NCBI RefSeq assembly: GCF_008838325.1
Contig: NZ_CP042829.1
Span: forward strand, 992,001-1,056,000
Reading direction: 5' to 3'
DNA length: 64,000 nucleotides
From: Tepidiforma bonchosmolovskayae
Lineage (GTDB): Bacteria > Chloroflexota > Dehalococcoidia > Tepidiformales > Tepidiformaceae
A program made the position numbers and the translations under genes. A model generated the notes under the pieces. The model had not been told where the DNA came from, made no database searches, and worked only from the letters and a program-made list of their open reading frames with translations. Of the stretch, positions 1 to 64,000 are shown in pieces (the first letter of the stretch is position 1; each line of letters opens with the position of its first letter).

Positions 1-588
1 GGCGGCGAGGTTGTTCCAGATATCGGCGTGGCGGGCGGCGATGCGGAGGAGGACTTTTTCGCCGGCGCCGCCGACGAGGATGGGCGGCCTGCGGACGGGC
101 TTCGGCTCGCAGACGAGGTTGCGGACGTGGACGAATTCGCCGTCCATGGTGACCTCGGGCTCGGTCCACATGGCGCGGAGGAGTTCGAGGGTTTCGCGGA
201 GCTGGCGCATGCGGGCGCCGATGGGCGGGAAGGGGACGCCGAAGTCGGTGAATTCGCGGGGCATCCAGCCGGCGCCGAGGCCGGGGATGATGCGGCCGCC
301 GGCGATGTTGTCGATGGTGGCGATGACCTTGCCGAGGTGGGCCGGGTTGCGCATGCCGGCGGGGGTGACGAGGGTCCCGATTTCGACCCGTTCGGTGATG
401 GCGGCGACGGCGGCGACGAGCGACCAGGCTTCGAGGATCGGGATCTGGGGCGACTGCGGGCCGTAGAGATGGTCGCAGACCCAGAGGGAATCGAAGCCCA
501 TGGCTTCGAACTCGCGGGCGTTGGTCTTCGCTTCGTCCCAGGTGCGCTTAATCTGGGGGATGGTGACGCCGAAATGGGGTGCCGGCAT
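1..588 (-). CDS. LLM class flavin-dependent oxidoreductase, C-terminus outside the window
   Basis: The minus-strand frame opens with ATG at 588 (MPAPHFGVTIPQIKRTWDEA) and runs off the left edge without a stop, so about 196 N-terminal residues are visible. They show the bacterial luciferase-like (LLM) pattern: a first strand FGVTIPQ, then FEAMGFDSLWVCDHLYG, an IEIGTLVTPAG-type strand, and GAGWMPREFTDFGVPFPPIGAR around residue 110, a typical F420/FMN oxidoreductase segment. The family oxidises or reduces varied substrates with FMN or F420; the substrate cannot be told from this fragment. The gene lies 71 bases downstream of metH on the same strand and could be co-transcribed with it. Family assignment is good; specific function is unknown. 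Confidence 0.8.
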   Translation of the reverse strand, partial: MPAPHFGVTIPQIKRTWDEAKTNAREFEAMGFDSLWVCDHLYGPQSPQIPILEAWSLVAAVAAITERVEIGTLVTPAGMRNPAHLGKVIATIDNIAGGRIIPGLGAGWMPREFTDFGVPFPPIGARMRQLRETLELLRAMWTEPEVTMDGEFVHVRNLVCEPKPVRRPPILVGGAGEKVLLRIAARHADIWNNLAA

Positions 589-659
589 GGCTGGCCTCCG
601 GTGATGCGGGTTGCAGGTGGGGACAGCCTAGCGGGCCGCGGGAGGTTGCGCGAGGGCGT

Positions 660-3600
660 TCAGCGGATGACGAAGTAGCGCGCGCCGGGGTGGTGGACGA
701 TGACGGCGGCGGTGGTCTGCTCGGGGTGCCACTGGAAGGTTTCGGAGAGTTCGACGCCGATCCGCTCGGGGCGGAGGAGGACGGCCATCTTCGTTTGCTC
801 TTCGAGGTCGGGGCAGGCGGGATAGCCGAAGCTGTAGCGGCAGCCTTGGTAGCCGAGGGCGAAGAGCTTGCGGATGTCGGCGGCGTCCTTGCCGGCGATG
901 CCGAGCTCCTGGCGGACGCGCTTGTGCCAGTACTCCGCGAGGGCCTCGGCGGCTTCGACCGCGAAGCCGTGCCAGTGGAGGTAGTCGCGGTACTCGTTCG
1001 CCTGGAAGAGCTCCTGGGCGAACTCGCTGGCGCGGGGGCCCATGGTGACGAGGGAGAGGGCGACGACGTCGAACTGCGGTCCGGACGGGTCGGCGGCGGC
1101 CTCTTCGAAGGAGCGGAAGAAGTCGGCGATGCAGAGGCGGCGGCCGCTTGGCTGGCGGGGAAAGCGGAAGCGGACCGGTTCGCCGACGGGCCGGCCATCT
1201 TCGACGGAGGGCCAGACGACGAGGTCGTTCTTCTCGGCGAGGGCCGGGAAATAGCCGTAGACGACGGCCGGGAGGAGGAGCTGCTCGGCGATGGCGCGCT
1301 CCTGCCAGCGGCGGAAGATGGGGCGCACTTCTTCTTCGATGAAGCGGGCGTACTCGTCTTCGGGGCGGTCGCCGCGCTGGTAGCCCCACTGCCCGCGGAA
1401 GAGCGCGATTTCGTTGATGTACGGGTAGATCTCGCGGAGGGGGATGCCGCGGACCACGCGGGAGCCCCAGAAGGGCGGGGTGGGGATGGGGACGCCGCGC
1501 TCGATATCGGAGGGGGCGTAGTCGTGTTCGGAGGGGGCGGGGGCGGCGTTCGGGTCGGCGACGCGGTCGTAGCCGGAATCTTCGTCCGTCGGGCGGCCGG
1601 CCGTGCGGGAGAGGTCGGGCAGGGGTTTGCCTTCGCGGAGGGCCGGGATGATGCGGTCGAGGGTGGCGAGCCCTTCGAAGGCGTCCTGTGCGTAGTAGAC
1701 GTGGCCCTTGTAGACCTGGCGGAGTTCGTGCTCGACGTACTTCCGGGTGAGGGCGGCGCCGCCGAGGATGACGGGGTAGTGGAAGAGCTCGCGGGCGTTC
1801 AGCTCTTCGAGGTCCTCGCGCATGACGACGGTGCTTTTGACGAGGAGGCCGGAGAGGCCGATGACATCGGCGCCGACCTCCTGGGCCTTTTCGATGATAT
1901 TGGAGATCGGCTGCTTGATGCCGAGGTTGTAGGTTGTGTAGCCGTTATTCGTGAGGATGATATCGACGAGGTTCTTGCCGATATCGTGGACGTCGCCGCG
2001 GACGGTTGCGAGGACGACCTTACCCTTGGACTGGCCTTCGACGCGCTCCATGTACGGCTCGAGGAAGGCGACGGCGGCCTTCATCGTCTCTGCGGACTGG
2101 AGGACGAAGGGGAGCTGCATCTTGCCGGCGCCGAAGAGGTCGCCGACCTCGCGCATCGCGGGGAGGAGGTGCTCGTTGATGATGGTGAGCGGGTCGAAGC
2201 GGGCGAGAGCCTCTTCGAGGTCGTCGTGGAGGCCGCGGCGGTCGCCGTCGATGATGCGGCGGCGGAGGCGCTCTTCGACGGGCGCGCGGTGAGCCGGGTC
2301 GCTCGCCGGGCGCTGCTCCTTTTCGGCGGTCTCGAAGAGGGAGATGAAGTGGGTGAGCGGGTCGTAGCCGTCGCGGCGGCGGTCGTAAATGAGGTCGCGG
2401 GCGGTTTCGAGCTGCTCTTCGGGGATGCGGCTGAGGGGGAGGATCTGCCGGGCGTTGACGATGGCGGCATCGAGGCCGTGCTCGACTGCTTCGTGGAGGA
2501 AGACGGAGTTGAGGACGCGGCGGGCGGCCGGCTTGAGGCCGAAGGAGCAGTTGGAGACGCCGAGGATGGTGTGGACGCCGGGGAGCTCCTCTTTGACGCG
2601 GCGGATGGCTTCGAGGGTTTCGATAGCGTCGCGGCGGAGCTCCTCCTGGCCGCTGGTCAGGGGGAAGGTGAGACAGTCGAAGAGGAGGTCGCCGGGCTCC
2701 ATGCCGTAGCGGTTGACGGCGATGTCATAGATGCGGCGGGCGACGCGGAGCTTCCACTCGGCGGTGCGGGCCTGGCCCTCCTCGTCGATGGTGAGGGCGA
2801 CGGCGGCGGCGCCGTGCTCCTTGATGAGGGGGAGGAGCCTCGTGATTTTCCGCTCGCCGTCCTCGAGGTTGATGGAGTTGACGATGGCGCGGCCGCCGTA
2901 GAGCTTGAGGGCGGTTTCGATGACGGCGACTTCGGTGCTGTCGAAGACGAGCGGGACGGCGACCTGCGTGCGGAAGGCGGAAACGACGCGGTGCATGTCG
3001 GCGGGGCCGTCGCGGCCGACGTAATCGACCATGACATCGATGACGTGGGCGCCTTCGGCGGCCTGTTCGCGGGCGAGGGCGACCATGCCGTCGACGTCCC
3101 CGGCGAGGAGGAGGTCGCGGAAGGCGCGGGAGCCGGTGGCGTTGGTACGCTCGCCGACGACGAGGAAGGAGGTGTCCTGTTTGATGGGGACGGCGGTGTA
3201 GAGGGAGGCGGCGGCCGGCTCGTAGCGGGTGGGGCGCTCCTTCGGGCGGGGCCGGCCGATGACGCGGATCGCCTCGGCGAACATGGCGGGGGTGGTTCCG
3301 CAGCAGCCGGCCACGATCGAGGTGCCGAACTCCTCGACGAAGATCTTCTGGTAGCGGGCGAACTCTTCGGGGGAGAGGGTGTAGCAGGCGCGGCCGTCGA
3401 TGACCTCGGGGAGGCCGGCGTTGGGGCCGATGAAGACGGGCCGGCGGGAGTGCTGCGCGAGGTAACGGACATGCTCGACCATCTGCTCGGGGCCGGTGGC
3501 GCAGTTGATGCCGACGATATCGACGACGTCGAGCGGTTCGAGGGTGGCGAGGGCGGCGGCGATATCGGAGCCGAGCAGCATGGTGCCGGTCGATTCGATG

Positions 3601-4199
3601 GTGACGGAGGCGATGACGGGCACCCGGCGGCCGGTGATCTCCATGGCGTCGGCGGCGGCGGCGAGGGCGGCCTTCGTCTGGAGGAGGTCCTGGCAGGTTT
3701 CGACTTTGAGGACGTCGATGCCGCCTTCGAGGAGGCCGATGCACTGCTCGCGCCAGCCGTGCTTGATTTCGTCGTAGGTGATGTGGCCGAGGGAGGGGAG
3801 GCGGGTGCCAGGGCCGATGGTACCGAAGGCGTAGCGGGGCCACTCGGGTGTGGCGTAGCGGTCGCGGACGCGGCCGATGACCTGGGCGGCGAGGCGGTTC
3901 AGCTCGCGGGTGCGATCGGCGAGGCCGAACTCGGCGAGGACGACGGGGTTGGCGCCGAAGGAGCAGCTATCGACGGCGTCGACGCCCACCTCGTAGAAGG
4001 ATGCGTAGATGCCTTCGAGGATGTGGGGGCTGGCCACGTTGAGCCATTCGGGGCAGCCTTCGTGGGCTTCGCCATCGGGGGCGACGTAGGCCTCGGGGCC
4101 GAGGTTGAGCGAGAGCAGCGTGGAGCCGATGGGCCCTGCGGCATAGAGCACCTGGTCCTGCAGGCGGTTGAGCAGGGGAAGGTCACGCGGTCTGTACAT
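660..4199 (-). CDS. metH: Cobalamin-dependent methionine synthase
   Basis: A full-length (1,179 residues) 5-methyltetrahydrofolate-homocysteine methyltransferase, which makes methionine from homocysteine in the cytoplasm. Modules run in the usual MetH order. The homocysteine-binding barrel is about 1-315, with zinc cysteines in GINCATG (near 233) and AGCCGTTPAM (299/300). The pterin-binding barrel is about 345-610 (VVGERTNATGSR, then INLEDGERK). The cobalamin cap and B12 domain are about 640-870, with the corrinoid-ligand motif DVHDIGKN (His near 738). The C-terminal activation domain (about 900-1179) carries YGYFPA, RYSFGYPACPD and a final HHPGARYF, where S-adenosylmethionine and the reducing flavodoxin bind. 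No module is missing. It is divergent from the DUF983 gene at 4232, leaving a 32-base shared promoter region. Confidence 0.97.
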   Translation of the reverse strand: MYRPRDLPLLNRLQDQVLYAAGPIGSTLLSLNLGPEAYVAPDGEAHEGCPEWLNVASPHILEGIYASFYEVGVDAVDSCSFGANPVVLAEFGLADRTRELNRLAAQVIGRVRDRYATPEWPRYAFGTIGPGTRLPSLGHITYDEIKHGWREQCIGLLEGGIDVLKVETCQDLLQTKAALAAAADAMEITGRRVPVIASVTIESTGTMLLGSDIAAALATLEPLDVVDIVGINCATGPEQMVEHVRYLAQHSRRPVFIGPNAGLPEVIDGRACYTLSPEEFARYQKIFVEEFGTSIVAGCCGTTPAMFAEAIRVIGRPRPKERPTRYEPAAASLYTAVPIKQDTSFLVVGERTNATGSRAFRDLLLAGDVDGMVALAREQAAEGAHVIDVMVDYVGRDGPADMHRVVSAFRTQVAVPLVFDSTEVAVIETALKLYGGRAIVNSINLEDGERKITRLLPLIKEHGAAAVALTIDEEGQARTAEWKLRVARRIYDIAVNRYGMEPGDLLFDCLTFPLTSGQEELRRDAIETLEAIRRVKEELPGVHTILGVSNCSFGLKPAARRVLNSVFLHEAVEHGLDAAIVNARQILPLSRIPEEQLETARDLIYDRRRDGYDPLTHFISLFETAEKEQRPASDPAHRAPVEERLRRRIIDGDRRGLHDDLEEALARFDPLTIINEHLLPAMREVGDLFGAGKMQLPFVLQSAETMKAAVAFLEPYMERVEGQSKGKVVLATVRGDVHDIGKNLVDIILTNNGYTTYNLGIKQPISNIIEKAQEVGADVIGLSGLLVKSTVVMREDLEELNARELFHYPVILGGAALTRKYVEHELRQVYKGHVYYAQDAFEGLATLDRIIPALREGKPLPDLSRTAGRPTDEDSGYDRVADPNAAPAPSEHDYAPSDIERGVPIPTPPFWGSRVVRGIPLREIYPYINEIALFRGQWGYQRGDRPEDEYARFIEEEVRPIFRRWQERAIAEQLLLPAVVYGYFPALAEKNDLVVWPSVEDGRPVGEPVRFRFPRQPSGRRLCIADFFRSFEEAAADPSGPQFDVVALSLVTMGPRASEFAQELFQANEYRDYLHWHGFAVEAAEALAEYWHKRVRQELGIAGKDAADIRKLFALGYQGCRYSFGYPACPDLEEQTKMAVLLRPERIGVELSETFQWHPEQTTAAVIVHHPGARYFVIR

Positions 4200-4231
4200 G
4201 GTCGGGAATCAAGCGTACACCATAGGGTGAG

Positions 4232-4651
4232 ATGCACGACGGGTCGGCAGCGGGGATTGCAGCGGACCGGGCGGCGTACCCGGCGTACGGGGTTGGCCGG
4301 CGGGTGGTCGCCGCGCTGCGGATGCGCTGCCCGCGGTGCTGCCGGGGCGGGGTATGGGCGGGGCCGTTCCGGATGCGGGAGCGATGTGCGGTGTGCGGGC
4401 TGGCGTTCGAGCGGGAGCCTGGGTACTTCACCGGGGCGATGTACGCGAGCTACTTCATCGGGCTGTTCGTGACGCTGCCCGTGTGGCTGTGGATGCTGCT
4501 GGCCGGGGCGCCGTTCGGGGCGATTCTCGGGGCGGCGTTCGGGCTGGTGGCGCTGGTGACGCCCGCGGCGTTCCACTACTCGCGGGTGGCGTGGATGCAG
4601 ATCGACGCGTACTTCAACCCTGGGACGTTCGCCGAGGATGTGCCGGGATGA
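4232..4651 (+). CDS. DUF983 family membrane protein
   Basis: A 139-residue protein. It begins with a zinc-ribbon-like part (RMRCPRCCRGGVW...CAVCGLAFEREPGYFTGAMYASY), followed by two hydrophobic segments (about 73-92 and 96-113). This CPRC-CxxCG plus two-helix layout is the DUF983 family, whose biochemical role is not established. The stop overlaps the start of the following acetyltransferase gene by four bases (ATGA), so the two are probably translated together. It diverges from metH with a very short gap. ATG at 4232 is the first start after the metH start and gives the expected family length. Confidence 0.8.
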   Translation: MHDGSAAGIAADRAAYPAYGVGRRVVAALRMRCPRCCRGGVWAGPFRMRERCAVCGLAFEREPGYFTGAMYASYFIGLFVTLPVWLWMLLAGAPFGAILGAAFGLVALVTPAAFHYSRVAWMQIDAYFNPGTFAEDVPG

Positions 4652-5481
4652 GCGGCCGCTTCCGGGTGCGGGAGGCGGATGCGGAGGATGCGGAGGCGCT
4701 GGCCGAGCTGTACGCGGGGAGCGGGCTGCCGGGCGCGCCGGGCGATGCCCCGGAGGCGGCGCGGATGCTCCAGACGGGCGCTGCCTTCCTGCTGGCGGAG
4801 GATGACGCCGGGATCGCGGGCGCGGTGCGCTGGCGGGAGGAGGAGGGGGTGGCGTGGTTTGACCTGCTGCGGTCGCTGGAGCCGCCGGCGGGGGCGGAGC
4901 TGGTGCGGGCCGTGGGCCGGCGGGCGCAGGACCGGGGGCTGCGGCTGGCGCGCTGCCGGGCGCCCGATACCCCGGGCATGGCCGCCTACTTCGCCCGGCT
5001 GGGCTACCTGCCGGTGGGGCGGGAGCGGGCAGAGGACGGCCGGGCGCTGCTGGTGCTGGAGCGGCGGCTGCCGCTGCTGACGGTGCGGGAGCAGCGGCGG
5101 GGCGATGCGGCCGCGATCGCCAGGCTGACCGGCGCAGACCCGTGGCCGTTCGCGCAGGGCGCGCGCCCGGGCTGGTTCGTGGCGGCCGACGGCGAGCGGG
5201 TGGTCGGGGTCATCGGCGTGCGCGATGCTGGCGCCGGGGTGGCGGAGCTTGCGGAGCCGGTGGTGGAGGCCGGCTATGAGGGGCGCGGCCTGGAGGTGTG
5301 GATGGCCGAACGGGCGCGGGAGTGGGCCCAGACCAACGGCTTCCACACCTGCGTGCTGCCGGCAACGCCGCGGATGCGGGCGCTGCGGCGGGCGCTGGAG
5401 GACCGGCTATGGCGGCTGGAAGGCGGCCGGTTCGTCCACACGAGGCCCCGGGCGGCCGAGGGGGATGGGGCTGAGCGGTGA
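4648..5481 (+). CDS. GNAT-like acetyltransferase, probable tandem domains
   Basis: I place the start at ATG 4648 because it overlaps the DUF983 stop in an ATGA arrangement and because MSGRFRVREADAEDAEALAELY is the classic first strand and helix of a GNAT domain. The 277-residue product seems to hold two GNAT-like halves. The first is about 1-135 (ends YFARLGYLPVGRERAEDGRALLVLERRL). The second starts at about residue 140 (LTVREQRRGDAAAIARLTG) and ends in a degenerate acceptor region. No strong acetyl-CoA loop (RxxGxG/A) is evident in the first half and only YEGRGLEVWMAE in the second, so activity and substrate are uncertain. The 3' end overlaps the antisense end of the small coiled-coil gene at 5407-5733. 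Confidence 0.65.
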   Translation: MSGRFRVREADAEDAEALAELYAGSGLPGAPGDAPEAARMLQTGAAFLLAEDDAGIAGAVRWREEEGVAWFDLLRSLEPPAGAELVRAVGRRAQDRGLRLARCRAPDTPGMAAYFARLGYLPVGRERAEDGRALLVLERRLPLLTVREQRRGDAAAIARLTGADPWPFAQGARPGWFVAADGERVVGVIGVRDAGAGVAELAEPVVEAGYEGRGLEVWMAERAREWAQTNGFHTCVLPATPRMRALRRALEDRLWRLEGGRFVHTRPRAAEGDGAER

Positions 5482-5733
5482 GCCGGGCGCCGGCGTCCAG
5501 GCGCCGCGCTGGGGGCGGAGGCCGCGGGGGAGCCAGGCGGCGGCAGCGAGGAGGCGTTCGCGGCGGAGGCGCGCCAGCTCGGCGCGGAGGGCATCGCGCT
5601 CGGCCTGGAGGTCGCGGATGTGGTCGCGCAGGGCGGCGACCAGGAGGTCCATCTCCGTGACGCGCGCGACGGCTTCGCGGCGGACGGCCTGGATCTCGGC
5701 GCGGAGGCCGGCGGGGCCGGGAAGTGCGTTCAT
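5407..5733 (-). CDS. Small coiled-coil protein (hypothetical)
   Basis: A 108-residue frame starting MNALPGPAGLRAEIQAVRRE. It has a heptad-like, charged, leucine-rich stretch at about 25-65 (VAALRDHIRDLQAERDALRAELARLRRERL), a good coiled coil, and then a Pro/Gly-rich tail. Its ATG overlaps the stop of the upstream coiled-coil gene by four bases (ATGA on the minus strand), which supports a coupled pair. The last 75 bases run antisense to the 3' end of the acetyltransferase gene; such a long convergent overlap makes the tail uncertain. I do not recognise a family. Confidence 0.5.
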   Translation of the reverse strand: MNALPGPAGLRAEIQAVRREAVARVTEMDLLVAALRDHIRDLQAERDALRAELARLRRERLLAAAAWLPRGLRPQRGAWTPAPGSPLSPIPLGRPGPRVDEPAAFQPP

Positions 5734-6350
5734 GGCGTGGGCTCGCCGGGCGGGAGGGCATCGGGCCGGCCGAGGCGGGCCGGCGCCCACTCGCGGAGGA
5801 GGTCGCGCTCCTGGCGGAGGTCGTGGAGGTTGGCGTGGAGGGCGGCGATCACCTCCTCGAGGGTGGCGAGGCGGCTGTCGCGGCCGGCGGCGGCGAGTTC
5901 GAGCGCGCGGGCGCGTTCGATGGCGCGGTCGCGCTGTTTGCGGGCCTTGCGGAGCTGTTTGCGCAGACGGCGGTTTTCGTCGCGGGCGGCGATGATCGCG
6001 CGGACGAGGGCTGCGGGCGGGAGGGCTGCAGCGGCCTCGGGGTTGGCGGCGACGGTGTCGGGGTCGACCTCGAGGAGGTCGGACTGCTCGACGCGGAGCC
6101 GTTCGAGGGTGGACTGGAGGCGCTCGACATCCTTCCGGACCTGCCGGATGAGCCGCTCGGCGCGGACGTCGGAGCCGGAGGCCTGGCCCTTGAGGGCGTC
6201 GGGGAGGCGGAGGCCGGTTCGCTGCTGGAGGAGTTCGTCCCATGTGCCAGGGGGCTCCGGCTGCTGCCGGAGGGGGATGGGGCCGGAGCCCGGGTCGGCG
6301 GGTTCGCCGGCCGGCTCCTGGGCGGGTGACTTACGCAGCGGGAAGCGCAT
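5730..6350 (-). CDS. Coiled-coil protein (hypothetical)
   Basis: A 206-residue protein. The N-terminus is Pro-rich and disordered (MRFPLRKSPAQEPAGEPADP). Two long helical coiled-coil segments follow, at about 65-95 (RLIRQVRKDVERLQSTLERLR) and about 112-190 (IAARDENRRLRKQLRKARKQ... and then LRQERDLLREW). No catalytic motif, signal peptide or membrane helix is visible. It is translationally coupled to the smaller coiled-coil gene downstream. The pair could be a structural or scaffold module, but nothing in the sequence assigns a job. The opposite-strand open frames here have the low-complexity composition of shadows in GC-rich DNA. Confidence 0.6.
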   Translation of the reverse strand: MRFPLRKSPAQEPAGEPADPGSGPIPLRQQPEPPGTWDELLQQRTGLRLPDALKGQASGSDVRAERLIRQVRKDVERLQSTLERLRVEQSDLLEVDPDTVAANPEAAAALPPAALVRAIIAARDENRRLRKQLRKARKQRDRAIERARALELAAAGRDSRLATLEEVIAALHANLHDLRQERDLLREWAPARLGRPDALPPGEPTP

Positions 6351-6456
6351 GGGCGGCCCCGGAGTTCACCAGTTTCTCCCGGAATATACGCCCGGATTTT
6401 CCCGGGGAGCAGGGCAGGGGCGGCGCGGACGGCCGTTCTCCACAGAGGTGCAACCG

Positions 6457-6993
6457 TTATGTTGCGGTCCAGGCCGGGGCGCCCGGGGGCGGTTCGCCGA
6501 GGTCGAGCTGGTAGTAGCAGGTGTCGAGCCAGGCGCCGAACTTATGGCCGGCGTTGCGGAGGGTGCCGACGCAGGTGAAGCCGAAGGCCTCGTGGAGGCG
6601 AATGCTGGCGGTGTTGGTGGAGGTGATGGAGGCGACGACGGTGCGGACGCCGATGCGGCGGGCCTCCTCGAGGAGGGCGGCGAGCAGGAGGCGGCCGATG
6701 CCGCGGCCCCGGGCAGCGGGGTCGAGGTAGATGGTGTCTTCGCGGGTGAAGCGCCAGCCGGGCTTCTGGCTCACCAGGGTGAGGTAGGCGAAGCCGACGA
6801 CGCCGGCGCCGGTTTCGGCGACGAGGACGGGCTGGAGGGGGTCGCTGTGGCCGGCCCACCAGGTGCGGCGGCGCTCCATGGACCACGGTTCGGTATCCCA
6901 GGTGGCGGTGCCGTGGAGGATTTCGTGGTTGTAGATGCGGTTGATGGTCTCGAGATCGGCCTCGGCTGCCGGGCGGATGGAGAGTTCGGACAC
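6457..6993 (-). CDS. GNAT N-acetyltransferase, phosphinothricin acetyltransferase-like
   Basis: GTG at 6993 gives a 178-residue protein starting (V)SELSIRPAAEADLETINRIYNHEI; upstream codons look non-coding. It is a single GNAT domain of the Pat/Bar/YncA type: RIYNHEILHGTATWDTEP near the N-terminus, the acetyl-CoA loop in YLDPAARGRGIGRLLLAALLEEAR (about 94-117), and the late motif STNTASIRLHEAFGFTCVGTLRNAGHKFGAW (about 126-157). Relatives acetylate small amines such as phosphinothricin, methionine sulfoximine or amino-acid analogues. The true substrate is not deducible. It is monocistronic, facing away from the TVP38 gene at 7081. Confidence 0.85.
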   Translation of the reverse strand: MSELSIRPAAEADLETINRIYNHEILHGTATWDTEPWSMERRRTWWAGHSDPLQPVLVAETGAGVVGFAYLTLVSQKPGWRFTREDTIYLDPAARGRGIGRLLLAALLEEARRIGVRTVVASITSTNTASIRLHEAFGFTCVGTLRNAGHKFGAWLDTCYYQLDLGEPPPGAPAWTAT

Positions 6994-7080
6994 GCGGGAA
7001 GGGTAGCCGGTACAGATTTCGAACGGATTACGCGGGGCGTTCATTGTGCGATGACAGGCGTGGCGTACCATTGCGCACGA

Positions 7081-7986
7081 ATGCGTGACGGGATCATCGG
7101 GGTGCTGGCGCTTGCGCTGGGAGCGGCGGTGACGCTGCTCGGGCTGGAGTACCTGCACTCGCGGTCGGTGTCGGTGGGGCTGGGCGTGGTGGTCGCCTAT
7201 GTGGTGTGGGGCGAGCTGATGGACCTGTTCGGCTCGAGCAGGAACGATGCGCCGCTGCCGCCGGGGACGCCGCTGCTGATGGACCCGAAGTTCCGGCGGC
7301 GGGTGCTGGGGGTGCTGGCGATGGGCGGGGCGAGCGGCGTCATCCTGCTGGGGCTGCTGACGGGCGACATCGACGTGGAGAAGGTGCGCGAGTGGATTCG
7401 CGACCTCGGGGCGTGGGGGCCGGTCCTGCTGATCCTGGTGCTGGCGGTCGCGATGATCATCGCACCGATCCCGAACCCGCCGTTCATGATTGCGGCCGGG
7501 ATTGCGTGGGGGACGTTCCTCGGGGTGGTGTACGCGGTCATCGGGCAGCTGCTCGGGTCGGTGGTGATTTTCGGGATTTCGCGGAAGTTCGGGCGGCGGT
7601 TCATCCCGAAGCTGATCGGGGAGGAGGGGGCGGAGAAGGTGGACCGGCTGGCGAAGGAGATGGGGCCGCACCTCGTGTTCTGGTGGCGGATGATGCCGGT
7701 GTCGTTCGATTTTGCGGCGTATGCGGCCGGGCTCACGGGGATGTCGTTCCGGCTGTTCACGACGCTGGTGTTCCTCGGCTCGATTGTGCCGACGACGGTG
7801 GTGGTGGCGTTCGGGGATTCGTTCGGGAAGTCAGTGGAGGCGCAGCTGGTCTCGGGGGCGCTGATCCTTGTGGCGCTGGCCGTGCCGTCGACGATCTTCT
7901 TCGTGCGCTACCGCCGGCAGCTGCCGCCGCCACGGGAGTGGCTGGGGCGGATGCTGAGCACGGGCGACCCTACGCCGGGGGCGTAG
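7081..7986 (+). CDS. TVP38/TMEM64 (DedA-superfamily) membrane protein
   Basis: A 301-residue polytopic membrane protein. Hydrophobic segments lie near 5-22, 30-47, 76-94, 116-136, 143-165, about 205-235 and 262-282. Its core, with IAPIPNPPFMIAAGIAWGTFLGVVYAVIGQLLGSVVIFGISRKFGRRFI (about 124-175), is the SNARE-associated/VTT domain of the TVP38/TMEM64 family, whose members are linked to lipid scrambling and envelope maintenance. ATG 7081 is chosen, with a TACCAT-like -10 about a dozen bases upstream. An in-frame ATG at 7051 is also possible and would add ten residues. The last 17 bases overlap the 3' end of coaBC convergently. Confidence 0.8.
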   Translation: MRDGIIGVLALALGAAVTLLGLEYLHSRSVSVGLGVVVAYVVWGELMDLFGSSRNDAPLPPGTPLLMDPKFRRRVLGVLAMGGASGVILLGLLTGDIDVEKVREWIRDLGAWGPVLLILVLAVAMIIAPIPNPPFMIAAGIAWGTFLGVVYAVIGQLLGSVVIFGISRKFGRRFIPKLIGEEGAEKVDRLAKEMGPHLVFWWRMMPVSFDFAAYAAGLTGMSFRLFTTLVFLGSIVPTTVVVAFGDSFGKSVEAQLVSGALILVALAVPSTIFFVRYRRQLPPPREWLGRMLSTGDPTPGA

Positions 7987-9214
7987 CGGCGCCTCCGCGG
8001 GCCTCGAGCCGCTCGAGGACGCGGTCGAGGATGAGGTGGGCAACGGCGTACTTGGAGAGGAGGGGGAACTCTTCGACGCGGCCGTCGTCGTGGAAGATGA
8101 CGACCTGGTTGGTTTCGGTGCCGAAGCCGGAGCCGGGCGCGCTGACGTCGTTGGCAACGATGAAGTGGAGGCGCTTGGCGGGGAGCTTCTGGCGGGCGTA
8201 CTCGGCGAGGTTGCGGGTCTCGGCGGCGAAGCCGACGCGGATGCCGCCGCCGGGGATGCTGGCGATGATGTCGGGGTTCTGTTCGAGTTCGATGACGAGG
8301 CGCTCCTGGCCGGGCGCCTTTTTGATTTTGTGATCAGCCGGGCTTGCGGGCCGGAAGTCAGCGGGGGCGGCGGCCATGATGATGGCGTCGGAATCGGCGG
8401 CTGCCTGTTCGAGGGCGATGAGCATTTCGCGGACGGTCTGCACATCGACGCGGTGGACGCCCCAGGGGGTATCGAGGGCGACCGGACCGGCGACGAGGGT
8501 GACGAAGGCGCCGCGGTCGCGGGCGGCTTCGGCGATGGCGAAGCCCATTTTGCCGGTGGAGCGGTTGCCGACGAAGCGGACGGGATCGATCGGTTCGTGG
8601 GTGCCGCCGGCGGAGACGACGATGCGGCGGCCGGAGAGGTCGCCGGTGCGCTGGCCGAGGAGCTGGCGGAGCGCGCCGAGGATTTCGGGCACTTCGGCGA
8701 GGCGGCCGGGGCCGGTGCGCCCGCTGGCGAGGCGGCCGATCATCGGCCCAATGACTTCGACGCCGCGCTCGCGGAGGGTGGCGACGTTGTCCTGCGTGGC
8801 GGGGTGCTCCCACATCTGGCTGTCCATGGCGGGGGCGACGAGGATGGGCGCGGCGGTGGCAAGTGCGGTGAGGGCGACCATGTCGCCGGCGAAGCCGTGG
8901 GCGAGGCTGGCGAGGCAATCGGCGGTTGCCGGGGCGATGACCATCGCGTGGGCGCGGCGGGCGACCTCCACGTGGGCTTCGGTTTCGGCGGCGGCGAACA
9001 TCTCGACGATGACGTCGCGGCCGGTGAGCGATTTGAAGGTGAGCGGCGCGATGAACTGCGTGGCTGCGGGGGTCATGACGACTTCGACGGCGGCGCCGGC
9101 CTGCCGGAGTTTGCTCGCGAGGTCGGCGGCCTTGTAGCAGGAGATCGAGCCGGTGACGCCGAGGACGATGTGGCGCCCCTGCAGGGGGAGCTCGCGCGGG
9201 GTGAAGTCGGACAT
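7970..9214 (-). CDS. coaBC: Bifunctional phosphopantothenoylcysteine decarboxylase / phosphopantothenate-cysteine ligase
   Basis: A 414-residue Dfp/CoaBC protein catalysing the second and third steps of coenzyme A synthesis. The CoaC half (about 1-185) begins IVLGVTGSISCYKAADL, has the decarboxylase histidine in EAHVEVARRA, and APAMDSQMWEHPATQDN as the substrate-recognition clamp. The CoaB half (about 186-400) starts GRRIVVSAGGTHEPIDPVRFVGNRSTGKMG, the nucleotide-binding signature, and continues with DHKIKK and VGFAAETRNL. Start at ATG 9214; a longer frame extends upstream but is a shadow of coaX. It lies 16 bases downstream of coaX, so two CoA-pathway enzymes form one operon. Confidence 0.96.
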   Translation of the reverse strand: MSDFTPRELPLQGRHIVLGVTGSISCYKAADLASKLRQAGAAVEVVMTPAATQFIAPLTFKSLTGRDVIVEMFAAAETEAHVEVARRAHAMVIAPATADCLASLAHGFAGDMVALTALATAAPILVAPAMDSQMWEHPATQDNVATLRERGVEVIGPMIGRLASGRTGPGRLAEVPEILGALRQLLGQRTGDLSGRRIVVSAGGTHEPIDPVRFVGNRSTGKMGFAIAEAARDRGAFVTLVAGPVALDTPWGVHRVDVQTVREMLIALEQAAADSDAIIMAAAPADFRPASPADHKIKKAPGQERLVIELEQNPDIIASIPGGGIRVGFAAETRNLAEYARQKLPAKRLHFIVANDVSAPGSGFGTETNQVVIFHDDGRVEEFPLLSKYAVAHLILDRVLERLEARGGAATPPA

Positions 9215-9230
9215 GGGCGGACCCCCGTGG

Positions 9231-10004
9231 TCAGTCGCGGTCGCGGTTGAGTTCGTAGATGAGGCGGAGGCCGATGAGGGTGAGGTCGCCGTTGACGATG
9301 TCGATGCAGTCGGTTTCGGAGGCGACGAGGGAGGCGAGGCCGCCGGTGGCGACGACGGGCGGGTTGCCGCCGAGTTCGCGCTTGAACCGGGCGACGAGGC
9401 CTTCGACGAGACCAACGTAGCCGAAGAGGATGCCGGACTGCATCGCGTGGACGGTATTTTTGCCGATGGCGGCGGGCGGCCGTTCGAGCTGGACGCGGTA
9501 GAGCATGGCGGCGCGTGAGAAGAGCGCCTCGCTTGCGATGCCGATGCCGGGTGCGATGGCGCCGCCGAGATAGTCGCCCTGTTCGTTGACGGCATCGAAG
9601 ACGGTGGCGGTGCCGAAATCGACGACGATGACGGGGGTGCCGTAGAGGCGGCTGGCGGCAACGGCATCGATGATGCGGTCGGCGCCGAGCTGGCGCGGGT
9701 TGTCGTAGAGGATGCGGACGCCGGTGCGGAGCCCGTGGCCGACGAGGAGGGGTTCGACGCGGAAGTACTTGCGGCAGACCTGCTCGAACGTAGGGATGAG
9801 CGGCGGGACGTCGCAGCCGATGATGCAGGCGGTGATGGCGCGGGCGTCGATGTCGCTGTAGTCGAGGAGGGAGAGGATGAGGACGCCGTATTCGTCGGGG
9901 AGCTTTTCGCGTTCGACGCCGATGCGCCAGGTATCGACGAGGGTTTCGCCGTCCCAGAGGCCGATGTGGATGGAGGTGTTGCCGATATCGAAGGCGAGGA
10001 GCAT
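9231..10004 (-). CDS. coaX: Type III pantothenate kinase
   Basis: A 257-residue CoaX, which phosphorylates pantothenate with ATP at the first step of CoA synthesis and is not feedback-inhibited by CoA. It starts MLLAFDIGNTSIHIGLWDGE, the ASKHA-fold phosphate-1 motif with the catalytic Asp. It continues with GADRIIDAVAASRLYGTPVIVVDFGTATVFDAV (about 109-140, phosphate-2), GGAIAPGIGIASEALFSRAAML, and VATGGLASLV near the C-terminus. It is first in the coaX-coaBC operon. The region upstream of its start carries the heptamer repeat and, on the other strand, recQ. Confidence 0.95.
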   Translation of the reverse strand: MLLAFDIGNTSIHIGLWDGETLVDTWRIGVEREKLPDEYGVLILSLLDYSDIDARAITACIIGCDVPPLIPTFEQVCRKYFRVEPLLVGHGLRTGVRILYDNPRQLGADRIIDAVAASRLYGTPVIVVDFGTATVFDAVNEQGDYLGGAIAPGIGIASEALFSRAAMLYRVQLERPPAAIGKNTVHAMQSGILFGYVGLVEGLVARFKRELGGNPPVVATGGLASLVASETDCIDIVNGDLTLIGLRLIYELNRDRD

Positions 10005-10090
10005 GAGGTGGGTTTACCGTCCTGGCTTCGGGCCATTGGTGGCGGTCCCGGTGCCGGGGGCAGGATAGCTGAAAGAGGGTGGAGGGAGAA

Positions 10091-10147
10091 GGGAGCAGGG
10101 AGCGGGGAGCGGGGAGCAGGGAGCGGGGAGCGGGGAGCGGGGAGCAG
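10091..10147. repeat. GGGAGCR heptamer tandem repeat, copy 1
   Basis: About eight head-to-tail units of GGGAGCA or GGGAGCG fill the gap between coaX and recQ. Two other intergenic tracts in this window (12284-12321 and 58924-59050) use the same heptamer, with a different copy number at each. The tract is immediately upstream of the recQ -10 box. Confidence 0.85.
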
Positions 10148-10169
10148 GGCGGGTTTCGCACAGGTGTTC

Positions 10170-10175
10170 TATACT
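10170..10175 (+). promoter_or_regulatory. -10 box of recQ, leaderless-type
   Basis: TATACT ends eight bases before the recQ GTG, so transcription would begin at or within a few bases of the start codon. There is no good Shine-Dalgarno sequence or clear -35 hexamer; the repeat tract occupies the -35 side. The same TATACT hexamer precedes the P450 gene at 59085. Confidence 0.55.
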
Positions 10176-10183
10176 GGGGCGCT

Positions 10184-12235
10184 GTGCCGGGTGAGCTGTT
10201 GCGCAGGGCGCGGGCGGTGCTCCGCGATGTGTTCGGGTACGGGAGCTTCCGGCCGGGGCAGGAGGCGGTGATCGCCGACGTGCTGGCGGGGCGGGATACG
10301 CTGGTGGTGATGCCCACGGGCGGCGGGAAGAGCATCTGCTACCAGGTGCCGGCGCTGGTGCTGGAGCGGGGGCTCACGCTCGTGGTTTCGCCGCTGCTGG
10401 CGCTGATGAAGGACCAGGTGGATGCGCTGCGGGCGATGGGCGTGCCGGCGGCAGCCATCACCTCGATGCAGGAGCCGGAGGAGCAGCGGGCGGTGCTGGC
10501 GGCCTGTGCGCAGGGGCGGGTGCGGCTGCTCTACGTGGCGCCGGAGCGGTTCCAGTCGGGCGCGTTCCTTGCGGCGCTGCGCGGGCTGGAAGTCGCGCGG
10601 CTGGCGGTCGACGAGGCGCACTGCATCAGCCAGTGGGGGCACGATTTCCGGCCGAGCTATCGCGACCTCGGGGCGCTGCGGGAGCGGCTCGGCTTCCCGC
10701 CGACGGTAGCGCTGACGGCGACTGCGGACCCGCTGGTGCAGCAGGACATCACGGAGCGGCTGCGGCTGCGCGAGCCGGCGGTGCACGTGGCGGGGTTCGA
10801 CCGCCCGAACCTGCGGCTCGAAACCCTCCGGGTGAGCAGCCTCGGCGAGAAGGCGGAAGCGGTGGCGGAGGAGCTGGCCGGCCTGCGGGGGGCTTCGGCG
10901 ATTGTCTACTGCGCGACGCGGCGGCGGACGGAGGACCTGGCCGCCGAGCTGCAGCGGCGCGGAATCCGCTGCGCGACCTACCACGCGGGGATGGCAGACA
11001 CCGACCGGCGACGGGTGCAGGATGCGTTCGCCCGGGATGCGGTGCGGGTGATCGTGGCGACGAACGCGTTCGGGATGGGCATCGACAAGCCGGACGTGCG
11101 GCTGGTGGTCCACCACGACCTGCCGGATTCGCTGGAGTCGTACTACCAGGAGGCGGGGCGGGCCGGACGGGACGGGGACCCGGCGCGGTGCCTGCTGATC
11201 TCCAGTCCGCGGGACCGGGGCCTGCGGGAGTACTTCATCGACATGGCGCACCCCTCGGCGGAGCGGGTGCTCGAGATCTACCGGGCGCTGGCGGCGGCCG
11301 AGGGACGGCGGGTGCACGTGCGCGACCTGATGCGGGAGGACGACGAGCCGGGGTTCAACGCGGCGGTGCAGACGCTGGTGGAATCGGGCGTGGCGGTCAA
11401 GCAGGGGTGGATGCTGGCAGCGACCCGCCCGGACGGCGAAGCGCTGATCGACACGGCGATGCTGGAGGCGCACCGGGAGCACTCGTTCAGGAAGCTCGAC
11501 GCGATGGAGGCGTACGCGCAGTCGCGGACCTGCCTGCGGGCACGGGTGCTGGAGTACTTCGGGGAGACGCCGCCGGCAGCGTGCGGGAACTGCGGGCCGT
11601 GCCTCGCGGGGGAGCGGGGCCGCGAGGCGGAGGGCCGGCCCGCGGCCGAGGAGGCGCTCTTCCAGGAGCTGCGGGCGATCCGCCGGGCGCTGGCGGAGGC
11701 GGAGGGCGTGCCGCCGTACATCGTGGCCTCGGATGCGGTGCTGCGGGAGATGGCCCGGCGCCGGCCGCGGAACCGGGCGGAGATGCTGGCCGTGCCGGGT
11801 ATGGGCCGGGTGAAGTTCGAGCGGTACGGGGAGCAGTTCCTTTCGGCGACGCGGGCGGCTGCGGGCGCGGCCGGGCCGCGGCCGGCGGCGCCGGGGCGCC
11901 TTGCCCGGCCGGCGGTGCGGGAGGCGGCGACCTTCGCGCCGACGGTGCGGGAGACGCTCTCGCTGTATGCCGACGGGCTGCGGGACATCGGAGAGATGGC
12001 GAAGGTGCGGGCGATGGCGCCGGCGACGATCGTGAGTCACCTGGCGGAGCTGATCGCGGCGGGGGCGATTCCGTCGCTCGAGGGGCTGGTGGCGCCGGAG
12101 AAGGTGGAGCTGGTGCGGGCTGCGGCCGGCGGGCAGCCGATCAGGTCGCTGCGGCCGCTGAAGGAGCGGCTGGGGGATGCGGTGAGCTACGACGAGCTGC
12201 ACCTGGTGCGGGCGTGGCTGTCGCGGAGGAAGTAG
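10184..12235 (+). CDS. recQ: RecQ family ATP-dependent DNA helicase
   Basis: GTG at 10184 gives 683 residues; the frame extends further left only through the repeat. It is a 3'-5' helicase for recombination and fork repair. The superfamily-2 core is in order: FGYGSFRPGQEAVI (motif 0), MPTGGGKS (Walker A, near 47), VDEAHCISQWGHDFRP (DEAH plus the RecQ aromatic-rich loop), ATNAFGMGIDKPDVR and EAGRAGRDG (motifs V-VI). The RQC zinc site is seen in SRTCLRARVLEYFGE...CGNCGPC. An HRDC domain (about 480-560; ALFQELRAIRRALAE...VPGMGRVKFERYG) and a C-terminal helical extension follow, as in E. coli-type RecQ. It is divergent from coaX. Confidence 0.95.
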   Translation: MPGELLRRARAVLRDVFGYGSFRPGQEAVIADVLAGRDTLVVMPTGGGKSICYQVPALVLERGLTLVVSPLLALMKDQVDALRAMGVPAAAITSMQEPEEQRAVLAACAQGRVRLLYVAPERFQSGAFLAALRGLEVARLAVDEAHCISQWGHDFRPSYRDLGALRERLGFPPTVALTATADPLVQQDITERLRLREPAVHVAGFDRPNLRLETLRVSSLGEKAEAVAEELAGLRGASAIVYCATRRRTEDLAAELQRRGIRCATYHAGMADTDRRRVQDAFARDAVRVIVATNAFGMGIDKPDVRLVVHHDLPDSLESYYQEAGRAGRDGDPARCLLISSPRDRGLREYFIDMAHPSAERVLEIYRALAAAEGRRVHVRDLMREDDEPGFNAAVQTLVESGVAVKQGWMLAATRPDGEALIDTAMLEAHREHSFRKLDAMEAYAQSRTCLRARVLEYFGETPPAACGNCGPCLAGERGREAEGRPAAEEALFQELRAIRRALAEAEGVPPYIVASDAVLREMARRRPRNRAEMLAVPGMGRVKFERYGEQFLSATRAAAGAAGPRPAAPGRLARPAVREAATFAPTVRETLSLYADGLRDIGEMAKVRAMAPATIVSHLAELIAAGAIPSLEGLVAPEKVELVRAAAGGQPIRSLRPLKERLGDAVSYDELHLVRAWLSRRK

Positions 12236-12283
12236 AAGTAAGGGAGGAGGGAGCCCCGCCCGGCCTCGCCGCCGCCCCGAGGG

Positions 12284-12321
12284 AGGAGCGGGGAGCAGGG
12301 AGCAGGGAGCAGGGAGCAGGG
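12284..12321. repeat. GGGAGCR heptamer tandem repeat, copy 2
   Basis: About five heptamer units lie downstream of recQ. They are preceded by a GC-rich block (12246-12280) that resembles the block before copy 3 (58888-58920): both read roughly GGGAGG-x-CCCCGCCCGGCC-x-CGCCGCC. This suggests a composite dispersed element rather than an isolated microsatellite. Nothing else is seen in the 12236-12400 gap. Confidence 0.75.
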
Positions 12322-12399
12322 GGGTTTATGGGCGGCAGTGCATGCTTCGCCCCCGTTCTCGTCACCCGGGGCGGGAGGGCGGAGGAAGCGGGGGCTCCA

Positions 12400-12933
12400 T
12401 CATCCCTGCTCGGCGCGGCGGTACTCTTCGACCATGCGGCGGCGGCGTTCGAGGACGTCGGCGAGGGTTTCGCCGAGGGCGGCTTCGAGGCGGCGGACGC
12501 GGGCGAGGTCGTGGGCGGCCCAGCGTTCAAGGTAGGCGGCGACGGTGACCGGTTCGCCGGCGAGCAAGCCGCGGCGTTCGAGCTGGCGCGGTTCGAGGGC
12601 GCGGACGATGGCAAGGGTTGCCTGGCGGTGGAGGGCGAAGTCGGCGAGGATGTGCTCCTTGCGGTCGCGGGTGCGGTGCCGGCCGGCCGGCCAGGCGGCG
12701 CGGTCGAGGACGTGGAGGACCGGCTCGGGCTCGGCGAGCATGCGTTCGAGCCCCGGCCGGAGGGCGAGGACCTCTTCGTCGCGAAACCAGGCGAGCCAGA
12801 GGCGGGGCGTCCAGCCCTCCCGGTCGGCATCGTCGAGGCGGGCGTCATCGGCTTCGGCGACGAGGTGGGCGAGGGTCGTGGGCGTGCTGGCGAGGACGGC
12901 GAGGGCTTCGGAGAGCGGCTGCGGGAGGGTCAT
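12400..12933 (-). CDS. DinB-like four-helix protein
   Basis: A 177-residue all-helical protein: MTLPQPLSEALAVLASTPTTLAHLVAEADDARL, then DGREEHILADF-type (here DRKEHILADFALHRQ) and ERWAAHDLARVRRLEAAL. The helix lengths and the well-spaced histidines (in AHLVA, EHILADFALH and AAHDLAR) fit the DinB/YfiT metal-binding bundle family, which includes thiol transferases and many proteins of unknown role. No substrate can be assigned. It is convergent with recQ and divergent from the hydrolase at 12984, from which it is separated by 50 bases. Confidence 0.65.
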   Translation of the reverse strand: MTLPQPLSEALAVLASTPTTLAHLVAEADDARLDDADREGWTPRLWLAWFRDEEVLALRPGLERMLAEPEPVLHVLDRAAWPAGRHRTRDRKEHILADFALHRQATLAIVRALEPRQLERRGLLAGEPVTVAAYLERWAAHDLARVRRLEAALGETLADVLERRRRMVEEYRRAEQG

Positions 12934-12983
12934 AGGGAGAGGGTAGCAGGTGCGCTGCGGACCGCCGGGCTAGACTGTTCGCT

Positions 12984-13883
12984 ATGAACGAAGGAATGCG
13001 AACCGATGCGCCCCGCGCCTTCCGGGTGCCCGGCGACGGGGTGGAGCTGCAGGCGTACGAATGGGCCGGCGAGGAGCCGGCGGTGTTCTTCGCGCACGCG
13101 ACGGGCTTCCATGCGCGGTGCTGGGACCAGGTGATCCGGCGGCTGCCGGGCGTCCGGGCGATCGCCGTCGACATGCGGGGCCATGGGCTGAGCGACAAAC
13201 CGGAGCCGCCCTACCGGTGGTCGCACTTCGGCCGCGACGTGGCGGCGGCGGTCCGGGCGCTGGGGCTGCGCGGCGCACTGGCGGTCGGCCATTCGAAGGG
13301 CGGGCACGCGGTGACGCGGGCGGCGGCGCTGGAGCCGGGCGCGTTCGGGGCGCTGCTGCTGGTGGACCCGGTCATCGGACCGCGCGGCTTCCGGCGGGAG
13401 ATGGGCGAGGACGAGCACTTCGCCGCCCGGCGCCGGAACGCGTGGAGTTCGCCGGAGGAGATGTTCGAGCGGTTCCGGGGACGGGAGCCGTTCTCGCGGT
13501 GGGACCCGGAGGTGCTGCGCGACTACTGCACGTACGGGCTGGTGCCCAACCCGGAGGGGGAGGGCTGCGTGCTGGCGTGTCCGCCGCGGATCGAGGCGGC
13601 GGTTTACGCGGGCGCCTATTCGGACCCGGAGGGCGACGACGTCTACGACGCGCTTGCGCGGGTGACGGTGCCGGTGCGGGTGCTGCGGGCGCGGCAGCGT
13701 GCGGCGGATGCGCCGATGGACATGAGCGGCTCGCCGACGGCGCCGGACCTCGCGCGGCATTTCGCCCGCGGGGAGGACGTGCCGGTGCCGCAGTATTCGC
13801 ACTTCATCCCGATGGAGGACCCGGGCTTCGTGGCGGGGCAGGTGCGGGAGATGCTGGCGCTGCTCACGGGGGCGGCGAAATGA
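12984..13883 (+). CDS. Alpha/beta-fold hydrolase
   Basis: A 299-residue single-domain alpha/beta hydrolase. Visible elements are the oxyanion strand VFFAHATGFHARCWDQV (about 33-50), VDMRGHGLSDKP, the nucleophile elbow VGHSKGGHA (Ser near 104), LLLVDPVIGPRG, and a late catalytic His in QYSHFIPMEDP (about 273). An acid residue is likely in the segment following VTVPVRVLRARQ. Esterase, lactonase and epoxide or haloalkane-type roles are all possible. Its ATG is seven bases from a TAGACT hexamer, so the mRNA may be leaderless. dapB follows 27 bases later but has its own -10 box. Confidence 0.85.
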   Translation: MNEGMRTDAPRAFRVPGDGVELQAYEWAGEEPAVFFAHATGFHARCWDQVIRRLPGVRAIAVDMRGHGLSDKPEPPYRWSHFGRDVAAAVRALGLRGALAVGHSKGGHAVTRAAALEPGAFGALLLVDPVIGPRGFRREMGEDEHFAARRRNAWSSPEEMFERFRGREPFSRWDPEVLRDYCTYGLVPNPEGEGCVLACPPRIEAAVYAGAYSDPEGDDVYDALARVTVPVRVLRARQRAADAPMDMSGSPTAPDLARHFARGEDVPVPQYSHFIPMEDPGFVAGQVREMLALLTGAAK

Positions 13884-13898
13884 CCGGGCAGAAGGGGC

Positions 13899-13904
13899 TA
13901 CAAT
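13899..13904 (+). promoter_or_regulatory. -10 box of dapB, leaderless-type
   Basis: TACAAT lies six bases before the GTG start of dapB, in the short gap after the hydrolase stop. The predicted start point coincides with the GTG. No Shine-Dalgarno sequence is present. Confidence 0.5.
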
Positions 13905-13910
13905 CGGGCC

Positions 13911-14690
13911 GTGACTGAGCTTTCGGTGGTGATCAGCGGGACGGGCCGGATGGGCCGGCAGGTTGCGGCAGCGGTGCTCGCGGAGCCGGGCATGACGCCG
14001 GCGGCGTACATCGACGGGCTGGCCGAACGGGGGGCGATGGACGGCATCCCGGTGTTCCGGGAGGCCGGAGTCGGGCTGGACGAAGCGAAGCCGCACGTGG
14101 TGGTCGACTTTACGAACGCGGCCTGGACTCCGGTGATTGCCAAGGCGGCGCTGGAGCGGGGCATCCCGCTGGTCATCGGGACCACCGGGCTGAGCGCCGA
14201 TTTCATGGCGTGGCTTGAGGCGGAAACGAAGGCGCGCGGCGTGGGCGCCGTGGTTGCGGCGAACTTCGCGATCAGCGCGGTGCTGATGATGCACTTCGCG
14301 AAGCTGGCGGCGCAGTTCTTCGACCACGCGGAGATCATCGAGCTGCACCACGACGGGAAGGCGGACAGCCCTTCGGGAACGGCGAAGGCGACGGCGGAGG
14401 GGATGGTGGCGGCGCGGGGGCGGCCGTTCGTGCACCCGGAGCCGGAGGTGGAGACGGTGGCGGGCGCGCGCGGGGCGGAGCTGGGCGGGGTGGCGATCCA
14501 CGCGGTGCGGCTGCCGGGGCTGGTCGCGCACCAGGAGGTGATCTTCGGCGGCCAGGGGCAGCTGCTGACGATCCGGCAGGACAGCACCGGCAGGGATTCG
14601 TTCATGCCGGGCGTGCTGCTCGCAATCCGCGAGGTGCTCGGGCGGCGTGAGCTGGTGGTCGGGCTCGACCGGCTGCTCGGGCTGGCGTAG
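13911..14690 (+). CDS. dapB: 4-hydroxy-tetrahydrodipicolinate reductase
   Basis: A 259-residue DapB, which reduces the dehydrated DapA product with NAD(P)H in the lysine/diaminopimelate pathway. The N-terminal Rossmann motif is VVISGTGRMGRQVAAAVL. The central part has VDFTNAAW and IGTTGLS. The catalytic/substrate motif is IIELHHDGKADSPSGTAKAT (about 142-161), and the C-terminal strands include VRLPGLVAHQEVIFGG. The start is GTG at 13911 (VTELSVVISGTG), directly behind a -10 hexamer. No dapA or lysA is nearby, so the pathway is scattered. Confidence 0.95.
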   Translation: MTELSVVISGTGRMGRQVAAAVLAEPGMTPAAYIDGLAERGAMDGIPVFREAGVGLDEAKPHVVVDFTNAAWTPVIAKAALERGIPLVIGTTGLSADFMAWLEAETKARGVGAVVAANFAISAVLMMHFAKLAAQFFDHAEIIELHHDGKADSPSGTAKATAEGMVAARGRPFVHPEPEVETVAGARGAELGGVAIHAVRLPGLVAHQEVIFGGQGQLLTIRQDSTGRDSFMPGVLLAIREVLGRRELVVGLDRLLGLA

Positions 14691-14704
14691 CAGCAGCGGG
14701 CCGT

Positions 14705-15127
14705 TCAGGCGCCGCGGCGGCCGGCGTAGGCGCGGCCGTACGGCCCAAGCCGCTCCCCGGCGAGGTCGGCCTGGCGCGCGGTGAACCGGCGGCGGAGGGC
14801 CGAGACCAGGGGCGCGAGTGCGCGGGCGGCTTCCGGGTCGCGTTCGAAACGGAGCCGGACGATGAGCCCGCCGAAGGGGTCGGGGTCGACCGTCACGAGA
14901 CGGGCAGGGATTTCGGCATGCCATTCGCCGCCGGGCGTTTCGAGGCGGAGGACGACGGTCTCGGTGGCGGGGACCGGCTGGCGGACGGTCACAGCGGCGC
15001 CGGCGATCGAGATATCGATGAGCGCGCCATCGGCAATGACGCTGCCGCCGGCGAGAAGGCGGCAGGGGAGGTCGGCGGGCACACGCGGGGCACGCCGGCG
15101 GGAGGCGACGCCGTTGAAGGTCTCCAT
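14705..15127 (-). CDS. PilZ domain protein (predicted c-di-GMP receptor)
   Basis: A 140-residue single PilZ domain. The ligand signature is visible as RRRAPRVPADLPCRL near the N-terminus (RxxxR loop), followed by GALIDISIAGAAVTV (the D-x-S-x-x-G strand), VVLRLETPGGEWHAEIPARLV and GLIVRLRFERD. Such proteins bind cyclic di-GMP and signal to motility, exopolysaccharide or surface functions. The final G of the canonical DxSxxGxG is replaced here (SIAGAA), so binding strength is uncertain. It sits 46 bases downstream of the acyl-CoA synthetase on the same strand, with no clear terminator between. Confidence 0.75.
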   Translation of the reverse strand: METFNGVASRRRAPRVPADLPCRLLAGGSVIADGALIDISIAGAAVTVRQPVPATETVVLRLETPGGEWHAEIPARLVTVDPDPFGGLIVRLRFERDPEAARALAPLVSALRRRFTARQADLAGERLGPYGRAYAGRRGA

Positions 15128-15173
15128 ACTCTGAGTTTCGGACGGGATTGCGCCGGCGTTCAGGCCGGGGGCG

Positions 15174-16745
15174 TCAGTTGACCTGGCGCTCGCGGCCGGC
15201 CCAGTAGGGTGCGCGGAGTTCGCGCTTGAGGATCTTGCCGGAGGGGTTGCGCGGGAGCGCTTCAGCGAAGTCGATCGACTTCGGCACCTTGTAGCCGGCG
15301 ATCCGTTCGCGGGCGAAGGCGATCAGCTCCTCGGGCGTGACCTCCATCCCGGGCTTCTTGACGACGATCGCCTTGACGGCTTCGCCCCATTTGTCGTCGG
15401 GGACGCCGATGACTGCGACGTCGGCGACTGCGGGGTGGCCGAAGAGGGCGGACTCGACCTCAGCCGGGTACACGTTTTCGCCGCCGGAGACGATCATGTC
15501 TTTGACGCGGTCGTAGATGTAGACGTAGCCGTCGGCGTCCATGTAGCCGGCGTCGCCGGTGTAGAACCAGCCGTCGCGGATGGCTTTGGCGGTCTCCTCC
15601 GGGAGGTTCCAGTACCCCTTCATCACCTGCTTCGAGCGGCAGATGATTTCGCCGACCTCGCCGACGGGGAGGTCGCGGCCTTCGGGGTCGACGATGCGGA
15701 GTTCGACGCCGGGGAGCGGCTTTCCGCAGGAGCGCATGCGGGGGTTGCCGTTGGGGTCGTGGTCTTCGGGCGGGAGGTAGGTGACGGCGCCGGTGGTTTC
15801 GGTGAGGCCGTAGAGCTGGGCGAACTGGCACTTGAAGGTGGCGACGGCGTTGCGCAGGAGGTCGAGCGGGATGGGCGAGGCGCCGTAGGCGATGAACTGG
15901 AGGCTGGAGAAGTCGGTTTCCTGGACGCCGGGCGTCTGCAGGAGGAAGAGGAGGACCGCGGGGACGAAGATGGCGCGGGTGACGCGGTACTCGGGGATGA
16001 CCTTCAGGATTTCGGCGGGGACGACGTCGCGGAGGACGATGTCCTTCGCGCCGGCGTAGAGGCCGACGATGCCCCAGCCGCTGCCGGCGATGTGGAAGAG
16101 GGGCATGACGACAAGGTTGACATCGTTGTCGGACCAGCGGGGCCCCCAGCTGCGGACAGCGCCGGGGAGGAGGGCGAAGAAGTTGCCGTTGGTGAGCTGG
16201 GCGCCCTTGGGGTGGCCGGTGGTGCCGCTGGTGTACATCTGGATGGCGACGTCGTCTTCGCCGGTGGGGACGCGCGGGTCTTCGGCGGACCGGGCATCGC
16301 GCCATTCGGGGTAGTACTGCCAGCCCTCGTGCGGGGCATCGATGGCGATGACGGTTTTAACGGTCCGCAGTTCGGGGAGGATCTTTTCGATGACGGGGAA
16401 GAACTCCTGGCCGACGAAGAGGGCTTCGGCCATGGCGTCATTAATAATGTAGGCAACTTCGGGCGGCGCGAGGCGCCAGTTGACGGCGACCATGACCTGG
16501 TTCGCCTTGGCGGCGCCGAAGAGGACTTCGAAGAAGCGGTCGGAGTTCTTATCGAGGTAGGCCACGCGGGCCTGGGGGCCGAGGCCCGCGGCGATGAGGC
16601 CGTTGGCGACGCGGCTGGCGCGCTCGTCGAGTTCGCGGTAGGTGGTTTCGCGGCCCTGGTAGACGAGGGCGACGGCGTTGGGGCGCGCGGCGGCGTGGGT
16701 GCGGGTGATATCGGCGAGGCAGGCGATATCGATGTCGGTGGTCAC
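15174..16745 (-). CDS. Long-chain-fatty-acid-type acyl-CoA synthetase (AMP-forming)
   Basis: The start is GTG at 16745, preceded by a GGAGG five bases away, giving 523 residues. ANL-superfamily motifs occur in order: the P-loop YTSGTTGHPKGAQLTN (about 168-183), PLFHIAG, the A5 motif YGLTETTGAVTYL (about 300-312), YTGDAGYMDADGYVYIYDRVKDMIVSGGENVYPAEVE (A7-A8), and NPSGKILKRELR with the catalytic Lys (A10, about 508). The enzyme activates a carboxylic acid to its CoA ester. Chain length cannot be read from sequence. With the thiolase, crotonase and P450 elsewhere in the window it fits fatty-acid or aromatic/terpenoid catabolism. A perfect hairpin lies 20 bases upstream of the start. Confidence 0.9.
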   Translation of the reverse strand: MTTDIDIACLADITRTHAAARPNAVALVYQGRETTYRELDERASRVANGLIAAGLGPQARVAYLDKNSDRFFEVLFGAAKANQVMVAVNWRLAPPEVAYIINDAMAEALFVGQEFFPVIEKILPELRTVKTVIAIDAPHEGWQYYPEWRDARSAEDPRVPTGEDDVAIQMYTSGTTGHPKGAQLTNGNFFALLPGAVRSWGPRWSDNDVNLVVMPLFHIAGSGWGIVGLYAGAKDIVLRDVVPAEILKVIPEYRVTRAIFVPAVLLFLLQTPGVQETDFSSLQFIAYGASPIPLDLLRNAVATFKCQFAQLYGLTETTGAVTYLPPEDHDPNGNPRMRSCGKPLPGVELRIVDPEGRDLPVGEVGEIICRSKQVMKGYWNLPEETAKAIRDGWFYTGDAGYMDADGYVYIYDRVKDMIVSGGENVYPAEVESALFGHPAVADVAVIGVPDDKWGEAVKAIVVKKPGMEVTPEELIAFARERIAGYKVPKSIDFAEALPRNPSGKILKRELRAPYWAGRERQVN

Positions 16746-16764
16746 GCGGGCCTCCGGTGCACGT

Positions 16765-16786
16765 GGTGGCACGGGATCGTGCCACC
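16765..16786. promoter_or_regulatory. Perfect inverted repeat upstream of the acyl-CoA synthetase
   Basis: GGTGGCACG-GGAT-CGTGCCACC is a nine-base-pair hairpin with a four-base loop, 20 bases before the GTG start. The symmetric sequence is consistent with a repressor operator (TetR- or GntR-like size) or with a 5'-UTR hairpin. No regulator gene is adjacent. Confidence 0.5.
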
Positions 16787-16829
16787 TGACTGGCCGTCTG
16801 GCAAGGCGCGGGCCGTGGGGGGACGGACC

Positions 16830-16860
16830 GAGGGCGCCCGGGGTATACCCGGGCGCCCTC
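16830..16860. terminator. 31-base GC-rich palindrome, probable terminator of the surface-protein gene
   Basis: A 13-base arm GAGGGCGCCCGGG pairs with its complement around GTATA, with no T-run after it. It is 20 bases past the stop of the minus-strand surface-protein gene (16881) and 85 bases before the acyl-CoA synthetase start. A hairpin terminator is the simplest reading; a dyad operator is possible. Confidence 0.45.
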
Positions 16861-16880
16861 GGGAGGATGGGTGCGGAGGC

Positions 16881-18498
16881 TCAGGCGCGGCGGCGGCTCA
16901 GCGCGAGGAGGCCGAGGCCGGAGGCAAGGAGGACGAGCCCAGCGGCGAGCGGCCAGCCGGGGAGCCCGGCAGCGGGCGCGCCCGTGCCCGTGGCGGGCGG
17001 CCGGGGCGTGGGCTGAGCGGTGACTTCGCCGGCCACGGAGGTCACGGACGGAGTCGGCGACGGGCTGGGCGACGCGGTCGGCTGCTCAATCGGCGCGGGC
17101 GGAGCGGGCGTCGCGGGCGGGGCAGGGGTTGCCGGCGGGGCGGGCGGGGGGGGGGGGGGTGGGAGGCGGCGGCGGGGGCGCGCAGCGCGGGTCGGCGGGG
17201 TCGACGCACGGCGGGTTGAAGTCGCGGATGTTCAGGAAGTCCACCGTCACCGTCTCGCCGCCCTGCTGCGGCTGGACCGTCTGCGTCACGAACTGCGGCG
17301 TCCAGCCGGGCTGGAGCGTCTCGGTGATGGTGTAGCTGCAGCCGACCGCTGGCGGCAGGTCCGGGAATTCGACGACGCCGTCCGCGCCGGTTGTCCCCGT
17401 CAGCGGACCCACGCCGCAGCCTTCGAGCGTGAACTGCCAGCCCGGGCCGTCGGAGGTGAAGCCGACGACGTTCAGGGTCTTATGGACGCGGATGGTGACG
17501 GGGCAGCGCGCCGGGTCGCCCTTGAGGATGACGGAGGCCGAGTCCTGGAGTTTGACGTCGACCTTCGGGAACGTCGAGTACGGCATCGTCTCGGCGAGGA
17601 GGTGCACCATGGCAGTGTTGGAGATGACCTGGTCCTCGCAGGTGCGCTGCGGGAGCTGCTTCGGGCGGACGCGGAACCGGATTTCGAGGCCGTTGACGTC
17701 GGCAGAGAAGGACTTGCATTCGTCGTTGCGCAGGGCGAACGACGCGAGGCCGTATTCGAACCAGGGCATTGGGGGCGTACCGCAGCTGGCCTTAACGGCG
17801 TGCGGGCCATCGATGACGGACACGCCGGGGTCGTAGAAGTTGATGTGGAGCGAGTCGGGCGTGCGGAGCCGGTAGCTGCTGGAGAGGACGATATCGAAGG
17901 CGATGTCGGCCGGGTCATCGACGACGGGGATGACCGGCGTCTTGGTCAGCGAGAAGGCGTCGAGCTGGGCGGCGCTGCCGGTGCGGTTGATGATCGTGAC
18001 CGTACAGTCGGGGGCATTGCCTGCGCCAGGACTCGGCTCCTTGAGTTCTTCGAGCGCACACGTTCCGGGGTAGAGGAAAAGGACGGCGCCGCCGGCCGGG
18101 AGCGGCACGGGCAAAGAGGCGCCGCCGCCGCGCGGCTGGTAGGTGAATAAGGCGGTCCAGGGGGCCTGGGGTTCTTCATAGATGAGTACCTTCGTCGGCG
18201 TGTCGAAGGTGAACTTCTCGCAGACAGCGCCATTGGGACCGGGCGTTGTGATGACCGGCCAGAAGTTGTTGCTGCCGACCTTGATGGCGAACTTCGCCTC
18301 GGACTCAAGGCGTTCGACGCCTTCGACCTGCTTGCAGACGACGAGCGTGGCCTGCTGCGACTGGACCTGGGCTGCATCGGAACCGTCGAGGACGACGGCG
18401 CGGGCCGTAGCGCCGAACGCCGCAAGGGCAAGGAGCACCATGCCGACGAGGGCTGCGGGCCGGGTGAGCGAACGACAAATTCTGACCGTGGAGCGCAC
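16881..18498 (-). pseudogene. Surface protein with Pro-rich stalk and C-terminal anchor, frame-disrupted at a poly-G tract
   Basis: ATG at 18498 starts a secreted protein: signal peptide MRSTVRICRSLTRPAALVGMVLLALAAFGATARA. A large extracellular part of about 300 residues without recognised motifs follows. Then comes a beta-rich module ([23 protein letters not shown]...[17 protein letters not shown]) typical of SpaA/prealbumin-like repeats, then a proline run. The frame as given stops at 17086. After the 14-C stretch (minus strand), the next frame reads PAPPATPAPPATPAP...EQPTASPSPSPTP and continues to a cell-wall/membrane anchor: [20 protein letters not shown], a hydrophobic helix and SRRRA, with stop at 16881. 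One C fewer in the tract restores a single ~538-residue protein. It may be an artefact, a broken gene, or a phase-variable surface protein. Confidence 0.7.
17146..17159. repeat. Poly-G run of 14 (poly-C in the coding strand)
   Basis: A 14-base homopolymer encodes part of the proline stalk of the surface protein and coincides with the point where its frame is lost. The paralogous stalk in the gene at 18689-20428 uses interrupted codons and has no such run. Runs of this length slip readily in replication and are also a known source of base-calling error. Confidence 0.85.
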
Positions 18499-18654
18499 GC
18501 TGCGTTCCTGCCTCCTGGGAGAACGGGAATAGGTGTGCCGTGCCAGCGGACCGGACCGGGGCTGACTCGATCTGGACCGCTGTGCGCCCCGAGTCTTACA
18601 CCCAATCGCGACATCCGTTGCCGTACAGCGAAAGTTTGGTGGGTTCCGGGGGGC

Positions 18655-18674
18655 CGGAATTTATAGAAATTCCG
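18655..18674. terminator. Hairpin after the second surface-protein gene
   Basis: CGGAATTT-ATAG-AAATTCCG, eight base pairs with a four-base loop, lies 14 bases past the stop of the minus-strand gene ending at 18689. It is a modest AT-containing stem in a GC-rich region. There is no strong T-run on the minus strand, so it is only a likely terminator. The rest of 18499-18688 holds no gene. Confidence 0.45.
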
Positions 18675-18688
18675 TGAAAATTTGCGGG

Positions 18689-20428
18689 TCAGCGGCGGCG
18701 GGCGAGGGCGAGGAGGCCGAGGCCGGATGCGAAGAGGAACAGGCCGGCCGTGAGCGGCCAGCCGGGGAGCCCGGCAGCGGGCGCGCCCGTGCCCGCTGCG
18801 GGCGGCCGGGGAGTGGTCCCGGGGACGGCGACGCCTGCAACTGTGGTCACTGAGGGGGGCGGCGAGGATGCGGGTGAAGCCGTCGCCTGCTGCTCCGGGT
18901 CCGCAGTGGCGGAGGGGGCCACGAACGAAGGGCCTGGTGGCGGTGCCGGCGGGTCGGGAGACGCCTGGTCGGGCGAGGTCGGAGGCGGCGGCGGGGGCGC
19001 GCAGCGCGGGTCGGCGGGGTCGACACACGGCGGGTTGAAGTTGCGGATGTTCAGGAACTCCACCGTCACGGTTTCGCCGCCCTGCTGCGGCTGGACCGCC
19101 TGGGTCACGAACTGCGGCGTCCAGCCGGGCTGCACCGTCTCGGTGATGGTATAGCTGCAGCCGACCGCTGGCGGCAGGTCCGGGAAATCGACGACGCCGT
19201 CCGCGCCGGTCGTGCCGGTCAGCGGTCCGACGCCGCAGCCTTCGAGGGTGAACTGCCAGCCCGGGCCGTTGGAGGTGAAGCCGACGACATTCAGGGTCTT
19301 ATGGACGCGGATGGTGACGGGGGCTGCGCGGACCGGCGCCGGGCTGGAGCCGGCCGCAGCGGACGGGGTGGCCGTGGCGGTCGGCGTCGGGGTAGGCGTC
19401 AGGGTCGCGGTGGGCGTCGCGGTGGCGGTGGGCGTCGGCGTGGCCGTGGGCGTCGCGGTGGCGGTTGGGGTGGCGGTCGGCGTGGCGGTCGGGGTGGCGG
19501 TTGGCGTGGCGGTCGGGGTGGCCGTCGGGGTGGCGGTGGGGGTCGGGGTGGCCGTCGGGGTCGGCGTGGCCGTCGGGGTCGGCGTGGCGGTTGGCGTGGC
19601 GGTTGGCGTGGCGGTTGGCGTGGCGGTCGGGGTCGGGGATTCGTAGGCGACCCGGACGCAGACGACCGTCCGCTGTCCGGCCACAATTGCGACGGTCGGC
19701 GGGACTGCGTTCCAGGAGGCGGCGTCCCCAGGCGGGCAGGCAGCCGAGGTGCCGTACGACCCGGCGGCCCAGCCAGTCACGCTCCAGCCAGCCGGCAGTG
19801 TCGACGCCGCCAGCGTGTAGTTTCCCGCAGCCAGGCCAACCGGCGTGCCGAACGAGCCGACCTGTACGCTCCAGCTGGCAACAGCGGTCGCGTCCTGATT
19901 GGAGGTTCCCGAGATCGTGGCGGACCCCGGCGGACTTGCTGATGCAGGGTCGAGCGAAGCGCCGACGATGAGCACCCCGCCGGAGAAGGTGTTTCGGACG
20001 CAGACTTTCTGGTTGCCGGTCCCGGGAGGGATGGCGCCCGAGGTGCCGATGTAGCCGCTCGCCGGGCAGGGATCGGTGGTTCGTGAAAGCACCTTGTAGC
20101 CGCCGAGGGTCCAGCCGGACGGCGGGGTGTTTTCGGTAACGATGTGCTCGAGGTTCTGCGGGACGGTGAAATCCTGGAACAGCTGGGCCGTGGACGCCGA
20201 CCACGACGCACTGATGCCACTGCCGCCGCCGTTGGTGATGGTCCCGGTGAAGGTCGTCGGCGGGGCGATACCATACGTATCCACGATGACCTTTTCGACG
20301 CGAATGGTGCGCGTAGCGTTCGTGGCCCGGGCGCCGGCAGCCATGACGGTGAGGATGCCGGCGAGCAAAATGACGAAGAAGAGGGCGACCAAAGCGGGGC
20401 GCGGCAGCACCGGGCGCACTCCTGACAA
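18689..20428 (-). CDS. Surface protein with Pro/Thr stalk and C-terminal anchor
   Basis: A 579-residue secreted protein. The signal/anchor is [24 protein letters not shown] near residues 13-36. Two or three beta-rich modules follow ([19 protein letters not shown]...; [22 protein letters not shown]). A long (T-P/T-A) repeat stalk (about 265-350) comes next, then a module nearly identical to the one in the neighbouring gene ([23 protein letters not shown]...[14 protein letters not shown]). It ends in a Pro-rich tail and the anchor [32 protein letters not shown]. The layout is that of a stalk-displayed surface protein held by a C-terminal membrane helix. Its close relative at 16881-18498 points to a local duplication. 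Function is unknown. Confidence 0.75.
19364..19640 (-). repeat. Coding tandem repeat encoding the (A/T)PT stalk
   Basis: Six-base units of the GGCGTG/GGCGGT type, with imperfect 12- to 18-base higher-order repeats, encode ATPTATPT-like sequence. It is internal to the surface protein gene and likely length-variable between strains. A similar but shorter tract is in the lipoprotein gene at 50752-50925. Confidence 0.8.
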
Positions 20429-20826
20429 GGGGTCCGCTCACGAGCCGGTCGCCGCTCACGACACCGCCTGTTTCCCAGCCTGCGGGACGCCAACCCGGAA
20501 GCGGCGGGATTGTGGGGAGGCGGTCAGGAGGGTGTCAAGGGGGCTGCGGGAGGGTGGACAGGAACTGGCATTCCCGGCATTGCGATTCTGTATCTCCGGG
20601 GTCGGTTAGGGTGGCCCGGGTCTGAGCCGGGCGACGCGCCGGCCGGCGGTACAGCGGGCCTGCTTCCACCGCGCGGAATAGCTGCCAGGCGGACGGGGGA
20701 TGGCGCGTGTGCCGAATTAAGGGGCTCTCGATGAGTGGCGGGGTTCGTTCGTGCGCAGCCGCGCAGCGGGCATCGCGTTCCGTGGGAACCTGGGCGGTCG
20801 GCGCCCAAACTGGGGAACGCTCTCCC
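20429..20826. other. Gene-free spacer between surface-protein gene and CRISPR array
   Basis: I see no convincing gene in this 398-base stretch. It contains the upstream region of the surface-protein gene at 20428 and the trailer side of the CRISPR array. Open frames reading through it have no start context and continue into the repeats. Confidence 0.5.
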
Positions 20827-23800
20827 CCAAAATGAAGCCACCATCTCGAGATGTTGGAAACGGACGCCCAGAAGGATTCGTGAACATGAACCATCAGTCC
20901 CTCAATCAAGACACCATCTGGAGATGGTGGAAACCTCGGGAGTGTGGACCCACCTGCGCTGATCCTCAGAACGCCCTCAATGAAGCCACCATCTGGAGTG
21001 GTGGAAACACCGCGCGACCGAATCGCTCGACGACGTGCAGGAGCACCCTCAATGAAGCGACCATCTGGAGATGGTGGAAACGGGCACAGCCAACGCAAGC
21101 GTTTTCAATCTCGTCGCCCCTCAATGAAGCCACCATCTGGAGATGGTGGAAACATACTCCCCCCCTTGGGTCGCCTCGACCCCCCATCCCGGGGCCCTCA
21201 ATGAAACCACCATCTGGAGATGGTCTCAACAACCAGCAGATTCGCTGGAATGATGCAGACAGCCAACCCTCAATGAAGCCACCATCTGGAGATGGTGGAA
21301 GCTGGGTTGGTGATGAGGTTTTCGAGCAGATAGTCGCGCCCTCAATGAAGCCACCATCTGGAGATGGTGGAAACGCGTCCTTGAACGGCGTGAGCCCGGC
21401 GAGCGCGTCGTCACCCTCAATGAAGCCACCATCTGGAGATGGTGGAAACTGCCGTTTGCAAATATCGCCCGCGTTGCCACGACTACGCCCTCAATGAAGC
21501 CACCATCTGGAGATGGTGGAAACACAGCTGACTGGCGGCTGGCTGCCCTCGGATGAGGGCCCTCAATGAAGCCACCATCTGGAGATGGTGGAAACTCGTT
21601 TGGCGCCCCGCAGTTAACGGCAACGCCATCCACCCTCAATGAAGCCACCATCTGGAGATGGTGGAAACCTCGGCGAGCGGCGTTGGGCATACGCCCGGGC
21701 CGCCCCTCAATGAAGCCACCATCTGGAGATGGTGGAAACGCCAGCCTTGAAGCCGACAGCACCGTTGGATGCAACCATCCCTCAATGAAGCCACCATCTG
21801 GAGATGGTGGAAACCGGTGGAAAACCCTGCGAGGAACGATGACGGCTCGCTGCCCTCAATGAAGCCACCATCTGGAGATGGTGGAAATCTCACGATGGTG
21901 CCGGACCTCTTCCGGAAGGCCGGCGGCCCCTCAATGAAGCCACCATCTGGAGATGGTGGAAACTATATCCATGATTTTTTGCCGCAGAATAGACATTGTC
22001 CCCTCAATGAAGCCACCATCTGGAGATGGTGGAAACGCGCCCTCGCTCGTGTCCCAGTGGGGTATTGCCATCTACCCTCAATGCAGCCACCATCTGGAGA
22101 TGGTGGAAACCAACAACTCGGTCAACACCATCGACAACATCGACTGGGCCCTCAATGAAGCCACCATCTGGAGATGGTGGAAACCATGGATCTGCCCGAC
22201 GTGGATTGCGCTCGGCCACCAGGCCCCTCAATGAAGCCACCATCTGGAGATGGTGGAAACAAGGCCATTCACCACACGCTCCCGAGATACGTATCGCCCC
22301 TCAATGAAGCCACCATCTGGAGATGGTGGAAACGTCAGGCGCTGGAGGTAGCTGTACGGGTCGGCGCTCCCCTCAATGAAGCCACCATCTGGAGATGGTG
22401 GAAACGGGCGCCCGCGGGAATCGGCCCCGGGCGAAACCCCGAGGCCCTCAATGAAGCCACCATCTGGAGATGGTGGAAACAGGAGGGACGTAGCGGCCAC
22501 CCGGCGGACCTTGCCGGCCCCTCAATGAAGCCACCATCTGGAGACGATGGAAACCCGGAGATCGTGAACCAGCTTGCAAAGGTTATGCGCCCCTCAATGA
22601 AGCCACCATCTGGAGATGGTGGAAACGTCAGGCGCTGGAGGTAGCTGTACGGGTCGGCGCTCCCCTCAATGAAGCCACCATCTGGAGATGGTGGAAACGC
22701 CCAAGGGCAGCTACGCGTATGTGATCTTCTTTTTTCCCTCAATGAAGCCACCATCTGGAGATGGTGGAAACACGGATGGCCCGCATCGATAGTCACGATT
22801 AGTCAGGATCCCTCAATGAAGCCACCATCTGGAGATGGTGGAAACTCCAGCTGCTTCCTGAGCTGCTCCGATAGACGGATGGCCCTCAATGAAGCCACCA
22901 TCTGGAGATGGTGGAAACCGCCGGCGTGCGGCCTGCGGGGACTGCCGCGCAGAGACAGCCCCCTCAATGAAGCCACCATCTGGAGATGGTGGAAACCGCC
23001 GGCGTGCGGCCTGCGGGGACTGCCGCGCAGAGACAGCCCCCTCAATGAAGCCACCATCTGGAGATGGTGGAAACCACGACGGCCACCTCGCCCTCCTCCG
23101 GCGCATTCCGCCCTCAATGAAGCCACCATCTGGAGATGGTGGAAACTTGCCGTGCGGCAGGAGGAGACGATCACGCCGCGCGGCCCCTCAATGAAGCCAC
23201 CATCTGGAGATGGTGGAAACCATAGGGCATGCCACTGGGCCAACGGCGAGGGCGGCGACCCTCAATGAAGCCACCATCTGGAGATGGTGGAAACCAACCT
23301 AGCCACGATAAGGACGTATCGACTCCACCCTCCCCTCAATGAAGCCACCATCTGGAGATGGTGGAAACATGGTGAACTCCCAGCCGTTGTAGCGGGTGGA
23401 GAGCTCCCCTCAATGAAGCCACCATCTGGAGATGGTGGAAACGAACAGCTCCTCGTTCGAGATCGCGAGCGAGCCGTAGTCCCCTCAATGAAGCCACCAT
23501 CTGGAGATGGTGGAAACAGCATCTTGCCGGGCGGATTGAGCCCTCTCAATCGCCCTCAATGAAGCCACCATCTGGAGATGGTGGAAACAGCATAGCGTCC
23601 CGGGACTGCCACGTGCCGGTGGCGATCCCTCAATGAAGCCACCATCTGGAGATGGTGGAAACAACAGCTGCGCCCACCTGAGGGAGGCTGGGGCTACGAC
23701 CCCTCAATGAAGCCACCATCTGGAGATGGTGGAAACCGGCGGCTCGTGACAATGACTACGGGCCGCGGCTCCGGCGCCCCTCAATGAAGCCACCATCTGG

Positions 23801-26772
23801 AGATGGTGGAAACCTGTGCCGACCGGGTCGTCCAGCGCGGTCGCCGCGCTCCCTCAATGAAGCCACCATCTGGAGATGGTGGAAACTCGGCGGCGGCGGG
23901 GACCAGGTGCGGCCGCGACGGCACCCTCAATGAAGCCACCATCTGGAGATGGTGGAAACGCACGCGCCGCGCCGCATACGCCGCCGCCACGCACGCGTGC
24001 CCTCAATGAAGCCACCATCTGGAGATGGTGGAAACTCCGTGACGCATGCGCAGAAAGTGAGCGGTGGCGGAACCCCTCAATGAAGCCACCATCTGGAGAT
24101 GGTGGAAACGCGCGCGGGTCAGCCGCGCGCGCGGCATCGGCCGATGCCCCCTCAATGAAGCCACCATCTGGAGATGGTGGAAACTCGAGAAGTGCAGCTG
24201 TGGAGCCCGGCGGCGCGTTGAAGCCCTCAATGAAGCCACCATCTGGAGATGGTGGAAACACGATCTCGTCTTTGGCATTGCCCGCCCGCTTACCCTCCCT
24301 CAATGAAGCCACCATCTGGAGATGGTGGAAACGAAGGGCCCGCCGCGCGTCTTTCTTGCCGGTGGCCACGATCCCTCAATGAAGCCACCATCTGGAGATG
24401 GTGGAAACGTGACGGGGCCTGAGGGCCAGACCAGCTGGCTCGACAACCCTCAATGAAGCCACCATCTGGAGATGGTGGAAACAGCCACGAGGTCATGGGC
24501 GATGTCCCGGTGAAGGTACCCTCAATGAAGCCACCATCTGGAGATGGTGGAAACGGCCCACCCCGCGTCGCGGAGTGTCTCGACGAGCCACCACCCTCAA
24601 TGAAGCCACCATCTGGAGATGGTGGAAACGCGCAGGTTCGGCGGGCGTGACGCCCGCCTTGAAGGCGGTCCCCTCAATGAAGCCACCATCTGGAGATGGT
24701 GGAAACACCCCGAGTTCGCCGAACTGGTCGACGCGGCGGCGTCGCCCTCAATGAAGCCACCATCTGGAGATGGTGGAAACGCGCGCGCGAGGCGACTGTT
24801 GCGGCTGCTGCGGGAGCGCCCTCAATGAAGCCACCATCTGGAGATGGTGGAAACGGCGGCAGTCCCCGGCGAACAGGCAGGGTCAGCATGTCCCTCAATG
24901 AAGCCACCATCTGGAGATGGTGGAAACGCAGGAGTCCAGCGATGCTGATCACTGGCACCTTTGATGCCCTCAATGAAGCCACCATCTGGAGATGGTGGAA
25001 ACGCGCACCTCGCTCGTCCGAGGCGTCGGTGGTTCGGGGGCCCTCAATGAAGCCACCATCTGGAGATGGTGGAAACGGCCGGGCCCGTGCTAGCTGGCGC
25101 TGGCCGTCCTATCCCCTCAATGAAGCCACCATCTGGAGATGGTGGAAACCCGGCGCCATCTCCGCGGCCCTGATCTATCAGGCCCGGGCCCCTCAATGAA
25201 GCCACCATCTGGAGATGGTGGAAACATGGTGAACTCCCAGCCGTTGTAGCGGGTGGAGAGCTCCCCTCAATGAAGCCACCATCTGGAGATGGTGGAAACG
25301 TCACTGTACTTCGTCCCGAACCCGGGATTCCATGGCCCTCAATGAAGCCACCATCTGGAGATGGTGGAAACCAGCAGCTCCTCGCGGCGCAGGAGGCGGG
25401 CCGCCAGCTCCCTCAATGAAGCCACCATCTGGAGATGGTGGAAACGACAGGCGGCCACCCGGAGCCTTCACCTCGACCGCAACCCCTCAATGAAGCCACC
25501 ATCTGGAGATGGTGGAAACCCTCGACCTCGAGACGCTGCTGACGACGCCGATACACCCCTCAATGAAGCCACCATCTGGAGATGGTGGAAACCATCAGAC
25601 ATCCACCGGCGAGCGGCTGAACGTGACCACCCCTCAATGAAGCCACCATCTGGAGATGGTGGAAACCTCGAGTTCCCGGCAACACTCCGCCGGGAGCCCA
25701 ACCCTCAATGAAGCCACCATCTGGAGATGGTGGAAACCTGCTCGACCATCCCCCGCCGCGCGAGCTGACCGAGCAGCCCTCAATGAAGCCACCATCTGGA
25801 GATGGTGGAAACCCGGCAGCGGGGTAGCTGCCGTCGCGGATGCTGCTCCCTCAATGAAGCCACCATCTGGAGATGGTGGAAACTCGAGGATGCCGCCGAT
25901 GAGGCCGCGGATGATGTCGATCCCTCAATGAAGCCACCATCTGGAGATGGTGGAAACGCCGAGGCGCGCAGCCCCGTGATGCGCCAGCGCGGACCCCCTC
26001 AATGAAGCCACCATCTGGAGATGGTGGAAACTCCATCGCGCCGAGGATGCCCTCCTTGAGCGTGGGCACCCCTCAATGAAGCCACCATCTGGAGATGGTG
26101 GAAACCGACGCCGACCGCCAGGAGGTCACCGTCACCCTCGTCCGCCCCTCAATGAAGCCACCATCTGGAGATGGTGGAAACGCGAGGACCTCCATCGCCT
26201 GCGTCACCTCGCCCGCCGACCCTCAATGAAGCCACCATCTGGAGATGGTGGAAACATGGCGTACACGTCGGCGCCGGAGTTGACGATGATACTCCCTCAA
26301 TGAAGCCACCATCTGGAGATGGTGGAAACCTGTGCTGGCGTTACCGCCGCCGCCGCCGCCGCCAGGTCCCTCAATGAAGCCACCATCTGGAGATGGTGGA
26401 AACGCGCCGGCAACCGAGGCGACGATGTTCAACTGACGCTCCCCTCAATGAAGCCACCATCTGGAGATGGTGGAAACTCATGGTGCCGATGATGGCAGGG
26501 GTTGCGCGCCATGTCCCTCAATGAAGCCACCATCTGGAGATGGTGGAAACTCGACGGAAGGACGTTCCAGGCGCGGATTGTCCAGGTCCCTCAATGAAGC
26601 CACCATCTGGAGATGGTGGAAACGATTTGCCAGAGGCCGAAGCTTGTGCGGTCGTTGCACGCCCCTCAATGAAGCCACCATCTGGAGATGGTGGAAACTA
26701 CTTGGAGTTCGTTCTCCGCCTGCAGGAGCCCAACTGCCCTCAATGAAGCCACCATCTGGAGATGGTGGAAAC
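20827..26772 (-). CRISPR. CRISPR array, about 81 repeats of 36 nt, type I-G
   Basis: Repeats are regularly spaced every 72-75 bases, with spacers about 34-42 long. On the plus strand the repeat is CCCTCAATGAAG, then the stem-loop CCACCATCTGGAGATGGTGG, then AAAC. On the minus strand it starts GTTTC and ends in ATTGAGGG, an eight-base tail of the kind that forms crRNA 5' handles. I counted 81 repeats (about 80 spacers). Repeats at the left end are degraded: 20827, 20899, 20974 (one base lost), 21195 (end reads TCTCAAC) and 21267. Those near the right end are perfect. This makes the right end the leader side and puts transcription on the minus strand, collinear with the cas genes. Internal variants lie near 22075 (AATGCAG) and 22518 (GACGATGG). 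Three spacers occur twice. Confidence 0.97.
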
Positions 26773-27033
26773 CGCTGGCCCCGACCAGGCCCGCCGGGAT
26801 ACCTCTTTTGAATCTGCAACGGGCACCCGGGAGCGGCTCACGCCGGGGGTTTCGAGCGCCTCCCAGCAACCTGGTGCTGCAGGGGCCCTGCCAGGCCGCC
26901 TCGGAAGGATAGCATGCGCCGCCGGGCTTCTGTACAGGTTCGTTTTCGAGGGTTGTTAAGGTCTGGCGCTCCTTCGAGCGGTTTGAGTCTACCGGGCTGG
27001 TCAAGGGGGCGCTCGAAGGGGACCAGCGGCGGC
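26773..27033 (-). promoter_or_regulatory. Probable CRISPR leader
   Basis: This 261-base gap separates cas2 from the first (newest) repeat and should contain the leader promoter and the integration signal. On the minus strand a TGCTATCCT-like extended -10 lies near 26910. An imperfect -35-like CTGTACA lies further upstream at 26931-26938 with a long spacer, so the promoter call is weak. It also carries the inverted repeat at 26971-27019. No open frame here is convincing. Confidence 0.6.
26971..27019. repeat. Inverted repeat in the leader next to the cas2 end
   Basis: CCTTCGAGCG at 26971-26980 pairs with CGCTCGAAGG at 27010-27019, ten perfect bases with a 29-base loop. A further TTCGAGCGCC occurs near 26850. 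It could terminate the cas operon before the array, or bind a protein during spacer acquisition. Confidence 0.45.
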
Positions 27034-27327
27034 TCAGTAGATGGCTGGGCCCTGCCGGGGGAGGGTGGGCGGCCGGCCGAGGATTTCGGGGACGACGGCG
27101 CGGCTGCTGGCGGGGACGCCGAGGTCGAAGATGGCGACGCTGTCGTCGTCGCGGTCGATGAGTTCGAGGAGTTTGCGGCGGAGTTTGATGAGTTCGGGCC
27201 GGGTGAGGTCGCAGAGGTAGACGGAGTACTGGAGGCGGGTGCCCCAGCCGAGCATTTCGCGGTAGACTTCGCGGAGGCGGCGGTCATTGGTGATGTCGTA
27301 GGCGACGAGGTAGCGTCGGCGTTCCAT
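27034..27327 (-). CDS. cas2: CRISPR-associated endonuclease Cas2
   Basis: A 97-residue Cas2, the adaptation protein that forms the integrase complex with Cas1. MERRRYLVAYDITNDRRLREVYREMLGWGTRLQYSVYLCDL is the ferredoxin-like first half, with the conserved Asp of the first strand at position 11 and the R-x-Q-x-S-V-Y strand that follows. The C-terminus has SVAIFDLGVP. The start is ATG 27327, ten bases after the cas4-cas1 stop. It is last in the operon and directly abuts the leader. Confidence 0.95.
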   Translation of the reverse strand: MERRRYLVAYDITNDRRLREVYREMLGWGTRLQYSVYLCDLTRPELIKLRRKLLELIDRDDDSVAIFDLGVPASSRAVVPEILGRPPTLPRQGPAIY

Positions 27328-27337
27328 GGGGGGTGTG

Positions 27338-29041
27338 TCAGCGGGTTTCGAATCCCTGGTAGGCGGGGAGTTCGCCGAGGAGGACTGCGGCGAGGAAGCG
27401 GGGCTGGAGGTCGAGGAGGCGCCGGTAGCTGAGGCGGTAGCGGAAGCGGGGGTGGGTGATTTCCTGTTCGAGCCTGCGTTCGTAGACGCGGAGGAAGGTG
27501 CGGCGGCCGTCGTCGGTGAGGGTGTAGCCGGCGCCGATGCGGCGGACGTGGGCGGAGGTGATTTCGCCGTTGTTGAGGGCGGTGATGACGACGGAGTCGG
27601 CGATGAGGGGCCGGAATTCTTCGGCGAGGTCGAGTGCGAGGGCGGGGCGACCGAATTTGGGTCTGTGGTAGAAGCCCCAGTAGGGGTCGAAGCCGATGAG
27701 CTGGGCCTGGACGGTGAGGTCTTTGGTGAGAAGGGTGTAGGCGAAGGAGAGGAGGGCGTTGACGGGGTCGCGCGGGGGGCGCCGGTTGCGCCCGCGGAAG
27801 AGGTCTCCGGGGGTGAAGGGGAGGTCGCGGCGGAGCATGGCGGGGAAGGCGTTGAAGTAGAGGCGGGCGGCGTAGCCTTCGATGCCGCGGAGGGTGTCGC
27901 TATCGGGGGCGAGGCGTGCTCGGGCGACGGCGTCGGCGAGGCCTTCGAGGGTGCGGCCGATTTCGAAGCGGCTGTTGCGGCGGAGGAGGGTGCGCTGGTT
28001 GCGGATCTTGGCGATGACGAAGGTGCGGGCGAGTTCGAGGGCTTCGGGTTCGGTGAGGGTGAACTGGCGGCGCCGGAGCTGGATGTTTTTGCCCATGAGG
28101 CCGCTGGTGAGGCCGAGGAAGCGCCCGCCGCGGGTGAGCCAGGCGATGGGGGTTTCCTGTGCGAGGAGGGCGTGGAGGGCGCTGGTTGAGATGGTGACGG
28201 TGCCGAAGGCGGCGACGTGGCTGATATCGATGGGGCGGATGCGCGTTGGTTCGCCGTCCCTGGGGGCGACGATGAAGTGGTTGCCGTCTTTTCTGAGCTG
28301 GGTGCCGTAGCCGATGAGGTAGAGGGGGCGGGCGGCGGGCTCGCGGGTGATGAGGGTGCGGGGGCGGGCGGTTCTGCGGTGGAGGAGGAGGTTGAGTTCA
28401 TCGGGCATGCAGTAGCCGACGAGGGCGCAGGCGGGGCATTTGGGGCTATCGACGAGGGGCGGGGGCGCGTCGGGCTGGCCGGCGGTTTCGCGGGCGCGGG
28501 CGATGGCGGCGAGGGTCTGCTGTTCGAGCTCCGGGGTGATGGGGACGGTGACGCGTTCGCCGGTTTCGGCGAAGTAGATGACGCCTTCGCGGCACTGGTA
28601 GCCGGCTTCGCGGAGGAGGAGGGCCTGGATGGCGAGCTGGACCTGCTCGGGCTCCCAGACGCGGGCGGGGGTGGGCGCGGGGCGGCCGCGTTTGTAGTCG
28701 ACGGGGCGGGCGGCATCGTCGAGGAATTCGACGAGGTCGATTTTGGCGGTGACGCCGAGGGTTTCGGAGCTGAGTTCGAAGGCGCGGGCTACCTGGCGGA
28801 CGCCGGGGCCGGGCTCGGGGGCGGTCCCGGCGGGGGTATCGACGCGGCGGTGGAGGTCGGTGCCTTCGGCGGTGTCGTCGTTGTCGGCCCAGAGGCCGCG
28901 GACCCATTCGAGGTAGAAGAGGCGCGGGCAGTAGACGAATTCGTTGACCATGCGCGCGGGGAGGAGGGGCGCAGGTTCGGGTTCGGGGCCGGGTTCGGCG
29001 GCGGCCTCTCGGGGGATCGTGCGGTCTTCGCGACTGATCAC
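27338..29041 (-). CDS. cas4-cas1: Cas4-Cas1 fusion, adaptation integrase
   Basis: A 567-residue fusion diagnostic of type I-G/I-U systems. The Cas4 part (about 1-205) has MVNEFVYCPRLFYLEWV (first Fe-S cysteine), the nuclease centre KIDLVEFLD...PVDYKRG, and the C-terminal cluster CPACALVGYC. The Cas1 part (about 225-567) has the metal-binding Glu in GIEGYAARLYFNAF, and His and Asp/Glu in GFDPYWGFYHRPKFGRPALALDLAEEFRP. Cas1 inserts new spacers; fused Cas4 selects and trims protospacers by PAM. The frame starts at ATG 29041; MVNEF at about residue 31 is an alternative start. The preceding gene ends 52 bases upstream. Confidence 0.95.
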   Translation of the reverse strand: MISREDRTIPREAAAEPGPEPEPAPLLPARMVNEFVYCPRLFYLEWVRGLWADNDDTAEGTDLHRRVDTPAGTAPEPGPGVRQVARAFELSSETLGVTAKIDLVEFLDDAARPVDYKRGRPAPTPARVWEPEQVQLAIQALLLREAGYQCREGVIYFAETGERVTVPITPELEQQTLAAIARARETAGQPDAPPPLVDSPKCPACALVGYCMPDELNLLLHRRTARPRTLITREPAARPLYLIGYGTQLRKDGNHFIVAPRDGEPTRIRPIDISHVAAFGTVTISTSALHALLAQETPIAWLTRGGRFLGLTSGLMGKNIQLRRRQFTLTEPEALELARTFVIAKIRNQRTLLRRNSRFEIGRTLEGLADAVARARLAPDSDTLRGIEGYAARLYFNAFPAMLRRDLPFTPGDLFRGRNRRPPRDPVNALLSFAYTLLTKDLTVQAQLIGFDPYWGFYHRPKFGRPALALDLAEEFRPLIADSVVITALNNGEITSAHVRRIGAGYTLTDDGRRTFLRVYERRLEQEITHPRFRYRLSYRRLLDLQPRFLAAVLLGELPAYQGFETR

Positions 29042-29093
29042 ATAAAGATGTTCGGCCGGTTAAGACCGAGGGACAGCGGGGCGGTGCGGCGGG

Positions 29094-30107
29094 CTAGCGG
29101 GGGGCGGGCCAGAGGAGGACGGCGGGGCCGAGGGGGCCGTCGCCCTGGGTGCGGGTGCGGCGTGAGGAGCCGTAGACGCCGGTGATGCCGAGGGCCCTCA
29201 GGCGGGCACCGCCGGCGACCCGGGGCGTTCCGCGGTTTGGGACCTGGACGGCGAGGTCGGGATGGTTGAGGAGGACGCGGACCGAAGGCGCGTTGAGCGG
29301 GGGGCGCCAGACGGGCCAGACCAGGGAGCGGCGGGTGGCGCCGGAGTAGAGCTGGACTTCCTGCCAGCCTGCGGTGCGGAGGCGGCCGTCATCTGCGAGG
29401 GGGAAGAAGCGGATGGCCATGACGGCGAGCCAGGTGGGGGAGGGGGCGCCGGCGTTGCTGGGGACGCCGGCGGTGCTGACCTGGGCTTCGCGGATTGCGC
29501 GGGCATCGAGGTTGGCGCCGGTGTAGCCCTCGAGGCGGATCCAGCCGACGAAGGCGTCCTCGGGCATGCCCGGGGTGGCGGCGACGTACCTGCAGGCCTG
29601 GTCGTAGTAGGAATCGCGGAACTTCATCTGGCCGAAGGGGGCGTTGAAGGGGGTGAGGCGGATGCGCCCCTCGGGGCCGTCTTTATCCAGGGTATAGGGG
29701 GCGACAAGTGCGGCGACCCAGCGCGCAAACCAGCGCTCTCCGGATTCCCAGCGGCGGGCGGCGTCTTCGCAGGTGGCGCGTGCGGCTTCGCGGGACATGC
29801 GCATGGGGTCGGCGCCTTTGGCGGTGTCTGCGGGGTGGCGGTTTCGGTACGGGAATTCGGGCGGGCAGCCGGGGATGGCGGCGTCGGCATTGAGCAGGCG
29901 CCTGGCAACCTCGCGGAGGGCGTCGGCGAGGTCGCGGGTGCCGGTGTAGGCGTCGGAGACGAAGACGGCGTGGGGTGCGGTTCCGCCCTCCCAGCGGAGG
30001 CGCACGGGCTGGATTTCGCCCTGTTCCGCGAGGGCGAGGACGCCGAGTGCGGCGAGGAAGCCGAGGGGGTCGTTGCCTCGCAGGGCGGGGGCCGGGATTT
30101 CAGGCAT
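29094..30107 (-). CDS. Type I-G effector subunit, Csb3/Cas8-like (Cas3-extension type)
   Basis: A 337-residue protein beginning MPEIPAPALRGNDPLGFLAALGVLALAEQGE. The pattern L-x-G-x-x-P-L-G-F-L-A-A-L-G-V-L is the hallmark N-terminus of I-G/I-U large-subunit-like proteins (Csb3, Csx17, and the family catalogued as a Cas3 extension). It is expected to sit in Cascade as the Cas8 equivalent, helping PAM recognition and Cas3 recruitment. It is smaller than Csx17 (about 700 residues), so Csb3 or Cas3-extension is more likely. The ATG overlaps the end of cas3 by eight bases, so translation is probably coupled. Exact family name is uncertain; membership of the effector operon is firm. Confidence 0.75.
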   Translation of the reverse strand: MPEIPAPALRGNDPLGFLAALGVLALAEQGEIQPVRLRWEGGTAPHAVFVSDAYTGTRDLADALREVARRLLNADAAIPGCPPEFPYRNRHPADTAKGADPMRMSREAARATCEDAARRWESGERWFARWVAALVAPYTLDKDGPEGRIRLTPFNAPFGQMKFRDSYYDQACRYVAATPGMPEDAFVGWIRLEGYTGANLDARAIREAQVSTAGVPSNAGAPSPTWLAVMAIRFFPLADDGRLRTAGWQEVQLYSGATRRSLVWPVWRPPLNAPSVRVLLNHPDLAVQVPNRGTPRVAGGARLRALGITGVYGSSRRTRTQGDGPLGPAVLLWPAPR

Positions 30108-33105
30108 GGGAGCCTCCGGGTGGCAGCGGGCTGGCCGAGAGGGGCGGCACCTCGCCGGCGTCGGCCCCGGAGCCCCGGGCGGCGGCGAGCTCGGAGTCCT
30201 TCATGTCGGCGAGGCGGACGATGGTTTCGAGGAGAGCGAGGCCCCACCAGCCGTACCGGTCGTTGAGCTGTTCGAAGCGGGCGGGGTGCTCCCAGTCAAC
30301 CTGGTATCGTTCGCCGGGGACGCTGACGGTGACGCCTTCGATGTCGAGGGTGGTCTCGGGCGCGTTGGCATCGTCGATGGGCGGGAGGAGGGGCCGGCCG
30401 CGGCCGTGGTGGGCGACGACGAGGTAGTGGACGAGGTCGAGGTCGACGCCGTCGAAGAGGTCGGGGCGGGCCCGGGCGAGGGCGCGGACGAGGCGGGCGG
30501 AGACGGCTTCGTGACGGAAGCCGGGAGGGAGCTGGGCGAGGCGGTGGGCGTTGCGGGCGACTGGGTCGCGGGGGTCGCGGCCGGACTTGGCGCGGGGGGT
30601 GCCGGCAAGGGCGGCCAGGGCATCGCCGTCGTACAGAGCGGCCTGGAAGCGCGGTTCGGCCTTGCCGATGTCGTGGAAGCGGCCGGCAAGTTCGACGGCG
30701 CGGACAAGGTCCGGGGCGAGGCCGAGGCGCTCGGCGAAGTCGCGGGCGAGGTCACCGACGCGGGTGGAGTGGTCGATGAGCGGCACGGGCGTGCCGGCGG
30801 AGAGGGATGTCGAGAGCGCGTCGTCGTCGGAGCGGTCCGCGCTGGTGGCGGACACCTCGCGCTGCTCAACGAGGCGGACGACGGGCCTGCCGGCTTCGGC
30901 GACGCGCCAGCGGCCGGTCTCCGGTTCCCGTTCGGGGAGGTACGCATCCCACCGGCGCTGGCGGATGCCCTCGGCGGCGTCGCGGTAGAGTCCGGCGAGG
31001 GGCTCGGGGACGAGGGACGCGAAGGCCTCGCAGATGGCGGGAAGGGTACCGTCGAGGTCCTCCGGGTCGAGGCGGGCCCAGGCGTCGAGGATACGGGCTT
31101 CGGCCTCCGGTTCGGTGGCGTGGGAGAGGGCGATGGACGGCGCGAGGCGAAGGGAACGCCGGCGGCGGGAGGGCGCGAGGTCGGCGACATCGGGCACGGG
31201 CCGGGGGGCGGCAGGGTCGCTGCGGCGGCCGGTCCATCCCCAGCGGTCGTGCCCGCCCTCGAAGCTATCGACGATGATGGTGGCGTTCGGCTGGAGTGTA
31301 CTGGGGGACTGGACCGGGGCAGGCGGTTCGTCGGGCCCGGCGTAGAGGACAGCGCGGGCAACGCGGCCGTTCGACCGGTCCTCGGCCCCGGCCTGCTCGC
31401 TGGCGGCGGATTCGATGTCGGCATCGATCGACTCGGATGGTGTGCCCGCAAGAAAGGCGCGCGCCTCGGCGAGGGGGACGGCAACGGTCTCCCAGTCGCT
31501 GACGGGGGCGAGGTCGAGCCAGCCCGCCCAGTCTTGCGGGTCGACGTCCCGGGGGAAGGCCCGCCATGCGACGTAGACCTGCGGGGCACCGCCGCGCTGG
31601 AAGCCGTGCAGGAACGGGGCCACGGGCTGGTCGACGGCAGGGAGGGGCGAGGTTTGGGCCCAGCGCTCGACGTGGGCGCCGAGGAGGACCGGGGTGAAGG
31701 TCGGGTCGACATCGGCGTCGGGCGGGGCTTGCCGGCGGAGCTGGAGGACACCGCGGTAGGAGAAGTCGAGGCTGGCGCCGGGGGAGGCCTGCTCGAGGAA
31801 TTTCCAGGTCGTCTGCGTGGCCCTGCCGTAGATGGGGTCTTCGTCGTGGGTCTGCGGGCAGTAGACGATGCGCGAGACCGCCTCGTGGGGATTGCCCATG
31901 CGTCGGACGCGGCCGAAGCGCTGGACGAGGGATGCGAGCGGGGCGCACTCGGTGACGATGGCGTCAAAATCGAGGTCGGCGCCGACTTCGACCGTCTGCG
32001 TGGCGACGAGGCTGAGCGCCGCGCCGGGGGGCGGGCTGCCGCTGCGGAACTGGTCGAGGATTGCGGGGACGAGGCGTTCGCGTTCGAACTCGCGGACCCG
32101 GCCGGTCAGGAGCCAGGCAGCGCCGGGTCGGCGCTTTTCGAGGTGCTCGAAGGCAGCCCGGGCGGCCTGGACGGTGTTGCACAGGACGGCGTAGCGGCCG
32201 GGCGCCTCGGCGAACCCGGCGAGCCGCTGCGCGAGTTCGGCGCCAAGCGCCCGGTAGCGCTCGACGCCCTTGCCGCGGACGTTGACCTCCTCCAATTCCG
32301 TCGGCTTCGGGACCGTGAGGCGCCGCTGCGCGACCTGCGCGGCCGGCGAAACGGCGGCCGTTTCAGTTTCCAGAGTGGCGGTCAGCCGGTCGTTGGCGCT
32401 GCCGGCGGTCCGGGCTGTTGCGCTCATGAGGGTGTGCCGCAGATGCGGCAGGGCAGCTTCGGCGGAGGCGCGCTGGAGCCGGCGGACCCGGTCGAGCGTT
32501 TCGGCCAGGGGCTCGGCGATGTGGGCTTCGTCGACGACGACCCAGGCGTCGAGACCGCAGAGGGCGGCGTTGATGGGCGCCATCGACGGGGTGACGCCAT
32601 AGCCGCGGAAGAGCAGCCGGGAGCCGAACTGGTCGACGGTGCTGACGACAACGGCGGGCTGGTGCGGGCGGTCGAGCCAGCGGGCGTCCCACGTCACGCC
32701 GCCGCGCATGCGGACGGCTTCGAGGGGCCGGGCATCGGCGCCGGCCAGGCCCTGCAGGGCGGCGGCGACGCGGGCAGCAACCGGGCCGGCCGGTGCGGCC
32801 GGGTCGAGCCGCTCGACGAGCTGGCGAGCGAGCTCGTAGCTGCTATCGACGATGACGCGGCGGTCAACGACGTAGATGAGGCGCAGGGGGAGGGTGCGCG
32901 CAGCCGGCCCGCGGTCTTCGAGCGAGGCGGCAAGGGCGAACGCCCATGCGATGATGACCGACGTTTTGCCGAGGCCGGTGGGCACGTCGACGAGGTCCGG
33001 GACCTCGCCGCCGCAGAGCCGTTCAGCGAGCCGCACCTGCCAGGGGAACGGCTCCCGGCCGGTCACCTCGCGGAAGAATGCCGGAAAGGCCGCTGGCTCA
33101 AGCAT
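30100..33105 (-). CDS. cas3: Type I-G Cas3 helicase with C-terminal HD nuclease
   Basis: ATG at 33105 overlaps the csb2 stop (ATGCTTGA) and gives 1,001 residues; an upstream frame start at 33168 lies inside csb2. It is the interference helicase-nuclease. The helicase half has DVPTGLGKTSVII (Walker A, about 37-49), VVDEAHIAEPLAETLDR (DEAH), SATAR, TQTVEVGADLDFDAIVTE and QRFGRVRRMG (motifs V-VI). The HD nuclease is at the C-terminus: IDHSTRVGDLARDFAERLG, FHDIGKAEPRFQAALY, YLVVAHHGRGR. Helicase first and HD last is the order known for the I-G/I-U Cas3, opposite to most other subtypes. All catalytic motifs look intact. Confidence 0.93.
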   Translation of the reverse strand: MLEPAAFPAFFREVTGREPFPWQVRLAERLCGGEVPDLVDVPTGLGKTSVIIAWAFALAASLEDRGPAARTLPLRLIYVVDRRVIVDSSYELARQLVERLDPAAPAGPVAARVAAALQGLAGADARPLEAVRMRGGVTWDARWLDRPHQPAVVVSTVDQFGSRLLFRGYGVTPSMAPINAALCGLDAWVVVDEAHIAEPLAETLDRVRRLQRASAEAALPHLRHTLMSATARTAGSANDRLTATLETETAAVSPAAQVAQRRLTVPKPTELEEVNVRGKGVERYRALGAELAQRLAGFAEAPGRYAVLCNTVQAARAAFEHLEKRRPGAAWLLTGRVREFERERLVPAILDQFRSGSPPPGAALSLVATQTVEVGADLDFDAIVTECAPLASLVQRFGRVRRMGNPHEAVSRIVYCPQTHDEDPIYGRATQTTWKFLEQASPGASLDFSYRGVLQLRRQAPPDADVDPTFTPVLLGAHVERWAQTSPLPAVDQPVAPFLHGFQRGGAPQVYVAWRAFPRDVDPQDWAGWLDLAPVSDWETVAVPLAEARAFLAGTPSESIDADIESAASEQAGAEDRSNGRVARAVLYAGPDEPPAPVQSPSTLQPNATIIVDSFEGGHDRWGWTGRRSDPAAPRPVPDVADLAPSRRRRSLRLAPSIALSHATEPEAEARILDAWARLDPEDLDGTLPAICEAFASLVPEPLAGLYRDAAEGIRQRRWDAYLPEREPETGRWRVAEAGRPVVRLVEQREVSATSADRSDDDALSTSLSAGTPVPLIDHSTRVGDLARDFAERLGLAPDLVRAVELAGRFHDIGKAEPRFQAALYDGDALAALAGTPRAKSGRDPRDPVARNAHRLAQLPPGFRHEAVSARLVRALARARPDLFDGVDLDLVHYLVVAHHGRGRPLLPPIDDANAPETTLDIEGVTVSVPGERYQVDWEHPARFEQLNDRYGWWGLALLETIVRLADMKDSELAAARGSGADAGEVPPLSASPLPPGGSHA

Positions 33106-34585
33106 CGCGCGGTTCGGCCTCACGTGCTGCGGAGGTGGCGGGTGAGGTGACGGGAACGCAGAGGCCAAGGCCGTAGTGGCGCATCGACCCGATCACGACC
33201 GGCCCCCTGACCGGCGCGGCGAATCGGAGGTAGAGGTGCCGGTAGGGCCGGAACCCCTCGCGGTGGCCGGGGCGGGTGGTCTCCCGCGGGTGAAGGTCGA
33301 GGGCGCCGGGCAGCGTGCCGGAAAAGGGCCGCAGCGCGGAGGTGATTTCGACGGGCTCGGGGAGACCGGAGTTCAGGATGGTTTGCCGGATGAGGGCAGG
33401 TATCTCCGTCCGGTCCTTTACGAACCGGTCGAGGACGGCGGGGTAGGCCGTGACCCAGGTATCGGACGGCCGGGTCCACCGCCAGGCCTGGAGCGCCAGC
33501 GGGGCGCGCCGCTGTTCCACGGGCGCAAGCCGCTGCAGCGTGAACTGTCCCAGTACGGGCGAAGAGAGGCCGCGCTCGGCGGTGGCGCCCAGCGCCCACC
33601 AGAGGTCGCGGAGGTCGGCCGGTTCCAGTTCCGGGACGGCGACAGCCAGGCCGATGATGTGGCCATCGGCGTGGGGGTGGCCGACGAACGGCAGCGCGAG
33701 GAATGCGCAGCGCGGTGATTCGGACGGGCCGTGCCCGTGCACGGCAGGGAGGGGCCGGGGGAGGTTCGCCATGACCGCCTTGCGGAGGAGGTCGGTGAAC
33801 TCGACGGCATGGCGACCGTCGCGCTGTGGGCCGCCGAGGGCGAAGATGACGAGTTCGCGGAACGGGCCGCGGATTGTGGGAGGATGCGAGCGGCGGACAC
33901 GGGGCCGGTAGTCGACGTAGGCGCCCACTGCCCAGGGGTCGCCCGGTTTCCCGGCGTTTTTCCGCTCGTGGGCATCCCGGAGTGCTGCCAGGGCGCCGCT
34001 GAAGGGCACGCGGACCGGGTAGGTGGGAAGGTCCGTGCTCTCCGGGTCTTCTTCCCGGGAGCTGGCCGGGACGAGGACACCTTCTTCGAGGACCCCCGCG
34101 TCGACGACCTCGACGATGACCGGGGAGGTCGAACGTCCGAGGTAGGGAACGCGACGGCAGAGTGACGCCAGGAGGGCGCGCTCGGCGTCGGTGAGCGGGT
34201 CGTCCTCCCAGCTATAGAGGATGTCGGGCGAGCGGGGCACGAAGCGCGCCCAGCCGCGGGCGCCGTTTGCTAACCTGCCGGGCAGGCTGGTCGACTTCGC
34301 CTCTTCGACTTTTTTCGCGGTCTTATTGATCGGGACCCAGGCCTGGCGTTCGAACGCCATCTCCGGGGCATCGGCGAGGGCCGGGGGATCGGCGACGATG
34401 GCGGGCGGCTGGAGCTGTTCAAGCTTTTCGAGGAGCTCGACTTCGGGCGGGTCGGTGTGGTCGGCCACGGCGACGAGGGCGGAGAAGAGCCGCATCCACG
34501 AGGGCGGCCACTCCGCAGCGCCCGGGTCCTCGGGCGCGCCGCCCTCGAAGGTTTCGCCGAGGAGCTGGCACCGGATGGCGAGCAT
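33098..34585 (-). CDS. csb2: Type I-G protein Csb2 (GSU0054 family, Cas5-Cas6 role)
   Basis: A 495-residue protein beginning MLAIRCQLLGETFEGG. The W-P-P-S-W-M-R-L-F-S-A-L-V region (about 26-36) resembles Cas5-type RAMPs. The C-terminal half carries HPHADGHIIGLAVAVPEL and RAPLALQ, and ends with RFAAPVRGPVVIGSMRHYGLGLCVPV, a G-rich RAMP-like loop. In I-G systems Csb2 is a Cas5-Cas6 fusion that cleaves pre-crRNA and caps the crRNA; no separate cas6 exists here, which fits. It lies three bases after csb1 and overlaps cas3. The catalytic histidine cannot be fixed from sequence alone. Confidence 0.88.
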   Translation of the reverse strand: MLAIRCQLLGETFEGGAPEDPGAAEWPPSWMRLFSALVAVADHTDPPEVELLEKLEQLQPPAIVADPPALADAPEMAFERQAWVPINKTAKKVEEAKSTSLPGRLANGARGWARFVPRSPDILYSWEDDPLTDAERALLASLCRRVPYLGRSTSPVIVEVVDAGVLEEGVLVPASSREEDPESTDLPTYPVRVPFSGALAALRDAHERKNAGKPGDPWAVGAYVDYRPRVRRSHPPTIRGPFRELVIFALGGPQRDGRHAVEFTDLLRKAVMANLPRPLPAVHGHGPSESPRCAFLALPFVGHPHADGHIIGLAVAVPELEPADLRDLWWALGATAERGLSSPVLGQFTLQRLAPVEQRRAPLALQAWRWTRPSDTWVTAYPAVLDRFVKDRTEIPALIRQTILNSGLPEPVEITSALRPFSGTLPGALDLHPRETTRPGHREGFRPYRHLYLRFAAPVRGPVVIGSMRHYGLGLCVPVTSPATSAAREAEPRDA

Positions 34586-34587
34586 GG

Positions 34588-35757
34588 TCAGCCCTCGGCG
34601 TCGTCGAGGCCCCGGGCAGTGAGGACGTTGCGGATGACCTCGGCGAGCGGCCCGGATGGCGAGACGACCACGGGTTCAGCCTGCCAGGCGACGCCAGCCG
34701 CGGCGAGCCGCTCGCGAGCGAGGTCGACAAGCTGCACGGCGTCATCGCGCGAGAGTTCGAGCGGCTCGGTCCGGGCGCCGCGCTGGACCCACTCCAGGGA
34801 TTCGTTGCGCAGGACGAGGTCGGAGCCTGAGCGGAGGTGGATGCCGGCGCCGCCGAAGGCGAGCCGGTCGCCGGCGAGGGCGAGTGCTGCAAGCGCTGTG
34901 CGGCCAGCGCGGTTCACCGCTTCGTCGCGGAAGCGGAGCCGCGCGAGGCCGGTGAGCGAGAGGACGCCGAGCCGGGAGATGGAGCGGACGGCGACGCCGC
35001 CGAACTCATCTTGAGGAGTACCGGCCTTTGGATTGGTACCGTACCCCAAATTGGACAGGGTGGTCACCTGTGATTTACTCTTTTTCGACTCACCGATGCC
35101 TTGCCAGTCTGAACGATTAACCTCGTACTCCGCTGGCAGTACTAGAGGATCAATCTTAATGGCAGCTCTTCTTCCACGCTCAGGTTGCCAGCCGATCATC
35201 TCGGAAGTGTACGAACGCGCTATCCTTAGTTGCGTCCTTTTTCCTTGCCAGGAGTCCCAGAAGCCGTAGATCAAATCGGTCGGACTGAAGGCAAGGTAGG
35301 CATCCAAGGATGAGTCCGTAGCGTCATTCAGTGCCTTACCGACCTCTGTTTCTCCAAATTTTTTTCCTCCCACTATCCCATGGATTATGTAGGCGTCTCG
35401 GCTTCGGTGTGGCACTGAGAGGTTGCTGAGCTCAAGAACGTTGCCATCGAGTTCGAAACGCCACAAGATGCGGGGCAGCCGGAGCCGGTCGGCCACGCGG
35501 TCGAGGGCGGCTTCGCACCGGTTGGCCTGGGACTGGTAGGAGTCGAGGACGACGACCTCGACCGGGGTGCCTTCGGGCGACCAGCGGCGCTCGAAGTGGT
35601 AGCGCGTCCCGTTGCTCTCCATGTAGGTCGGGGGGAAGACCTTGGCGCCGGGACCGGCCTGCGGTTCGTATTCTGCGCGGATGCGGATTGCCGCGTCGTC
35701 GCTCTGGAGCGTCACCGCCGCTGCGAGCCGTTCGTACAGTGCATCGAGATCCGCCAT
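34588..35757 (-). CDS. csb1: Type I-G protein Csb1 (GSU0053 family, Cas7 role)
   Basis: A 389-residue Cas7-like backbone protein that polymerises along the crRNA. The N-terminus reads MADLDALYERLAAAVTLQSDDAAIRIRAEYEPQAGPGAKVFPPTY, close to the GSU0053 signature, with DSYQSQANRCEAAL and HRSRDAYIIHG following. GFWDSWQGKRTQLRIARSYTSEMIGWQP is the mid-protein core. ATG at 35769 would add four residues (MAVH) but abuts the GAAAGG; 35757 is as likely. It is first gene of the operon. Bases about 35030-35420 are visibly less GC-rich than the rest, suggesting recombination or relaxed composition in the middle of the gene. Confidence 0.9.
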   Translation of the reverse strand: MADLDALYERLAAAVTLQSDDAAIRIRAEYEPQAGPGAKVFPPTYMESNGTRYHFERRWSPEGTPVEVVVLDSYQSQANRCEAALDRVADRLRLPRILWRFELDGNVLELSNLSVPHRSRDAYIIHGIVGGKKFGETEVGKALNDATDSSLDAYLAFSPTDLIYGFWDSWQGKRTQLRIARSYTSEMIGWQPERGRRAAIKIDPLVLPAEYEVNRSDWQGIGESKKSKSQVTTLSNLGYGTNPKAGTPQDEFGGVAVRSISRLGVLSLTGLARLRFRDEAVNRAGRTALAALALAGDRLAFGGAGIHLRSGSDLVLRNESLEWVQRGARTEPLELSRDDAVQLVDLARERLAAAGVAWQAEPVVVSPSGPLAEVIRNVLTARGLDDAEG

Positions 35758-35942
35758 GTGCACGGCCATCCTTTCGAGACTCCCGGCCAGGCCGGCGGGT
35801 CGCCGGGGCCGGACGGCGGCAGTCTACCCGGCCGGGCCGCAGCACCGGAAGGCCTTTGCGCAAAGACGACAACAGGTGTCGCGGGCGCGCCCGGCGGGCG
35901 GACTCCGCGGGCGGGGCCGCCGGCCGGGAGGGGTGCTGCTGT

Positions 35943-36542
35943 TTAGTTGAATGCGCCGGTTTCGAGGTCGGCGAGCATCCGCTCCATGAGCTCCGGGCCG
36001 TAAGGGGTCGGGTCGAAGTGGATGAGGTAGAAGGTCCCGTCGTGCATGCCGGCGTAGCGGGCGTTGCGTGTGAGCGAGGCGATGGCGAGCGGGCCGCGCC
36101 GGGGCAGGGGGATGAACTTCGTGCCGCCCTCTTCGAGGGCCCGCCTGAAGTCGTCGTCGACCTGGGCGGCGTACTGCAAGGCGATGGGGACCAGGTGTTC
36201 TTCGGGCATGAGGTTAAAGAGCCTGGTCCAGGTGAAGAGGTCGTCGGCGCCGAGCACCTGGCATGCTGTGCAGGTGGTGGGCAGCTGCAGCCGGGCGGAC
36301 TTGCCCGGCACCCTGCCGAACCAGCGGGCGTACTGGAGTTCGAGCGCGGCGCGGAGGCGGTGGAACCGGCGCCGAGGGCGCTGGTTTGGGCCGACCGCGT
36401 AGTGCTGGCCGCACGGCCAGATGAGCACCAGTTCGCCGGTCTCGATGTGGGTGACGTAGTCGTGCGGCGGATGGTTGCGCGGCAGGTCGGTCGTCTCCCA
36501 GGCCCGGCGGAGCGGGCCGGCGCCGGAAATGGGATTCGTCAA
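35943..36542 (-). CDS. Hypothetical protein A of the CRISPR-helicase interval
   Basis: TTG at 36542 is preceded at six to seven bases by AAAGGAGGG and gives 199 residues; upstream codons are disordered Arg/Pro repeats and look non-coding. The protein (MTNPISGAGPLRRAWETTDL...) has an aromatic/charged N-terminus, CTACQVLG near the middle, then FTWTRLFNLMPEEHLVPIALQYAAQVDDDFRRALEEGG and a beta-rich end. There is no signal peptide or membrane helix. I recognise no family. It ends 174 bases before the csb1 start and may belong to the defence island without being a cas gene. Strong RBS and natural composition support a real gene. Confidence 0.6.
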   Translation of the reverse strand: MTNPISGAGPLRRAWETTDLPRNHPPHDYVTHIETGELVLIWPCGQHYAVGPNQRPRRRFHRLRAALELQYARWFGRVPGKSARLQLPTTCTACQVLGADDLFTWTRLFNLMPEEHLVPIALQYAAQVDDDFRRALEEGGTKFIPLPRRGPLAIASLTRNARYAGMHDGTFYLIHFDPTPYGPELMERMLADLETGAFN

Positions 36543-37133
36543 ACGTACCCTCCTTTCGAAGCTGTTCTGTGGATGCCGACGTGGACGGGTGGGGAAGGCG
36601 GCCGGCCCGGGCGAACCGGGGGGCGCCCGGAGGACGCGGGCCACATGGCCAGGTGCGATGGGACGAAGGCCCTGCCGAGGCAGCCGGCGCTGCAGCCGGG
36701 GGTTGGGCGAGGGCTGCGCAGCCGGCGGCGGGACCGTGGCCGCGGGACTTCGAACGCGGGACGGGCGCCGGTGGGCGGCGGGACGGGCGGACGGGGCGGA
36801 GACGCGCGTGGACCCGATGTCGCAAAACCTCTTCGAGGGGACGGCTCCGAAGGGGGAGCGTGCGGCTACGCGGGCCGGAACGGGCTGTTGATGGGCGGTG
36901 CGTGACGGGCGGAGTCAGTGCTGACGCATGGGGGCGGCGGGAGATGCCTGCCGGGAGAATGCCGGCTCAGGGCTCCCGGGCACGCCGGGGGATGCGGGCC
37001 GGTTTCCGGAGCGGGAACAGCGGCCGGGAACTTCCTGAGCTGAGGGACGATGGAACCGGCTGCCCGGGGGAGCGAGGACAGGGGCCTTCCGTCCGGGCGG
37101 CGGGACACCCGCTGGCGTCGGACGGGGCGCTGC
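36543..37133. other. Gene-free stretch
   Basis: I see no supported gene here. Open frames on both strands have only Gly/Arg/Pro-rich shadow composition. The right end is close to the stop of the next small gene. It may include the promoter of hypothetical protein A near 36545-36600, but I see no clear -10. Confidence 0.4.
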
Positions 37134-37613
37134 TCACCCCTTCCTGTCCGACGCGCGGCGGAGGGCTTCCCGGATGGCGTCTATCCAGTTCTTTGTGGCC
37201 TTTTCATCAACGACGAGGTACTTCAGGGTCCTCGGTCTGTAGTGCTCGACTGGCATGTATTCGACCCCGAGCAGGACACAGCCGCCGGGGATGGCAACCG
37301 GCTCCCGAAAGGTGAACCCGCCCTGGTCCCATTCGTAGTAGCGGAAGCGGACCTTTCGGAAGGGCTTTCTTGCCTCGAAGAGGGTGTAGCCGCCGGGAGG
37401 GGCGCGAAGCTCGGGTATCGGTTTTCCGCCCGACAGCACCGAGGCGAACAGGTGCGGCAGGGTGACCGGAACGCTGGAGCCGATGTAGGTGCTCGGCACA
37501 ATGCCCTCGGTGTCGGTGAAGGCGACGGTTGGCGAGTAGACCCCTCCCAGGAGCGGGGCGTCGCGCGGCCACTGGACCGGTCGGCTGATGAACTCGAGGA
37601 ACTCAGCGTCCAT
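37134..37613 (-). CDS. Hypothetical protein B of the CRISPR-helicase interval
   Basis: The ATG at 37613 follows GGAGG by five bases and gives 159 residues: MDAEFLEFISRPVQWPRDAP. The centre is beta-rich (YTLFEARKPFRKVRFRYYEWDQGGFTFREPVAIPGG), with many prolines and aromatics; the C-terminus is a helix (ATKNWIDAIREALRRASDRKG). It looks like a compact cytoplasmic domain. No catalytic motif is recognised. Its codon choice follows the rest of the window, and its only neighbours are two other unknown genes. An in-frame ATG 15 bases further upstream is possible but has no RBS of its own. Confidence 0.6.
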   Translation of the reverse strand: MDAEFLEFISRPVQWPRDAPLLGGVYSPTVAFTDTEGIVPSTYIGSSVPVTLPHLFASVLSGGKPIPELRAPPGGYTLFEARKPFRKVRFRYYEWDQGGFTFREPVAIPGGCVLLGVEYMPVEHYRPRTLKYLVVDEKATKNWIDAIREALRRASDRKG

Positions 37614-37773
37614 TGTTTCCTCCCCTTCCATGGTTACCCGCGACGCCCTCGCGGGGTACGAGCCCGCAAACGGGCAGCGGGACGGAACGTTGCTGCGAGA
37701 GCTGACTGCCGCGGGGGGGTCCCGGTGACCTCGCGGCGGGCCGGCGTTACGGGCGGGTGTCGAGCCGAACGCC

Positions 37774-38145
37774 TCAGAAATCCCTCTTGCCAGAGAGGGC
37801 GGCGGTCGCCTGCATCCGTTCGACCCAGGGAATGCAGCCCGATGAGGGCTGCGGGAACCACGGCTCTCCTGGCTGCGTGCCGGGGCGGTGTTCATACCAA
37901 GTCGGGGCCGGGTAGCCGCCGCGGACCTCTACCGTGATGTCGGTGGCGCAGGTTCCGGCCGGGTAGCGGAGGGTGAGGGTGTAGACGGCATCGTAGTCGG
38001 GCACGCGGAAGCGGATGCCGGCGGCGGTGAGCCGATTCTGGTCGTCGACCTCGATGAACGGCTCGGCGGTGTAAGCGACGGCACCGCGCGCGGCCCGTTC
38101 GAGCGCGCGGACGGCGAACCAGAGGCCACCTTCGTTGACAGTCAC
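37774..38145 (-). CDS. Hypothetical protein C of the CRISPR-helicase interval
   Basis: GTG at 38145, preceded by AAAAGGGGG, opens a 123-residue protein starting (V)TVNEGGLWFAVRALERAARGAVAYTAEPFIEVDDQNRL. The middle is beta-rich (RFRVPDYDAVYTLTLRYPAGTCATDITVEVRGGYPAPTWYEHRPG) and the end is basic (WVERMQATAALSGKRDF). I find no family match. The 160 bases between its stop and the next start are gene-free. Order on the minus strand is C, B, A, then the CRISPR operon. They may be three separate transcription units or one, and nothing shows dependence on the cas genes. Confidence 0.6.
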   Translation of the reverse strand: MTVNEGGLWFAVRALERAARGAVAYTAEPFIEVDDQNRLTAAGIRFRVPDYDAVYTLTLRYPAGTCATDITVEVRGGYPAPTWYEHRPGTQPGEPWFPQPSSGCIPWVERMQATAALSGKRDF

Positions 38146-38531
38146 GCGTTTCCCCCTTTTCGACCTGCGGGCGCAGGTGGCTGGATGTGTCGGCGGAGCG
38201 GATGCGCCGGGCGGGCGGTCGCGGCGGGGCATCTGCGCATGAGCCGATAGCATTCTCGCATACGGCGGCGACACCTCCTGTCGTTTGGGCGGGGGATGGG
38301 GCCGAGGAGAATTGCGCGGAGCGCGGAGCCGCCGCGACCCAGAGCGGTGGAGCCGAGTGCATTGCGCACCAGCCCCGGGCGGCCCATTCTGCGGTTTACG
38401 GAGGAGATACGCCGGCAGGCGCGGACGAGCGGGTGCCCGGCACGCGGCCGCCCCGGGCCGGGGGCATCCGCGTCTGCCCGCGCCGACCCCGAGCAGCGGT
38501 CCAAGCGAGCAGCACCCTGGCAGGAACGGGC
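38146..38531. other. Gene-free stretch after the helicase
   Basis: No supported gene between hypothetical protein C and the helicase stop at 38532. GC-rich low-complexity open frames occur on both strands. I see no hairpin with a T-run, so no terminator is called. Confidence 0.4.
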
Positions 38532-41500
38532 TCAGGAGGCAGCCGCGGCCGCGGACCCGGCGCGTTCGAGAGCTGAGGTGATGACCTCCTGGGCGATGGT
38601 GCGGTCGAGCTGGTCGTGCTGGTGCTGATTCTGGTAGGTGCGAAGGCAGCCGTAACAGGAGCTGTGCTCGCCGCATGCACTGCAATTGCAGACCTCAAGG
38701 GCCTCACGCATCACGCACGCGAACTGTTCAAAGGCGGAGCGGGCGAGGCCGGCGCCGCCCGGCACGTTGTCGTAGAGGACGAAGACTGGCTGGCCGGCTT
38801 CGAGGTAGGTGAGACCCCCGAGGTCGTCGTCGCCGGCTTTGAGGAACCGCCGGGCGCCCTCGCGGAGTGCAGCGAGGACGGACGCCCTGGCCGAATCGGC
38901 CGCCAGGTCCTGGTCGACGAACTTGAACTCGGCGATATCGGAGGTGAAGAGGTGGCCGAGGTCGACCCGCGCGAGCGTTTTGGTGCACTTCTGCCCGGTG
39001 ACGGGGTGCTTATGGCTGCCGTTGCCTTCGCGAGTTGGCGCGGCAGCACCGGCCGTCGCGAAGCCGCAGGTATGGCAGAGCCGGAAGCCCCTGCCGTAGG
39101 CGTTGTTGATGACGGCGAGTGAGCCCTGCCTGGTGAAGCGGCCGAGCACGAGGTGGGCCGAAGGCGGCCCGAGGACACAGGTGCGGTCCTGCTGGGGGCC
39201 GAAGTCGTAGAAGAGCATCCGGGAGGCGAAGATGCGGGGAGGGCGTTCCTCGCCGAGGCCCTTCCGCGGCGGGGGTGCAGCGACGAAGCCGAAGACCGGG
39301 TCGACGAACGTCCTGTTCATGGTCTGCCCGTGGCACTGGGGGCAGGAGCCGCCAGCCTCGGGGTCGAGGTAAATGCGGTTGCAGCGTTCGCAGACCGCGT
39401 ACTTCCGTTCGGGGAGCTGCCGGTTGGGGAGCAGCTGCAGACCGGCGGATTTCCAGAATTGCTTGGCGGCGACGACCCCGGAGCCGGGCGCGTACTCAGA
39501 GACGGCGACCCTGAGGTCGCGCTGGAGTTCGATGTCGCGGGCGACCTCGGCGGAGACGTGGGCCGTTTTGAGCGGCACGACATCCACCGGGAACCCGTAC
39601 TTGGGCAGCACGTTGGCGCTGGCGAGGGTGCCGAGGAGCTCGGCCCGGCTGATGGTGTTGAGCACCTTCTGGTAGCGGTCGGCCTGCTGGAAGCGGTGGT
39701 TCGCCGCAGCCTCGTCCATTAGTCGGCGGTACTGCTGCATATCGGCGATCTTTTCCCGCTCAACCCGGGCGAGCGGCGACTGGAAGGGGTCCGGGTCGGC
39801 GAGGGCTGCCGCCCAGGCCCAGTCCTGGACGCCGAGTTCCTCGTGGAGTTCGGGCGGGACAATGCGCGTGAGTTCGTCACGAAGGCCCGCGTCACGCGAG
39901 AGGAGGTACTGGCGGAACTCCTCGCAGGGACTGCCTGCGCCGTCGCCGAAAAACTTCTCGACGACCCGGGGCCATTCCGGGGATTTCCCGTAGTTCGTCC
40001 TGAGGAAGCGGGAGAGCGCGACAGAGTGGACGTGGCGGCGGACGATGGGAACGTTGCCGGACGGGATTTGCGGAGCCGGGACTTTGCCGGCGACATAGTT
40101 AAGCGGGTAGGCGAAAACCTGTCGGTCGTGGGGGCGGAGCTGGGCAAACGTGACGATGAGCGCTGCGGACGAGGCTCTGCGCCCGGCGCGGCCAGCGCGC
40201 TGGACGTAGTTCGCGGCGCTGGGCGGCACGTTGCGCAGGAGGACCACCTCGAGTTCGCCCACGTCGACGCCCAGCTCGAAGGTTGTTGAGCAGCTCAGGA
40301 CATTGACGCGGCCGTTTTTCGAGACGAAGTCGCCCTGGATTTCGGATGCCTTTTGGGTGGACCACTGGGCCGTGTGCTCCTCGGCATACATGGGGCCGAG
40401 CGGAGGCTCCTGGTACATCGCCCGGTAGTGGTCGAGCGGGAGCTCCGAGGCCGGCTCCAGGCGGCCGCTGCAGCGGAATGACGGGCAGACGCCGGCGACG
40501 GCTGCCGGCTCGATCGTTCCGCAGGACGAGCACTGGAGGAGCGCCCGGGGCGGACGGAATTCCCAGGAGTTCGGGTTGAGCCTGTAGACGATGCCGTGGT
40601 TCGGTTCGTTTGACGGCTGGAGGATGCTCCTGAACGGTGAATCCTGGTCTGACAGGTATCGCCAGATGTCCTGGAGCAAGGCGCGAGCGGTGGTTTTGCT
40701 CTCGCCGACGGAGGCGGTCGGGTTCTTCGCCTGGTGGATGCGAACGAGGTAGTCGAGGCGCCGGTTAATGGCAGGATGCTGTGGGACCCAGCTAAGGATT
40801 TCGAGTTCGGCTGTCCTGGCAGGCCCGTCCTGCCGCACCGCGTAGCGCTTGTTGCGTGGTTCGAAAATCTCGCTCGAGACGTCGACCCCCTGCGGCATGC
40901 TGACCACCTGCGCGGCAAGCAGCGTTTTCAGGAGCTCTTCGAGGAGGACCCATGCCTCTTCCGGCGTCAGCGACCAGGGCGGGCTGAGGAGCGGCCGGGG
41001 CGGGGTCCACGTGCCGGGGCGAGCGAGCCTGAGTTCGGCCAGGCCAACGCCTGCGAGCGACTGGCGCTCGTCCATGGCGGTGAGTTCCGCGATAAGCCAT
41101 TCGACGGCCAGATCTTTGCGTCGAAGGGCGGACGTGTCGCTGGTGAAGAAGCCTGCCCGGTCCATAGCGCTGGCGAGCCGGCTGCCGAGACTTTCGAGCC
41201 TGAGTCCCTCTCCGCCGGGCGTTTCCCAGGTCTCGCGCAGCACCTGGTAGATGACCCTCCGCCGGGCGGTCCGGTTGTAGGTCCGCTCGAGGTAAGCGGC
41301 GAAGAATGCGGCGTCCTGCCGGCTGTCGGAGAACGCCAGGAAGCGCGGACGTTCCTCGCCGCGAGGCAGGGCATCGAACAGCGCGGAGGCGATGACCGCC
41401 GGGGGCGCATCGGAGCCGAGACTCAACCGCCGGGGCCCGCGCTGGCTCGACGGCGCCTTGCAGTTGACGCAGCGCACGGCTCCTGATTCGGTGCGGGCAG

Positions 41501-43189
41501 CGACTGTCATCGGCGTCGGCCGCGGGTTCGGGCAGTTGCAATCCCCGCTGGAGCCGGCCCGCAGGCAGGAGAAACACAGGGAGAGCTGCTGTTCGTCCTT
41601 TTTTCCCCCTGGAGCACGAGCTCGACGAGTTGACCCGGCTCTTCGGGTTCGTCGACCGGGTCCTCAGCGACTTTCGGGCCGAGGAACAGCACCTCCCGGG
41701 AGGAATCCGGTAGGTTGAGCGCCGCCTGGAGGCGCCCAGAACGTTCGTCACCCGAGACAGTGCCCCGAAGGTGCCACTGCCCGCAGCGGCGGCAGGTTGC
41801 GACTTCGATGACCATGGCCGCCGGACCACAGATATCGCAGTGGCGCGCCGACTCGAGGAAGACCCGGGGGCCGCCATCGTGGTCCCGCAGGCAGACGAAC
41901 ATGCCATCGGGGGAGCGGACGAAGGTGTGATACTTGGCGCGGAGCAGAGGGAGCCCCTGCGGGTCGCGCAGCGATGAAAGCGCCCGGACGACGGAGGCCG
42001 TCAGTTCGAAGGGGTCGGCGTCGCCGAGCATTGCGGCTGCCTCCTCAAGAGTGAGCTGCTTCGCCCCGAGCGACGTGAGGAGGTCCTGCACCCTCGGGTC
42101 GGCGAGCAGCGCGTCGGAGTTCCCGGTCCGAACGGCCTGTTCGAGGTCGATCCGAGGACCCGGGGCAGGGAGCCGCGGCGCTTCCCGGGAGGCGACGATG
42201 ACGTCCTGCCGCGCAGGGTCGTCGTCATCGCATTCGAAAGGCAGCCCGAAGAGGTCCGAGGCGAATTTGGCGATCTGTTTCCGGTCTTCCGGCCCGCCGG
42301 CGGTGGCGGAGGTCGCGATGGCCTGGGTTTTGCCCGGCCCTCTGCCGACCCGGTCAAGCAGCCTGCGCAGGAGCATGCCGATCTCGAGGCCCATCGTTCC
42401 CTCGTAGCTGTGGACCTCATCGAGGACGATAAAGCGCCACTCGTTGTCTCCGGAGACAGCGAAGAGCGGCGAGTCGTCCGGCCGGATCAGAAGGTACTCG
42501 AGCATTGCATAGTTGGTCAGCAGCAGATGAGGAGGACGCTCGCGCATCTCTTGGCGGCCGAACATCTCGTTAGGCAGAATGGTTTCGACGCCGCTGTTCT
42601 TCGCCTTTTCGATCCCTTCGGCTCTTGTCTCGGGCGTATCTCCGGTGTACCGGCCAAAGGTCACCTCCGGGAAATCCTCCAGCAACTCCCTGAGCCGCTT
42701 CAGCTGGTCGTTGGCCAGCGCGTTCATGGGATACAGCAGCAGTGCACGGACACCGCTGCGAAGGCTACCCTGTTCCTGCTCACGGAATATTTGATTGATG
42801 ATCGGGAGTAGAAAGCTCTCGGTCTTGCCGCTTCCGGTCCCGGTGGCCACGACCACATTGCGACGCTCGGTGACGAGCTTGCGGATGGCCGTCTCCTGGT
42901 GCCGGTAGAGCGGCCGGTGGATGGAAAACCCGCCGTTACTTTCGAGCCACCGCGGGCTGAGGACCCCTTCTCGGACAAGGTCATTGGGGGTGACCCCGTG
43001 CTGGTAATTCTGGGACGCCTCGAGGAAGGGGCCCTTCAGCCACGGCGTGCGCACCCTGTCAAAAGCTTCCTCGATGGCGCGGTTGAGCTGCGGGTCATTG
43101 GAACGCAACGAGGTGCGCAGGTAACGACGGTAGGCGGTCTCGACCTCCCCGGTCGCGCGCAGGGGGTCCAGGTTGTTTGTGGCGCTCAT
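38532..43189 (-). pseudogene. DUF1998-type DEAD/DEAH helicase (DruE-like), frame interrupted at a G5A6 tract
   Basis: ATG at 43189 overlaps the preceding gene's stop (ATGA). The first frame (560 residues) holds RHQETAIRKLV, the P-loop VVATGTGSGKTESFLLPI, LLLYPMNALANDQ, and the DEVHSYEGTMG box, then stops at 41507. The second frame (to 38532) continues without a gap: zinc ribbon CFSC...CNCPNP...CVNC, LAFSDSRQDAAFFAAYLERTY, CSTTFELGVDVGELEVV, YVQRAGRAGRR, and the C-terminal cysteine cluster CNCSACGEHSSCYGCLRTYQNQHQHDQLDR of DUF1998/MZB type. One extra base in the GGGGGAAAAAA tract (41599-41609) joins them into about 1,552 residues. It could be a mutation, a base-call error, or a slippage site. 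Druantia DruE and other defence helicases share this architecture. Confidence 0.75.
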
Positions 43190-46100
43190 TGTTGGACTCG
43201 CAGGCAAAGAATTTCCGCGTAACAGAGGTCGCGCTCATAGATCCTCGGCATGTACCTCTCGAGCCACACGGCGACTTCATCGAGCCAGGGGACGGCTTCC
43301 GGCGGGAGGCTCCCGCGTTTTCCCCTGGCCATCTGCCTTCGCACGAGGGCGACGGCCAGGGACATGCGCCCGAGGACGGGCCAAGATTCGGGCAGTACGC
43401 GCTGAGGGAGCATCCATCGCCGGTCGAGCCCTCCCGGACCGAGGAGCTCGTCGGCCATTCGTTCTAACGGCTCCCGACAGCTCAGGTATCCACGAACGAG
43501 CCGCCGACGTCTCTGCTCGAACTCCCCATCGGCGGTATGGCGCGAAAGCTGTTTCAGGGTCGCGAAGGCCGCGTTGAGCCAGCCATCCCGGTCGAACATC
43601 CGCCCGGGGACGGGCAAAAGCGCCGCCTCCATCGCCTCGAGTCTGTCGTCGTCCGGTTGGAACTCGGGCCCATTGATGGAACCGCACTCCGGGAGAGATT
43701 CGAACGCATCACCATCGCTGTCATCGGTTTCGAGGTCAGGCCAGCCAAGGTACGTGTGGCAGCGGGCGACTGCGCCGGGGTCGTTTCGCGCCAGAGCGAG
43801 GTCATGCCATGCCCCGAGCGGCAGCCATGCCTGCCAGAGGCGATCCTCTCTCCCCTCGATCATTTCTCCAGGAACCTGCCCCTGCCAGCGTTCGATGCCG
43901 AGGCCGACGAGGAGACATCCAGGGCGGGACGTGCCATCCTGGTCAACCAGCCACTGCCAGAAATCCTGCCGGGCATCGGCGCTCTTTCTGCTGGCCAGGC
44001 TTTCGGCTGCCAGCCACCATGGGATCCGGAGGATTTCCCGCATCGCCCCGCAATCGACTGACTTCGCAACGATCGCGAGCAGCTCCCGAAGCTGGTACGG
44101 GCCGAGGTCTCTGAAGAATGCACGAGTTTCATCGGCCGCTGCGTTCGGGGAGGTGAGCAGAATGCGTTCAAGGGTGCCAGCGACGGTTGGTGGCAGGACA
44201 TCCGCCCGTTTTCGCAAGTCATCTTCACTTCCGATATGAAACTGAACAATGCGGCCTACCGTCCTTTGCCCGGTCCATTCGTCATCGACCCGCAGCTCAA
44301 GGCTGTACCGACCGGGGAGGAGCCTCGAAACCTCGATGCTGGCGGTGCCAGTGGTGTTGTCGTAAGAGACCGGGCTGGAGAGCGGCTCCTGCCACGGTCG
44401 TGTGAGACACCGTACTGTTCCGTGGGCACCCGGTACCCGACGCCTCTGGATCCAGCTGAGCGTTGTTCGATGCCCTGGGTGCGCGGCGGATACGTGCTCA
44501 ATATCTACCGCGATATCGACCGTTGCTACCGTGATGGGACTGCCGACTTCGTTCCCATTTGACGAGAGCAGCTGAAGCTCGAAGTCGTAGTTCGGAATGT
44601 GGCTGCCGCGGAGCGTGTCCAAAAATTCGCTAATCGAGAATCTTGCAAGATTCTTCTGTTTCGCCCTGGCCCGGAGGCGTTGCAGGATTCTCCCGGGACG
44701 CTGCACCAGCCGCAGTTCGACGTCATACTTCGGCGGCACCCTGGCCAAAAGGACCCCTGCGCTCCCCGATTCCAGGTCGTCGATGTTGAACCGAAGAGCT
44801 GTGTTGTCCTCTTGCTGCTCCAGGCCGCGGCCGACCCAGCGCCACTGGGCGACGTTCAGCCGGATGGCCGCCATGGTCTCCCGGCCGGTCGCGGTGTCGC
44901 GGACAGTGAACGGGATGCGCCCGTTCCGGTTGCGGTCGTAGAGCCGCCATCCGTCCGGGCGCGGTTCGACGAAATCACCTTCTTCGAGGACGCTGATGCC
45001 GTCTCTGGTAGTGATGTCGACCGTTGAAACTGCCAGGTCTGGCCCTGCGACACCGGGATGCTCGTCGACCTGGAATTCCATGGCGGGGAGCAGGTCGAGG
45101 ATGAATTCCGCGCTGCGCCCGAGCGGCCCATTGACGCGCACGTGCCACCTGCCGACGTCACGGCCCGGGATCAGGTCCTCCAGGTGCAGGCGCACCCGGC
45201 CGCCCGGCAACAGCTCTGGAGAGAGCTCGGCAGCCGACATTCTTCCCCGCTCCGTGCCATCGTCGGACCGAACCGAGACGGTCCAGCTGGCAAGGTAGTC
45301 GGCGGCGTCACGATGCCCGGGAGGGCCGGGAAGGATGACCGAGGGGAGATTCGTCTCAAAGGCGAGCGCGGTTTCGCCATAGGGTTCCAGGTAAGCCGGA
45401 ACGTCGGGGCAGTCCAGGACAGGCTCGGCATCCGCGTCGACGAAAACCTGGTGCTGTGCTCTCCCTGCGCTTAGATTGATGTGCGACAGACCGTCGGGGA
45501 GCTCGAAATGCCTCGCGACGATAGAACGCCATCGTGATGCCGGCTCGCCGAGGTCTTCGACCGGACCGATTTCTCCGTCGGCCCCCTGCACGCATGCCCC
45601 AGCGGGGGCGACGAGGAAGAAGCTCCGGGTGGAAAGGGTCCGAGTCCCGCTGATGGCTTTGCATGATTTCCCATGGAAGAGCAGAAACGGGCGTTCCGGG
45701 GTTAATCCCTCAAAGCTGCGCGATGTCAGCAACCCGTTTTCAGTAAAGCCGAACACCTGGATTGACGAGAAGGGCTCTTCGACCAGGAGCTCTTCGTACG
45801 GCGCTGGCCTCCTCCAGCTTTCCTTCCAGGGCACATCGAAGTAGGAACCTCCGGAGAGCTGTACCTTCCAGCGGACTACCGGGCTGTCGATATACGGGAG
45901 CCGAAGCAGGATACGGACAAATTCGGGGTCGAACACCAGGGCAGGCGCCGTCCATCTTTGGCGAACCCTCGACCGCTGCTGCCCGCGGCCGTCAACCCAT
46001 GCTGACACCTCGTCGACGAACCAGGAGGGCAGGCCGGGATCGTCGATTCCGTGGACAAGGTCCATGGTGCGCTGGATGACATCTTCGGCAACGCGCCCGC

Positions 46101-46638
46101 CATAGACGACGAACCGGTAGACCGGACGGTGCATTCCGGCGTGATTTCGGATAAGGCGTTCGCGAATCTCCGAAATGTCATATCCGTAACGTTCCGGATC
46201 GGTAATGCTTGGCCAGATGACGTGCTCCATGAAGGATGGAACCAGCGCCCGCGGAACCATGGCATGGGCGAGAATTGGCGTGACGTAAGGTAATGCACCT
46301 TCCTCAACGAGCTGTCGGAACGTTGGCAGATGATTCCGCTCAAGATAATCTGCGAACCACTGACCAAGTTCCGGCTGATTTATCTCATAACCGGGAGTAT
46401 CCAGCAGGCTTCGAACTTTAGGCCAGTACTCATGCCCATCATACCGAAATTTAGCGACATTAACGAGCACGGCTGCGAGACAATGGGGATATTGCCTCTG
46501 AATGATGTGAGTTGGAAGCCTTCGAAGATGACTGCAGATGTCGTCGAGCTCAGCTTCTTCGAGCGGAATTTCGCCGATCAGCCGGTGCCGTGGGATTTCG
46601 TCGCGCAGACGCTGTTCGTATTCAAGCAACGTGGCCAC
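43186..46638 (-). CDS. Large defence-associated protein, DruH-like by context
   Basis: GTG at 46638 (GGAG eight bases upstream) gives 1,150 residues: MATLLEYEQRLRDEIPRHRL. No recognised catalytic motif, signal or membrane helix. The N-terminal third is helical/mixed (HLRRLPTHIIQRQYPHCLAAVLVNVAKF). The centre (about 380-760) reads as repeated beta-sandwich-like segments (ISVLEEGDFVEPRPDGWRLYDRNRNG; GTASIEVSRLLPGRYSLELRVDDEW). The end is helical (RYMPRIYERDLCYAEILCLRVQQ). Its stop overlaps the helicase ATG, so the two are made as a pair. A large unknown protein followed by a DUF1998 helicase is the Druantia type III layout (DruH-DruE). I infer the homology from context and size, not from matched residues. 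The first 400 bases are relatively AT-rich, a sign of transfer. Confidence 0.7.
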   Translation of the reverse strand: MATLLEYEQRLRDEIPRHRLIGEIPLEEAELDDICSHLRRLPTHIIQRQYPHCLAAVLVNVAKFRYDGHEYWPKVRSLLDTPGYEINQPELGQWFADYLERNHLPTFRQLVEEGALPYVTPILAHAMVPRALVPSFMEHVIWPSITDPERYGYDISEIRERLIRNHAGMHRPVYRFVVYGGRVAEDVIQRTMDLVHGIDDPGLPSWFVDEVSAWVDGRGQQRSRVRQRWTAPALVFDPEFVRILLRLPYIDSPVVRWKVQLSGGSYFDVPWKESWRRPAPYEELLVEEPFSSIQVFGFTENGLLTSRSFEGLTPERPFLLFHGKSCKAISGTRTLSTRSFFLVAPAGACVQGADGEIGPVEDLGEPASRWRSIVARHFELPDGLSHINLSAGRAQHQVFVDADAEPVLDCPDVPAYLEPYGETALAFETNLPSVILPGPPGHRDAADYLASWTVSVRSDDGTERGRMSAAELSPELLPGGRVRLHLEDLIPGRDVGRWHVRVNGPLGRSAEFILDLLPAMEFQVDEHPGVAGPDLAVSTVDITTRDGISVLEEGDFVEPRPDGWRLYDRNRNGRIPFTVRDTATGRETMAAIRLNVAQWRWVGRGLEQQEDNTALRFNIDDLESGSAGVLLARVPPKYDVELRLVQRPGRILQRLRARAKQKNLARFSISEFLDTLRGSHIPNYDFELQLLSSNGNEVGSPITVATVDIAVDIEHVSAAHPGHRTTLSWIQRRRVPGAHGTVRCLTRPWQEPLSSPVSYDNTTGTASIEVSRLLPGRYSLELRVDDEWTGQRTVGRIVQFHIGSEDDLRKRADVLPPTVAGTLERILLTSPNAAADETRAFFRDLGPYQLRELLAIVAKSVDCGAMREILRIPWWLAAESLASRKSADARQDFWQWLVDQDGTSRPGCLLVGLGIERWQGQVPGEMIEGREDRLWQAWLPLGAWHDLALARNDPGAVARCHTYLGWPDLETDDSDGDAFESLPECGSINGPEFQPDDDRLEAMEAALLPVPGRMFDRDGWLNAAFATLKQLSRHTADGEFEQRRRRLVRGYLSCREPLERMADELLGPGGLDRRWMLPQRVLPESWPVLGRMSLAVALVRRQMARGKRGSLPPEAVPWLDEVAVWLERYMPRIYERDLCYAEILCLRVQQ

Positions 46639-46691
46639 GTTGCCAGCTCCAGAGTCGACCGTACCGGGAGGCGGAGCCCGGTTGGCGCGCG

Positions 46692-46697
46692 ATTATA
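46692..46697 (-). promoter_or_regulatory. -10 box of the DruH-like/helicase operon
   Basis: A consensus TATAAT on the minus strand, 54 bases before the GTG of the large protein. It stands out in a GC-rich region. No good -35 hexamer is visible at 16-18 bases. Confidence 0.55.
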
Positions 46698-47028
46698 GGG
46701 TGTTTGCTCCCGGCTCGCGATAGCGACAGGAATCTGTCGCCATTTCACGACGGCACGGGGGGGGGGGCGGCAACTGATTTCGCGAGCGGTCGAGCCCGGG
46801 TCGATGGCCGACGGCGGGAAAGTTACGCGGGAAGGGGGCCGGCCGCCGGGGGCGGACGGTCCGGACGCCGCTCCGCCCGGTGCGCCCCCGGGGCTTTCGG
46901 CCACCTCATCCCCGCCGAGTTGCTCGCCCGGCGCTTCGACATCCGGTCCGAAGGCGTGTCACGAACGGCGTGAACCAGTACAGGAGGTTCACCGAAGGCG
47001 GGCGAGGCGCTAGGATTGAAGGCAGCGG
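46698..47028. other. Gene-free stretch between defence operon and tRNA
   Basis: No supported gene. It contains a 10-base G run near 46757, GC-rich low-complexity sequence, and the upstream region of both the defence operon and the tRNA gene. Frames crossing the tRNA on the minus strand are the common false reading of tRNA genes. Confidence 0.4.
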
Positions 47029-47104
47029 GCCTCGATAGCTCAGCTGGTAGAGCGAGCGATTCGTAATCGCTAGGTCCAGGGTTCGAATCCCTGTCGAGGC
47101 TCCA
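47029..47104 (+). tRNA. tRNA-Thr(CGU)
   Basis: A 76-base cloverleaf. The acceptor GCCTCGA/TCGAGGC is a perfect seven-base stem. The D-arm is GCTCAGCTGGTAGAGC. The anticodon stem AGCGA/TCGCT encloses TTCGTAA, giving anticodon CGT, which reads ACG threonine codons. A five-base variable loop AGGTC and a perfect T-arm (CAGGG-TTCGAAT-CCCTG) follow. The discriminator is T and CCA is encoded. It is on the right edge of the defence island, but its 3' end faces away from the island. Confidence 0.95.
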
Positions 47105-47427
47105 GTTTTCTCCCTGCGTGCCGCGCGGGCGGCCGCCGGCAGGGTGCGACTTCTGGTCCCGACTCCGCCCTTGCGTTTGATTTTCGCGACGAGCATGCGC
47201 CCGAGCTTCTCGAGCGCTTCCCACAACTTAAGCCCCGACTCCGGGATTGCGGTTGCGTGCCGCGGCCACAACCCAAATTGAACACCTGGGCGGCGCTGCG
47301 AATCTCGAACCCGAACCCGGCCTCGCCGTTGCGTGCCGCACGGGCAGCGGAAGCAGCGCGGCAGCGATGGACGGTCGGCAATTCGGGATTCGCTTGACCC
47401 GAGCCGGCTGCGCCCGCTACGCTCGAT
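47105..47427. other. Gene-free stretch upstream of the riboswitch
   Basis: No supported protein gene or RNA. Open frames here are low-complexity or antisense to the tRNA. It should contain the promoter of the riboswitch transcript; no strong -10 hexamer is apparent to me. Confidence 0.4.
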
Positions 47428-47538
47428 GGTGCAAGGGGGAGTAACCGGCACCCACCCCCGGGGTGCATCCGCGGGCCGTCACCACGCGCTTCGGCGCCGG
47501 CCCCGGAGGCGAGCCTTCGCCCGGTGAGACCCTGGCAC
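47428..47538 (+). ncRNA. yybP-ykoY manganese riboswitch aptamer
   Basis: The core signatures are present: GGGGGAGTAACC on the 5' side (47434-47445) and GCCTTCGCCCGGTGAGACC on the 3' side (to about 47532), matching the conserved GGGGAGUA and GGUGAGAC elements of this family. The closing stem P1 is GTGCAAGGG (47428-47436) with CCCTGGCAC (47530-47538), one mismatch. The class senses Mn2+, and family members often sit before TerC/Alx-type exporters, as here. Switching logic is given under the terminator. Confidence 0.85.
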
Positions 47539-47570
47539 ATCCTCAAACAGGGATGCGGCCAGGGTTTTTT
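47530..47570 (+). terminator. Riboswitch-controlled intrinsic terminator
   Basis: CCCTGGC (47530-47536) pairs with GCCAGGG (47558-47564), with an inner CATCC/GGATG stem, followed by six T. The 5' arm is shared with the 3' strand of aptamer stem P1, so the two folds are mutually exclusive. Mn2+-stabilised P1 would prevent the terminator and switch terC on. That is the direction known for transcriptional yybP-ykoY switches. Confidence 0.8.
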
Positions 47571-47590
47571 GCTGGCCGCGAAAGGGTCGC

Positions 47591-48535
47591 ATGACCGAAC
47601 TGCTTCCGTGGCTCATCTTCGGCGGCATCGTGGCGGGGATGCTCGCGCTCGACCTCGGCGTCTTTCATCGCGAGGCCCATGTTGTGTCGCGCCGCGAGGC
47701 GCTCGCCTGGAGCGCCGCGTGGATTACCCTGGCGCTCGCCTTCAATGCCGGCGTGTTCTTCTTCCGGGGCAGCGATGCGGGCGTCGAGTGGCTGACGGGC
47801 TACCTGATCGAGAAATCGCTAAGCGTCGATAACGTCTTCGTCTTCCTGCTGATCTTCTCGGCGTTTGCGGTGCCGCCGGTGTACCAGCATCGCGTGCTCT
47901 TCTGGGGGATTCTCGGGGCGTTGGTGATGCGGGCGGTGCTGATTGCAGCCGCAGGGCTGCTCATCACGACGCTCCACTTCGTCATTTACGTGTTCGGCGC
48001 GTTCCTCATCTTCACGGGTATCAAATTCCTGCGGGACCAGGAGCATGCGCCGGACCTCGAACAGAACCGGTTCGTGCGGCTGACGCGCCGGCTCTTTCCC
48101 GTGACGGCCCGGTACGAAGGGCAGCGGTTCTTCCTCCGGCGGGAGGGGGTCCTGTATGCGACGCCGCTGTTCCTGGTCCTGGTGCTGGTGGAGAGCACGG
48201 ACCTTGTGTTCGCCGTCGACAGCATCCCGGCGATCTACGCAGTGACGAGCGACCCGTTCATTGTGTTTACGTCGAATATTTTCGCGATTCTCGGGCTGAG
48301 GGCGCTCTACTTCGTGCTGGCCGGATACCTGGGCGGGCTGCGGTTCCTGAAGCCGGCCCTGGCGGCCATCCTCGCGTTCGTCGGCACGAAGATGCTGCTC
48401 GTCGACCTGTACAAGGTGCCGTCGCTGGCGAGCCTGGCGGTGATCGCCGGGGTCCTTGCGGCGGCGCTGTTCGCTTCGTGGCGGTGGCCGAAGCCGGCGC
48501 ATGCCGCGGTCCACGAGCCCGCTGCGGGCCGTTGA
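47591..48535 (+). CDS. TerC/Alx family membrane protein (predicted Mn2+ exporter)
   Basis: A 314-residue polytopic membrane protein. Helices lie near 4-24, 40-60, 90-110, 118-140, 198-216, 230-250, 258-275 and 278-300. TerC signatures: LLPWLIFGGIVAGMLALDLGVFHREAHVVSRREAL at the start, LSVDNVFVFLLIFSAFAVP (acidic D in the first half), and VLVESTDLVFAVDSIPAIYAVTSDPFIVFTSNIFAILGLRALYF, the paired Asp-containing motif of the second half. Family members protect against manganese, or act with SecYEG in exporter metalation. The upstream Mn riboswitch makes the manganese role the best reading. ATG 47591 has GAAAGGG a few bases upstream. Confidence 0.92.
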   Translation: MTELLPWLIFGGIVAGMLALDLGVFHREAHVVSRREALAWSAAWITLALAFNAGVFFFRGSDAGVEWLTGYLIEKSLSVDNVFVFLLIFSAFAVPPVYQHRVLFWGILGALVMRAVLIAAAGLLITTLHFVIYVFGAFLIFTGIKFLRDQEHAPDLEQNRFVRLTRRLFPVTARYEGQRFFLRREGVLYATPLFLVLVLVESTDLVFAVDSIPAIYAVTSDPFIVFTSNIFAILGLRALYFVLAGYLGGLRFLKPALAAILAFVGTKMLLVDLYKVPSLASLAVIAGVLAAALFASWRWPKPAHAAVHEPAAGR

Positions 48536-48569
48536 CCGGCCGCCCCCCGCCAATTACCTACGATCGAGA

Positions 48570-48587
48570 GGTGTCACATTTGACACC
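48570..48587. promoter_or_regulatory. Inverted repeat upstream of pspA
   Basis: GGTGTCA-CATT-TGACACC, seven-base arms with a four-base centre, 52 bases before the pspA ATG. A TTGACA core overlaps the right arm. A repressor operator at the pspA promoter is plausible; the binding protein is unknown. Confidence 0.5.
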
Positions 48588-48638
48588 GAACGCGGGCACA
48601 CCACCCGGGGAAGCCCGGGCGGAGAACGGAGGAACCGG

Positions 48639-49346
48639 ATGTTGAAGCGGCTTGCCGCAATTTTCCAGGCGAAGGCGAACAAGGCTCTCGACCGGCTTGA
48701 GGACCCGCGCGAGATGCTGGACCTGAGCTACGAGAAGCAGGTCGAGATGCTGCGCGACGTGAAGCGGGGCATCGTCGAGGTGACGGCTGCGCGGCGCCGG
48801 CTCGAGCTGCAGGCTGAAGAGCTGCGGGCGAAGCTGCCGACCTTCGATGCGCAGGCGATGCAGGCGCTGAAGAACGGGCGCGAGGACCTCGCGCGGGTTG
48901 CGCTGGAGCGGAAGGCTTCGACGCAGGCGCAAATCGAGAGCTTCGAGGCGCAGGTGGCGAACCTGCGCGCCGAACAGGAGCAGCTGGTGCAGGCGGAGCA
49001 GCGGCTGCAGGCGAAGGTTGAGGCGTTCCGAACCCGGAAGGAGGTGCTGACGGCACAGTACACGGCGGCGAAGGCGACGGTGCGGATCGGCGAGGCGGTC
49101 ACCGGTCTCTCGGAGGAGATGACGGACGTGGGCTACGCCATCCAGCGGGCGGAGGGCCGGACCGCGCAGCTGAAGAGTCGCGGCCAGGCGATCCAGGAGC
49201 TGCTGGAGAGCGGGGTGCTGGAGGATTCGCTCGGCGGGACGACCGGCATCGACCGCGAACTGGAGGCGCTGGGCCGGCAGGCGAGCATCGATGCCGAACT
49301 CGAGCGGCTGCGGGCGGCGATGGCCGCCGGGGAGGCGAACCGATGA
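48639..49346 (+). CDS. pspA: PspA/IM30 family envelope-stress protein
   Basis: ATG at 48639 with a GGAGG six bases before it gives 235 residues; the open frame extends left but without an RBS. The protein is nearly all coiled coil. MLKRLAAIFQAKANKALDRLEDPREMLDLSYEKQVEMLRDVK is the amphipathic membrane-binding start of PspA. A long hairpin of helices follows to about 190, then a C-terminal helix (IDRELEALGRQASIDAELERLRAAMA). ESCRT-III-like PspA assembles on stressed membranes. It forms an operon with the two genes downstream, by ATGA overlap and an 8-base overlap. Confidence 0.92.
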   Translation: MLKRLAAIFQAKANKALDRLEDPREMLDLSYEKQVEMLRDVKRGIVEVTAARRRLELQAEELRAKLPTFDAQAMQALKNGREDLARVALERKASTQAQIESFEAQVANLRAEQEQLVQAEQRLQAKVEAFRTRKEVLTAQYTAAKATVRIGEAVTGLSEEMTDVGYAIQRAEGRTAQLKSRGQAIQELLESGVLEDSLGGTTGIDRELEALGRQASIDAELERLRAAMAAGEANR

Positions 49347-49648
49347 TTGTGCGGCTGATGGGACGCGGCCAGTGGCGGCTCGATGATGCGCTGATCGATG
49401 AGCTGAACCGGATCGATGCGGCGCTGGATGATGATATCAACCGGGGGGATGCAACCGAGTTCCGGGAGCACCTCGCGGCGATGCACCGGCTGATCGCGGA
49501 GCGGGGCGAGCCCGTGCCGGAGGACGAGCTGGTGCCGTCGGATGCGTTCGTGCCGCCCGTCGACTGCTCGATCGAGGAGCTGCGGAAGCTGATGGACCCG
49601 GATGGGCTAATCCCGGGCGGCCCGGCAAAGGAGGCGGTCGATGGTTGA
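49343..49648 (+). CDS. pspAA: PspA-associated protein PspAA
   Basis: A 101-residue single-domain protein: MIVRLMGRGQWRLDDALIDELNRIDAALDDDINRGDATEFREHLAAMHRLI. The end VPPVDCSIEELRKLMDPDGLIPG is typical of the PspAA domain seen next to PspA in Actinobacteria, Chloroflexi and others. The start overlaps the pspA stop (ATGA) and the end overlaps the zinc-ribbon gene, so translation is tightly coupled. Its role is believed to be regulation of, or partnership with, PspA; the mechanism is unknown. Confidence 0.85.
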   Translation: MIVRLMGRGQWRLDDALIDELNRIDAALDDDINRGDATEFREHLAAMHRLIAERGEPVPEDELVPSDAFVPPVDCSIEELRKLMDPDGLIPGGPAKEAVDG

Positions 49649-49931
49649 TGAGCTGTTCGAGGTCTTCGAGGAGCTGTTCGAGCGCCGCAACAAGAAGAAA
49701 AAGAAGGAAAAGGAAGGGAAGGGCGGCGGTGCGCGGGACGGCGTCCCGGCGGCGCCGCCCGTTTTCTGCGTGGACTGCGGCGTGCGGAATGAGGGCGGGG
49801 CCCGCTTCTGCATGGAGTGCGGGAGCCTGCTGCCGAGCCCGGGGGAGGAGCTGCGCTGCCTGAGCTGCAACACGCAGCTGCCCCTAAAGGCGAAGTTCTG
49901 CCCGCGCTGCGGCGCGAAGGCGGCGGTGTAG
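49641..49931 (+). CDS. Double zinc-ribbon protein of the psp operon
   Basis: A 96-residue protein: acidic/aromatic N-terminus (MVDELFEVFEELFERRN), a lysine-rich stretch, then two zinc knuckles, FCVDCG...FCMECG (about 43-62) and LRCLSCN...FCPRCG (about 73-91). No other domain is present. It is probably an interaction or scaffold subunit of the PspA complex. It overlaps pspAA by eight bases and is last in the operon. Confidence 0.75.
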   Translation: MVDELFEVFEELFERRNKKKKKEKEGKGGGARDGVPAAPPVFCVDCGVRNEGGARFCMECGSLLPSPGEELRCLSCNTQLPLKAKFCPRCGAKAAV

Positions 49932-49976
49932 GCCGGGTCAGGGGGCGTCGATTTCGCTGCGGAGGCGGCGATGCGG

Positions 49977-50279
49977 CTACGGATGGACGCGGGCAAGTTC
50001 GATGCCCTCCCGTTCGATCGCCTCGCGGAGCGCAGGCGGCGCGGTATCGAGCCGTACGACGTCGATGTGGAGGAGGGTGGGGGCTTCGTCGACGAGGGCG
50101 AGAAGCTCGTCCCAGGTGACCGGGTCGGCGCCGGGGGCGTCGATGGCGAGGTCGATGTCGGAGCGTTCGCGGTGGTCGCCGCGGGCGCGGGAGCCGAAGA
50201 GGATGACGCGCCGGACGGCGGGGTGCCGGGCGAGGCGTTCGGCGAGCCAGTCGGCGACGGCGCGGGCGCGGGGGTCCAT
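49977..50279 (-). CDS. Orphan minimal nucleotidyltransferase (MNT type)
   Basis: A 100-residue pol-beta-like nucleotidyltransferase domain: VRRVILFGSRARGDHRERSDIDLAID has the GSRARG helix turn and the DxD metal ligands (SDIDLAI). Such MNT proteins usually pair with a HEPN protein as antitoxins that AMPylate the toxin, but no HEPN gene is next to this one; the gap either side (to 49931 and 50318) is short. It may be an unpaired antitoxin, or the partner lies elsewhere. The start ATG 50279 has no strong Shine-Dalgarno sequence. Confidence 0.7.
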   Translation of the reverse strand: MDPRARAVADWLAERLARHPAVRRVILFGSRARGDHRERSDIDLAIDAPGADPVTWDELLALVDEAPTLLHIDVVRLDTAPPALREAIEREGIELARVHP

Positions 50280-50317
50280 GGGCGTGAGTGTAGCGGAGAC
50301 AGCTGCGGCGGGGCGGT

Positions 50318-51001
50318 TCAGCGGATGGTGAAGGAGCCGGCGGCGATGGTGACGAATCCGATGGAGACCTCGTTGGTGGCCTTTACGGTGATGCTGTACG
50401 TTCCGGTCACCGGGTCACCGAAGGTGAGGAAGTCTCCCGGCCAGGCGAACTCCCGCGAATGGCCGTCCCAGTAGAGGTAGCCGGACGCGGTCTGCGAGAA
50501 GCCGTTTGGAGGGTCGACTTCGACGCGTATGCGGAGCGGGTAGTCGAAATCGGCGAAGTAGTCGGTCTGCACGGTGATGGTGAAGAGCGTGTTCCAGCGC
50601 CACCGGACGCACTCCACCCGGACCTTGAATCCACGTGAGGCAGGGATGTCAGTCCAGCCGGTGCAGGATTCGATGACGTCGCCGCCGCTGGACGGCGGGG
50701 GGTAGGCGGGCCCGGGTGGGGGCGCCGGCGGGCGCGGAACCGGCGTCGGGGTGGGCGGAACCGGGGTCGGCGTCGGGGGCCGTGGCGTGGGTGTCGGCGT
50801 CCGCGTCGGTGTTGCGGTCGGGGTAGGCGTTGACGTCGGGGTGGGCGTCGGCGTCGGCGTGCGGGTCGGGGTGGCGGTGGCTGTGGGGGTAGCGGTCGGC
50901 GTGGGCGTGGGGGCCGGGTCGCTGACGAATCCGCAGCCGGCCGCGCCGAGCGCGGCAAACGCAGCAGCAAGAAGGGCCGCATGGCGGATGACCGGGCGCA
51001 T
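50318..51001 (-). CDS. Lipoprotein with Pro/Thr stalk
   Basis: ATG at 51001 gives 227 residues: MRPVIRHAALLAAAFAALGAAGCGFVSD is a lipoprotein signal peptide with the lipobox-like AAGC, so Cys 23 is likely lipidated. A repeated PTPT/PTAT stalk follows (about 30-100), then a 120-residue beta-rich domain (IESCTGWTDIPASRGFKVRVECVRWRW...SITVKATNEVSIGFVTIAAGSFTIR). The stalk is like that of the surface protein at 18689-20428 but shorter. The folded head is unassigned. A longer frame upstream is the antisense of an intergenic region. Confidence 0.75.
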   Translation of the reverse strand: MRPVIRHAALLAAAFAALGAAGCGFVSDPAPTPTPTATPTATATPTRTPTPTPTPTSTPTPTATPTRTPTPTPRPPTPTPVPPTPTPVPRPPAPPPGPAYPPPSSGGDVIESCTGWTDIPASRGFKVRVECVRWRWNTLFTITVQTDYFADFDYPLRIRVEVDPPNGFSQTASGYLYWDGHSREFAWPGDFLTFGDPVTGTYSITVKATNEVSIGFVTIAAGSFTIR

Positions 51002-51170
51002 GACGGCCGGGGATGGTAGCACAGCCCGGCGACAGCCCCTGTCGCGTGCCTGGCGACGGGCGTGTTCAAACGAAGGCGATTCGCTTGCAAGGCCGAATGG
51101 CCTATCATGCACAGCATTGCGGGCCGGGGATGCCGGCCCAGCCCGGGAAACCCAGGAAGAAGGAACGCCC

Positions 51171-52475
51171 TTGGAACTTCAGAACGTCGTCATCGTCGAT
51201 GGGGTCCGCTCCGCGTTTGCACGCGGCGGACGGGGAAAGCTGGTCGCCACGCGCCTCGATGAGGCCGGGGCCCAGGTGCTGCGCGCGCTGCTTGAGCGGA
51301 ACCCGAAGGTGCAGCCGCGGATGATCGAGGATATCGGCCTCGGGAACGTGGGGGGCGCCGGGGAGCTCGCTGGCATCGGCGCGGACACCATCGCGCGGCT
51401 CGCCGGGCTCCCGTCGGAGATTTCGGCCTTCGATACGAACCGGCAGTGCGGCTCGAGCATGGAGGTGCTGCACCGGATTGCGCAGTCGATCGCGGTGGGC
51501 GCGACGGAGGTCGGCATCGCGATGGGCGCGGAGCGGATGGGGCGGCAGCTCGGCGGCGGGCAGCGGGGCCCGACGACGCGGATCACGGAGTTCAACCGGC
51601 GCCGGCTGGAGCAGACGCCGGAACAGCGGAACCTGCCGCCGGACCACTTCGAGAACTTCTCGGTGCCGTTCCCGGACGAGATTCTCGATTACTCGCCGGT
51701 GCTTTCGATGGTGCAGACGGCCCAGAACGTGGCCGAGGTGTACAACCTGAGCCGCGAGGAGCTGGACCAGTTCGCGGTCGACAGCCACCGGAAGGCGGTG
51801 GCGGCCTACGAGAAGGGCGTCTACAAGGACGAGATCATCCCGCTCGAGGTGGAGGACCCGGTCTTCGACGCCGAGGGCAACTGGGTGGAGTCGGAGCGCG
51901 GGCCGATGATCATCTTCGACCGCGACGAGTGCATCCGGCCCGGGACGAACATCGAGACGCTGAGCCAGCTCCCGCCGGTGAAGGGCATCGTGAGCCCGAC
52001 CGGGCAGGAGCTGCGGATTACGGCCGGGAACAGCTGCCCGACGAACGACGGCATCAGCGCCGTGCTGCTGATGAGCGAGAAGAAGGCGCTGGAGCTGGGG
52101 CTGGAGCCGCTCGCCCGGATCAAGGGGTACGGCATTGCGGGCATCAAGCCACAGGTGATGGGCCTCGGCCCGGTCCCCTCGACCAAGAAGGCGCTCAAGT
52201 ATGCGGGCATTGAAGCCGACCAGATCGACCGGGTCGAGTTCAACGAGGCGTTCGCGGCGCAGGTCATCCCCTCCTGCCGGGAGCTGGGCATCCCGCTGGA
52301 GAAGGTGAACGTGAACGGCGGGTCGATCGCGATCGGGCACCCGCTCGGTGCAACCGGCGCACGGCTTGTCCTGACGGTGGCGCACGAGCTGCGCCGCAGC
52401 GGCAAGAAGTACGGCCTGGCGACGCAGTGCATCGGCGCGGGGATGGGGATCAGCACCATCATCGAGGCGCTCTAG
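51171..52475 (+). CDS. Acetyl-CoA acyltransferase (thiolase)
   Basis: TTG at 51171, with AAGAAGGA nearby upstream, gives 434 residues beginning MELQNVVIVDGVRSAFARGGRGKL, the typical thiolase start. The frame extends left through a shadow of the lipoprotein. Catalytic residues are all visible: nucleophilic Cys in FDTNRQCGSSMEVL (near 93), His in NGGSIAIGHPLGATGARL, and the second Cys in ATQCIGAGMG. It cleaves 3-ketoacyl-CoA or condenses acetyl-CoA. It fits the beta-oxidation-like set with the acyl-CoA synthetase (15174) and the crotonase (60286), though these are not clustered. Confidence 0.93.
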   Translation: MELQNVVIVDGVRSAFARGGRGKLVATRLDEAGAQVLRALLERNPKVQPRMIEDIGLGNVGGAGELAGIGADTIARLAGLPSEISAFDTNRQCGSSMEVLHRIAQSIAVGATEVGIAMGAERMGRQLGGGQRGPTTRITEFNRRRLEQTPEQRNLPPDHFENFSVPFPDEILDYSPVLSMVQTAQNVAEVYNLSREELDQFAVDSHRKAVAAYEKGVYKDEIIPLEVEDPVFDAEGNWVESERGPMIIFDRDECIRPGTNIETLSQLPPVKGIVSPTGQELRITAGNSCPTNDGISAVLLMSEKKALELGLEPLARIKGYGIAGIKPQVMGLGPVPSTKKALKYAGIEADQIDRVEFNEAFAAQVIPSCRELGIPLEKVNVNGGSIAIGHPLGATGARLVLTVAHELRRSGKKYGLATQCIGAGMGISTIIEAL

Positions 52476-52505
52476 ACCGCCCCTTCGCTGCACAGGCAGC
52501 ATCGC

Positions 52506-52534
52506 GCGGCGCCGGGGGTTGCCCCCGGCGCCGC
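52506..52534 (+). terminator. Intrinsic-type terminator after the thiolase gene
   Basis: A 13-base GC stem (GCGGCGCCGGGGG with its complement) has a three-base loop and is followed by GTTCGTTTG. It lies about 30 bases beyond the thiolase stop. A weak T-tract makes this a good but not classical terminator. Confidence 0.6.
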
Positions 52535-52657
52535 GTTCGTTTGCGCGGTGCTCTGGCCCGGCTCTGGACCTCAGCTTTACCTTCGTAAGGGGTTCTGACC
52601 TGCACGCAAGGCGCCGTCGGCGAAGATACGCGGCGACGCTTCAGCGGGGGACTGCTC

Positions 52658-53419
52658 ATGAAACGGAAGCTGCTACTTTTCGGCGGGGCCGGGCTGGCGG
52701 CGTTCGCCGTGGCAGCGTTCGCGGCCTGGTTCTTCTACTTCCGGAGCGATGCGCCGGAGGAGGTTTCGCTGGAAGGGGCGCTCGAAACGGTCCGGACGCC
52801 GACCGCGGCGGCCCCGGCGGGCGCCGGTTCGACACCGGCCCCAGGGGCGACGCAGCCGGCCGGGGCCGGCGCATCGGCCGGCCTCGACGGGACGTGGACG
52901 GTGGCCGCGGCGGGCGAGACGTTCGTGGGCTACCGCGTGCAGGAGGAGCTGGCGCAGGTCGGTGCGACGACGGCGGTGGGCCGGACGAGCGACGTGAAGG
53001 GCACGGTGACCATTAAAGGAAACCGGGTGGAGCCCGGGAGCACCTTCACCGCGAATATGCAGGCGCTGAAGAGCGACCGTGCGCAGCGGGATAACGCCCT
53101 CCGGACCCAGGCGCTGGAGACGAACCGGTTCCCGACCGCGACCTTCACGCTGAAGGATGCAGTCACGCTGCCTGCCTCGTTCGCGAACGGGGAAGCGCTG
53201 ACGACGACGCTGAAGGGCAGCCTCGAACTGCACGGGGTGACCCGCGACGTCGAAATCCCTGTGCAGGCGAAGCTGGAGAACGGGCTGATCGTGGTGGTGG
53301 GCTCGCTCGAGATCAGATTCGCCGACTACGACATTGCCCAGCCGCGGGCGGTGATTGTGCTGAGCGTCGACGACAAGGGGATCATGGAGGTCCAGCTCGT
53401 GCTGCAGAAGCAGGGGTAG
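52658..53419 (+). CDS. YceI-like domain protein, membrane-anchored
   Basis: A 253-residue protein. The N-terminal signal anchor is LLLFGGAGLAAFAVAAFAAWFFYF, a disordered Ala/Pro/Gly linker runs to about 75, and a YceI-type beta-barrel follows: LDGTWTVAAAGETFVGYRVQEELAQVG (TFVGYR start), RTSDVKGTVTIKGNRVEPGSTFTANM, RAQRDNALRTQALETNRFPTATFTLK (the D-x-x-x-K/R-T-x-x-F-P-x-A-x-F signature), LELHGVTRDVEIPVQAKL. The YceI barrel binds isoprenoid or lipid-like molecules in the cell envelope. Here the barrel is tethered outside the membrane. Confidence 0.85.
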   Translation: MKRKLLLFGGAGLAAFAVAAFAAWFFYFRSDAPEEVSLEGALETVRTPTAAAPAGAGSTPAPGATQPAGAGASAGLDGTWTVAAAGETFVGYRVQEELAQVGATTAVGRTSDVKGTVTIKGNRVEPGSTFTANMQALKSDRAQRDNALRTQALETNRFPTATFTLKDAVTLPASFANGEALTTTLKGSLELHGVTRDVEIPVQAKLENGLIVVVGSLEIRFADYDIAQPRAVIVLSVDDKGIMEVQLVLQKQG

Positions 53420-53431
53420 GGACCGGGCAGG

Positions 53432-54274
53432 TCAGGCGGAGATCAGGGCGACCCCGGCCAGGGCGAGGGCGGCGCCCGCCAGGCGGAGGTGGGTGAACCG
53501 TTCGCCGGCGACGAACCGGGCGAGGATGAGGGTCTGGACCGGGTAGAGGGAGCCGAGCACGGAGGCGACGGCGACGTTGCCCCGGCTGGTGGCGAGGGCG
53601 AAGGAGAGGTTGGCGGCGCTATCGATGGCGCCGACGGAGGCGAGGCGGAGGCCGCGGCCGGCGCCGGGCCAGCGGAGCCCGCCGACGAGGGCGCCGGCCG
53701 CGGCCGTAAAGAGCGCAGCGCCGGTCCGGGCGCTGAGCACCGCGACGAGGGCATCGCCGTCGGTGGCCGAAGCGCGGCCGATGAGGAGGAAGAAGAGGCC
53801 GAAGCCGAGGGCGGCCGTGAGCCCGAGGGCGACGGGCAGCAGGTGGCGGCCATGGGTGAAGACGCGCCCCTCGGAGGGGAGCGAGACGAGGATGATGCCC
53901 GAGAGGGCGAGGGCGATGCCGGCAAGGGCTGCGGGCCCCGGCGCGTCCCCGGTAAGGATGGCGGCGACGACCGGGATCACGGCGCCGCACGCAGAGAGCG
54001 GGGCGACGACGGCGGATTCGCCGAGGGAGAGGCCCCGGTAGAGGGCGAGGCCGCCGAAGCTGGTCGCGAGGCCGGCGGTGAGCCCCCAGCGGACGGCGTC
54101 GGCGGAGGCATCGGGCCGCGAAACGAGGACGGCCATGCCGAGGAGGAGGACCGCCGCCAGGTGTGACGCGAGCCCGACGGTAAAGACCGGGAGCCGGCTG
54201 GTGAACCGGCCCCCGAGGAAATCGGACGTGCCCCAGGCGACGGCAGCGCCGAGGCCGAAGAGGATGGAGGTCAT
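53432..54274 (-). CDS. EamA/DMT family permease
   Basis: A 280-residue protein with about ten hydrophobic helices in two five-helix halves (first EamA domain about 1-135, second about 140-280), the duplicated drug/metabolite transporter fold. Start MTSILFGLGAAVAWGTSDFLGGRF and the repeat GLTAALGFGLFFLLIGRASATDGDALVA are typical. The sequence does not reveal the substrate; many relatives export amino acids or metabolites. It is 15 bases downstream of the gyrA stop on the same strand and so may be co-transcribed with gyrA. It is convergent with the YceI gene, separated by 12 bases. Confidence 0.85.
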   Translation of the reverse strand: MTSILFGLGAAVAWGTSDFLGGRFTSRLPVFTVGLASHLAAVLLLGMAVLVSRPDASADAVRWGLTAGLATSFGGLALYRGLSLGESAVVAPLSACGAVIPVVAAILTGDAPGPAALAGIALALSGIILVSLPSEGRVFTHGRHLLPVALGLTAALGFGLFFLLIGRASATDGDALVAVLSARTGAALFTAAAGALVGGLRWPGAGRGLRLASVGAIDSAANLSFALATSRGNVAVASVLGSLYPVQTLILARFVAGERFTHLRLAGAALALAGVALISA

Positions 54275-54289
54275 GCGGGGCAGGCGCCG

Positions 54290-56950
54290 TCAGTCGCCGC
54301 TGGCCGCATCGTCTCCGCCGTTCCCGTCCCCGGCGTCGTCAACATCGAGGCCGAGGGGGAGCGTTTCGTTCAGGGCGGCATCGGAGGCGGCGCCGTTGTC
54401 CGAGGGGCGGGCCCGGCGGCGGCTCCGTGCCTGGCCGTCATCGTCCATCATGAAGGCGGCGATGCTGGCGACGGCGTCGCCCTCGCCGACGCGCATCACG
54501 GTGACGCCCTGGGTATTCCGGCCGATCCGGCTGATTTCGGCGACGCGGGTGCGGACGACGATGCCGTCGCGCGTGACGAGGAGGAGGTCCTGGCGGGGGT
54601 CGACCATGCGGCAGGCGGCGACGTTTCCGGTTTTCTCGGTGATGTTGAGGGTCTTGACGCCCTGGCCGCCCCGGCCCTGGAGGGGGTATTCGTCGATGGC
54701 GGTGCGCTTGCCAAAGCCGCGCTCGGAGATGATGAGGAGGTCGGAGCCGTCGTCGGTGGTTTCGACGCCGACGACGTAGGCGCCGGGCTTCAGCTTCATG
54801 CCGCGGACGCCGCCGCTGGCGCGGCTGGCATCGCGCAGATCGTCGATTTTGAAGCGGATGGCAAGGCCATCGCTGGAGACAAGGATGACATTGGTCTCAT
54901 TGGTGGCCAGGCGTGCAGCGATGAGCTGGTCGTTCTCATCAAGATTGAAGGCGATCTTGCCGTTCCGGCGGACCTCTTCAAACTCGGAGAGGCGGGTCTT
55001 CTTGATTTCGCCGTTCCGCGTGGCGAGCAGGATGAAGTCGCGGTCGTAGGAGCTGACGGGGAGGATGGCGGTGACGCGTTCGCCGGGCTCGAGGTCGATG
55101 AGGTTGACGATGGGCAGTCCCTTCGCCTGCTTCTTCGTGTCGGGGACGTCGAAGGCGCGGAGGTGGTAGACCTTGCCGCGGTCCGTGAAGAAGAGGAGGT
55201 TGTCGTGGCTGTCGCAGACGACGAGCTTCATGACGGCGTCTTCTTCGCGGGTGGGGGCGCCGCGGGCGCCCTTGCCGCCGCGGCTCTGGCGGCGGAACTC
55301 CTCAAGCGGCATCCGTTTGATGTAGTTGCGGATGCTGAGGGTAACGACGCTGTCCTGGTGGGGGACGAGGTCTTCTTCGCGGAAGTCTTCGGGGTCGGCC
55401 TCGACGATCTCGGTGCGGCGGGGGTCGCCGTACTTCTTCTTCAGCTCCTTCATGTCGTCGCGGATGAGGAAGTCGATCTTCCGCGGGTTGGCGAGGAGGT
55501 CTTCGAGCTCGGCGATCTTCTTGATGAGCTCTTCGTACTCATTGAGGATGGCCTGGCGCTCGAGGGCGGCGAGGCGGCGGAGCTGCATGTCGAGGATGGC
55601 GCGGGCCTGGACCTCGGTGAAGCTGAAGGGGTTCCGCTGGGCCAGGGAGCGGATCGCGGCCGGGCTGTTGGCAGGGAGCCGCTCGAGCTGGACGAGGCCG
55701 ACGCCCTGGAGGAGGTCGAGGGCGGCCTGGGCCGATTCGGCGGCGCGGATGGTGGCGATGACCGCGTCGATCATGTCGATGGCGCGGAGGAGGCCCTGGA
55801 GGATGTGCTCGCGCTCGCGGGCTTTCTCGAGCTGGTACTCGGTGCGGCGGCGGATGACCTCGCGGCGGTGGTCGATAAAGAGCTCAAGGGCGCGCTTCAG
55901 GCCGAGCCGGCGGGGGGCGCCATCGACGATCGCCATCATGTTGATGGCGAAGGTGGAGCGCATGGCGGTGTGCTTAAAGAGGAGGTTCTTGACCTGCTGG
56001 ACGGAGCCTTCCTTCTTCAGCTCGATGACGATGCGCATGCCGTTCCGGTCGGATTCGTCGCGGAGGTCGGCGATGCCGTCGATTTTGCGGTCGCGGACGA
56101 GCTCGGCGATCTTCTCGATGAGCTGGGCCTTGTTCACCTGGTAGGGGAGTTCGGTGACGATGATGGCGGTGCGGCCCTTGCCCGATTCTTCGACCGTGGT
56201 GCGGGCGTGCATGGTGATGCGCCCGTGGCCTTCGCCGTAGGCGAGGCGGAGCTGCTCTTTGTTCTTGCCGACGAGGGCGATGCCGTAGGTGGGGAAGTCC
56301 GGCCCCTGGATGACGGTGAGGAGGTCATCGAGGGTGGTGGTTTCCGGGTTCTCGATGAGCATCGAGATGGCGTCGGCGATTTCGCCGAGGTTGTGCGGGG
56401 GGATGCTGGTGGCCATGCCGACGGCGATGCCGGAGGAGCCGTTGAGCAGGAGATTCGGGATGCGGGAGGGGAGGATGGAGGGCTGTTCGTGGCGGCCGTC
56501 GTAGTTCGGTTCGAAATCGACCGTGTTCTGGTCGATGTCGGCGAGCATCTCCTCGGCGATGGCGGACATGCGCGCTTCGGTGTAGCGCATGGCGGCCGGG
56601 GGGTCGCCATCGACGGAGCCGAAGTTGCCCTGGCCATCGACGAGGGGGTAGCGCAGGGAGAAGTCCTGCGCCATGCGGACCAGCGTGTCGTAGACGGCCT
56701 GGTCGCCGTGGGGGTGGTACTTCCCCATGACGTCGCCGACGGTGGCGGCGGACTTGCGGTAGGGGGTGCCGGCGCGGGCGCCGCCTTCGTACATGCCCCA
56801 GAGGATGCGGCGCTGGACCGGCTTGAGGCCGTCGCGGACGTCGGGGAGGGCGCGCGAGACGATCACGCTCATGGCGTAATCGAGGTAGCTCGTGCGCATC
56901 TCCTGTTCGATTTCGACCGGGCGGACCTGTGAGGTTGGTTCGATGGACAC
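54290..56950 (-). CDS. gyrA: DNA gyrase subunit A
   Basis: GTG at 56950 (GGAG six bases upstream) gives 886 residues. The protein is the breakage-reunion subunit of gyrase. The N-terminus has the GyrA core [28 protein letters not shown]. The catalytic tyrosine is in [13 protein letters not shown] (Tyr 123). The quinolone region reads [18 protein letters not shown], with Gln where E. coli has Ser83, a natural variant that may affect drug binding. The GyrA-box variant SRGGKG is near residue 560, and six beta-blade repeats fill the C-terminus (such as [18 protein letters not shown]). The tail is acidic. A TACAAT -10 lies upstream. Confidence 0.96.
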
Positions 56951-56994
56951 GGGCGACTCCGGGGCGGGCGCGAACGGGGGAAATCGTTCAGTTC

Positions 56995-57000
56995 ATTGTA
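56995..57000 (-). promoter_or_regulatory. -10 box of gyrA
   Basis: TACAAT on the minus strand, 44 bases before the GTG. No convincing -35 hexamer is apparent at standard spacing. Unlike recQ and dapB, this promoter leaves an ordinary short 5' UTR. Confidence 0.5.
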
Positions 57001-57080
57001 CCATTTTGGCGTTTAGCGGCCCGGGCCGGAGGCGGCGGAGGGCCGCGGCGGGTCCGCGAGCGGACGCGGAAGAGTGCGGC

Positions 57081-57968
57081 TCAATGGAAGAGGCGGCGGT
57101 AGTGGGTGCTGGCGAAGAATTCGCGGAGGACAGCGGCGGCGGGGCCGGCCACGTGCAGGTCGTCGAGTTCGGACGGGTGCCAGTAGCGGAAGGCCTGCCC
57201 TTCGCGGACGTCGATGAGTGACTCGGGCAGGTCGGGGTCGTCGTAGTAGATGTGGTAGACGTGGGTGAGGGAGCCGGGCAGTTCAGCGGCGCGGTAGACG
57301 CGGAAAAGGCGGAGGGTCTCGAGGAGGACGCCGGTCTCCTCTTCGAACTCGCGGAAGGCGGCGGCATCGGGGGGTTCGTCGGGTTCGACGAGGCCGCCGG
57401 GGATCGACCACTGGCCGGGGAAGCGCTCGGGCGGGAGGTCGGCGTCGCGGAGCTGGAGGAGGGCGCGGCCCCAGCGGTCGAGGGCGATGACGCCGACGCC
57501 GACCCGGTAGGGCTGGAGCATGCCGACGGTGCCGCGGTAGGCATCGCTCGCGATAAAGCGGGCGAGGAGCTGGCGGGTGCCGGGGTTCATGGGCAGGCCG
57601 GGGAAGGCAGCCGGGTGGTGGTACTGGAAATCGAGGCCTTCGCGGACGTCGATTGCGGTGCGGGGCACCGGGTCATCGGCCACGAAGAGGTGCAGGCAGG
57701 AGGGGAGGAGGTCGGGGACCTGGGCGGTGGTGACCGTTTCGACGTAGCGGAGGCGCTGGAGGCGGACGCCGGTCTCCTCTTCGAATTCGCGGAGGGCGGT
57801 TTCGCGGGGCGACTCGCCGGGCTCGCGGCCGCCGCCGGGGATGGTCCAGCGGCCGATGCCGGCGGGCCAGACGTCGTCGTCGCGCTGCTGAAGGAGGATG
57901 GAGCCGTCGGGCGCGACGAGGAGGACGGCGGAGCCTTCGCGGCCGGAGCCGGGCGCTTTGTAGCTCAT
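57081..57968 (-). CDS. Tandem-domain Nudix hydrolase
   Basis: ATG at 57968 gives 295 residues: two complete Nudix domains in one chain. Each has the Nudix box G-x5-E-x7-R-E-x2-E-E-x-G. The first is GGGREPGESPRETALREFEEETGV (about 44-67), read as pieces GGGREPGESPRETALREF and EEETGV. The second is GGLVEPDEPPDAAAFREFEEETGV (about 190-213); here the R-E is replaced by AAFREFEEE, still acid-rich. Both are followed by VREG-Y/F-x-H-P-like edges (DVREGLDFQYHHP, DVREGQAFRYWHP), showing an internal duplication. Substrates (nucleotides, sugars, coenzymes) cannot be fixed. Divergent from the Dam gene. Confidence 0.85.
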   Translation of the reverse strand: MSYKAPGSGREGSAVLLVAPDGSILLQQRDDDVWPAGIGRWTIPGGGREPGESPRETALREFEEETGVRLQRLRYVETVTTAQVPDLLPSCLHLFVADDPVPRTAIDVREGLDFQYHHPAAFPGLPMNPGTRQLLARFIASDAYRGTVGMLQPYRVGVGVIALDRWGRALLQLRDADLPPERFPGQWSIPGGLVEPDEPPDAAAFREFEEETGVLLETLRLFRVYRAAELPGSLTHVYHIYYDDPDLPESLIDVREGQAFRYWHPSELDDLHVAGPAAAVLREFFASTHYRRLFH

Positions 57969-58041
57969 GGTTTCACGGTAGCAGTCCGCGCTGCGGCCGG
58001 GGAATTGCCGGGGGCGACCGGGTAGGCCACGATGGTGGCCG

Positions 58042-58890
58042 ATGGCGACGCCCTTCCTGAAGTGGGCCGGCGGGAAATCGCGGCTCGTGCCGACGGTTGC
58101 GGAGGGCGTGGCGGGGCTGCCGGTCGAGCGGTACATCGAGCCGTTCCTGGGCGGGGGCGCGATGTTCTTCGGGCTGCGGGCGCGCGGCCTGCGGGTGCCG
58201 GCGATCCTCGCTGACGCGAACGCTGAGCTGATTGCGGCGTTCGCCGCCGTGCGCGACGACCCGGAGGCGGTGATTTCGGCGCTGCGGCCGCTGGCCGAGG
58301 CGTACCTCGCGGCGGGGCGGGAGGAGCGGCGGGAGCTCTACTACCGGGTGCGGGCGAGCGAACCGGAGGGCCGGGCGGCGCGGGCGGCGCGGCTCATCTT
58401 TCTCAACCGGACGTGCTACAACGGGCTGTACCGGGTGAACCGGCAGGGGCGGTTCAACGTGCCCCACGGGCGGTACGTGCGGCCGCTCATCTGCGACGAG
58501 GCGAACCTGCGCGCCTGCGCGGAGGAGCTGGCGGGGGCGGAGCTGCGCTGCGCTGACTTCGCCGAGGTGTGCGCGGAGGCCGGCCCGGGCGATTTCGTCT
58601 ACCTCGACCCGCCCTACCACCCGTTGAGCACGACGGCGCGGTTCACGGCGTACACGGACCGGGCCTTCGGGTGGGACGACCAGGTGCGGCTCGCGGCAGC
58701 GGTGCGGGGGCTGGCGGCGCGGGGGGCGTGGTTCGCGCTGTCGAATTCGGCGCACCCGGCGATTGGGTCACTCTACGAGGGGCTGCGGCCGCTGACGGTG
58801 CAGATGTCGCGGGCGATCAATTCGCGGGGTGACCGGCGGGCGCCGGTGGAGGAGTACCTGTTTTTCGGGGGGAGGAGGGAGGAGGGATGA
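58042..58890 (+). CDS. DNA adenine methylase (D12 class, Dam family)
   Basis: A 282-residue D12-class N6-adenine methyltransferase. Motif I (SAM binding) is IEPFLGGGAMFFGL (about 31-44), preceded by FLKWAGGKSRL near the N-terminus; the catalytic motif IV is DFVYLDPPYHPL (DPPY, near 187-190). The C-terminal half has the D12 helices and FALSNSAHP. Such enzymes usually recognise short palindromes such as GATC. No restriction endonuclease gene is adjacent, so it is either an orphan Dam or a partner of a distant system. The heptamer repeat tract follows its stop directly. Confidence 0.9.
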   Translation: MATPFLKWAGGKSRLVPTVAEGVAGLPVERYIEPFLGGGAMFFGLRARGLRVPAILADANAELIAAFAAVRDDPEAVISALRPLAEAYLAAGREERRELYYRVRASEPEGRAARAARLIFLNRTCYNGLYRVNRQGRFNVPHGRYVRPLICDEANLRACAEELAGAELRCADFAEVCAEAGPGDFVYLDPPYHPLSTTARFTAYTDRAFGWDDQVRLAAAVRGLAARGAWFALSNSAHPAIGSLYEGLRPLTVQMSRAINSRGDRRAPVEEYLFFGGRREEG

Positions 58891-58923
58891 GGGAGGACCC
58901 GCCCCGGCCGCGCCGCCCCACCA

Positions 58924-59050
58924 GGGGAGCGGGGAGCGGGGAGCGGGGAGCAGGGAGCGGGGAGCGGGGAGCAGGGAGCGGGGAGCGGGGAGCAGGGAGC
59001 GGGGAGCGGGGAGCAGGGAGCAGGGAGCGGGGAGCGGGGAGCGGGGAGCA
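58924..59050. repeat. GGGAGCR heptamer tandem repeat, copy 3 (longest)
   Basis: About 18 units of GGGAGCG/GGGAGCA between the Dam gene and the P450 promoter. It is the longest of three such tracts here and, like copy 1, is followed within about 35 bases by a TATACT -10 box. The upstream block at 58888-58920 resembles that of copy 2. Confidence 0.85.
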
Positions 59051-59084
59051 CGGCGTGAACGCGAACGGCGTTCGGGTTTTGGGG

Positions 59085-59090
59085 TATACT
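59085..59090 (+). promoter_or_regulatory. -10 box of the P450 gene
   Basis: TATACT, 19 bases before the ATG at 59110; a GGAGG lies six bases before the ATG, so initiation is conventional. The -35 side coincides with GTTCGGG, not a clear hexamer. Confidence 0.5.
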
Positions 59091-59109
59091 GGGTCGGCGG
59101 AGGTGGTCG

Positions 59110-60282
59110 ATGGTTGCCGCGCCGAATGTGAACGACCCGGCGTTCCTGGAGAACCCGTTCCCGTTCTATGAGCTGGGGCGGGCGATGAGCCCGCTGGTCC
59201 TGCCGGACCGGGGCCTTGCGATGGTCTTCGGCTACGACGATTGTGCCGCGATCCTGAAGGACTGGGAGACGTGGTCGTCGCGGTTCCCGCCGCCGCCGGA
59301 CGTGACGGACCCGCCGGAGCCGACGATGCTGAATTCGGACCCGCCGCGGCATACGCGGCTGCGGTCGCTGGTGTCGCAGGCCTTCACGCCGCGAATGGTC
59401 GAGCAGCTGGAGCCGCGCATCCGGGAGATTACGCGGGAGCTGCTGGAGCCGGCGCTGGAGGCGGGCGCGTGCGACCTGGTGGCCGCGCTGGCGTACCCGC
59501 TGCCGGTCATCGTCATCGCCGAGATCCTCGGGATTCCGCCGGAGGACCGGGCGCAGTTCAAGGAGTGGTCGGACGAGGTGGTCGCCAGCCTGGGCACGGG
59601 GCTGGGCGGCGGGCGGCAGGTCCGGGCGGAAGTCTTCGAGGAGATGCGGGAGTACTTCACCCGGATGACGGAGGAGCGGCGCCGGCATCCGCGGAACGAC
59701 CTGATCACCGGGCTGGTGGAGGCCGAGCAGGACGGCGAGCGGCTGACGTTCCCGGACCTGCTGCAGATGCTGATTTTGCTGCTGGTGGCCGGGAACGAGA
59801 CGACGACGAACCTGATCAGCAATGCGATGCTGAGCTTCATGGAGCACCGGGACGAGCTGGCGAAGGTGGAGGCGAACCCGGCGCTCATCCCCTCGGCGCT
59901 GGAGGAGGTGCTGCGGTTCAATTCGCCGGTGCAGGCGACGGCCCGTCGGCCGACCCGGGATGTGGAGCTGCGGGGCCGGACGATCCCGGCCGGGATGGTG
60001 ACGCTGGTGTGGCTGGCGGCGGCGAACCGCGATCCGGCGCAGTTCCCGGAGCCGCTGCGGTTCGATGTGACGCGCTCGCCGAACCGGCACCTGGCGTTCG
60101 GTATGGGGATTCATTTCTGCCTTGGGGCGCCGCTGGCGCGGCTGGAGGCGCGGGTCGCCTACGAGGAGCTGCTCGGTAGGGCGACGGGGTTCGAACGGAC
60201 GACGGACGGGCCGCTGCCGCGGGTGCCGACGTTCTTCATGCGCGGGGTGCTGGAGCTGCCGATTGCCTTCCGGCGGCGGTGA
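59110..60282 (+). CDS. Cytochrome P450
   Basis: A 390-residue soluble bacterial P450. Key motifs: the I-helix oxygen-activation motif LLLVAGNETTTNLISNA (AGNETT, Thr near 226), K-helix EEVLRFNSP (ExxR), the meander NRDPAQFPEPLRFDVTRSPN, and the haem-thiolate loop HLAFGMGIHFCLGAPLARLEA (Cys near 339). It hydroxylates an unactivated C-H of a lipophilic substrate, probably fed by a ferredoxin system not visible here. The N-terminus has no membrane anchor. The convergent crotonase gene ends four bases away. A relation to fatty-acid, steroid or terpenoid breakdown is possible but unproven. Confidence 0.95.
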   Translation: MVAAPNVNDPAFLENPFPFYELGRAMSPLVLPDRGLAMVFGYDDCAAILKDWETWSSRFPPPPDVTDPPEPTMLNSDPPRHTRLRSLVSQAFTPRMVEQLEPRIREITRELLEPALEAGACDLVAALAYPLPVIVIAEILGIPPEDRAQFKEWSDEVVASLGTGLGGGRQVRAEVFEEMREYFTRMTEERRRHPRNDLITGLVEAEQDGERLTFPDLLQMLILLLVAGNETTTNLISNAMLSFMEHRDELAKVEANPALIPSALEEVLRFNSPVQATARRPTRDVELRGRTIPAGMVTLVWLAAANRDPAQFPEPLRFDVTRSPNRHLAFGMGIHFCLGAPLARLEARVAYEELLGRATGFERTTDGPLPRVPTFFMRGVLELPIAFRRR

Positions 60283-60285
60283 CGG

Positions 60286-61185
60286 CTAGCGCTTGAGGCC
60301 GGGCGGGAGGTTGCGGTACATGCCTTCGCGCCAGTCGAGGGCGCCCTTGAGGCCGGTGCCGGCTTCCATGCTTTCGCGCATCCGGTCCTGCCAGGCGTAG
60401 CTGAAGCTCGTCATCTGGGCCATGGCGTCCATGTCGGTCGAGCTGCGCACCGACGAGTAGATGCCCATGTTCTCGTAGAAGCGGTTCATGTTGAGCTTGA
60501 GGATGGCGAGGTGGTCGGCAGTGGCGTTGGCGAGCCGGTCGGCGAGGGCGATGGTGTTCTCCTCGAGCTCCTCCTTCGGCCAGGCGTAGTTGATCATGCC
60601 GATCCGCTCGGCTTCGCGGCCGGAGATGGAGTCGCCGGTGTAGTAGAGCTCTTTGGCCTTGCGCATGCCGATGACGAGCGGCCAGATGACGCCGGTGCGG
60701 CTGGTGCCGAGCCCGCGGAGGCCCGGGTGGCCGAGCTGGGCGTCTTCGGCGGCGACGACGAGGTCGGCCATCATGGCGAGCTCGCAGCCGCCGGCGAGGG
60801 CGTAGCCGTGGACCTGGGCGATGGTGACCTTCGCCATGTTCCAGAAGTAGAGGTGGATATCGGTAATCTGCTGCATGCCGGTGCGGATGCCCATGAGCAG
60901 CCGGCGGCCTTTTTCGTCGGTGGTGCGGTAGCGGCGGACGACGCCGTCGGCGCCGCCGCGCGGCGGGGCGAGGTCGTAGCCGGCGCTAAAGGTGCGGCCG
61001 GCGCCGCGGACGATAATGACGCGCGCGGTGTCATCGGCCTCGAGGTCGTGGAGGGCGTCCCAGAACTCGAAGAGGAGCTCCTGGGAGAGGGCGTTCATCT
61101 TTTCGGGGCGGTTGAGGGTGATGCGGGCGACGCGGCCGTCGGTCCCGACGCGGTCGATCAGGAGGTTTTCGTAGGTGCGGGTCAT
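60286..61185 (-). CDS. Enoyl-CoA hydratase/isomerase (crotonase)
   Basis: A 299-residue crotonase-fold protein. Landmarks: VARITLNRPEKMNALSQELL near the N-terminus, the oxyanion segment ARVIIVRGAGRTFSAGYDLAPPRGG (about 57-81), then IAQVHGYALAGGCELAMMADLVVAAEDAQLGHPGLRGLGTSRTGVIWP (about 118-165). The second half ends YENMGIYSSVRSS...AWQDRMRESMEAGTGLKGALDWREG. The usual pair of catalytic Glu residues is not obvious at the canonical positions, so hydratase, isomerase or another crotonase activity remains open. It is convergent with the P450 gene and 9 bases downstream of the MFS gene start side. Confidence 0.85.
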   Translation of the reverse strand: MTRTYENLLIDRVGTDGRVARITLNRPEKMNALSQELLFEFWDALHDLEADDTARVIIVRGAGRTFSAGYDLAPPRGGADGVVRRYRTTDEKGRRLLMGIRTGMQQITDIHLYFWNMAKVTIAQVHGYALAGGCELAMMADLVVAAEDAQLGHPGLRGLGTSRTGVIWPLVIGMRKAKELYYTGDSISGREAERIGMINYAWPKEELEENTIALADRLANATADHLAILKLNMNRFYENMGIYSSVRSSTDMDAMAQMTSFSYAWQDRMRESMEAGTGLKGALDWREGMYRNLPPGLKR

Positions 61186-61194
61186 GACCGGGGA

Positions 61195-62436
61195 TTATAC
61201 GGAGGCGGGCCGGAGCCGGCCGGCAGCGAGGAGGGCTGCGGCGAGGAGCGCCGCGAGGAGTGCTGCGGCGGCGCTGAAGGAGAAGGTCGCCTTCGGCCCA
61301 AAGGCGTCCCAGAGGACGCCGGCGAGGAGGCTGGCGGCGAGGACGAGCCCGCCGGTGACGCCCTGGAAGAGGCCGAGCGCAGTGGTTCGGGCCTCGGGAG
61401 GAGCGAGGTCGGCGATGAACGCTTTGCCGATGCCCTCGGTGGCGGCGATGTAGGCGCCGTAGAGCGGGAAGAGCACCCAGGCGAGCGCACCGCTGCCGGC
61501 GACCGCGAACCCGAGGTAGACCGCGGCGAAGACGAGATAGCCGCCGACGATGACGGCAGGCCGGGGGATGCGGTCGCTGAGGGCGCCGGCGGGGTACGAC
61601 AGGAGCGCATAGACGGCGTTGTAGACGACGTAGGCGAGGACGACGGCGGTGGTCGTAAGGCCGAGGTCTTTCGCGCGGAGGATGAGGAAGGCATCCGAGG
61701 AGTTGCCGAGCATGAAGAGCCCGGTGACGCCGAGGAAAAGCCAGTAGGCGGCCGGGAGGTTGCGGATGCCGGGGCGGGGGTCATCGCTGCTGCGACGGGC
61801 CGGGGCGCGAACTTCGGGCACGCGGGCGACGACGAGCACCGAGATGGCGGCGGGGACGAGGGCGATGGCGATGGCCCAGCGGAGGTGCTGCTGGCCGACA
61901 ACCGCGAGGAAGAGGAGCGCGAACAGCGGCCCGACGACGGCGCCGAGGGTATCGAAAGCCCGGTGGAAGCCGAAGATACGGCCGCGGTTTTCGGGGGTGG
62001 CGACATCGGCGAGCATGGCGTCGCGCGCGGGGGTGCGGATGCCCTTGCCGAAGCGGTCGACGGCGCGGCCGGCGAGGGCGACCCCCCAGGCGGGGGCAAG
62101 CGCGAGGATGAGCTTGCCGACAGCGGCGAGGGCGTAGCCGGCAACGACGAACGGCTTGCGGGCGCCGGCGGCGTCGCTCCAGCGGCCGGCGAGGGGGCGC
62201 GTCGCGTAGGCGGTGGCCTCGGCGACGCCCTCGACCAGGCCGACGGCAGCGACAGGCGCGCCGAGCGTGGCGGTCAGGAAGATCGGGATGAGCGGGTAGA
62301 CGAGTTCGGAGGAGAGGTCGGCGAAGAAGGAGGTGAGGCCGAGGAGCCAGGCCGGCCGGGGAATGTGGCGGAAGCGCGGGAGCACCGGGGAATCGTGCCC
62401 CGGGCGCGGCGGGAGAACAAGCGCCGACGCTGGCAC
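61195..62436 (-). CDS. MFS transporter
   Basis: A 413-residue protein with about 12 hydrophobic helices. The loop DRFGKGIRTPARDAMLADV (about 128-147) is the MFS cytoplasmic motif between helices 4 and 5, and the opening HIPRPAWLLGLTSFFADLSSELVYPLIPIFLTATLG is typical of a 12-helix major-facilitator permease. GRWSDAAGARKPFVV is the conserved loop 2-3 motif. The substrate is unknown; the subgroup is often annotated as drug or metabolite efflux. It is the gene before the crotonase on the same strand and separated by nine bases. Confidence 0.88.
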   Translation of the reverse strand: MPASALVLPPRPGHDSPVLPRFRHIPRPAWLLGLTSFFADLSSELVYPLIPIFLTATLGAPVAAVGLVEGVAEATAYATRPLAGRWSDAAGARKPFVVAGYALAAVGKLILALAPAWGVALAGRAVDRFGKGIRTPARDAMLADVATPENRGRIFGFHRAFDTLGAVVGPLFALLFLAVVGQQHLRWAIAIALVPAAISVLVVARVPEVRAPARRSSDDPRPGIRNLPAAYWLFLGVTGLFMLGNSSDAFLILRAKDLGLTTTAVVLAYVVYNAVYALLSYPAGALSDRIPRPAVIVGGYLVFAAVYLGFAVAGSGALAWVLFPLYGAYIAATEGIGKAFIADLAPPEARTTALGLFQGVTGGLVLAASLLAGVLWDAFGPKATFSFSAAAALLAALLAAALLAAGRLRPASV

Positions 62437-62462
62437 AAAAAGGGGGCGAAGGTGTGCCGGAG

Positions 62463-62768
62463 TCAGGGCCCCTGGCGTTCGCGGAGGGCAGCCGGGGGCG
62501 TGCCTTCCCCGTCGATCCGGAGCGTGGTGGTCCGGTGGCCGGCGCCGCCGCGGATCGCGGCTTCGCGGACGATGGCGGTGCGGGTGGAACGGCCGACGGT
62601 CAGCTCGACCCGGTCGCCGGGGAGGATGGCGGCGACGCCGTGGATAACGAGTTCACCGGTCCACGGCGCGGGGCCGCCGTTCCGGGAAAGCGAGGCGGCA
62701 ACGCGCGTTTCGAAGCCCTCGCCAAAGGCCAGGCGGGCATCACCCTGCCAGTGTGCGGTATCGCTCAT
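62463..62768 (-). CDS. Small hypothetical protein
   Basis: ATG at 62768, 101 residues: MSDTAHWQGDARLAFGEGFETRVAASLSRNGG. Mostly beta-prone, rich in Arg/Gly, with no cysteine pair or membrane helix. It could be a compact OsmC- or SH3-like fold, but I see no family motif. The stop lies 27 bases before the MFS gene start, so it may be translated on the same message. No strong RBS is visible. The divergent gene at 62920 is separated by a palindrome-bearing intergenic region. Confidence 0.5.
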   Translation of the reverse strand: MSDTAHWQGDARLAFGEGFETRVAASLSRNGGPAPWTGELVIHGVAAILPGDRVELTVGRSTRTAIVREAAIRGGAGHRTTTLRIDGEGTPPAALRERQGP

Positions 62769-62776
62769 GGCGCAAG

Positions 62777-62792
62777 CTTAGCACGTGCTAAG
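62777..62792. promoter_or_regulatory. Perfect 16-base palindrome between divergent genes
   Basis: CTTAGCACGTGCTAAG, a perfect palindrome, just upstream of the small hypothetical gene. A second dyad, GTAA-TACG-TTAC, follows at 62803-62814. An operator for a dimeric repressor shared by the divergent genes is likely. No regulator gene is adjacent. Confidence 0.5.
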
Positions 62793-62919
62793 TCAACGTG
62801 AGGTAATACGTTACACATCGTGACAGTGTGCATTCCGAAAGCTGGACGGGCATCCAGAGGCTTCCCCGGTAGGGTGCGGTCGGGTGTAATCGGACCAGAC
62901 CTGACGCGGGAGCGCGCCT

Positions 62920-63459
62920 GTGGACACCTTTCTGCACATGACCTTCCTGTGGCTCCACATTCTCGGCATCGCCCTGTGGGTGGGGCCGCAGGTGTTCCTC
63001 GCGGTGGTTTGGGGGCCGGCCTCGCGGCAGATTGCGGACCTCCCGACGCGGGTGGCCGCGATGCGGACGATTACGCGGCGGTTCGGCTACCTCGGCGGGC
63101 TCGGGCTGGCGCTGGTCATCGTCGCGGGGACGTACCTGGTGTTCACGTGGCGGGACTACTACGCGATTCCGTCGGATGCGGAGTTCACGAGCCTGCGGTT
63201 CGGGGTCTGGTTCATCATCAAGATGAACGTGCTGCTGGTGATGCTGGCGGTGGTGGCGCTGCACACGTTCTGGGCGGGTCCGAAGCAGCTGCGGCTGTAC
63301 GAGGCGAAGGCGCGGGGCGAGGCGGTGGATGAGGGTGCGCTCCGCCGGGCGCGGATGGTGTCGATGGTGCTGAGCGTGCTGGGGCTGCTGCTGACCCTGG
63401 CGATCATGGTGATTGGCGTGATGATCGGGACGAGCGGCTGGAGTTTGCAGGAGGTGTAG
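62920..63459 (+). CDS. Four-helix integral membrane protein (CopD/DUF-type)
   Basis: GTG at 62920, GGGAG nearby, 179 residues: (V)DTFLHMTFLWLHILGIALWVGPQVFLAVVWGP. Four hydrophobic segments (about 6-30, 52-72, 98-118, 145-168) with His in helix 1 (WLHILGIALWVG) and helix 3 (ALHTFWAG), an arrangement shared with CopD-like and cytochrome b-type membrane families, some of which carry haem or copper. No signal peptide. Assignment beyond a small membrane protein is uncertain. It is convergent with the partial MFS gene that follows. Confidence 0.7.
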   Translation: MDTFLHMTFLWLHILGIALWVGPQVFLAVVWGPASRQIADLPTRVAAMRTITRRFGYLGGLGLALVIVAGTYLVFTWRDYYAIPSDAEFTSLRFGVWFIIKMNVLLVMLAVVALHTFWAGPKQLRLYEAKARGEAVDEGALRRARMVSMVLSVLGLLLTLAIMVIGVMIGTSGWSLQEV

Positions 63460-63466
63460 GGGCGGC

Positions 63467-64000
63467 TCAGCCCGCGGCGTCAACGGCGGGTGCGCCGGCG
63501 GCGGGCGTTTCGGCGTCGTCCTCGGCTTCGAGCGCGCGGAAGGCATCCCGGCCGATACGAATGTAGTAGGCGGCAGCGAGGATGGTCCCGGCAGCGCAGA
63601 GGGAGGCCATGGCGGTGAGGGCGACGCGAACGCCGAGGTGCTCCGCGAGGAAGCCGGTGATGTAGCCGCCGATCGGCGTGGAACCGGCGAAGAGGAGGAA
63701 GAAGATGCTCATCACGCGGCCGCGGAGCTCATCGGGGACGATGACCTGGAGCGAGGTGTTGATGGTGGTCGAAAACGCGACACCGACGATGCCGAGGAAA
63801 AAGAGGAGGGCGACGGTTACGGCATAGAGGGGCGAGAAGGCGACGGCTGCGAGCAGGCCGGAGAAGGCGGCGGAGGCGAGGAGGAGCCATGCAGGCCGCA
63901 GGCGGCCGGTCGCGGCCATGATGAGCGCTGCGGTGAGGCTGCCGGCCCCCATGGCGGAGGTGAGCATGCCGAACTTCTGCGGCCCGACGTGGAGCACGAA
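63467..64000 (-). CDS. MFS transporter, N-terminus outside the window
   Basis: The frame continues past the right edge and the stop is at 63467. About 175 C-terminal residues are visible, with five to six hydrophobic helices (SLTAALIMAATGRL, LLLASAAFSGLLAAVAF, AVTVALLFFLGIVGVAFSTTINTSLQ, VMSIFFLLFAGSTPIGGYITGFLAEHLG, ALTAMASLCAAGTILAAAYYI) and the loop VPDELRGRVMSIFFL, all typical of a MFS_3/enterobactin-exporter-like C-terminal half. The tail is acidic and Ala/Pro-rich. Substrate is unknown. Confidence 0.85.
   Translation of the reverse strand, partial: FVLHVGPQKFGMLTSAMGAGSLTAALIMAATGRLRPAWLLLASAAFSGLLAAVAFSPLYAVTVALLFFLGIVGVAFSTTINTSLQVIVPDELRGRVMSIFFLLFAGSTPIGGYITGFLAEHLGVRVALTAMASLCAAGTILAAAYYIRIGRDAFRALEAEDDAETPAAGAPAVDAAG

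What the first reader, a model, noticed from the sequence alone, without database searches (positions are those of the whole stretch)
38532..46638. Two-gene defence module resembling Druantia type III beside a type I-G CRISPR system
Seen: a 1,150-residue protein without recognisable motifs is translationally coupled (ATGA) to a ~1,550-residue DEAD/DEAH helicase with the P-loop, the DEVHSYEGT box and a DUF1998-type cysteine cluster at the end. Established: Druantia type III is DruH (large unknown) plus DruE (DUF1998 helicase), and other defence systems use DUF1998 helicases too. Inference: this pair is a Druantia-III-like or a new two-gene system. Sequence divergence might make it a distinct branch.
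Basis: partly seen in the sequence, partly recalled or inferred. Interest (0 to 1): 0.75.

Follow-up and report, generated by a model that had tools for sequence, protein, structure and literature searches.

The report
Divergent Druantia-III-like pair, helicase frame broken
In a heat-loving Tepidiforma bacterium, two neighbouring genes form a distant cousin of the two-gene anti-phage system Druantia III; the helicase gene is broken by a frameshift in this genome, and relatives in the same phylum have the sensor gene fused to a complete RNA-polymerase sigma factor.

Summary
The window is from Tepidiforma (Chloroflexota). The pair is real: an 1,150-aa protein (43186-46638, minus strand) overlaps by ATGA with a YprA/DruE-family helicase. 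Whether this is mutation or sequencing error is undecided; intact copies exist elsewhere.

PADLOC scores the helicase best as DruE3/DruE1 (to 2e-97). It has the helicase motifs, ten CxxC pairs and the MZB/DUF1998 domain, but no C-terminal nuclease. No PADLOC DruH model matches the partner. Profile-profile comparison still links the partner family to DruH (P 1e-9 to 3e-12; controls P >= 0.26), with the same layout of helical head, Ig-like tandem and helical tail. Across Chloroflexota, 15 of 16 partner loci with readable context have a DruE-type helicase next door. Their DruE proteins form one clade (support 100) outside canonical type III.

Verdict: the Druantia-III-like reading is supported, as a divergent branch. 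The C-terminus of the DruH-like protein is exchangeable; in seven loci it is a complete primary-type sigma-70 factor. I found no report of that fusion. It is the most surprising result here, but it lies in relatives, not in the window.

The parts
43186..46638 (-). DruH-like partner protein, 1,150 aa, GTG start, stop overlapping the DruE start (ATGA)
   Evidence: ORF; no Pfam/PADLOC/NCBIfam hit; homologous to DruH by hhalign of family profiles; conserved beside DruE in Chloroflexota
45955..46638 (-). N-terminal all-helical domain of the partner, residues 1-228; most conserved part of the family
   Evidence: AlphaFold2 pLDDT 90.6, pTM 0.88; no clear PDB match, best Z 4.0; alignment A4
44230..45954 (-). 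Tandem Ig-like/beta core of the partner, residues about 229-803; contains the invariant DRNRNGRIPF motif of the Tepidiformales members
   Evidence: AlphaFold2 model; Foldseek and VIA-align matches are Ig/macroglobulin-type domains; carries the DruH similarity
43189..44229 (-). C-terminal helical part of the partner, residues about 804-1150; the exchangeable module (sigma-70 in distant relatives, not here)
   Evidence: low-confidence model; residues after about 900 unrelated to sigma-70 or to the DruH C-terminus by hhalign
41507..43189 (-). DruE-like helicase, N-terminal ORF (560 aa): RecA1, first zinc-binding pairs
   Evidence: DruE3 3.3e-82; Pfam DEAD 1.9e-22
38532..41600 (-). DruE-like helicase, C-terminal ORF (992 aa from ATG 41510; frame open to 41600): RecA2, zinc-binding pairs, MZB/DUF1998 near the end; no nuclease domain
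   Evidence: DruE1 1.9e-97, DruE3 6.3e-96; Pfam Helicase_C and MZB; ends about 37 aa after the last CxxC
42821..42841 (-). Walker A, GTGSGKT
42410..42421 (-). DEVH box (motif II)
38643..38873 (-). MZB (DUF1998) zinc-binding domain
   Evidence: PF09369 1.7e-13
41599..41609 (-). Site where the helicase frame breaks (G5A6 run)
   Evidence: homologues L008 and L011 read through here without a break
46692..46697 (-). TATAAT, -10-like hexamer 54 bp before the GTG; conserved in relative G004. No -35 match; promoter scan found none
46723..46740 (-). Inverted repeat GCGACAG-N4-CTGTCGC upstream of the -10; conserved in G004; possible operator

Best explanation
The pair is a divergent Druantia-type-III-like defence system. 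The 1,150-aa protein is a far diverged DruH: a conserved helical head, an Ig-like tandem that probably senses a phage product, and an exchangeable C-terminal module. The ~1,550-aa helicase is a DruE of the YprA family. By analogy with studied DruH-DruE pairs, the sensor would react to infection, and DruE would load on 3' single-stranded DNA in phage replication intermediates, move 3' to 5' with ATP, and block phage DNA replication or circularisation. DruE here has no fused nuclease, so the output must be strand separation or blockage, or cleavage by the DruH-like protein or a host nuclease. Shown here: genes, motifs, operon conservation, homology. Inferred: sensing, DNA loading, defence. In this genome as sequenced the helicase frame is broken, so this copy may be inactive unless the break is a sequencing error or the two halves assemble.
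For: DruE models are the best PADLOC hits by a wide margin. DruE and DruH sit together in 15 of 16 Chloroflexota loci with readable context; the exception is a decayed copy. Family profile A2 against canonical DruH profile A3: P 1.1e-9 one way and 3.5e-12 the other over 607-845 colinear columns; reversed and block-shuffled controls P 0.26-0.77; most signal in the Ig core, P 5e-9. Same domain order as reported for DruH (PMC13192584). Size match to the tested mycobacterial pair, 1,132 + 1,667 aa with no nuclease (PMC13316683). Bell et al. describe a separate Druantia III-like DruE branch mostly without nuclease (PMC12458937). DruH remnant in G004 against the window gene: dN 0.124, dS 0.473, ratio about 0.26, so selection kept it.
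Against: No PADLOC DruH model matches the partner or its relatives even at E 10. hmmsearch with the family profile does not find the canonical DruH proteins either. The narrow profile A1 fails against DruH. The N-terminal domain alone is only weakly like DruH (P 0.005) and the C-terminus not at all. Part of the Ig-core signal could be general Ig-fold similarity. The solved DruH (9tud) is not in the structure library used, so no direct fold comparison was possible. DruE is split in this genome. No defence assay.
Confidence: 0.77

Rival explanations
1. A separate two-gene system: the partner is not a DruH homologue but an unrelated Ig-repeat sensor recruited to a DruE-like helicase.
For: No HMM link to DruH; the C-terminal part is unrelated to the DruH C-terminus and the head only weakly similar; the DruE clade lies outside type III.
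Against: Colinear profile-profile match over more than 600 columns, absent in controls; same order of domains, same gene order in most loci, same overlap style.
Confidence: 0.15
2. A decaying, non-functional remnant in Tepidiforma: the helicase frame break is a real mutation.
For: Break inside the zinc-binding region. T. flava DruE carries a different frameshift. In G004 at the same locus DruE and the DruH C-terminus are gone and the DruH remnant has stops.
Against: Only one break in about 8 kb of coding DNA; no stops elsewhere in either gene. The break is at the only run of six A in the gene, a typical place for a sequencing error. This speaks to the state of this copy, not to what the system is.
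Confidence: 0.5
3. A DNA-repair helicase of the MrfA/YprA-only branch with an unrelated neighbour.
For: Shares SF2 motifs and MZB with MrfA/YprA (6znp, 4.5e-28 for the L011 helicase).
Against: Better match to solved DruE 9tu7 (1e-89) and PADLOC DruE; length about 1,550 against 751; conserved large partner gene.
Confidence: 0.02
4. A member of ARMADA or TALON, the YprA systems that also occur in Chloroflexota.
For: YprA helicase in a Chloroflexota genome; L032 has a NERD-nuclease helicase gene beside the pair, as in TALON.
Against: No PglX/BrxHII genes, TPR-CSD or TBP beside the pair; in the tree the ARMADA helicases form a separate clade; no C-terminal Vsr or RNase H domain.
Confidence: 0.03

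Closest known systems
Druantia type III (DruH + DruE) of Enterobacteria (PDB 9tud, 9tu7; PMC13192584)
   Same: Two-gene operon, large Ig-containing partner first, then a DruE-type YprA helicase with MZB; helical head, Ig core, helical tail in the partner
   Different: Partner not found by any DruH model; [quoted passage not shown] DruE outside the type III clade (p-AU 0.035 for one clade)
Mycolicibacterium smegmatis DruH-DruE, MSMEG_1253/1254 (PMC13316683)
   Same: Sizes (1,132 and 1,667 aa), overlapping genes, DruE without a nuclease domain; closest in architecture
   Different: Sequence relationship not tested: the mycobacterial sequences were not at hand
Druantia type III-like branch of YprA helicases (PMC12458937, yellow branch)
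   Same: Most often no nuclease domain on DruE, separate from canonical type III
   Different: Membership of that exact branch not tested; the paper's supplementary tables could not be read. Its main text does not mention DruH or a sigma factor
ARMADA types I and II, TALON, BRIGADE (PMC12458937)
   Same: YprA helicase core with zinc-binding inserts
   Different: Other partner genes; C-terminal Vsr or RNase H domains in ARMADA and TALON; ARMADA is a separate clade

Membership tests
Druantia (DruE family) | DruE-type YprA helicase (PADLOC DruE model) | tested here: met
   DruE3/DruE1 best hits, 3e-82 and 2e-97 for the two ORFs
Druantia (DruE family) | MZB/DUF1998 zinc-binding domain and SF2 motifs | tested here: met
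   PF09369 1.7e-13; Walker A, DEVH, SAT, QRAGRAGR, ten CxxC pairs
Druantia type III | Partner matches a DruH model (PADLOC DruH3, PDLC00038-00050) | tested here: not met
   No match for the window protein or six of seven relatives at E 10; the other matches only MzaA (one search shows two MzaA hits, none DruH). The same models do find Klebsiella DruH
Druantia type III | Partner homologous to DruH at profile-profile level | tested here: met
   hhalign A2/A3 P 1.1e-9 and A3/A2 3.5e-12; 14 controls P 0.26-0.77; Ig core alone 5e-9
Druantia type III | Helical N-terminus, Ig-like core, helical C-terminus in DruH | tested here: met
   AlphaFold2 model of the window protein; matches of the core are Ig-type
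Druantia type III | Partner has the DruH fold (direct superposition on 9tud) | not testable with these tools
   9tud is known by sequence but did not appear in the structure library, which ends in April 2026
Druantia type III | DruE inside the canonical type III clade | tested here: not met
   Separate clade, support 100; one-clade constraint p-AU 0.035; marginal
Druantia type III (enterobacterial form) | Two C-terminal PLD domains in DruE | tested here: not met
   Ends about 37 aa after the last MZB cysteine pair; no HKD motif. The mycobacterial pair also lacks them
Druantia type III-like branch of Bell et al. | DruE falls in the 'yellow' branch | not tested
   Their sequences and supplementary tables were not available
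Druantia | Protects against phage | not testable with these tools
   Needs an experiment
TALON | TPR-CSD, TBP and NERD genes beside the YprA helicase, RNase H domain at its C-terminus | tested here: not met
   None beside the pair in the window; helicase ends at MZB

The most novel reading that the evidence does not exclude
The Chloroflexota DruH-like proteins are modular infection sensors with exchangeable C-terminal output modules. In one clade the module is a complete, apparently functional primary-type sigma-70 factor, so that sensing of phage is coupled to RNA polymerase: either the system switches on or redirects transcription after infection, or it watches phage take-over of RNA polymerase, while DruE attacks the DNA. 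The window protein is the sigma-less form of this sensor, with a C-terminal module of its own.
Probability: 0.35. Interest if true: 0.82.

Novelty: new variant of a known kind. Interest (0 to 1): 0.52.

Why it matters
Current defence annotation (PADLOC) sees the DruE here but not its partner, so Druantia-III-like systems in Chloroflexota are missed or half annotated. The divergent DruH family shows which part of DruH is kept (head and Ig core) and which part is swapped (C-terminus), which bears on how DruH senses and what it does. The sigma-factor fusions in relatives offer a direct experimental handle: they predict binding to RNA polymerase core, which no Druantia model so far includes.

Tried and rejected
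Narrow profile A1 against DruH: no signal (P 0.19); only the wider profile A2 gave it. Roseomonas partner L048 (1,325 aa beside a DruE) against A2: no signal, but a single sequence has little power. Partner against plasmids, phages, viral contigs and PDB sequences: nothing. Foldseek and VIA-align on the full model are filled with Ig and macroglobulin domains at low TM-score (0.05-0.13), not evidence for a specific family. Helical head alone: no clear PDB match; DruH 9tud did not appear in these lists. PADLOC family PDLC00039 in 251 Chloroflexota genomes: nothing, but it also rang in none of the controls, so absence is not shown. Programmed frameshifting at G5A6 considered: homologues L008 and L011 are open at this place and need no shift, so no support. 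A first tree used a wrong frame for the window's C-terminal ORF and was replaced. The profile A2 search of the order is swamped by ordinary sigma factors because A2 holds the fused sigma domains.

Full report
WHAT IS THERE. The window is G000:C1:992001-1056000 of a 2.75-Mb single-contig genome. The 1,150-aa ORF at 43186-46638 (minus) is real, with a GTG start. Its stop overlaps the ATG of the helicase (ATGA, 43189-43186). The helicase is two ORFs in different frames: 560 aa (41507-43189) and 992 aa (38532-41510, open upstream to 41600). The frame changes at a G5A6 run (41609-41599), between the first and second zinc-binding pairs. Read across that point the protein has 1,552 residues and aligns colinearly with intact homologues. 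By coincidence or not, the second ORF also begins with an ATGA overlap, at 41510.

IS THE BREAK REAL? Not decidable here. For a sequencing error: it sits on the only run of six A in the gene, it is the only break, and the rest of both genes is open. For a mutation: T. flava DruE has a different frameshift in another zinc-binding segment, and in the closer relative G004 the same locus keeps only a broken DruH remnant. The gene was under purifying selection while the two diverged: dN 0.124, dS 0.473.

THE HELICASE. PADLOC gives DruE3 3.3e-82 for the N-terminal ORF, and DruE1 1.9e-97 and DruE3 6.3e-96 for the C-terminal ORF; DpdJ, DrmA and BREX helicases are far behind. Walker A, DEVH, SAT, QRAGRAGR, ten CxxC pairs and the MZB domain are present. 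The protein ends about 37 residues after the last cysteine pair, with no PLD, Vsr or RNase H domain. The intact homologue L011 matches solved DruE 9tu7 at 1e-89, against 4.5e-28 for MrfA/YprA. In a tree of 26 helicases the 12 Chloroflexota proteins are one clade (support 100). With ARMADA helicases on the other side of the midpoint root, that clade lies outside canonical type III plus types I/II. Forcing Chloroflexota and canonical type III into one clade is marginally rejected (p-AU 0.035). These are quick trees and deep branches should be read with care.

THE PARTNER. It has no hit in Pfam, PADLOC, NCBIfam or PDB sequences. Relatives occur in 4 other genomes of its close kin and, more distantly, in 13 further genomes of a 400-genome sample of the phylum. 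Of these, the 11 read with enough sequence have a DruE-type helicase of about 1,650 aa adjacent in the same direction, usually with a short or no gap; L042 is a contig end, and one weak match (G357) was not read. Together with the window and its kin that is 15 of 16 loci with readable context; the exception is the decayed copy in G004. In L040 the order is reversed (DruE first).

IS IT DruH? PADLOC DruH models recognise Klebsiella DruH but not this family, even at E 10. A profile of 12 family members against 7 canonical DruH proteins does match: P 1.1e-9, or 3.5e-12 with query and template exchanged, over 607-845 colinear columns. Two reversed and twelve block-shuffled controls gave P 0.26-0.77. 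The signal is mainly in the Ig-like core (5e-9); the head is weak (0.005), the C-terminus absent. The AlphaFold2 model (pLDDT 74) has a helical head (1-222), a tandem of beta domains (233-802) and a helical tail, the order reported for DruH (PMC13192584). I therefore call it a probable far diverged DruH, not a model-defined one.

HOW IT WOULD WORK. Established elsewhere: E. coli DruH is a likely phage-protein sensor with weak nuclease activity, and DruE loads on 3' ssDNA (PMC13192584). The mycobacterial DruH-DruE, also without a nuclease domain on DruE, blocks phage DNA replication and circularisation (PMC13316683). By analogy, here the Ig core senses, DruE loads on replication intermediates, and the output is strand separation, blockage or cleavage by another protein. 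These steps are inferred.

THE C-TERMINUS IS EXCHANGEABLE. Seven relatives (L032, L033, L034, L036, L037, L038, L039) carry a sigma-70 factor in frame at the C-terminus: regions 1.2, 2, 3 and 4 in six, and 1.2, 2 and 3 in L037. The six aligned are 43-48% identical to a primary sigma of a Tepidiformales genome, with the -10-reading YATWW segment and the region 4 helix-turn-helix conserved. The six of these in the tree form one clade, so a single origin is likely. PADLOC calls this part MzaA in two of the proteins, so sigma-like domains in defence genes are not unheard of. A full-text search for Druantia with 'sigma factor' found nothing. The Tepidiforma proteins lack it.

SURROUNDINGS. Downstream lies a complete-looking type I-G CRISPR-Cas locus with an array of about 80 repeats, upstream a TerC/Alx gene. 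Compared with G004 the flanks are 78-93% identical, while DruE and the DruH C-terminus are replaced by a RecQ-like helicase with a zinc ribbon and an HD-type fragment: the slot turns over. A TATAAT 54 bp before the start and an inverted repeat GCGACAG-N4-CTGTCGC are conserved between the two genomes.

VERDICT. Novelty: a new variant of a known kind. The window pair alone is moderately interesting; the sigma-fused relatives raise the interest of the family.

Noticed in passing
L032:8298-12323, L033:4366-8400, L034:8280-12320, L036:4396-8433, L037:4886-10036, L038:7342-10755, L039:7360-11433: DruH-like proteins of other Chloroflexota fused in frame to a sigma-70 factor of primary type (regions 1.2, 2, 3, 4; region 4 not detected in L037), beside a DruE-type helicase.
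   Followed up: partly
L009 (T. flava), around 6984-6900: DruE frameshift at a different place from the one in the window, also inside a zinc-binding segment.
   Followed up: partly
L010:3217-8490 (G004): At the syntenic locus DruE and the DruH C-terminus are replaced by a RecQ-like helicase with Top1-type zinc ribbon plus an ORF that looks like a Cas3-type HD domain; a broken DruH remnant stays.
   Followed up: partly
window 46757-46767 and 17146-17159: Runs of 11 and 14 G on the plus strand, the only homopolymers of nine or more; the first lies about 120 bp upstream of the DruH-like start and is absent in G004. Possible phase-variable tract or assembly artefact.
   Followed up: no
L041:11431-14211 and L043:9-5480: An N6/N4 DNA methylase gene directly before the DruH-DruE pair in both loci; in L043 a DUF6079 gene precedes the methylase.
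   Followed up: no
L048:1998-11247 (Roseomonas mucosa plasmid): 1,325-aa orphan gene beside a 1,731-aa DruE3-type helicase; no DruH model match; on four Roseomonas plasmids. Possibly a further DruE partner family.
   Followed up: partly
L044:2373-12249 and L046:4179-12351 (cyanobacterial plasmids): DruE-type helicases of about 2,100 aa with unrecognised partner genes; their helicases are sister to the Chloroflexota clade (support 91).
   Followed up: partly
window 45955-46638: The helical head of the DruH-like protein is predicted with high confidence (pLDDT 90.6) yet has no clear match among solved structures searched (best Z 4.0).
   Followed up: yes
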